This document shows, in pieces, positions 1-22,116 of a stretch of DNA of 22,116 bases (position 1 is its first letter; every line of letters begins with the position of its first letter). Source of the DNA: a virus; IMG/VR virus record IMGVR_UViG_3300042982_000040, positions 1 through 22,116 of that record. The stretch is one strand, 5' to 3'. The notes under the pieces are model-generated. The model was not told the origin of the DNA. It was given only the letters and a program-made list of their open reading frames with translations, and searched no databases. Position numbers and translations under genes: made by a program.

Positions 1-25
1 CGTGGTTGAACGGGACGGTGGTCAC
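1..25 (-). CDS. 5' end of an early-operon gene, truncated by window edge
   Basis: A GTG codon at 25-23 overlaps the TGA stop of the upstream gene (24-22) as GTGA, the same coupling used by most genes here. Only eight codons are visible (MTTVPFNH), so no function can be assigned. It continues the leftward early operon beyond the window. Confidence 0.45.
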
Positions 26-432
26 GCTGCGGCCTCCCCGTTCGCGATGCGCTCGGCGGCGTCGGCGACCTCGGCGGCCTCGACGTCGTAGGGCAGGTCG
101 TCGGCGCGGCAGGTGCGCAGCGACGCCAGGCCGGCCTGGGACGACGGCGCGTGGACCGTCATGACGGCGCGGAGCGGGGACACGCGGTCACCGTCGGAGA
201 GCTCGGCGGCCAGGCCCTCGTCGAGGTAGCCCGTGATCGGCTCGGCGAGGATCGCACCCCGCGCGGTGATGCGGGCGACGGCCTCGCGGTGGTCCGCTGG
301 GGCGAACCGGGACGGGAGGGCGGGCCGGCGGTGGCGCAGCGGGCCCGTGGTGTAGGTCGGGTCGATGCGGAGGCGGCGGCGGGCGTCGCGACGGTTGAAG
401 GCCGCGACAGCGCGGCGGAGGATGTGGTTCAT
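22..432 (-). CDS. hypothetical early-operon protein (136 aa)
   Basis: An open frame from ATG 432 to TGA 22. Its start overlaps the stop of the Xis-like gene (429-431) and its stop overlaps the next start at 25, so it is embedded in a tightly coupled leftward operon. The product is Arg-rich at the N-terminus (residues 6-37) and acidic toward the C-terminus, ending in an Ala/Glu-rich helix. I recognise no domain, signal peptide or membrane segment. Position after a Cro-like regulator, a winged-helix protein and an Xis-like protein suggests an early lytic or replication-associated role; this is inference from context only. Translational coupling and codon use support it being real. Confidence 0.6.
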   Translation of the reverse strand: MNHILRRAVAAFNRRDARRRLRIDPTYTTGPLRHRRPALPSRFAPADHREAVARITARGAILAEPITGYLDEGLAAELSDGDRVSPLRAVMTVHAPSSQAGLASLRTCRADDLPYDVEAAEVADAAERIANGEAAA

Positions 433-656
433 CGGGTGGCTCCCTTGCTGGGGCCGGTCGTCGCCATGAACTTCGGCGTGACGCGGACGGACGTGAGGTA
501 GTCGGCGAGGTCGCGGCGCGTGAAGCGCACGGTGCGGCCGACCTTGAGGTGGGGGATCTCGTCGAGGTGCTTGAGCACCCAGTCGGCTGACTTCCCGCCG
601 AGCTGCTGCCCAAACCAGGCGGCGTCGAAGGTCTCGGTGTCGTCGAGGTCAATCAC
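429..656 (-). CDS. excisionase-like helix-turn-helix DNA-binding protein (75 aa)
   Basis: The GTG start at 656 overlaps the stop of the preceding gene (653-655) in a GTGA junction, which fixes the start. Residues about 13-55 resemble the MerR/excisionase-type HTH (HTH_17): a short helix containing GGKSADWVLKH, a turn with IPHLKVGRTVRF, then a second helix RRDLADYLTSVRV. The PHLKVGRTVRF core is the usual wing of this family. In temperate actinophages such proteins act as recombination directionality factors (Xis) or as early regulators. The integrase lies about 1.2 kb away on the same strand, which supports an Xis role, but a replication-origin or regulatory function cannot be excluded. About 20 C-terminal residues are outside the domain. 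Confidence 0.7.
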   Translation of the reverse strand: MIDLDDTETFDAAWFGQQLGGKSADWVLKHLDEIPHLKVGRTVRFTRRDLADYLTSVRVTPKFMATTGPSKGATR

Positions 657-970
657 GCGGCGTCCTCCTGGGGGAGCGGCTTCGCGAGCCGGTAGAGCGG
701 GGCCGGGCGGGAGGCGTTCCGGGTCTTCCGGTTGCCGTTGGGGCGCCAGCCGACCTGTACGAGGTACCCGGAGCGGCGGAGCGCGGTGATCTGGGTGCCG
801 AGCTGGTGGGGGTCGACGTCGCGGGTCAGGTGCTCGCGGACGTCGGCGATGTGGACGTAGCGGCTGTTCGCGACGGCGCACTCGGCGATCGCGTCGAAGA
901 TCGCGCGGCGGTCGGCGACTCGGGACGGACGCCAGTCGGCGGCGACGGCGTCGATCTCGTCGGGGGGCAT
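653..970 (-). CDS. winged-helix-like early protein (105 aa)
   Basis: ATG 970 is chosen over an in-frame ATG at 1024 because AAGGAG lies just upstream at proper spacing. Residues about 20-95 have the pattern of a winged helix: an N-terminal helix (RRAIFDAIAECAV), a helix-turn-helix (VHIADVREHL, then DPHQLGTQITALRRSGYLV) and a basic wing (GWRPNGNRKTRNASRP) returning to a strand (LYRL). This suggests DNA binding, as in small replication or regulatory proteins of actinophages. It is the second gene of the leftward operon, behind the Cro-like gene and the palindrome at 1041-1054. Its stop overlaps the Xis-like start. No close family name can be given from sequence alone. Confidence 0.6.
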   Translation of the reverse strand: MPPDEIDAVAADWRPSRVADRRAIFDAIAECAVANSRYVHIADVREHLTRDVDPHQLGTQITALRRSGYLVQVGWRPNGNRKTRNASRPAPLYRLAKPLPQEDAA

Positions 971-1040
971 AGACTCTCCTTCGTTGGTGGTGCCCCCGGA
1001 CGTCTTGGCGGATGACGGGGGCATTGCTTCGTCTGTGGAG

Positions 1041-1054
1041 AGTAGATATCTACT
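1041..1054. promoter_or_regulatory. operator-like perfect palindrome (O3)
   Basis: AGTAGATATCTACT is a perfect 14-bp palindrome overlapping the stop codon of the Cro-like gene and lying 71 bp upstream of the next ORF. It matches 11 of 14 and 10 of 14 positions of the two repeats in the divergent promoter region (1311-1324 and 1354-1367), so it is probably a third site for the same regulator. Confidence 0.6.
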
Positions 1055-1298
1055 ACGCCACGGCGCGCGGAGGTGCGCTGGTGTCGCGCTCGGGGATCAG
1101 GCTCGACCTGGGGACACCCAGGTCGTCCGCGATCGCGATGACCTCGGCGAGCGAGAACGGCACGAGGCCGCGCTCCTTGCGCGAGTAGGCGTCCTGTCGG
1201 ATGCCGATGTGTCGAGCGAGGTCCGCCTGGGTGTACTGGCGACGAGCTCGCGCCGCCCGAACCTCTGCGGCGACCTCGGCGTGCGGTGTGGTCGTCAT
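1053..1298 (-). CDS. XRE-family regulator, Cro-like candidate (81 aa)
   Basis: The start is ATG 1298, directly beside the divergent operator region; the longer upstream frame has no supported start. Residues about 10-66 form a classical XRE/HTH_3 domain: AEVRAARARRQYTQADLARHIGIRQDAYSRKERG followed by FSLAEVIAIADDLGVP. There is no C-terminal peptidase or oligomerisation domain; only a short tail follows. It is the first gene of the leftward early operon and is divergent from the XRE gene at 1390. I infer it is the Cro-like lytic regulator and its partner the repressor, but the assignment could be reversed. Operators at 1311-1324 and 1354-1367 lie between the two genes, and a third copy overlaps this gene's stop codon. 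Confidence 0.8.
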   Translation of the reverse strand: MTTTPHAEVAAEVRAARARRQYTQADLARHIGIRQDAYSRKERGLVPFSLAEVIAIADDLGVPRSSLIPERDTSAPPRAVA

Positions 1299-1308
1299 AA
1301 GAGGGACC

Positions 1309-1326
1309 GTAGTACATATCTGATAC
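1309..1326. promoter_or_regulatory. operator repeat O1 in divergent immunity promoter region
   Basis: GTAGTACATATCTGATAC is a near-exact direct repeat of 1352-1369 (16 of 18 matches), with a centre-to-centre distance of 43 bp, about four helical turns. On the minus strand it covers a possible -10 (TATGTA, 1318-1313) 14 bp upstream of the Cro-like start at 1298. The 14-bp core 1311-1324 resembles the palindrome at 1041-1054. Confidence 0.7.
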
Positions 1327-1351
1327 GTCGGCAAGGGGTCGACTTCATCAC

Positions 1352-1369
1352 GTAGTGCATATCTGATGC
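1352..1369. promoter_or_regulatory. operator repeat O2 in divergent immunity promoter region
   Basis: GTAGTGCATATCTGATGC is the second copy of the repeat, 20 bp upstream of the plus-strand XRE gene. A weak -10-like TACTCT at 1377-1382 sits 7 bp before its ATG, which would give a leaderless or nearly leaderless transcript. O2 would then overlap the -35 region, as expected for an autoregulated repressor. Confidence 0.65.
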
Positions 1370-1389
1370 TGTGACGTACTCTTGGCGGC

Positions 1390-1620
1390 ATGAACGAGCT
1401 GAACACGCAGGTCAGCGCCGCGCTGCGCGACTTCATGCGAGAGCGCGGCATCACCCAGCAGCAGGTCGCAGACCGCCTCGGCCGCTCGCAGGGCTACGTC
1501 TCCCACCGGACGACCGGCAAGCAGGACCTCTCGATCGACATCATGTACGCCGTCGCGGAGCTCGCACACATCTCACCGCGTGCGCTCATGGTCGAGGTCA
1601 CCGAGCGGATGGGCCGCTGA
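1390..1620 (+). CDS. XRE-family repressor candidate (76 aa)
   Basis: ATG 1390 starts immediately after the divergent operator region; no clear Shine-Dalgarno is present, compatible with leaderless translation. Residues about 7-65 are an XRE HTH domain: ALRDFMRERGITQQQVADRL, then the recognition helix GRSQGYVSHRTTGKQD, then two closing helices. It is the only plus-strand gene of the left region and faces the early operon, the usual arrangement of an immunity repressor. At 76 aa it has no LexA/S24-type autocleavage domain, so RecA-stimulated self-cleavage is not expected. Its last 23 bp overlap the 3' end of the LexA-boxed ORF on the opposite strand. Assignment as repressor rather than Cro is inference from orientation. 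Confidence 0.8.
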   Translation: MNELNTQVSAALRDFMRERGITQQQVADRLGRSQGYVSHRTTGKQDLSIDIMYAVAELAHISPRALMVEVTERMGR

Positions 1621-1750
1621 GCATCGAGAGGTCGATGCCGGCGGCGGGTGTCGGGCATGGCGAGTCGAGGTCGGCGGCGTCGAGGTCGGGGTTGTACGGG
1701 CAGCGGATGCCACACGCGGCGACGTTGCAGGTGAGGCTGTGTTCTGTCAT
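1598..1750 (-). CDS. small Cys-rich protein under a LexA box (50 aa)
   Basis: A 50-codon frame from ATG 1750 to TGA 1598. The product has four cysteines (8, 13, 17, 32; CNVAACGIRC then SPCPTP), suggesting metal binding, and no recognisable family. A TANNNT-type -10 (TACCGT, 1762-1757) lies 6 bp before the ATG, so the mRNA may be leaderless. A perfect mycobacterial-type SOS box lies in the -10/-35 spacer at 1765-1780. Its 3' end is antisense to the repressor candidate's last 23 bp. Context suggests an SOS-induced protein that could trigger lytic growth, as Tum does in coliphage 186. No sequence similarity to Tum is claimed. It is too short for certainty, but the regulatory site makes it credible. 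Confidence 0.55.
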   Translation of the reverse strand: MTEHSLTCNVAACGIRCPYNPDLDAADLDSPCPTPAAGIDLSMLSGPSAR

Positions 1751-1764
1751 GCCGCGACGGTAGA

Positions 1765-1780
1765 TCGAACACCCGTTCGA
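1765..1780. promoter_or_regulatory. LexA-binding SOS box
   Basis: TCGAACACCCGTTCGA matches the mycobacterial/actinobacterial SOS box TCGAAC-N4-GTTCGA without mismatch. It is 15 bp upstream of the minus-strand ORF starting at 1750. On the other side lies only the convergent 3' end of the integrase, so the minus-strand ORF is the only plausible target. Confidence 0.8.
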
Positions 1781-1843
1781 CCGCTAGGGCAACTGTCCGG
1801 TTTCACCCGGTGATGGTGGGAGCGCTCACACGCGCGGGCCCGG

Positions 1844-3097
1844 TCATGCCTCGATCGCGGCCGGCTCGTCGTCGGGCTCGAGCACCACGGGGCGCGACTG
1901 CGTGAGCGCGGCCGAGAGCGCCGCGGAGACCGCCAGGCGAGCCGCCGGCATGATGTGGCCGTACCGGTCGACCGTCGTCGTGATGCTCTCGTGCCCGAGG
2001 TGGGCCTGCACGTAGTTGATCGGTACGCCCGCGCCGAGGAGCCAGCTCGCGCACGTGTGACGCGCGTCGTGCACGCGCGGGCGCTTCCCGAGCGGCGGGT
2101 CGAGCGGCTTGATCGGCTTCCCGTGCTCGTCGAGCCGGCGCGCGACCCGCTTCGCCTTCGGGCCCGGCTTCTGCCCGGGCTCGCCGTTCGCGAGCCGCAC
2201 GGCCGGCTGCCAGACGTTGTCGTGGAACGTCTGCGCCTTGACCGGCTCGTCGCGGGCGTTGAGGAAGACGTAGGCGTGCGCGGCCCGCTTCTTCACGAGC
2301 GGCCCCAGCACCTCGACAGTCTCGGGTGCGAGCGAGATCGTGCGCCGGGACCGGTTCGACTTCGGCGGGCCGATGACGCGGCCCTTGTCGGTCTCCTTCC
2401 ATGCCTGCACGACCGTGATGGTCGCGTGGTCGAGGGAGACGTCGCCGACGCGGAGCGCGGAGATCTCGCCCCAGCGCAGCCCGGTCGCGAACAGGACCTC
2501 GACCATGGGCTGCCACGTCGGCGTGAAGCACCCGAGGAACCGGGTGTACTCGTCGTGCGTGAGGAAGACCATCGGCTCGACGACGGTCTTCGGCAGGCGC
2601 GTCCCCTTACAGGGGTTGGCCGGGATGAGCCCGCGCGTCACGGCGGCCTCGAACGCGGAGGAGAGGAACCCGTGCTTGTTCTTGATCGTCTTCCCGTAGG
2701 ACGTGCTCCCCGCGGCCTTCGCGTCCTTCTCGAGCTGCTGCACCCAGCCGCCGACGGCGTCCGTCGTGACCGCGGTGAGGGGGAGCTCGCCGAGGCTGCC
2801 GAGGTCGTTCGCGATGTACCTCCGGTAGCGGCCCGTCGTGCCGTCGGTGACACCCGTCAGGGAGTCGACGTGTTTCGTGCACCACTCCTCGACGGTGTGC
2901 TCGCCGGCGGTCGCTCCCTGGGCCTCACGGAGCAGCCGCACAGCCTCCTCGACGCCGTAGATGTCGAGCCACCGCGCGAACTTCTTCGCGTCGGCCTGGC
3001 GCTCGAACGTCTCGGACGTCTGCTTCTTCTCACGCCGGAAGCGAACGGTCCACGTCTTCGTGCCGTCCTTCGCCACGTGTAGCTTGGCCTCTCGCAT
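1844..3097 (-). CDS. int: tyrosine site-specific integrase (417 aa)
   Basis: ATG 3097 is chosen because GGGAGA lies about 10 bp upstream and the product starts at the usual N-terminal arm-binding domain (residues 1-50, AP2-like, WTVRFRREKKQTSETF). A SAM-like core-binding domain follows (about 68-165). The catalytic domain (about 175-390) shows Arg208 (GLRWGE), Lys246 (PPKSNRSRR), His343-x-x-Arg346 (HDARH), His369 (LGHES) and the nucleophile Tyr379 (DRYGH), a complete tyrosine recombinase set at normal family length. It catalyses integration and excision between attP and a host attB. The putative attP with arm-type repeats lies directly upstream (3119-3368). It is transcribed leftward, convergent with the repressor candidate. 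Confidence 0.96.
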   Translation of the reverse strand: MREAKLHVAKDGTKTWTVRFRREKKQTSETFERQADAKKFARWLDIYGVEEAVRLLREAQGATAGEHTVEEWCTKHVDSLTGVTDGTTGRYRRYIANDLGSLGELPLTAVTTDAVGGWVQQLEKDAKAAGSTSYGKTIKNKHGFLSSAFEAAVTRGLIPANPCKGTRLPKTVVEPMVFLTHDEYTRFLGCFTPTWQPMVEVLFATGLRWGEISALRVGDVSLDHATITVVQAWKETDKGRVIGPPKSNRSRRTISLAPETVEVLGPLVKKRAAHAYVFLNARDEPVKAQTFHDNVWQPAVRLANGEPGQKPGPKAKRVARRLDEHGKPIKPLDPPLGKRPRVHDARHTCASWLLGAGVPINYVQAHLGHESITTTVDRYGHIMPAARLAVSAALSAALTQSRPVVLEPDDEPAAIEA

Positions 3098-3118
3098 GTG
3101 CTCATTCTCTCCCGTCAG

Positions 3119-3137
3119 GTGGGTAACCTGTACCCAC
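3119..3137. repeat. arm-type integrase sites, left arm (inverted TACCCAC pair)
   Basis: GTGGGTA (3119-3125 region) and TACCCAC (3131-3137) form an inverted pair about 100 bp left of the tRNA-like core, just before the int start codon. The same heptamer occurs twice more right of the core. Paired 7-bp sites flanking a core are typical of arm-type sites of lambda-family integrases. Confidence 0.55.
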
Positions 3138-3200
3138 TTTCCGCCGAGAAGCACCGTCGGGGCCCGTCGAGCGTCGGCCCGCGCCGTTGAAATCCTGCCG

Positions 3201-3262
3201 GTCCGGGTGTTCGTGCAGGTCGCCGAGGATGCTCGAAGGGGTTCAAGTCCCCCTCCGGACAC
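3201..3262 (+). other. putative attP core: tRNA 3'-end-like sequence
   Basis: 3237-3261 reads as the end of a tRNA: a T-arm with loop TTCAAGT (3242-3248) between AGGGG and CCCCC, an acceptor strand TCCGGAC (3254-3260) and a discriminator A. Upstream, GTCCGGG (3201-3207) can pair with that acceptor strand (one G-T), but only 29 nt separate it from the T-arm, too few for D and anticodon arms. It is therefore not a complete tRNA. Actinobacterial tRNA-Leu genes have a similar GTCCGGG/TCCGGAC acceptor; I infer the phage carries the 3' part of such a gene as crossover core. Adjacency to int and flanking arm repeats support attP. Confidence 0.6.
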
Positions 3263-3285
3263 TCGTTGAGACAGCGACCGGAAAC

Positions 3286-3320
3286 GGCCCCTCACCTGTG
3301 GGAACGCAGGGCGAGGGGCC
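3286..3320. terminator. terminator-like hairpin between attP core and accessory operon
   Basis: GGCCCCTC (3286-3293) pairs perfectly with GAGGGGCC (3313-3320) around a 19-nt loop. TCTTTC follows on the plus strand and GTTTCC on the minus strand. It can end the leftward accessory operon (3420-4305) before int, and may also act rightward. Confidence 0.6.
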
Positions 3321-3346
3321 TCTTTCGTTGGGGCTCGGTGCGCCGG

Positions 3347-3368
3347 TGTACCCACCCTGTATACCCAC
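3347..3368. repeat. arm-type integrase sites, right arm (tandem TACCCAC)
   Basis: TACCCAC occurs at 3349-3355 and 3362-3368 in the same orientation, 13 bp apart, about 90 bp right of the tRNA-like core. With the inverted pair at 3119-3137 this gives four copies in 250 bp around the core, as expected for P and P' arms. Confidence 0.55.
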
Positions 3369-3419
3369 GGTCCGCCGCTGAACGGTGGTGTTTCGCCGTC
3401 GAACACCCCGCGAGCGGCC

Positions 3420-3707
3420 TCACGTGACCCGCTCCACGTCCCCGACGTCGAGCCAGACCCCGAGGGCCCGCAGCCTGGGGTCGTTCCAGTGGACGAGCAC
3501 GGCGCGCCCGGCCCAGTACTCCGCGCGGCCGTCGACGAGCTCGACGCCGTCGCGCTCCCAGACGACGCGCGCACGGACGCGGGCCTGGGGTATGTGCCGC
3601 TGGTCGTGGTAGGGCGGGATCTCGTGCGCGTTGAGGACGTCCTGCCACCGGGCGCGCCCCGAGTCCCACGAGTGCCCCGCGGGGTCGTGGAAGGTCGGAC
3701 CGGTCAC
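3420..3707 (-). CDS. hypothetical protein (95 aa)
   Basis: GTG 3707 overlaps the stop of the preceding gene (3704-3706) as GTGA, fixing the start. The product is soluble, Trp-rich (WDSGRARWQDVL, VVWERDGVELV, AEYWAGRAVLVHWNDP, LGVWLDV) and has an alternating strand pattern suggestive of a small beta-barrel in residues 40-95. I recognise no named family. It is the last gene of the leftward three-gene accessory operon and precedes the hairpin at 3286-3320. A direct partner role with the GIY-YIG/Phd-like fusion upstream is possible from the coupling, but nothing in the sequence identifies it as a toxin. Confidence 0.7.
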   Translation of the reverse strand: MTGPTFHDPAGHSWDSGRARWQDVLNAHEIPPYHDQRHIPQARVRARVVWERDGVELVDGRAEYWAGRAVLVHWNDPRLRALGVWLDVGDVERVT

Positions 3708-4114
3708 GAGCTACTCGCGCCCGGCGGCGTATAGGCCGTCAGCACGGCTAGTGGGGTGCCGTTCCGGTAGATCACGCACGGCTCGCCATCCGCCGCCGCG
3801 TCCACGAGGTCGTGCAGTCGCTTCTTGGCATCCATGAGCCCCACGCGATGCACGGTGGCGACGTCGATTTCCGCGGCCAAGGCTCCGCGCTGGTTGTACC
3901 GAGGGCAGTCCCTCTTGACGCTCGCCATCTCTGCCGCGTGAGCTTCAGCCTTGGTGTCGAACCACTCGACCGTGCGGGTCCGAACGTCGCTCCACCATGG
4001 CTTGTCAGCGGCGTGCTGGCCCCATCTCCGCGCGGGGTCTTCGGCCACGCCCACGTAGAGCAGAACCCCGAGTTCGTCGCGGAGCCAGTAGACGGCCGTG
4101 CGCTCCGACTTCAC
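3704..4114 (-). CDS. GIY-YIG nuclease domain fused to Phd/YefM-like antitoxin domain (136 aa)
   Basis: GTG 4114 overlaps the upstream stop (GTGA). Residues 6-80 are a GIY-YIG domain: AVYWLRDELGVLLYVGVAED supplies the GIY (VYW, 8-10) and YIG (YVG, 20-22) elements, followed by Arg30, Glu62 and Asn74 (PRYNQ) at the expected catalytic positions. Residues 86-130 match the N-terminal part of Phd/YefM antitoxins (VGLMDAKKRLHDLVDAAADG, then IYRNGTPLAVLTAY). The first domain implies a Mg-dependent nuclease and the second DNA binding or dimerisation. No cognate toxin is obvious. Likely roles are an accessory nuclease that regulates its own operon, or host/superinfection interference; both are inference. 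Confidence 0.8.
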   Translation of the reverse strand: MKSERTAVYWLRDELGVLLYVGVAEDPARRWGQHAADKPWWSDVRTRTVEWFDTKAEAHAAEMASVKRDCPRYNQRGALAAEIDVATVHRVGLMDAKKRLHDLVDAAADGEPCVIYRNGTPLAVLTAYTPPGASSS

Positions 4115-4305
4115 CGGGCTTCTGCCCTCCAGGCGCGAACGGTGCCGCGCGCAACCTGCCCCAGCCGGGCCACCTCGGCCTCCGGCATGCCCTCGGCAGC
4201 ACTGTTGAGGGCTGCCTGACGGAGTTGGTCGCGTGCCCGACGGGCTGCTTCGCGCGCCGCGCGGTCGGCACGTCCGGCGGCGATGAGGTCTTCTCGTGCT
4301 GTCAT
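4111..4305 (-). CDS. small helix-turn-helix protein (64 aa)
   Basis: The ATG at 4305 lies 7 bp from a TAAACT -10-like hexamer (minus strand, 4318-4313), giving a leaderless transcript; a GTG at 4311 is an alternative start. Residues 1-35 are an Ala/Arg-rich helix and residues 39-62 an HTH (MPEAEVARLGQVARGTVRAWR), the compact form seen in small actinobacterial DNA-binding proteins. It is the first gene of the leftward accessory operon and is divergent from the gene at 4365, with the inverted repeat 4328-4347 between them. It is therefore the best candidate to bind that repeat. Its stop overlaps the start of the GIY-YIG gene. Confidence 0.65.
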   Translation of the reverse strand: MTAREDLIAAGRADRAAREAARRARDQLRQAALNSAAEGMPEAEVARLGQVARGTVRAWRAEAR

Positions 4306-4327
4306 GGTCACCAGTTTACACGACGGT

Positions 4328-4365
4328 CTTGTGCCGTACAGCACAAGTCTGTATAGTGCAGTACA
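4328..4365 (+). promoter_or_regulatory. divergent operator and probable leaderless promoter
   Basis: CTTGTGCCGTACAGCACAAG (4328-4347) has 7-bp perfect arms around a 6-bp spacer. TTGTGC (4329-4334), a 17-bp spacer and TATAGT (4352-4357) form a plausible sigma-70 promoter. The predicted start falls on or next to the ATG at 4365, so the mRNA would be leaderless. The repeat GTGC(C/A)GTACA occurs at 4331-4340 and 4356-4365, 25 bp apart. The palindrome overlaps the -35 element, implying repression when bound. Confidence 0.7.
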
Positions 4366-4598
4366 TGAACACGACGCAGACCGCAGAGAAGATCATCGCC
4401 GCCGCCCCGATCCCCGGCGCCGCCAAGTTCGAGATCCTCGTTGGCCAGTTCGGCAAGAGCGGGGCCTACTTCGTGGCTCGCAACCGCCGGGGCCTCGGCT
4501 ACGTGCACCTGAGCCGCCACAGCTCGGAGGCCGCCGCCCGCGCCGCCGCGAACGTCGAGTGGATCGCCGACCGCGACGCGATGCGCAAGGCGGCTTGA
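4365..4598 (+). CDS. small hypothetical accessory protein (77 aa)
   Basis: ATG 4365 follows a good -10 (TATAGT) by 7 bp and has no ribosome-binding site, so translation is probably leaderless; the longer upstream frame would run through the promoter. The protein has an N-terminal Ala-rich helix (TAEKIIAAAP), a strand-rich middle (KFEILVGQFGKSGAYFVARN, then RGLGYVHLSRH) and a C-terminal helix (SSEAAARAAANVEWIAD). It looks like a small alpha/beta fold with no recognised family. It is opposite in direction to the late operon and has its own promoter and a downstream hairpin, the signature of a moron expressed from the prophage. Confidence 0.7.
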   Translation: MNTTQTAEKIIAAAPIPGAAKFEILVGQFGKSGAYFVARNRRGLGYVHLSRHSSEAAARAAANVEWIADRDAMRKAA

Positions 4599-4604
4599 CC
4601 GCCC

Positions 4605-4628
4605 GGGGTGGCCCTCTGGGGCCACCCC
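4605..4628 (+). terminator. strong hairpin after the 77-aa gene
   Basis: GGGGTGGCC (4605-4613) pairs perfectly with GGCCACCCC (4620-4628) around a 6-nt loop, 6 bp after the stop codon. It lacks a T-run (TCTCC follows), so it may be a partial terminator or an mRNA 3'-end stabiliser between the two plus-strand genes. Confidence 0.5.
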
Positions 4629-4661
4629 TCTCCCCGCTGGACTCGCCGAGAGGAATCGATC

Positions 4662-4886
4662 ATGACCATGACACAGAACCTTCCCCGCACACGCCCCGTC
4701 TCCCCACTCGAGGGCTTCCTGCTCACCGTCGCCCGGCTCGTCAAGGACGGCCGGACCCCCGCCGCCGCGGCCGGACACCTCATGGAGCGCATGGCCGCCG
4801 AGCGGCCCACGCTCCTCGGCAAGGTCCTCGCCGAGCTCGCGGCCCGCCCCGACGTCGCGGCCCAGTTCGAGGGCCTGATCGCCTGA
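4662..4886 (+). CDS. small helical hypothetical protein (74 aa)
   Basis: ATG 4662 is preceded by GAGAGGAA at suitable spacing. The product is mostly helical: LEGFLLTVARLVKDG (about 15-30), AAAAGHLMERMAAERP (34-49), TLLGKVLAELAARPDVAAQFEGLIA (50-74). There is no membrane segment or known domain. It follows the 77-aa gene and a hairpin, and precedes another strong hairpin (4898-4929), so the two genes form a self-contained plus-strand unit on the opposite strand from the late genes. Function is unknown; a regulatory or host-interaction role would be typical of moron cargo but is not shown by the sequence. Confidence 0.65.
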   Translation: MTMTQNLPRTRPVSPLEGFLLTVARLVKDGRTPAAAAGHLMERMAAERPTLLGKVLAELAARPDVAAQFEGLIA

Positions 4887-4897
4887 GACGAACGAAG

Positions 4898-4929
4898 CGC
4901 CCCGCCCCTCCCGGAGGAGGAGCGGGGCG
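4898..4929 (+). terminator. long terminator-like hairpin closing the plus-strand unit
   Basis: CGCCCCGC (4898-4905) pairs with GCGGGGCG (4922-4929). Inside, after one mismatch, CCTCC pairs with GGAGG around a CGGA tetraloop, giving about 13 base pairs. It begins 12 bp after the stop at 4886. No T-run follows (TCGTCG), as is common for high-GC actinobacterial terminators. Confidence 0.6.
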
Positions 4930-5001
4930 TCGTCGTCGTGCGGGGTGAAACTTGCCGATGGCATCTGGTGCGACCGGCTCGAACGGTGACAGGCTCCGCG
5001 C

Positions 5002-5340
5002 ATGTCCACTCAGCGCAAGTTCATGCGGTTCGTCTACGAGTTCGAGGTCGAGGTTGAGGACCTCATCGATGGAGCCGTCTTCCGGAACGACGTCCTCGGG
5101 GACGGCAAGGGCAACATCATCGGGATGCTCACGCCGTCGCCTGACCCTGAGTTCGACGTCGCAGGCACGCTGCTCCGGATGGCGAGCGACATGTTTGGGC
5201 CCGGTGGGCGCCGCGCCGGGCTGAAGTTCGTCGGCGGATCCATCGTGCCGCGGCACGTCGACGAAAAGGGGGACTACACCGAGTTCACTCTGCCCCGGGT
5301 GCCGGGCCGCAAGGACGATGGGTCGCTCGAGATGCCGTGA
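5002..5340 (+). CDS. hypothetical plus-strand protein (112 aa)
   Basis: The frame runs from ATG 5002 to TGA 5340 in the same direction as the preceding two-gene unit, 72 bp after its hairpin. The protein has a strand-rich acidic N-terminus (FMRFVYEFEVEVEDLIDGAVF), a Gly/Asp middle (LGDGKGNIIGML), a helix (LLRMASDMFG) and a C-terminal strand region (LKFVGGSIVP, YTEFTLPRVP). No family is recognised and no membrane segment is seen. No convincing ribosome-binding site or promoter was found. Its last 56 bp overlap the convergent zinc-ribbon ORF (5285-5464), so at most one of the two 3' ends may be fully used, though phages tolerate such overlaps. Confidence 0.65.
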   Translation: MSTQRKFMRFVYEFEVEVEDLIDGAVFRNDVLGDGKGNIIGMLTPSPDPEFDVAGTLLRMASDMFGPGGRRAGLKFVGGSIVPRHVDEKGDYTEFTLPRVPGRKDDGSLEMP

Positions 5341-5464
5341 GGTCATCGTCGCGACCCTCGACGCAGCACGCCCGGACCGGTGCGGCGCCTGCGACCTCAT
5401 TGACCAAGAGCCCGGCACCGCAATGCGGGCAGTTTCTGATGATCATGTCGCGGCCGTCAGGCAT
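5285..5464 (-). CDS. small zinc-ribbon-like protein (59 aa)
   Basis: ATG 5464 overlaps the last codons of the holin gene (stop 5457-5459), so translation may be coupled; there is no separate Shine-Dalgarno. An internal ATG at 5446 is an alternative. The protein contains CPHCGAGLL followed by ACC about 17 residues later, a possible metal-binding ribbon with an incomplete second knuckle. It would be the last gene of the late operon. It overlaps the convergent gene at 5002-5340 by 56 bp, which lowers confidence. Function is unknown. Confidence 0.45.
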   Translation of the reverse strand: MPDGRDMIIRNCPHCGAGLLVNEVAGAAPVRACCVEGRDDDLTASRATHRPCGPAPGAE

Positions 5465-5705
5465 CGGTGAGGGTGGGCCGGTACGCGACACCGAGCCCAC
5501 CGGCGATGAGACCGAGGACGGAGGTCGCGACACCACCGGACGCCACGACGCGGGTTGCGGTGTCGGCGTCGAGCCATACCGGGGCGAGCCCGGTCGCGAG
5601 GAGCACGAGCGCGGACAGGGCGAGGAGCACGTAGTACGCGGCGGTGCGGACCTTCGCGGGGACGGCCGGCGGGGTCGGCGCGGGGGTCGGGGTGGTGTCG
5701 GTCAT
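5457..5705 (-). CDS. holin (82 aa, two transmembrane segments)
   Basis: ATG 5705 overlaps the stop of the endolysin gene by one base (TGATG). After a Thr/Pro-rich N-terminus (residues 1-18) there are two membrane segments, about 22-44 (AAYYVLLALSALVLLATGLA) and 54-75 (VASGGVATSVLGLIAGGLGV), separated by a short loop with two Asp, and a short C-tail. Size, topology and position directly after the amidase match two-TM actinophage holins. It would accumulate in the inner membrane and form lesions that release the endolysin. The second candidate membrane protein of the lysis cassette is at 6665-6967. Confidence 0.88.
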   Translation of the reverse strand: MTDTTPTPAPTPPAVPAKVRTAAYYVLLALSALVLLATGLAPVWLDADTATRVVASGGVATSVLGLIAGGLGVAYRPTLTDA

Positions 5706-6598
5706 CAGAACTTCCCTTCGTTGAGGTGGCGCTGCATGGCGCGGACGACGTCGGACGGGGAGGAGATGATGCCGTCGACGGTGGTGCCGTAGTGGTGCTG
5801 GAGGCCGCGGATCGTGTTCGGGCCGAGGTTCCCGTCGATCGCGTCGTGGTAGTGGCCCTCGGCCTTGAGTCGCCTCTGGGCGGCGCGGATCACCTGGGAG
5901 CCGCCGTGACCCCACGTGACGGACTGGAGCGCGGCGTTCCAGGCGCCGCGGACCTGTCCGGAGATCACGCCGTCGGCGGTCGTGCCGAGCTCGTGCTGTA
6001 GCGCCTCGGTCGTGTCGTGACCCCAGTACCCGTCGACGTCGATCTCCTCCGGCTTCGACGGCTTGGGCTTCGGCTTCGGCTTCGCGGCGGGCTTCGACCC
6101 GCCCGCGCGGCGCGCCTGGAGCAGCTCGTCCGCGGCCTTCGCGATGTCGGCGAGCCGGGCGTACAGGTACGGGCCGGGGCACGCCGTCGCCGCGAAATCG
6201 CGGTGCCCGCGGACCCGGTCCTTCGTGACGGACGGCCAGTCGTACCGGTACGCGACGTCCGCGATCGCGTGTGTCAGCGTCCTGATCGCGGCGTCCGAGA
6301 TCTTCCAGTCTGGGCCCATCGTGTGGTCCTGAACCTCGAACGTGATCGCCGAGTCGTCCGCAGCCGCCGACCCCGACGTCCACGGCCGGAACTCCTCCGG
6401 CACGGAGCCGATCATCGTTCCGTTGTCGAGGACGAGGTTCGACGCCGACGCGAGGTCGGTCGAGTGCACGAGACGGTCCAGGCCCGCCATGGTCGTGGTG
6501 GCCCAGTGGTGCACGATCACACGCTCGATCGCCGCGCCGTGGCGCGAGGAGTGCTTGCTGGTCTCCATGATCTTGTCGACGAGCGGAGAGAACGTCAT
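5705..6598 (-). CDS. endolysin: N-acetylmuramoyl-L-alanine amidase (297 aa)
   Basis: ATG 6598 is chosen over ATG 6616 because AGGAGG sits at ideal distance before it. Residues about 22-150 form an Amidase_2/PGRP domain that cuts the amide bond between muramic acid and the stem peptide. The zinc ligands are visible as His30/31 (VIVHHW), His132 (GHRDF) and Cys140 (TACPGP). A Lys-Pro repeat linker (about 168-183) leads to two C-terminal repeats with peptidoglycan-binding character: DVDGYWGHDTTEALQHELGT and AIDGNLGPNTIRGLQHHYGT, the second ending in a helix RAMQRHLNEG. There is no signal peptide, so release depends on the holin encoded immediately downstream. Confidence 0.95.
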   Translation of the reverse strand: MTFSPLVDKIMETSKHSSRHGAAIERVIVHHWATTTMAGLDRLVHSTDLASASNLVLDNGTMIGSVPEEFRPWTSGSAAADDSAITFEVQDHTMGPDWKISDAAIRTLTHAIADVAYRYDWPSVTKDRVRGHRDFAATACPGPYLYARLADIAKAADELLQARRAGGSKPAAKPKPKPKPSKPEEIDVDGYWGHDTTEALQHELGTTADGVISGQVRGAWNAALQSVTWGHGGSQVIRAAQRRLKAEGHYHDAIDGNLGPNTIRGLQHHYGTTVDGIISSPSDVVRAMQRHLNEGKF

Positions 6599-6664
6599 CA
6601 GGTGCCTCCTGGGCATGGGTGAGACCCCGACGTCGGGCGACGGCGGGGTGACGGTGGGCGTGGG

Positions 6665-6967
6665 TCAGGGGGAGACGCGGGTGATGATCGACAGGGCGAG
6701 CGCGGCGACCGCGGCGATCGACGCGGCGACGGACGTCCACGACGGGTGCCGTGCCTCCGCCGCGGACTCGATGCCCTCGATGTCCTCGTGCACCCCGCGC
6801 AGCTCGCGGTTGGCGTTCTCGCGCCACAGCTCCCACTCGGTGCGCGGGACGTAGAGCTGCTGCTGCTGGGCGAGGAGCGTGGACAGCTGGGCGACCTGGG
6901 CGCGGAGGTCGTCGAGGCGGGCGACGACGACGGCGAGGGTCGCGGCGTCGGTGGTGGAGTCGGTCAC
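6665..6967 (-). CDS. coiled-coil protein with C-terminal membrane segment (100 aa)
   Basis: GTG 6967 is preceded by GGGAGGG. Residues 10-40 and 45-70 are heptad-like helices (LAVVVARLDDLRAQVAQLSTLLAQ, then WRENANRELRGVHEDIEGIE), followed by one hydrophobic segment at 77-97 (TSVAASIAAVAALALSIIT). Similar proteins lie next to actinophage endolysins and are thought to be accessory lysis proteins (pinholin- or spanin-like in a loose sense), but I cannot name a family. It is first in the lysis cassette, between the invertible adhesin cassette and the amidase. After inversion of that cassette its upstream context would not change. Confidence 0.75.
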   Translation of the reverse strand: MTDSTTDAATLAVVVARLDDLRAQVAQLSTLLAQQQQLYVPRTEWELWRENANRELRGVHEDIEGIESAAEARHPSWTSVAASIAAVAALALSIITRVSP

Positions 6968-7015
6968 GTGCGGCCCTCCCGGGTCGTGGTGGCGGGGCGG
7001 CGCTCCGCGCCGAGT

Positions 7016-7048
7016 AGTGCGCTTACGTCAGGTCCGGCGGCCAGTGGC
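7016..7048 (+). repeat. 33-bp inverted repeat, left copy of the adhesin switch
   Basis: It is identical over 33 bp to the reverse complement of 7776-7808. Identity ends sharply on both sides. It encodes CAYVRSGGQW in the plus frame, the same peptide encoded by the other copy in the minus frame. A TAG at 7015-7017 overlaps its first bases and blocks translation of the silent module from upstream. Confidence 0.95.
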
Positions 7049-7395
7049 GGCGGGTCCTGGTGCGGGGCGACGACGTGCGGGTGCCTCTCGTCGCGTCGGC
7101 CGGTGTCACGCTGTCCTACAGCCCCGGGGCGACCCTGTACCCGTGGGGTGAGGTGCAGCTCGACGGTGCCGTGTCCGGGGCTGGCATCCCTGCTGGGATC
7201 GGCTCCTACACCCAGGTCGCGGTCCTGCCCGCGGGGTTCCGTCCAGCGAAATATCAGTACTATCCGGTGACGGTCGGCGGCTCGACGGCACAGGCGTCGC
7301 TCCGGGTGCAGACGACCGGTGAGATCGAGCTCGCCGTCTCACCCGCGACGACCGGCAGCGTCGCGCTCACTGGGATCCGGTTCGCGGCCTCGTAG
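7049..7395 (+). pseudogene. silent alternative adhesin C-terminal module (115 codons)
   Basis: The frame is open from 7018 (inside the repeat) to TAG 7393-7395, with TAG 7015-7017 directly upstream, so it cannot be expressed as a full adhesin in this orientation; a short GTG-initiated product from 7060 is possible but has no clear ribosome-binding site. The sequence is typical of a tail-fibre C-terminal domain, with alternating hydrophobic and Thr/Ser/Gly strands (LPAGFRPAKYQYYPVTVGG, then LRVQTTGEIELAVSP and SVALTGIRFAAS). It is the counterpart of residues 77-191 of the gene at 7429-8004. I interpret it as an intact stored module rather than a decaying remnant, because length and frame are conserved. 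Confidence 0.85.
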
Positions 7396-7400
7396 CATCA

Positions 7401-7426
7401 GGGCCGGTATCGGCCCCTACCGGCCC
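7401..7426. terminator. symmetric hairpin between the two adhesin modules
   Basis: GGGCCGGTA (7401-7409) pairs perfectly with TACCGGCCC (7418-7426) around an 8-nt loop. It starts 5 bp after the plus-module stop and ends 2 bp before the minus-module stop codon. Its centre (7413.5) is within 2 bp of the centre of the inverted repeats (7412), so it would stay behind whichever module is expressed. No T-run is present. Confidence 0.6.
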
Positions 7427-7428
7427 GT

Positions 7429-8004
7429 CTAGCCGAGCATCCAGGTCGCCCGGCCACGCATCCGGGTCATGGGCGTCGTCCCGGTGCCGACAGTCGCCCG
7501 CAGGAACCCGGTGTTCGACGCGTACACCGCGGCCGTCCCACGGATGCCGGCCGGTTCGTTGTACGACGACGCGGGCACGATCGGGTACGCCGCGGACGGC
7601 CGGTAGTCCACCGGGACGAGGTCGCTCGTCACGGGCACGTCAGACGTCACCGACCCCGAGATGTCGAACCGCAACTCGACGGAGTCGCCGTCCGGGCTGA
7701 GCTTCCACTGCGCCGACCCCGTGAACCCCGACGCGAGGGCGAGCGACGTCCACGACCGGGCCGCCCACACCGCCTGCCACTGGCCGCCGGACCTGACGTA
7801 AGCGCACTTGTCAGCGTCGACCCAGGCGTGGATGCCGTCGCGCGCGGTCGGCCACACGGCTTCGAGGGTCGACTTGTCGGGGAACGTCATGAGCGTGCGC
7901 TCGACCAGGAAGTCGTACAGGGACTTCAGGTCGGTGGGGATGTTCGGCGGGTCCGTGAACACCGGCAGCCCGGTGAACCCTTGGATCGGGTCAGTCTGTG
8001 GCAT
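7429..8004 (-). CDS. tail-fibre/adhesin-like minor tail protein with switchable C-terminus (191 aa)
   Basis: ATG 8004 has GAGGG upstream and overlaps the previous gene by 14 bp. Residues 1-66 resemble the N-terminal attachment region of actinophage minor tail proteins (TDPPNIPTDLKSLYDFL, then DGIHAWVDADKCAYV). Residues 67-76 (CAYVRSGGQW) are encoded by the right inverted repeat. Residues 77-191 form a strand-rich receptor-binding-type domain (WKLSPDGDSVELRFDISG, VPVDYRPSAAYPIVP, TGFLRATVGTGTTP). The gene is last of the minor tail genes, the usual place of the host-recognition protein. Homology of the C-terminal region to the silent plus-strand module and the flanking repeats imply alternative versions. 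Receptor binding is inference from position and fold pattern. Confidence 0.82.
   Translation of the reverse strand: MPQTDPIQGFTGLPVFTDPPNIPTDLKSLYDFLVERTLMTFPDKSTLEAVWPTARDGIHAWVDADKCAYVRSGGQWQAVWAARSWTSLALASGFTGSAQWKLSPDGDSVELRFDISGSVTSDVPVTSDLVPVDYRPSAAYPIVPASSYNEPAGIRGTAAVYASNTGFLRATVGTGTTPMTRMRGRATWMLG
7776..7808 (-). repeat. 33-bp inverted repeat, right copy of the adhesin switch
   Basis: This is the exact reverse complement of 7016-7048 and lies inside the adhesin gene, covering codons for residues 67-76. Left of it begins the expressed variable module; right of it lies the constant N-terminus. It preserves the reading frame in both orientations of the intervening segment. Confidence 0.95.
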
Positions 8005-8263
8005 CGGTGTCGCCCTCCTCGGGGTCGGTCGTCTCGTCGTCGTCAGGCGGGGTGGGGTCGGTGCCGGGCGGGTCGGGGTAGTCCGCCGCCACCGCCACGA
8101 CCGAGGTCGCGGTGATCACGACGGACTGCACGGTCGCCGGGTCGAACCCCAGCGCCCGCAGGACGACGTCGGGGGCGGTCGTGTTGTCCACGGGGGTGGG
8201 CTCCGTCACGGTCTGGACGACGTCACCCTCAGCGGGCGTGTCGTCGGTGGTGGTCTCGCTCAC
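7991..8263 (-). CDS. small acidic tail-region protein (90 aa)
   Basis: GTG 8263 overlaps the stop of the preceding minor tail gene (8260-8262) as GTGA. The product is strongly acidic, Thr/Pro/Asp-rich at both ends (SETTTDDTPAEGD and PPDDDETTDPEEGDTDATD), with a short ordered-looking centre (VVLRALGFDPATVQSVVITATSVVAVAADY). No family is recognised. Its place between two minor tail genes suggests a small virion or assembly protein linked to the adhesin, but this is contextual. Its end overlaps the adhesin start by 14 bp, so the two are probably translated together. Confidence 0.75.
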   Translation of the reverse strand: MSETTTDDTPAEGDVVQTVTEPTPVDNTTAPDVVLRALGFDPATVQSVVITATSVVAVAADYPDPPGTDPTPPDDDETTDPEEGDTDATD

Positions 8264-9114
8264 GTGGCATCGCCCCCCGAGTAGGTGATGAGCAGGTCCG
8301 CGTTGCCCGTCGTGCGCCACACCAGCGCACCGTCCACGACGTCGAACCGATCCTGGAAATACGCGCCGTCCACGACGTCCGTGGAGTACAGGCCGAACCC
8401 GGTGATCGTCCCCGCGAGCCACGCCGTCACCCACGCCGCAGGGACCGTGAGCACCGTCTGCTCACCGACCCCGACCCGCGGGAACCGCAACGGCCCGTAC
8501 CCGGCCGCGAAACTCGGGGACCCCGAGGGCTGCGCGGTGTAGGTGTGCCCGTACAGCACCGGCGCCACCAGGTCCTGCTGTGTAGCGCGCACCCTGAGCA
8601 CCACCTGGGCCTGCGAGATCGTCGCACCCGACGGCACCAACTCGGCCGGCGATCCCCACGTGAGGACCGACGCCCGCAGCACCCACCTGGCCGGGGACAG
8701 TCCGTCACCGGCCTGACTCGGGCTGGGGCCCTGGTACGCGTCGACGTGCCCTGACGACCCGATGCCCTCGTACCAGGACCAGCCCACCCCGCCTGTGTCC
8801 GGGGTCGGGATGTAGCCCTGCCACGAGTGCACGGCGGGCACCCGCACCTGCTGATCAGGGACCGTGACCGGGCGCGGGGTGACCTTCGAGGACACCACCC
8901 ACCCGGTCGACGTCGGGATCACCAGCACCCGGTCACCCACAGCGGGGGACGTGTAGGCGGATGACGCCCACGACAGGGACGACGTCGTGGACCCGTCCTC
9001 GAACGCGACCGTCACCAGCTGGGCGCCGAGGTCGACGGCGGTGATGAACCCGACCCGCGCAGGCTTCGGGAGCCGCTTGTCGATCATCCGCGCGACCGCC
9101 TGCGGGGACGTCAC
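8260..9114 (-). CDS. minor tail protein with N-terminal OB-like domain (284 aa)
   Basis: GTG 9114 overlaps the previous stop (9111-9113) as GTGA. Residues 15-80 have an OB-fold-like strand pattern (VGFITAVDLGAQLVTVAFEDG, then VGDRVLVIPTSTGWVVSS) such as is found at the base of tail-tip or spike proteins. Residues 105-284 form a larger strand-rich domain with Gly/Ser/Trp loops (GVGWSWYEGIGSSGH, ISQAQVVLRVRA, TAWLAGTITGFGLYS, ADLLITYSGG), resembling carbohydrate-binding or jelly-roll modules of tail proteins. It sits in the tail-tip gene group between the DUF5047-like protein and the adhesin, so a structural role at the tail tip is likely. Exact family is not identified. Confidence 0.78.
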   Translation of the reverse strand: MTSPQAVARMIDKRLPKPARVGFITAVDLGAQLVTVAFEDGSTTSSLSWASSAYTSPAVGDRVLVIPTSTGWVVSSKVTPRPVTVPDQQVRVPAVHSWQGYIPTPDTGGVGWSWYEGIGSSGHVDAYQGPSPSQAGDGLSPARWVLRASVLTWGSPAELVPSGATISQAQVVLRVRATQQDLVAPVLYGHTYTAQPSGSPSFAAGYGPLRFPRVGVGEQTVLTVPAAWVTAWLAGTITGFGLYSTDVVDGAYFQDRFDVVDGALVWRTTGNADLLITYSGGDAT

Positions 9115-10274
9115 GACGTCACCGCCCCGATGTCACGCGTCGCCACCGGGAACGCACCCCCAGCCGTCAACGGCAGGGTGCACGAATCGATCATGTGGCG
9201 CCTCACGCTCGTCCTCAGCCGGTCGGGGTCCGTCACGATCTCCACCACATCCAACGCCTCCAAGGCCGCGTGCGGCAGCGTCGACAGGGACAGGGACTCC
9301 GCGCCCCCCGTCGACAGTGCGAGCTGGGTGCGGGCGTACGCCTGGCAGTCCGCGAGCGTCGCCAACGACGGCATGGACACCGTCGTGGGCGCCTTCCCGT
9401 AGAACCCGGCATCGGGGTCGCCGTACCGGGTCGGGGACCCCGCGACGTCGTCCTGGGCAACACCCTGAATCGGGGCCGTGGCGCCGTCGGGGGTCGCGCC
9501 CAGCACGATCCAGCGGTTATAGACGCCCTGCCGCGACGACGTCCGCGACACGTCGAGGAGCGACCCGCCCGTGCGCGGCTGGAACCGCCACACCGGCGGC
9601 GTCTGCATCGTCGGCAGGTCGGTGATGACGAACCGGCCCATCGGGTCGCTGTAGACCTGCACGCTCAGCGACGTCGCGAGCTCCTGGATCGCGGTCCACC
9701 GGTCGTCCCACGTCGTCGGCGTCACCCGACGATCCCGGGCCGTCAGCACCGCGACCTCCGCGGACGGGAGCGTCTCGAGGATCAGGTCCCGGATGATCGC
9801 GCACGCCGACGGCCCCGACAGCGACCGCGGCGCCGTGAACACATCGTCCACGACCCACGCCTCACGCGACACCCCGGTCACCGTGACCTCGGTCAGGCCG
9901 AGGTCCGAGCCCGCGCCCGAGTCGATCCGGAACCGCCCCACGGGGACCGGCAGGATCGCGCCCGACGGCGTCACGAGGGCGTGCCGGACCCGCAGCTCCT
10001 GCCCGTAGTGACCCAGCACGTCCGACGGCACCGACGGGAGCGCCGGGACCTGGCTGTACGTCCCGGACCGCAGGAACGCCGGCACCGTGATGCTGATGCT
10101 GCGCCGCGTGGACTGGGTGCGGTCCACCGTGATGCTGCCGCCCGTGATCGGCAGAGACACCGCCGACCCGTCAGGCCACCGCACCGGCTGCCCCGCCCGC
10201 CACACATCCACGAACACAGCCAGGCCGTGGCTCGACGTGAGGACCTTGTCGTACCCGTCAGGAACAGGCCACAC
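9111..10274 (-). CDS. minor tail protein, DUF5047-like (387 aa)
   Basis: The frame is open far upstream, but GTG 10274 is chosen because it begins 2 bp after the stop of the preceding gene (10277-10279) and GGGGAG lies at good distance. The N-terminus (residues about 10-120) has the pattern of DUF5047 actinophage tail proteins: VLTSSHGLAVFVDVWRAG, ITGGSITVDRTQSTRRSISIT, LGHYGQELRVRHAL, PVGRFRIDS. The middle and C-terminal parts resemble tail-hub/baseplate proteins (WTAIQELATSLSVQVYSDPMGRFVITDLP, then ALEALDVVEIVTDP). It is probably the tail-hub protein joining the distal tail ring to the tip. The upstream part of the long frame overlaps the previous gene and is a shadow. Confidence 0.82.
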   Translation of the reverse strand: MWPVPDGYDKVLTSSHGLAVFVDVWRAGQPVRWPDGSAVSLPITGGSITVDRTQSTRRSISITVPAFLRSGTYSQVPALPSVPSDVLGHYGQELRVRHALVTPSGAILPVPVGRFRIDSGAGSDLGLTEVTVTGVSREAWVVDDVFTAPRSLSGPSACAIIRDLILETLPSAEVAVLTARDRRVTPTTWDDRWTAIQELATSLSVQVYSDPMGRFVITDLPTMQTPPVWRFQPRTGGSLLDVSRTSSRQGVYNRWIVLGATPDGATAPIQGVAQDDVAGSPTRYGDPDAGFYGKAPTTVSMPSLATLADCQAYARTQLALSTGGAESLSLSTLPHAALEALDVVEIVTDPDRLRTSVRRHMIDSCTLPLTAGGAFPVATRDIGAVTS

Positions 10275-10276
10275 GA

Positions 10277-11074
10277 CTACCAGCTCCCCATCGCCAGATC
10301 CAGGTACGTCGGCACCTGATCCGCCAGGTCCTGGTACGTCGCGAACGTGGCCGCCACGACGTCGTACGTCGCCCCCGCGAACCCCGTGCTGTCGCCGGCG
10401 GGCATCGCCGAGGCTGCGATCTGGAGCGTGTGCTGCCGCAGACCCAGGCGGTCCGAGCGCATCCCGCCCGGGTTGGAGTGCGAGAAGCCGGTGACCGCGT
10501 AGTAGTCGCTCGGCAGGTCCGACGACGGCTGCCCGGACTGGATCAGCAGCACGCCGCCGGGAGCCTGCGTCAGGAGCGCGAGCAGCGCCGCTGACTGCGC
10601 GGCCGTCTCGGTGGTGACGACGAGCGACGTCGTCAGTCCCGCGAACCCGGCGAACTGGGCGACTCGCTGGCCGCCCGGGATGTCGTAGACGCCGCCGATG
10701 TTTGAGCGCGCACGGTCGCCCGTGTCGGCCGACCCCGCGAGGAGGTTGAGGTCCGCGCGCCCAGGCGCCTTGAGCCAGAGCCCCCACTCGGCGCCCGCCG
10801 TCGACACGACCGCCGTGAGCGTGACGGGGGAGTCTGGGCCGACCGCCGTTGCGACGTAGGTCACGGCGGCGTCCATGGGGGCTTCGTTGTCCGAGGACAC
10901 GAGCACCCCGCCGACGAGCGCCGCGGCCTCGATTCCCCGCACCGGGACCGGGGACGCCCCAGCCACGGTGCGGGTGATCGTCGCTGACGTGGCCGTATCC
11001 CAGCCGTCGTCTGTGCCGTCGGTGGCGAGTTGCACGAGGTTCCGGTCCGGGTCGAACACCGCCGTGAGCGCCAT
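10277..11074 (-). CDS. distal tail-type minor tail protein (265 aa)
   Basis: ATG 11074 overlaps the stop of the tape measure gene by one base (TGATG), with a G-rich ribosome-binding site upstream. It lies directly after the tape measure, where siphoviruses encode the distal tail (Dit) protein. The sequence is beta-rich (TYVATAVGPDSPVTLTAVVS, EWGLWLKAPGRADLNLLAG) and carries a small central helix-containing insertion (AAQSAALLALLTQAPGGVLLIQ). A C-terminal segment (MRSDRLGLRQHTLQIAAS, then FATYQDLADQVPTYLDLAMGSW) resembles the end of known actinophage proteins in this slot. Dit assignment is by position and fold pattern, not by a diagnostic motif. Confidence 0.75.
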   Translation of the reverse strand: MALTAVFDPDRNLVQLATDGTDDGWDTATSATITRTVAGASPVPVRGIEAAALVGGVLVSSDNEAPMDAAVTYVATAVGPDSPVTLTAVVSTAGAEWGLWLKAPGRADLNLLAGSADTGDRARSNIGGVYDIPGGQRVAQFAGFAGLTTSLVVTTETAAQSAALLALLTQAPGGVLLIQSGQPSSDLPSDYYAVTGFSHSNPGGMRSDRLGLRQHTLQIAASAMPAGDSTGFAGATYDVVAATFATYQDLADQVPTYLDLAMGSW

Positions 11075-14000
11075 CAGAAACCCCCGCCCACGTACGCCGC
11101 CTGCCGGTCCTGCGCCGCCGTGTGCGCCGAGACGACGCCGCCCGCAACCTCGACGACGTACCCGTCGAACTGACGCTCACCCACCTGCACGACGACCCGC
11201 GCGCCCTCGAGGGACACCGTCGTCGCGGCCTGCGAGTGCACGACCGCCGCCGACGCGGGGAGGATCGTCGTCGCGCCGCGGGAGTTGATCCACTCGAGCA
11301 GCCCCGCATTGGCCTTCGCCGCCTGGGCGTTGACCACGAACTCGCCGCGGCTGAGCATCGCCCGGACACTGTCCGAGGTGGACGTTCCAGGACCGTCGAC
11401 CCACCCGCCGAGTGCCTTCTTCACGACCTGCCCAGACGAGTTCAGCTTGAGGCCGTAGGGCGAGAGCTCAGCGTTCGTGAGCGTGACGCCCCACTTCGCG
11501 ATCTGGCCGTTGACCTTATCGAGCGACGCCGTCAGGGAGTTGACCGCCGTCGTCGCCGCCGTCAGGCCGCCGATGGAGTCCGCGCTCGTGAGCGACTGGC
11601 CCGCCGAGGTGCCCGCCTTCGCGATCGTGTCGTAGGAGCCCTTCACCGAGTTCAGGTCCGCCGTGCTCATCGTGAGGAACGCATCGAGGAACGCGATCCC
11701 CTGCTCAGGGTCCGAACCGAAGATCGACAGGGCCTGCTGCACGATCGCGACCGACGCCGGCGAGGTACCGAGCTTCTTCTGGAGGGTCGCGAGCTTCGAC
11801 GTGAACGTGGACGCCGCGGCGGCCTGGGACTTCGCGGTCGAGAGAATCCCGGCCTTCGTGTAGCCCTTCGTCGCCTGGTCGTACCAGACGTTGCCCGCGG
11901 CATCCGTGTGCTGCGTGCCGCTCGCGTTGTACGCCTTCGACAGGTCGAACGTCCCCTTGATCGCCGACGACGCGGAGTCCGCCAGGGACTTCATGTCGGC
12001 CAGGTGGTCGCTCGCCTTGTCCAGCTTCGACTCAAGACCGTCGGCCTGCTTGTACAGCTTCGTCAGGGCTGGTTCCGCGGACTTCGCGGCCTTGTACATC
12101 GCGGTGCGCTGCCGCTGGGTGAGGTTGCGGTCGTGGGACTCGCTCTCGATCTGGTCCACCGCGCTGAGCGCGGAGTCCAGGCCGCCCGTGACTGCGTCGA
12201 TCACGTTGCCGCGGCGTGCATCGGTCCGGGCCGACTTCTCGGTCTCCGCAAGACCGGCCGACTTCTCCTTTGCCGTGTCGCGAGCCTTGATCGCCGACGC
12301 GAAAGACCCGTACCGCTTCACGAACGCGCGCGCGATGTTCGCGTCCGTCAGCGCCTTCTTGTCCTCGCGGAGCTGCGAGTTCGCGACCGAGCGGTCGATC
12401 CCACGGAGCACGTACCGGGACTTCTTGTTGCCCTTCCCGTAGTGCTCCTTCTCCCGCAGAGAAGCCTGGTCGTTCTTGATGGCCTGCTTGAGCCGCAGGT
12501 AGTCCGACCCGGACGCGTACCGGCTCTGCCAGTACTCGAGCGAGTGCCCGTGCCACTTCGACGGGATCTTCCCGCCCTTCGCGAACCCGGGCAGCGTGCC
12601 GGCGTTGATCGCGTCGACGAGCGGCCCGTACCTCGAGTACGAGCGCGCGTTAACCACGAACTCGCCCGGCGACGCCCGGATGAGCACCCGGTCGTCCGTG
12701 GGGCCGCCGGGGCCGGAGATCTTGCCGCCATCCGCGCGGCCGGGCACCTTGACGCCCACACCCACGTTCACGTTCGGCACGTACAACTGCTGCATCGCCG
12801 ACCTGAACGCCGACGTGTCCGCGGTAACTCTGATTGCCGCGCCCTGCTTGTCGGTCCACGACGTAAACTCTGCGACGACCTGACGGCCCTTCGCGTCCGT
12901 CCCGGACACGATGATGTGACCGGTCGTCTGGTCGACGGTCGTCTTGTACGAGTGCAGGGTCGTGAGCGCCTGGCCGTCGTCGCCCTTGAGCGTGATCGTG
13001 CCAGCCGTGTCGTCAACGGCCGCCTTGACGCCCTTGAGCGTCTCCTTCACCGGGCCGTCGTCGCCCGTGACCGTGACCTTCGCGGTCGTGTGGTCCGCGG
13101 CCTCCGCGATCGAGTCGAGCGCCGCCTGCGCGTGCGCCGTGTCGACGGACAGGATGATCGGCGTCGGCTTCGGGCCGAACTTCTTGTCGAGGTAGTCGGC
13201 CAGCTTCTGGGCATGCTGCTGCCCGGAGTCGAACGCCCCATTGAGCTTGTCGATGTTCTTCTTCGAGCCCTCGGCGAGCTCCTTGATCCGGCCAGCACCC
13301 TCGGGCCCGAGCTTCGACAGCTGGTCGAGCAGGGCCTGCGACCCGCCCTTCTTCGCGATCTTCGCGAGGTTGTCGTCCCGCTGCGACTCGGCCTTGATCT
13401 GGTCCTGGACCATCTTGATCCAGCCCTGGAGCGACGCCTTCGCGGTGTCGACGTTCTTCGAGATGTCCACGAACGACGAGCCCGCGTCAGCGATGCCCTG
13501 CGCCCACTTCACCAGGTCGTCCGACGCCTGCTCCTGGGCCTGCTGCGCCTGCTGAATCTTCGACGTGAAGTCCGAGACAGCCTGGGTCGTCTGCTGGGTG
13601 GTGAGCCCGACGTCCTCCTGGGCGTCGAGGTACTCGTCCGCGCCCTTCTTGCCCTTCGCGAACGCGTCCTGCGTGCGCTCGAGGACGGCGTTGAGGACGT
13701 CGACGTCGGTCGACGAGCCCTTGCCGGCCTTGTTCGCCTTCTGCATCGCGGCGGCGTACCGGTCGGATGCCCCAGGCAGGTCGAGGGCTGCGTCCACGAT
13801 GATGTCGGACGCGATGCCGAGGTTCTTCGCGGCCTCGAGCGCGGACCGCCCGTCGCCGCCCTCGGTGAGCTGCTCCCACGTCGACTGCCGGTCGTTCGCG
13901 AGCTTGTCGAGTACCGCGGACCGGGTGGCGTCGGTGATGGCGCCGTCCGTCTCGATCAGCGCCTGCTTGAAGTCGTCCGTGCCCTGCTTGGCCTTCGCAG

Positions 14001-15363
14001 TCTCGTTCGCCCAGATCGTCAGAGCCGTCGCGCCCGCAGCGATCGCGAGACCGACGCCGCCGGCCGCGAGCGACGCGCCCTTGAGCGTGATGTTCATCGC
14101 CTGCGCCGCGGCCCGGACCTCGCGGATCTTGACCGCGAGCTTGACCATTCCGGCGACGCCGAGCACCGCGAGACCAGACCCGCCCGTGATGAGCAGCGCC
14201 GTCTGCTTGATCGGGCCGGGGAGCCCCCCGAACGCCGTCGTGAGGTTCGTGACGTCCTGCACGAGCGGGCGCAGCGGACCGTTTCCACCCTCACCCAGGC
14301 CGATCAGGTCGTTCTGGATGCTGGCCCTGAGCTTCGTCAGGTCGCCCGAGAGGCTGTTGAGCTTCCCGCCGGCCTGGTCGGCTGCGAACCCGTTCGCGTC
14401 GACGGCGTCGGTCCACTTCTGGACCTCCGCGGCACCGCCCTTCATGAGGACCGTCGCCGTGGTGATCTGCTCGTTGCCGAAGATCTGCCCCAGCGCCTGC
14501 TGACGGGTCGCCTGGTCGAGCGTGCCGAGCTTCGTTCGCAGCTGCTCCGCGACGCCGTCGAGCCCGACGAACGCGCCCTGCGCGTTGTAGACCTCGATCC
14601 CGTACTGCGCCATCGTCTTCGCGGCGATCGACGACGGTGACGTCAGCGACTGGATCATGCCGCGCAGCGACGTGCCCGCCTGGTCGGCGAGGATCCCGTT
14701 CTGCGCGAGCTCGGACAGCACGCCGACGGTCTGCTCGATGGGGATGTTGAGCGCAGCAGCGACCGGGCCGACGTACTTGAGCCCCTGCCCGAGGTCGCCC
14801 ACCGACCCCAGCGCCTTGTCCGCGCCCGCCGAGAGCAGGTCCGCGATGTGCGTGACGTCCTTGCCGGCCAGGCCGAACTGCGTCATCGCGGACGCCGCGA
14901 TGCTCGTCGCGTCCGCAACGTCGAGCTGGCCGGCAGACGCCAGAGTGAGCGCACCCTTCAGCGCGCCGCCCATGATGTCCTTGACCGAGACGCCCGCCTT
15001 CACGAGCTCGATCTCGGCGTCCGCGGCGTCCGACGCGCTCGCACCGAAGTCCTTCGCGAACTGCATCGAGGCGGTCCGCAGCTTGCCCATCTCCGACGCC
15101 GTGGCGTGCGTCAGGGACTGGACCTGCGCCATCTTCGAGTCCCAGTCCGCGAACGCCTTCACCGCGACCGCAGCAGCCCCCACGAGCCCGGCGCCGAGGA
15201 GCGCGGCCGAGCGGGTCGCCTTGTCGATGTTCGCCCGGTTCTGGTCGATGTACGACCCGGCCTGGTGGGCGAAGTTCGCCGTCGCGTTCTGGGCCGCGTG
15301 CAGGTTGGTGATGAGACCCTGCACGTTCGCGGTGATGACCATGCGGAGAGTGCGGTCAGCCAC
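11074..15363 (-). CDS. tape measure protein (1429 aa)
   Basis: GTG 15363 is preceded by GGGGGTGA. At 1429 aa it is the longest gene and sets tail length, at about 1.5 angstrom per residue by the usual rule. Residues about 75-345 match the TP901-type tape measure core (WDSKMAQVQSLTHATASEMG, VKAGVSVKDIMGGALKGAL, LADQAGTSLRGMIQSLTSP). Hydrophobic segments at about 53-70, 388-410 and 430-450 suit membrane insertion during DNA ejection. Long Ala/Lys/Gln-rich helical stretches follow. The motif GPG-x(2,3)-T-x-D..., ending GEFVVNA, occurs twice, near residues 890-910 and 1330-1350. The gene lies after the chaperone genes and an opposite-strand membrane gene. A 1172-codon plus-strand frame across it is a GC-driven shadow. 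Confidence 0.96.
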   Translation of the reverse strand: MADRTLRMVITANVQGLITNLHAAQNATANFAHQAGSYIDQNRANIDKATRSAALLGAGLVGAAAVAVKAFADWDSKMAQVQSLTHATASEMGKLRTASMQFAKDFGASASDAADAEIELVKAGVSVKDIMGGALKGALTLASAGQLDVADATSIAASAMTQFGLAGKDVTHIADLLSAGADKALGSVGDLGQGLKYVGPVAAALNIPIEQTVGVLSELAQNGILADQAGTSLRGMIQSLTSPSSIAAKTMAQYGIEVYNAQGAFVGLDGVAEQLRTKLGTLDQATRQQALGQIFGNEQITTATVLMKGGAAEVQKWTDAVDANGFAADQAGGKLNSLSGDLTKLRASIQNDLIGLGEGGNGPLRPLVQDVTNLTTAFGGLPGPIKQTALLITGGSGLAVLGVAGMVKLAVKIREVRAAAQAMNITLKGASLAAGGVGLAIAAGATALTIWANETAKAKQGTDDFKQALIETDGAITDATRSAVLDKLANDRQSTWEQLTEGGDGRSALEAAKNLGIASDIIVDAALDLPGASDRYAAAMQKANKAGKGSSTDVDVLNAVLERTQDAFAKGKKGADEYLDAQEDVGLTTQQTTQAVSDFTSKIQQAQQAQEQASDDLVKWAQGIADAGSSFVDISKNVDTAKASLQGWIKMVQDQIKAESQRDDNLAKIAKKGGSQALLDQLSKLGPEGAGRIKELAEGSKKNIDKLNGAFDSGQQHAQKLADYLDKKFGPKPTPIILSVDTAHAQAALDSIAEAADHTTAKVTVTGDDGPVKETLKGVKAAVDDTAGTITLKGDDGQALTTLHSYKTTVDQTTGHIIVSGTDAKGRQVVAEFTSWTDKQGAAIRVTADTSAFRSAMQQLYVPNVNVGVGVKVPGRADGGKISGPGGPTDDRVLIRASPGEFVVNARSYSRYGPLVDAINAGTLPGFAKGGKIPSKWHGHSLEYWQSRYASGSDYLRLKQAIKNDQASLREKEHYGKGNKKSRYVLRGIDRSVANSQLREDKKALTDANIARAFVKRYGSFASAIKARDTAKEKSAGLAETEKSARTDARRGNVIDAVTGGLDSALSAVDQIESESHDRNLTQRQRTAMYKAAKSAEPALTKLYKQADGLESKLDKASDHLADMKSLADSASSAIKGTFDLSKAYNASGTQHTDAAGNVWYDQATKGYTKAGILSTAKSQAAAASTFTSKLATLQKKLGTSPASVAIVQQALSIFGSDPEQGIAFLDAFLTMSTADLNSVKGSYDTIAKAGTSAGQSLTSADSIGGLTAATTAVNSLTASLDKVNGQIAKWGVTLTNAELSPYGLKLNSSGQVVKKALGGWVDGPGTSTSDSVRAMLSRGEFVVNAQAAKANAGLLEWINSRGATTILPASAAVVHSQAATTVSLEGARVVVQVGERQFDGYVVEVAGGVVSAHTAAQDRQAAYVGGGF

Positions 15364-15406
15364 GCTTCACCCCCTGGTCAGGTCGTCGATGCGGGAGGAT
15401 GTCGCC

Positions 15407-15736
15407 ATGGACTCGCCCCTGCTGAAGCTCGTCGTTGGCGTCGCTGTGATCGCCGCCGTCGGGTATCTCGTCGTCGTCTGGATGCGCGCTGGCGTGTCGT
15501 CGGTCTCGCAAGGGCGAGACGCGCAGTACCGGGAGGCCGCGCTCGCGAACGCTGACTTCCTGCTCAGTGAGGCGTTCGACGGGTCCCCGACAGTGACGTA
15601 CCGGTCGGGACCCCGCGACCTTCCGTTCGATCGCGTCATCGAGTACGGGCTCAGCGCGGGCTACGCGCTCTTGAGCCAGGGCGACGAGCCCGGAGGTGTC
15701 AGGGTGCTCGTGTTTCAGCGAGCCCGCCGAGGGTGA
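15407..15736 (+). CDS. opposite-strand single-pass membrane protein (109 aa)
   Basis: ATG 15407 has GGGAGG 8 bp upstream, a good plus-strand ribosome-binding site in a region where all other genes are on the minus strand. Residues 5-26 are a clear membrane segment (LLKLVVGVAVIAAVGYLVVVW), followed by a soluble domain of about 80 residues (REAALANADFLLSEAFDG, VTYRSGPRDLPFDRVIEYGLSAGYALLS, GGVRVLVFQRARRG). A signal anchor or uncleaved signal peptide would place the domain outside the membrane. It fills the gap between the tape measure start and the tail chaperone end, overlapping the latter by 38 bp. It is a good candidate for a prophage-expressed moron such as a superinfection-exclusion protein; that role is inference. 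Confidence 0.7.
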   Translation: MDSPLLKLVVGVAVIAAVGYLVVVWMRAGVSSVSQGRDAQYREAALANADFLLSEAFDGSPTVTYRSGPRDLPFDRVIEYGLSAGYALLSQGDEPGGVRVLVFQRARRG

Positions 15737-16639
15737 ACCCCCACTTGAGCGCACCTGGCTGCTTCACGCCGTCGCCCAGCGCCTCCTGAGCGCGCATGAT
15801 CGCCGTCGTGACGTGGCAGCGCGTCGGCGCCGGGACACGCACGTTCCACTCGGCCGTCGGGGCCTCGCAGATCTCCCGCGGGAGCCCGCAGTGCCCGCAC
15901 AGCGTCTTCTCGTACTCGCCGAGCGCCGCCATCCACGCCTGCTCGGTCTCGTCCCACTCTGCCTCGGGCCGGGAGGACACCAGGCGGTCGCCGTCGTAGA
16001 CGTAGACCGTGGTGGGCTCCCAGCCCTTGAGCCGCTTGTAGGAGATCCCGAGCGTCCGCGCGAGCCGCACCTCATCGAGCAGGCGCGGGTCGTTCGCCAG
16101 GCGGCGGACTAGAAAGGGTGACGCGCCGCCCCGCGGTTCAGCCCGAGGATCGCGAGCAGGAGCACCTGGTACTGGCCGTCGGAGATCTCGTCCATGGCCT
16201 CGCGCCAGTCGTCCGCGCTCACGGCGATCCGCTCGCCCGTGCCGCGCTCCTTGACCTCGGCCACGGACTCCGGGAGCACCTCCGCGAGGAAGGACCCGAC
16301 GTTGACGCCCACAGACTTGTCGGTATCGTCGCCGTCGCGCGGCGGGTGGTTCTCCTCAACCTCCGCCCACTGCTTGCGGGACACGGCCTCGAGCGTGACG
16401 TCGAGGACCGTAGCGTCGGCGCGCGCCTTGACCTCGTCGTAGGTGGCCTGCGCGGCGGTGACGGCCTTGCGCGCGGCGGCGACCTTCGTCGACCCCTCGG
16501 TGCGCGCGGCCTCCTTCGCGTCGTCGAGCGCGGCAGTCGCGGCGCGGAGCTGCTCCTCGGCAGCCTCGACCTCGGCGGCCACTGCCATGTCGGGGTAGAA
16601 GGCGACTACGGTCCGGGCGCGCTTGATGTTCAGAGACAC
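15699..16639 (-). CDS. tail assembly chaperone, -1 frameshift fusion (gpGT-like, 313 aa)
   Basis: This is the long product made when ribosomes slip -1 on CCCTTTC (16118-16112) one codon before the TAG of the short frame. The fused frame continues LVRRLANDPRLLDEVRLARTLGISYKRL to a stop at 15699. The downstream part contains GHCGLPREIC and a Trp-rich segment (GWEPTTVYVYDG, ALKWGFTLGG). In siphoviruses the pair of short and fused chaperones binds the tape measure during tail assembly, and both the frameshift and the position between major tail protein and tape measure are conserved. There is no independent start with a good ribosome-binding site for the downstream frame, which supports expression only by frameshift. 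Confidence 0.88.
16109..16639 (-). CDS. tail assembly chaperone, short form (gpG-like, 176 aa)
   Basis: GTG 16639 has AAGGAG 7 bp upstream. The product starts with a compact N-terminus (SLNIKRARTVVAFYPDM) and then carries an unusual Ala-rich heptad segment at residues 20-75 (EVEAAEEQLRAATAALDDAKE, STKVAAARKAVTAAQATYDE) predicted to be a long coiled coil. The C-terminal half is globular (SVGVNVGSFLAEVLPESVAEV, DEISDGQYQVLLLAILGLNRG). It ends at TAG 16109-16111, immediately after the slippery site. It probably coats the tape measure protein during assembly. The family is recognised by position and frameshift rather than by strong sequence motif. Confidence 0.85.
   Translation of the reverse strand: MSLNIKRARTVVAFYPDMAVAAEVEAAEEQLRAATAALDDAKEAARTEGSTKVAAARKAVTAAQATYDEVKARADATVLDVTLEAVSRKQWAEVEENHPPRDGDDTDKSVGVNVGSFLAEVLPESVAEVKERGTGERIAVSADDWREAMDEISDGQYQVLLLAILGLNRGAARHPF
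16112..16118 (-). other. programmed -1 ribosomal frameshift site CCCTTTC
   Basis: On the minus strand the frame-0 codons are CCT TTC TAG, preceded by C, which gives the canonical X XXY YYZ heptamer C CCT TTC. Slippage re-pairs both tRNAs in CCC TTT and opens the -1 frame to 15699. It sits one codon before the stop, the classic arrangement in tail chaperone pairs. Confidence 0.88.
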
Positions 16640-16682
16640 GGGTGACTCCTTGATGGTGGTGTCGACGGTGTGACGGTGGAGC

Positions 16683-16715
16683 CCCCGGCCCGCGCACCGT
16701 CAACGCAGGCCGGGG
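16683..16715 (-). terminator. hairpin between major tail protein and chaperone genes
   Basis: CCCCGGCC (16683-16690) pairs perfectly with GGCCGGGG (16708-16715) around a 17-nt loop, in the 84-bp gap after the major tail stop at 16724. No T-run follows on the minus strand. A partial terminator or 3'-end stabiliser would help give high major tail protein and low chaperone levels. Confidence 0.5.
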
Positions 16716-16723
16716 TAGTTGGG

Positions 16724-17236
16724 TCAGGAACCGGCCGCGATGGTCGCGTCCTGCTCGTAGAGCTCGACGAACGTCGCCCACGTCGACCGCAGGACGCTGT
16801 TCGCCTCGACGGCGACCTCGGAGCGAGCGCCGACCTTGAACTTCGTCACCGAGACCTTGTCGCTCGCGGCGAGCGCGTCGGAGAACTCCTTGCCGCGGCG
16901 GCGGATCGCGTACCAGACCGAGCCCTCGGTGAGCGCGAGCGCGAGGTCGTTGTCGGTCTCCGCGTCCTCGCTGTTCGTGTTGTCGATGCCCGTGATGGCG
17001 AGCGTCGGCGTCTTGCGGCCCGGCGCGCTGCGCGTCGTCGTGTCGCACTCGCGCTCGTCCGTGATCGTGGCCTGGTCCACGGTCAGCGCGAAGCCGCCCG
17101 GGGTCAGATAGCACGAGATGTCCTTCGCCGTCTCGCCGGTCACCTCGGCGACGGTCGGGGCGGTCATGTCGGCGACGGCGGGGGCCAGGACGGTCTTGAC
17201 GTTGCCGTCCGCCGGCGTGCTGGGAATGTCGGCCAT
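16724..17236 (-). CDS. major tail protein (170 aa)
   Basis: ATG 17236 starts 5 bp after the previous stop. The protein is beta-rich with the strand and loop order of siphovirus tail-tube subunits: ETAKDISCYLTPGGFALTVD, an acidic loop TDERECDTTTRSAPGRKTP, LAITGIDNTNSEDAETDNDLALAL, a helix GSVWYAIRRRGKEFSDALAA, then KVSVTKFKVGARSEVAVE and a C-terminal strand. It lies directly upstream of the frameshifted chaperones and tape measure, the conserved place of the tube protein. A hairpin in the gap downstream may help set its relative expression. Subunits polymerise into the hexameric tail tube. Confidence 0.88.
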   Translation of the reverse strand: MADIPSTPADGNVKTVLAPAVADMTAPTVAEVTGETAKDISCYLTPGGFALTVDQATITDERECDTTTRSAPGRKTPTLAITGIDNTNSEDAETDNDLALALTEGSVWYAIRRRGKEFSDALAASDKVSVTKFKVGARSEVAVEANSVLRSTWATFVELYEQDATIAAGS

Positions 17237-17241
17237 GGTGG

Positions 17242-17484
17242 CTACTCCTCAGTGGGGGTGGGCTCGTCGCCAGCGGACGCCGCGACGTCCTGCACCGGGG
17301 CCGGCGCAGGCCTACGCGCCCGGGGGGGCGCGAGGTTCAGGTGGTGCTTCGGCGCCCGCGGGGTCTTGCGCGGCGGGTACCGGGTGCCCTTCACGGGCGT
17401 CACGAGCCCCTGACGCAGGAGGATCGAGTCCTCCTGGACGTCGAACTCGTGGCCGGTCTGGGGGTCCTTGACGCGGATCCACAC
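17242..17484 (-). CDS. small hypothetical protein of the neck/tail region (80 aa)
   Basis: GTG 17484 is preceded by AGGAGG with a 5-bp spacer. The N-terminal 35 residues look ordered (WIRVKDPQTGHEFDVQEDSILL, GLVTPVKGTRYPP), while the rest is Lys/Arg/Pro-rich and probably disordered (RKTPRAPKHHLNLAPPRARRP, ending GDEPTPTEE). No family name is recognised. Similar short proteins with a VKDPQTGHEFD-like start occur in actinophage neck regions between the tail terminator and major tail protein, so a virion or assembly role is likely but unproven. Confidence 0.7.
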   Translation of the reverse strand: MWIRVKDPQTGHEFDVQEDSILLRQGLVTPVKGTRYPPRKTPRAPKHHLNLAPPRARRPAPAPVQDVAASAGDEPTPTEE

Positions 17485-17549
17485 GGGAGCCTCCTGGGCA
17501 TGCGTGAGAGCCCCGCAGGCGATGCCAGGGGGCTACAGGTCGGGGTGGG

Positions 17550-17960
17550 TCAGGTGGTGGGCGAGCAGGTGAAGCTGAACCACACCTGCGCGACGTAGTA
17601 GCGGAGGTCGGTGTCCGTCGCCGTGAGCCCCGCCTTGTACGGGCCGGACTGCTCGGTCTGCACGAGCGTGCCGACGTTCCAGCCATCGACGGTGACGCGC
17701 TTCCCGCGCCACGCCGCGTACACGGCGTCGAGCAGGTAGTGGGCCTCGTTGTGCGTGCGCGCCGTCACCGTCACCCGCAGGCGCCCCGTGCCGGCCGTGT
17801 GCGTCGCCGCCTCGGACCGGATCGAGTCCGGCGTCTCGATGTTCGTCACGAACCACGGCGCCGCCGCCGTACCCGGCGCCTCCCCGTCGTAGGTCGGCGC
17901 CACCGACGACGACGGCCCGAGCGCGCGGATCGCGTCATGCAGCGGCCTGGACGCGCTCAC
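17550..17960 (-). CDS. tail terminator / tail completion protein (136 aa)
   Basis: GTG 17960 overlaps the upstream stop (17957-17959) as GTGA. The domain order matches small tail-completion proteins: an N-terminal helix (SRPLHDAIRALG), strand (PWFVTNIE), a long strand pair (TGRLRVTVTARTHNEAHYLLDAVYAAW) and C-terminal strands (KRVTVDGWNVGTLVQ, DLRYYVAQVWFSFTC). The LRVTVTARTHNEAHYLLDAVY segment is typical of proteins that cap the tail tube before joining to the head. It is located after the HK97 gp10-like gene and before the major tail protein, the usual order of terminators. Confidence 0.8.
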   Translation of the reverse strand: MSASRPLHDAIRALGPSSSVAPTYDGEAPGTAAAPWFVTNIETPDSIRSEAATHTAGTGRLRVTVTARTHNEAHYLLDAVYAAWRGKRVTVDGWNVGTLVQTEQSGPYKAGLTATDTDLRYYVAQVWFSFTCSPTT

Positions 17961-18355
17961 AGCAGGTCGTCCATGATCCGCCCGAGCTCACGCTCGAGGT
18001 TCGGGCCCTCGTCCGCGAGCACGTGGTCCACGTCCACAGTCCCGCCGCCGCCGTTCGCGCCGCCGTCGACCGCGATGCCGCCGAGACCGCCAGCATGACC
18101 GGGACCACGCCCGACCTCCGGGCCAATCTCGTAGCCGACCGAGCCGAGGAAACCGCGGCGGTCGTAGGTCACGTCGCGCGCGACGCTCTTGAAGTGCGGG
18201 GAGCCCTGGAACGCGGCCTGCATGCCCTCCTTGATCTGCTGGGCGCCGCGCTTCATGACCGCCTCGACGTCCTTCTCCGCGCGCCCAGGGATGCGCCCCA
18301 GGTCCGCGACGAACTCGCGCAGCTCGGACGTGTCGATGCTCAGGCCGTCAGCCAT
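17957..18355 (-). CDS. HK97 gp10-like head-tail / tail-completion protein (132 aa)
   Basis: ATG 18355 overlaps the preceding stop by one base (TGATG-type junction). Residues 1-80 match the HK97 gp10-like family: LSIDTSELREFVADLGRIPG, KDVEAVMKRGAQQIKEGMQAAFQGSPHFKSVARDVTYD, followed by a strand region (FLGSVGYEIGP). A Gly-rich loop (GRGPGHAGGLGGIAVDGGANGGGG) and a C-terminal helix (EGPNLERELGRIMDDLL) complete it. This protein usually sits at the neck between connector and tail terminator. Its neighbours upstream (DUF6093-like) and downstream (terminator) agree with that place. Confidence 0.85.
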   Translation of the reverse strand: MADGLSIDTSELREFVADLGRIPGRAEKDVEAVMKRGAQQIKEGMQAAFQGSPHFKSVARDVTYDRRGFLGSVGYEIGPEVGRGPGHAGGLGGIAVDGGANGGGGTVDVDHVLADEGPNLERELGRIMDDLL

Positions 18356-18744
18356 CACGGCACCTCCTGCTCGACGTAGACCCGCATCGCCGTCGCCAGC
18401 GTCTTGTTGAAGCGCCCGACGATCCGGTCCTTCGTGCCCACACGGTCCGGATCCTGCGGGCATGCCGTCCACTCGATGACGTCGCCGACGTCAGGGAGGA
18501 ACGCGCCCACCGGGAAGTGCGCCAGGTACCGCTGCACGGTCCGTAGCGAGTCGCCGACGTCGGGCGTGATCTCGTACTGCGCCTCGGACTGGCGCTTGGC
18601 CTGGCCGGTGTAGACGACCGTCTCCGTGTCCGTCGGGGCGCCGGTGACCGGGTCCTCGCCGGGAGTGATGCGGCGGACGGTGCAGGTGTCGACCATCAGA
18701 CGCTCCGCCGCCGCACGGCCGGAGTAGATCGCAGGGAGCGTCAT
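18355..18744 (-). CDS. head-tail connector protein, DUF6093-like (129 aa)
   Basis: ATG 18744 overlaps the upstream gene end (18741) by 4 bp (ATGA). The product has the pattern of DUF6093 proteins of actinophages: AAAERLMVDTCTVRRITPGED, PVTGAPTDTETVVYTGQAKRQS, then a strand-rich OB-like part (YLAHFPVGAFLPDVGDVIEWT, DRIVGRFNKTLATAMRVYVEQE). Such proteins act as head closure or stopper units between the connector and tail. The gene lies in the standard connector cluster. Longer frames upstream are shadows of the neighbouring gene. Confidence 0.82.
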   Translation of the reverse strand: MTLPAIYSGRAAAERLMVDTCTVRRITPGEDPVTGAPTDTETVVYTGQAKRQSEAQYEITPDVGDSLRTVQRYLAHFPVGAFLPDVGDVIEWTACPQDPDRVGTKDRIVGRFNKTLATAMRVYVEQEVP

Positions 18745-19163
18745 GGCAGCGGCACCCAGACGTCCGGATGAAGCCAGTACCCCTGGCCTTGCGTGCGTCC
18801 CGCCGGCCGGATCGTCCACGCGCCGTCCGAGCCGCCCGGCAGCAGCAGATTCCACTCGTCGTCGGTGAGGAACAGCTCGCCGCGTGCGGCGTCGGCGCTG
18901 AGGCCGTAGGAGTAGTCGTCGATCCGCTCGTTCTGCTTCCCCTCGGGATTGCGGACCTTGCGGACGACAGCGCTCGCCTCGACCATCACGACGACCGCCT
19001 GAGGCGGCTGCCCCTCGGTGACACGGTCGTCGAGGTCGGGGATGCGAGCGCGGATGATCGCCCCGACGTCCCCGAGCCACGCGCCTACCTGAGCGATCTC
19101 CGCGGCCGAGGTGATGGGGCGGCCGAGCCGCTTGCTCACGTCGTCGACGGTTGCATACGTCAC
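18741..19163 (-). CDS. head-tail adaptor (gp6/gp15-like connector, 140 aa)
   Basis: GTG 19163 follows a GGAGGTGGGG ribosome-binding region. The N-terminal half is helical, like adaptor proteins that bind the portal: TYATVDDVSKRLGRPITSA, AQVGAWLGDVGAIIRARIPD, QAVVVMVEASAVVRKVRNPEG. The DDYSYGLSADAARGELFLTDDEW segment is typical of actinophage head-tail connectors of the Gp19/Gp15/Gp42 group. The C-terminal 30 residues vary (GSDGAWTIRP, LHPDVWVPLP). It directly follows the capsid gene, as expected for the first connector gene. Confidence 0.85.
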   Translation of the reverse strand: MTYATVDDVSKRLGRPITSAAEIAQVGAWLGDVGAIIRARIPDLDDRVTEGQPPQAVVVMVEASAVVRKVRNPEGKQNERIDDYSYGLSADAARGELFLTDDEWNLLLPGGSDGAWTIRPAGRTQGQGYWLHPDVWVPLP

Positions 19164-19186
19164 GGTCGCCCCACCTCCTCAGTCCG

Positions 19187-20128
19187 TTAGGAGCTGCGGG
19201 TCGCGTCGGTGAGCTTCACGAAGCGCGCGAGGTCGCGCACCCGGAAGCCGATCTCGACCTCGATGAGCAGCGCGAACATGTTCCGCTGCCACAGGTTGAT
19301 CACGTTCGGAATCTCGACGGTGTCGGCTCCCGACGTGTTGACGGTCACCGTGCCGTCCGTGATCGACGCCTGGTTCGAGATGTCGATCTTGATCCCCTCG
19401 ACCGTTCCCCAGACGGCCGACTGCCAGTCGCCCGCGAAGCCGATCGTGTTCGGCGTCCCCGCCGCGTACACGCCGCGCGTGTAGTAGACGGACTCACCGA
19501 GCAGCTGCGGGACCGCAGAGCCGCCCTGGATCGAGTCGAGCAGGAGCGGGCGCCCCGTGGTGTCGACCTGGCCGAGCAGGAGCCCCTTCGCCTGGCTGGA
19601 CAGCGCCCAGCCCGACAGGGTCCCGTTGGCGTTCGCGACGTCGGTGTACGCCTCGACGAGGCCGGCGTACGTGTTCTTCTTGACGTCGGTAGCGTTCGGG
19701 CCGAGCGCGACAGCCGTCGCCGTGCCGAGCGTGTCGAAGTTCGAGCCGGGTGCGGACGATCCGAACACGGTCGAGTCGAACTTCTTCGCGATCGCGCCGG
19801 GCGCGCGCCGCGCGACCTCCGCGTACAGCGCGGGCAGGTCGCGCCGGAACTCGTTCGAGAACGGCTCGACGAGGGCCAGCTTGTACGGCGTGATGTCCTT
19901 GCTGCCGAACGTCGAGCGCGAGACCGGCTTCTCGTCGGTCTCCGAGACCCAGTCGGCCTCGGCGTCGCCGGTGATGATCGGGATCGTCACGCCGGAGCCC
20001 GGGAGGGCGATCGGGCGCGCGAGCTGCATGACGGCAGACGCCTCCTGCGTGTTCGCCCAGATCTCCGAGGAGACCTCCTTGGGAAGAACCACGCCAGACG
20101 TGCTGCGGTTGATGTCGACTCCAGCCAT
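19187..20128 (-). CDS. major capsid protein, HK97 fold (313 aa)
   Basis: ATG 20128 has a strong AAAGGAG upstream. Size and motif order match HK97-type capsid proteins of actinophages: an N-arm (LPKEVSSEIWANTQEASAVM), the E-loop region (VTIPIITGDAEADWVSETDEK, RSTFGSKDITPYKLALVEPFS), a spine helix (ALYAEVARRAPGAIAKKFDS), the P-domain and A-domain segments (TYAGLVEAYTDVANANGT, TIGFAGDWQSAVWGTVEGI) and a C-terminal strand/helix end (NMFALLIEVEIGFRVRDL, FVKLT). There is no fused protease or Delta domain; a separate scaffold gene lies just upstream. It forms the icosahedral shell. Confidence 0.94.
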   Translation of the reverse strand: MAGVDINRSTSGVVLPKEVSSEIWANTQEASAVMQLARPIALPGSGVTIPIITGDAEADWVSETDEKPVSRSTFGSKDITPYKLALVEPFSNEFRRDLPALYAEVARRAPGAIAKKFDSTVFGSSAPGSNFDTLGTATAVALGPNATDVKKNTYAGLVEAYTDVANANGTLSGWALSSQAKGLLLGQVDTTGRPLLLDSIQGGSAVPQLLGESVYYTRGVYAAGTPNTIGFAGDWQSAVWGTVEGIKIDISNQASITDGTVTVNTSGADTVEIPNVINLWQRNMFALLIEVEIGFRVRDLARFVKLTDATRSS

Positions 20129-20147
20129 GGGAGGCTCCTTTCAGGGG

Positions 20148-20639
20148 TCAGAGGTTCGCGATGGTGGCGGCGAACTGGGCAGCGGTGCTGCTCTTGCCGT
20201 CGCCCGCCGCACCCTGGTTCGGGTCCGGCTTCGGGGTCGTCGGGGCCTTGACTCGGGCGAGGAGGGTGTCGATCTGCTTGTCGACCTCCGCCTCGTCGCT
20301 GGCGGTGATGAACTCGACCAGGTCCGCCGGCAGGCTCTTCGCGAGCGCACGGCTGTTGACCAGGTTCTGGCGGGTGATCGCGGCGAGCTCGGACTGCGCG
20401 TCGGCGGCCTGCTTCTGCGCCTTCTCGATCTCGCTGAGGTTGGCCTGCTCGATCTGGTCGAGCTGGGCCTTGTAGCCTGCCGCGGCCTTCTCCGCCGCGG
20501 CGCGCGCTGCGCGCTCGGCCGCGAGGGCCTTCTCGCCGTTCGGACCGAGGGGCTTGTCGGCAGGGTCGCCCTGCTGCGCCGCCTGGTCCTGGTTCGTCTC
20601 CTGCGAGCCCTCCGCGGACGCGCCGGTCTGCTCCGACAT
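20148..20639 (-). CDS. capsid scaffolding protein (163 aa)
   Basis: ATG 20639 is used; a much longer frame upstream is a shadow of the MuF-like gene. The protein is highly charged and helical: an acidic Gln-rich N-terminus (SEQTGASAEGSQETNQDQAA), a central coiled coil (EKALAAERAARAAAEKAAAG, QLDQIEQANLSEIEKAQKQA), a second helical part (LVNSRALAKSLPADLVEFITAS) and a Pro/Asn/Gln tail ending TAAQFAATIANL. This composition and location just before the capsid gene are diagnostic of scaffold proteins (DUF4355-like group). It guides procapsid assembly and is lost before or during packaging. The gap to the MuF-like gene is only 53 bp. Confidence 0.87.
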   Translation of the reverse strand: MSEQTGASAEGSQETNQDQAAQQGDPADKPLGPNGEKALAAERAARAAAEKAAAGYKAQLDQIEQANLSEIEKAQKQAADAQSELAAITRQNLVNSRALAKSLPADLVEFITASDEAEVDKQIDTLLARVKAPTTPKPDPNQGAAGDGKSSTAAQFAATIANL

Positions 20640-20692
20640 GCTGGTTTCCAATCGCTGGGTACGGCCTCGTCTCGCGTCGCGCGGGAGAGGGG

Positions 20693-21691
20693 TCAAAGGA
20701 TGTAGCCGTTCGCGTACAGCAGCCGGAGGTACTCCTCCTGGCTCGTCGCGACCTCGCGGATCGTCTCGGGCATGAGCCGCGGGCGGATCGTGCGGCGATA
20801 CCGGCCCTGCTTGATGTCCTGGCCGGCGGACTGCGACAGCCGCGAGTACGCGAACCCCCGGCGTGTCGTGCCCTCGGACGTCACGAGCAACTTCCGGCCG
20901 CCGACCTGCGCCGCAGACATGCCGCGGCGTGCGTTGACTACCTGGAAGATGTCGGCGCCGTGGCGGATCGCCTCCGCGCCGGCCGCCGTGAACACGTGTT
21001 CCTGCTGCTCGCGCGTCAGCGACTCGAAGTACGCATGCGGGTCCACGAGGTGGTTCCCCGCGATCGACTCCTGCATGGGGATGTTGCGGCAGCTGCACGA
21101 AGGATGACGGAGGAACGCGTGGTCGTTCGTCGTGACCTGGCCGGCGAGGATCGCGCAGCGCGCGCAGCACCCCGCGTTGACCATCCGGACGTAGGTCCGC
21201 ACGCGGCGCACGCCCATCGCGATGGACTCCGCCGAGCGTGACGTGTCGGCGAGCGCGGTGCTCATTGCCATGCCGAGCCACTTCCCGCCCGACCGGAGCG
21301 CCTGGTACGGCGTCGCGCCGGCGTCGTACGCCTGCCCCGACCGGACGACCGCACCGTAGGCGAGGGAGTCCACCGGGCGCCCGTCGCCAGCCACGCCCAC
21401 CAGGGGCGCGTAGGACGGCATCGCGTCCGGATCATGGCCCGACTGGTCGGTGTCCTCGATCACGGCCGGGATGAACGCCAGCGCTCCCGCAGCGACGCGC
21501 TGCTGAGCCGTCGTGACAATCTGCGTGATCGCCGGCTCGATGCGTGCCCATGCGTCGTCCCACGACGAGCCCTGCGGCATCCGGCGCCACTGGCGCCTGA
21601 TCGCTGCCAACGCCTCCGTGATCTCGCGACGCTGGGCCCGCTGGTACTCACGCGCCGCCGACGGCAGGTGCTGCAAGGCCACCCTGACCAC
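20693..21691 (-). CDS. MuF-like capsid morphogenesis protein (332 aa)
   Basis: The frame opens at ATG 21730, but the AGGAGG there touches the ATG with no spacer. GTG 21691, with GAGG 6 bp upstream, is a better start; GTG 21682 is also possible. The N-terminal helical part (REYQRAQRREITEALAAIRRQW) and a Cys/His cluster near residues 175-201 (GCCARCAILAG, then HPSCSCRN) match the MuF/VG15 proteins of actinophages. The CC-x2-C and H-x2-C-x-C set suggests zinc binding. No C-terminal polymorphic toxin domain is visible; the C-terminus is a basic region followed by a short helix (TSQEEYLRLLYANGYIL). The gene overlaps the end of the portal gene and precedes the scaffold. Confidence 0.85.
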   Translation of the reverse strand: MVRVALQHLPSAAREYQRAQRREITEALAAIRRQWRRMPQGSSWDDAWARIEPAITQIVTTAQQRVAAGALAFIPAVIEDTDQSGHDPDAMPSYAPLVGVAGDGRPVDSLAYGAVVRSGQAYDAGATPYQALRSGGKWLGMAMSTALADTSRSAESIAMGVRRVRTYVRMVNAGCCARCAILAGQVTTNDHAFLRHPSCSCRNIPMQESIAGNHLVDPHAYFESLTREQQEHVFTAAGAEAIRHGADIFQVVNARRGMSAAQVGGRKLLVTSEGTTRRGFAYSRLSQSAGQDIKQGRYRRTIRPRLMPETIREVATSQEEYLRLLYANGYIL

Positions 21692-22116
21692 GCTCCGCCT
21701 CGAGGTACGGGTCGACTTGAGCCTGGGCATCCTCCTGCGCGAGCAGCTTGAGCGCTCGGGCGATCTTCGTCGGGCCCCAGCCGAGCTCCTCCATCGCCAT
21801 CTCGCGCGGCACCAGGGGGCGCCCGTTCACGTCGGTGGCCGCATAGAGCTTCACGACGGCGTCCGTGCGCTGCGCGACCGTCGGTGTGCCAGCGTCGTAC
21901 CAGAGCGTCTCCATGCCGACGAGGTCGTCCGACCAGACACCGTCGCGGATGCGCGCGGCGATCCGCAGCGCGGCCTCCTCGCCGTGCCCGAGCGCGACCT
22001 GGTCCCGCTCGGCGATCTTCCCGCGCCGCGCCTCGCGGGAGCGGACGGCATCAGCGGACGCGGCGTCGTCGGCGGCGAGGCCGAAGTAGTTCGGAGGGAG
22101 GTCAGACACGCCCGAG
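21648..22116 (-). CDS. portal protein, C-terminal part (truncated by window edge)
   Basis: The frame is open through the right edge (codons TCG GGC GTG), so the GTG at 22109 is not a true start. The visible 155 residues match the C-terminal region of SPP1 gp6-like portals: LPPNYFGLAADDAASADAVRS followed by EARRGKIAERDQVALGHGEEAALR, then a helical end (TVAQRTDAVVKLYAATDVNG, MAMEELGWGPTKIARALKLLA) and a Gly/Ala-rich tail. The full protein forms the dodecameric DNA-entry ring at one capsid vertex. The terminase genes are expected just beyond the window. Confidence 0.9.
   Translation of the reverse strand, partial: SGVSDLPPNYFGLAADDAASADAVRSREARRGKIAERDQVALGHGEEAALRIAARIRDGVWSDDLVGMETLWYDAGTPTVAQRTDAVVKLYAATDVNGRPLVPREMAMEELGWGPTKIARALKLLAQEDAQAQVDPYLEAERGQGGLAAPAVGGA

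Follow-up and report, generated by a model that had tools for sequence, protein, structure and literature searches.

The locus described here raises a specific question: how could a phage tail gene built for two alternative forms be switched between them when no invertase gene lies beside it? The window, by which we mean the whole stretch of DNA analysed, is a linear IMG/VR record of 22,116 bases and derives from a temperate actinobacterial siphophage. On the minus strand, starting from the right, portal-region, capsid, tape measure (11074-15363), distal tail, hub and baseplate genes are followed by a putative receptor-binding protein (RBP) gene, and then by lysis genes, an integrase and a repressor. 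As the right end is truncated in the portal region, the record lacks the terminase and a large part of the early region. The putative RBP (minor tail protein) gene (7429-8004, minus strand) is the last tail gene ahead of the lysis genes; it encodes 191 residues in the present orientation and matches phrog_16452 with an E value of 1.5e-10. Its neighbours are also on the minus strand. Immediately upstream are a small tail-module gene with conserved synteny (7991-8266), a tail/baseplate gene belonging to the same module (8260-9114) and the tail hub/tip gene (9111-10289), whose relative in Streptomyces phage Samy is annotated as a baseplate hub protein. On the lysis side lies another small gene of conserved synteny (6665-6967).

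The remainder of the window includes a phage tyrosine integrase gene (1844-3096, minus strand), whose approximate start was set at the ATG of MREAKL..., and upstream of it a plus-strand sequence resembling a tRNA 3' end (3225-3282), identified by eye, which is likely the attP core of this integrase. Two further observations concern the same part of the window. Positions 3704-4114 encode a small protein with a GIY-YIG nuclease domain and, C-terminal to it, a segment resembling the antitoxin Phd/YefM, whose score is under the Pfam cut-off. Divergent helix-turn-helix repressor-like genes at 1053-1454 and 1390-1620, which overlap as listed, are probably an immunity switch, and the true start of the minus-strand gene of this pair is probably further downstream.

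The initial annotation had reported two perfect 33-bp inverted repeats around the RBP segment, and indeed the left arm (7016-7048, plus strand) and the right arm (7776-7808, minus strand) are exact reverse complements that cannot be extended by a single base. By a simple base-composition estimate, about 5e-10 such pairs are expected by chance in a sequence of the window's size. The repeats bound a segment of about 0.79 kb. The RBP gene begins with a constant N-terminal anchor of 76 codons (7777-8004, minus strand), which is not part of the swapped heads, and continues into the expressed head module A (7432-7776, minus strand, 115 codons). Facing it on the plus strand is a silent head module B, also of 115 codons (7048-7392, stop codon 7393-7395). 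The claim that either orientation would give a 191-residue protein with the same N-terminus was borne out by inverting the segment in silico: the result is a 191-aa open reading frame that keeps the common 76-residue prefix ending in ...CAYVRSGGQW, and in both forms 115 codons follow the shared Trp, as had also been proposed. Module B was correctly described as startless, since its proper N-terminus has no start codon; the earliest in-frame start is a GTG at 7060, and initiation there would leave out the anchor. In the RBP frame its codon-position GC contents are 0.70/0.58/0.86, which is coding-like, and it is similar to the C-terminal part of a minor tail protein in PHROG (E 1.2e-6). The two modules end in convergent stop codons, and the spacer between these (7393-7431) contains a small inverted repeat; its folding, no better than that of shuffled sequences, gives no support to an intermodule terminator.

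What does the switched protein do? The RBP family is a loose one of proteins of about 185-210 aa, encoded downstream of hub and baseplate genes, whose members have an anchor of about 75 aa in common and divergent heads. In Samy, the gene just downstream of the hub relative is annotated as related to the receptor-binding protein of Listeria phage PSA. The structure model of the window RBP is modest (pLDDT 62.8), and its top Foldseek matches in the PDB include the RBPs of p2, bIL170, TP901-1 and PSA at weak E values of 0.03-0.7; the model of the alternative head is poor (pLDDT 44.6). Taken together, family context, the Samy annotation and these weak fold matches suggest that the RBP likely binds a host receptor. 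As in the lactococcal phages p2, TP901-1 and bIL170 and in PSA, the protein would be a small tail-tip RBP with an N-terminal anchor and a putatively beta-rich C-terminal head, and both its position in the tail module and its anchor-plus-head layout are of the lactococcal type. It differs from them in having no significant sequence match, the likeness in fold coming from a low-confidence model.

We found the same design in two other phages. A profile of the hub protein (tail hub alignment A1) retrieved 27 viral contigs, and in two of these the RBP contains an exact inverted repeat: L151, a metagenome record of 43.6 kb with the repeat AACGGTGTTTATGTCT at 10330-10345 and 11105-11120, and L164, an isolate prophage record of 43.0 kb with the repeat GTGGATTTACGTCAACGGGGA at 10892-10912 and 11760-11780. 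Both repeats sit at the point used by the window's RBP, a YV motif at about residue 70, and in both phages the opposite strand carries, in convergent orientation, an alternative head that has no start codon and comes into frame once flipped. The L151 silent head matches phage protein families. The three RBPs are mutually only about 25-30% identical and their repeat sequences differ, so that it is the design that recurs. In a scan of related phage loci, no exact inverted repeat exceeded 19 bp except the 21-bp pair of L164. Capsid relatives were tried as comparators and set aside: they have head genes but not the tail tip in common with the window, and show no comparable inverted repeat. A mixed RBP alignment was too diverse for scanning. 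Neither the window RBP nor that of L164 has a close relative in the collections searched, and no useful match to the window RBP, its DNA or the codons of CAYVRSGGQW was obtained in viral contigs and phage records. Because no flipped copy of the window phage was found, inversion is a step that we infer. The invertible-switch reading fits the occurrence of this architecture, at the corresponding RBP codon, in L151 and L164 as well, the similarity of the silent modules to phage tail or RBP C-termini, and the place of the RBP as last tail gene before lysis. As judged from these sequences, the two-state phase-variation architecture of the RBP in the window is real and recurrent.

We then asked which recombinase could act on these repeats. 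No serine recombinase (PF00239) was detected in the window or in L151, and the sole one in L164 is a large integrase of about 489 aa; no serine invertase was found beside any of the three switches. No tyrosine recombinase was detected in the L164 record, which is near-complete from terminase to integrase. In the window and L151 the only recombinase is the integrase, of the tyrosine family, which in the window lies 4 kb from the switch, beyond the lysis genes. An invertase of the IS110/Piv type was rejected, as no such gene is present in the window, L151 or L164, and so was the integrase core as switch site, the best match of the attP region to the 33-mer being only 12/18.

The repeat ends point elsewhere, to dif. 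A pattern search within one mismatch recovered the chromosomal actinobacterial dif from 328 of 396 genomes, all belonging to one order. It reads ..GCCGATAA-N6-TTATGTCA.., in accordance with the dif published for Frankia alni, CACGCCGATAA TGCACA TTATGTCAAGT (PMC3025954). The exact form GCCGATAA-N6-TTACGTCA occurs in one of the 396 genomes (G178:C84:8877-8898, locus L347; score 31.4) and is a putative dif variant. A weight matrix built from the arms of 30 chromosomal actinobacterial dif sites, the central six bases being ignored, was run over both strands. Its best position in the window (score 15.4) is a proximal site inside the RBP gene, GACGCTGACAA GTGCGC TTACGTCAGGT (7791-7818, minus strand), and the second of all positions on both strands (11.8) is a distal site (7006-7033, plus strand) adjoined by the small gene on the lysis side. 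The distal site consists of an XerC-type arm CGCGCCGAGTA (7006-7016), located in intergenic DNA, the central GTGCGC (7017-7022) and an XerD-type arm TTACGTCAGGT (7023-7033). The next position in the window scores -1.6. The switch sites also rank first and second in L151 (17.0 and 11.3, next 2.0) and in L164 (18.7 and 11.0, next 1.5), which leaves about 9-13 bits between the switch pair and the third position in these three sequences. With the F. alni dif alone as query, the window pair comes out on top, each site matching 17/22 arm positions (next 13/22), as does the pair in L164; in L151 the better site of the pair shares its score of 16/22 with one unrelated site.

TTAYGTC forms the core of all six sites, and each has a half-site upstream, at a distance of six bases. 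The 6-bp cores (GTGCGC, CGGTGT and GTGGAT) differ among the three phages and are identical within each pair. The optimum for the XerC arm is a spacing of exactly 6 bp at all six sites, about 6 to 30 bits above other spacings. A control scan with the reversed matrix found no sites, and after dinucleotide shuffling any score of at least 11 appeared in only 0.7-2.3% of trials. The proximal arms lie in the RBP frame, so their similarity may be partly inherited protein sequence. The distal XerC arms of the three phages fall outside that frame, in the stretch that separates the segment from the next gene, and are mutually unrelated; even so, they place within the best 0.24, 0.97 and 0.07% of all positions (combined P 3e-6). 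Within the frame, each of the three switches has T as the last base of the codon preceding TAY-GTC, and third-position T usage is only 4.7% in the window's tape-measure gene. In L164 the first base of the exact repeat is also that of the six-base core; in the window the repeat begins one base further out, and in L151 two. A Xer-type exchange would keep the outer arms in place, and the boundary of the repeat falls at the corresponding point.

The sites are nevertheless imperfect. Those of the window and L164 have TTACGTC in place of the chromosomal TTATGTC, each site carries several mismatches, and the switch-site scores of 11-19 are far under both the 31.4 of the genomic variant and the matrix maximum of 43.8. 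Their weakness may be suited to infrequent switching, or it may signal a variant recombinase. A scan of viral contigs for near-perfect dif patterns gave at least 120 sites and was biased towards near-perfect ones, unlike all six switch sites. Among the matches listed, a strong partner in inverted orientation and with an identical core was found for none of the 120 other viral dif-like sites, and one has a weak inverted partner whose core matches at 5/6 positions. No dif-like pair was present near the hub gene in Brevibacterium AGM1, Arthrobacter Wollypog, Streptomyces Samy or Propionibacterium PFR1. Other arrangements were also seen. The viral contig L330 has strong dif-like sites in direct orientation around 6078 and 9933, 3.9 kb apart, and L328 has strong ones in tandem copies around 1076-1105; these elements are perhaps integrated at dif. 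A lone dif-like site of score 10.7, GCCTCCGAGAA TGGCGT TTATGTCCGCG (L155:10377-10404; L115 is the same phage), lies in the RBP at the switch codon and has no partner. This is possibly a switch minus its second module.

On the strength of these sequence comparisons, the locus is best explained, and in our judgement quite probably, as an RBP phase-variation switch flipped in trans by the host XerC and XerD proteins. The gene would have two states, a constant 76-codon anchor being joined to one of two tail-to-tail 115-codon heads, and a flip of the 0.79-kb segment would bring the other head into frame. At the two dif-like sites, which are inverted relative to each other, the host XerC and XerD would bind and carry out recombination within the 6-bp core. 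Part of the phage population would then bear the alternative head and could adsorb to different receptors, and a phage-encoded invertase would be unnecessary. Action of the host proteins in trans is the simplest reading because L164 has no tyrosine recombinase, the other two phages have only their integrase, none has an IS110-type enzyme, and the window integrase is expected to act at a tRNA 3' end unlike the switch site. Several points count against a role of the host Xer proteins. The sites are imperfect and score well under chromosomal dif. XerCD at dif normally resolves direct repeats together with FtsK, and at cer the recombination of inverted sites is disfavoured by accessory proteins (PMC5357621). 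Moreover, the flipped form is deduced, the window is only a 22-kb fragment and the proximal arms are coding.

The alternatives must be weighed against the same evidence. The switch could be real and yet be served by an invertase of the phage's own, either a Xer-like or Rin-like tyrosine enzyme or a serine enzyme, encoded in a part of the genome outside the window. Known phage switches do encode the enzyme that flips them (Mu Gin, P1 Cin, Bifidobacterium Rin; PMC6109161), and the window, cut in the portal region, is missing a good part of the genome. We regard this as unlikely, since the near-complete L164 carries only its large serine integrase, with neither a tyrosine nor an IS110 recombinase, and since host dif arms with a 6-bp spacing are not expected of a dedicated invertase. 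That the phage integrase doubles as invertase is much less plausible still: it is the sole recombinase in the window and belongs to the tyrosine family, but its likely attP core is the tRNA 3' end, which is little like the repeat, and L164 has the same kind of switch with a serine integrase instead.

The second head might also be a static relic, formerly inverted in a phage that has since lost flipping. The failure to find a flipped copy in the collections searched agrees with this, and the lone site in the L155/L115 RBP suggests that switches may decay. It is improbable, in our view, for a silent head that has stayed intact over 115 codons despite having no start codon, with coding-like composition and similarity to tail proteins, between repeats that are exact across 33 bp. 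As for an assembly artefact or a chance inverted repeat, the sequence across the arms does come from the assembled record alone, but frame, length and dif-site logic are concordant and the arrangement recurs in two other records, so that we give this explanation practically no weight.

How would a switch driven by host XerC and XerD compare with the systems already described? The initial annotation had likened the locus to the Mu G and P1 C segments. This comparison holds for the logic, a constant N-terminus with alternative C-termini on an invertible segment, but not for the machinery. Mu and P1 encode a serine invertase (Gin, Cin) beside the segment and use gix/cix sites, whereas the window has no such gene that we could find, dif-like sites and a small RBP of about 191 aa; the best gix/cix-type dyad in the 33-mer matches at an unconvincing 7/15. 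Among actinobacterial systems the closest in concept is the Rin shufflon of Bifidobacterium prophages (PMC6109161), which swaps the RBP C-terminus behind a constant N-terminus and is predicted to use tyrosine recombination. It is a multi-module system with an adjacent dedicated tyrosine invertase, Rin, acting at 11-bp rix sites, TTCCCTAACCC, a sequence absent from the window's 33-bp arms; the window has two modules, no adjacent invertase and dif-like sites. In a second inverted bifidophage locus, 689b-1 / Bb423phi2, no recombinase is adjacent and the authors suggest an invertase acting in trans (PMC6109161). Like the window's, this locus is two-state, with a segment of about 500 bp that swaps the 3' end of a gene; unlike it, the gene is of unknown function and the crossover is the 8-bp CAGGGTTA, which by inspection is not dif-like.

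That some phages integrate by means of Xer is well established (PMC5357621). CTXphi, VGJphi, TLCphi and gokushoviruses carry dif-like sites on which the host XerC/XerD act, as is predicted for those of the window. Their outcome is integration at the chromosomal dif; the inverted pair of the window would turn around a stretch inside the phage genome, and this phage encodes an integrase of its own. The dif-like attP through which IMEX enter the chromosome likewise has no counterpart here: the attP candidate is tRNA-like, and the dif-like pair is inverted and lies in and beside a tail gene. Inversion of phage RBP genes and phage use of Xer are thus each known, and searches of the open paper library, outside which lie most subscription papers and all of bioRxiv, turned up no report of their combination.

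In the well-studied textbook cases of phage tail inversion, the phage supplies the invertase. We think it likely, if with a little more reserve than for the window itself, that host dimer resolvases run a receptor switch of tailed phages without any phage invertase in at least three distinct actinobacterial phages, and FtsK may tie such switching to cell division. If this is true, two sites of about 28 bp would suffice for a phage to diversify its RBP, and the switch should function in any host with a compatible dif system. Searches for invertible loci that start from neighbouring recombinase genes would overlook such switches. The recombinase-less inversion of Bifidobacterium prophages would gain a candidate type of explanation, although the crossover sequence differs there. 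Finally, control by the host Xer proteins predicts that inverted dif-like pairs should be found within the tail genes of actinophages.
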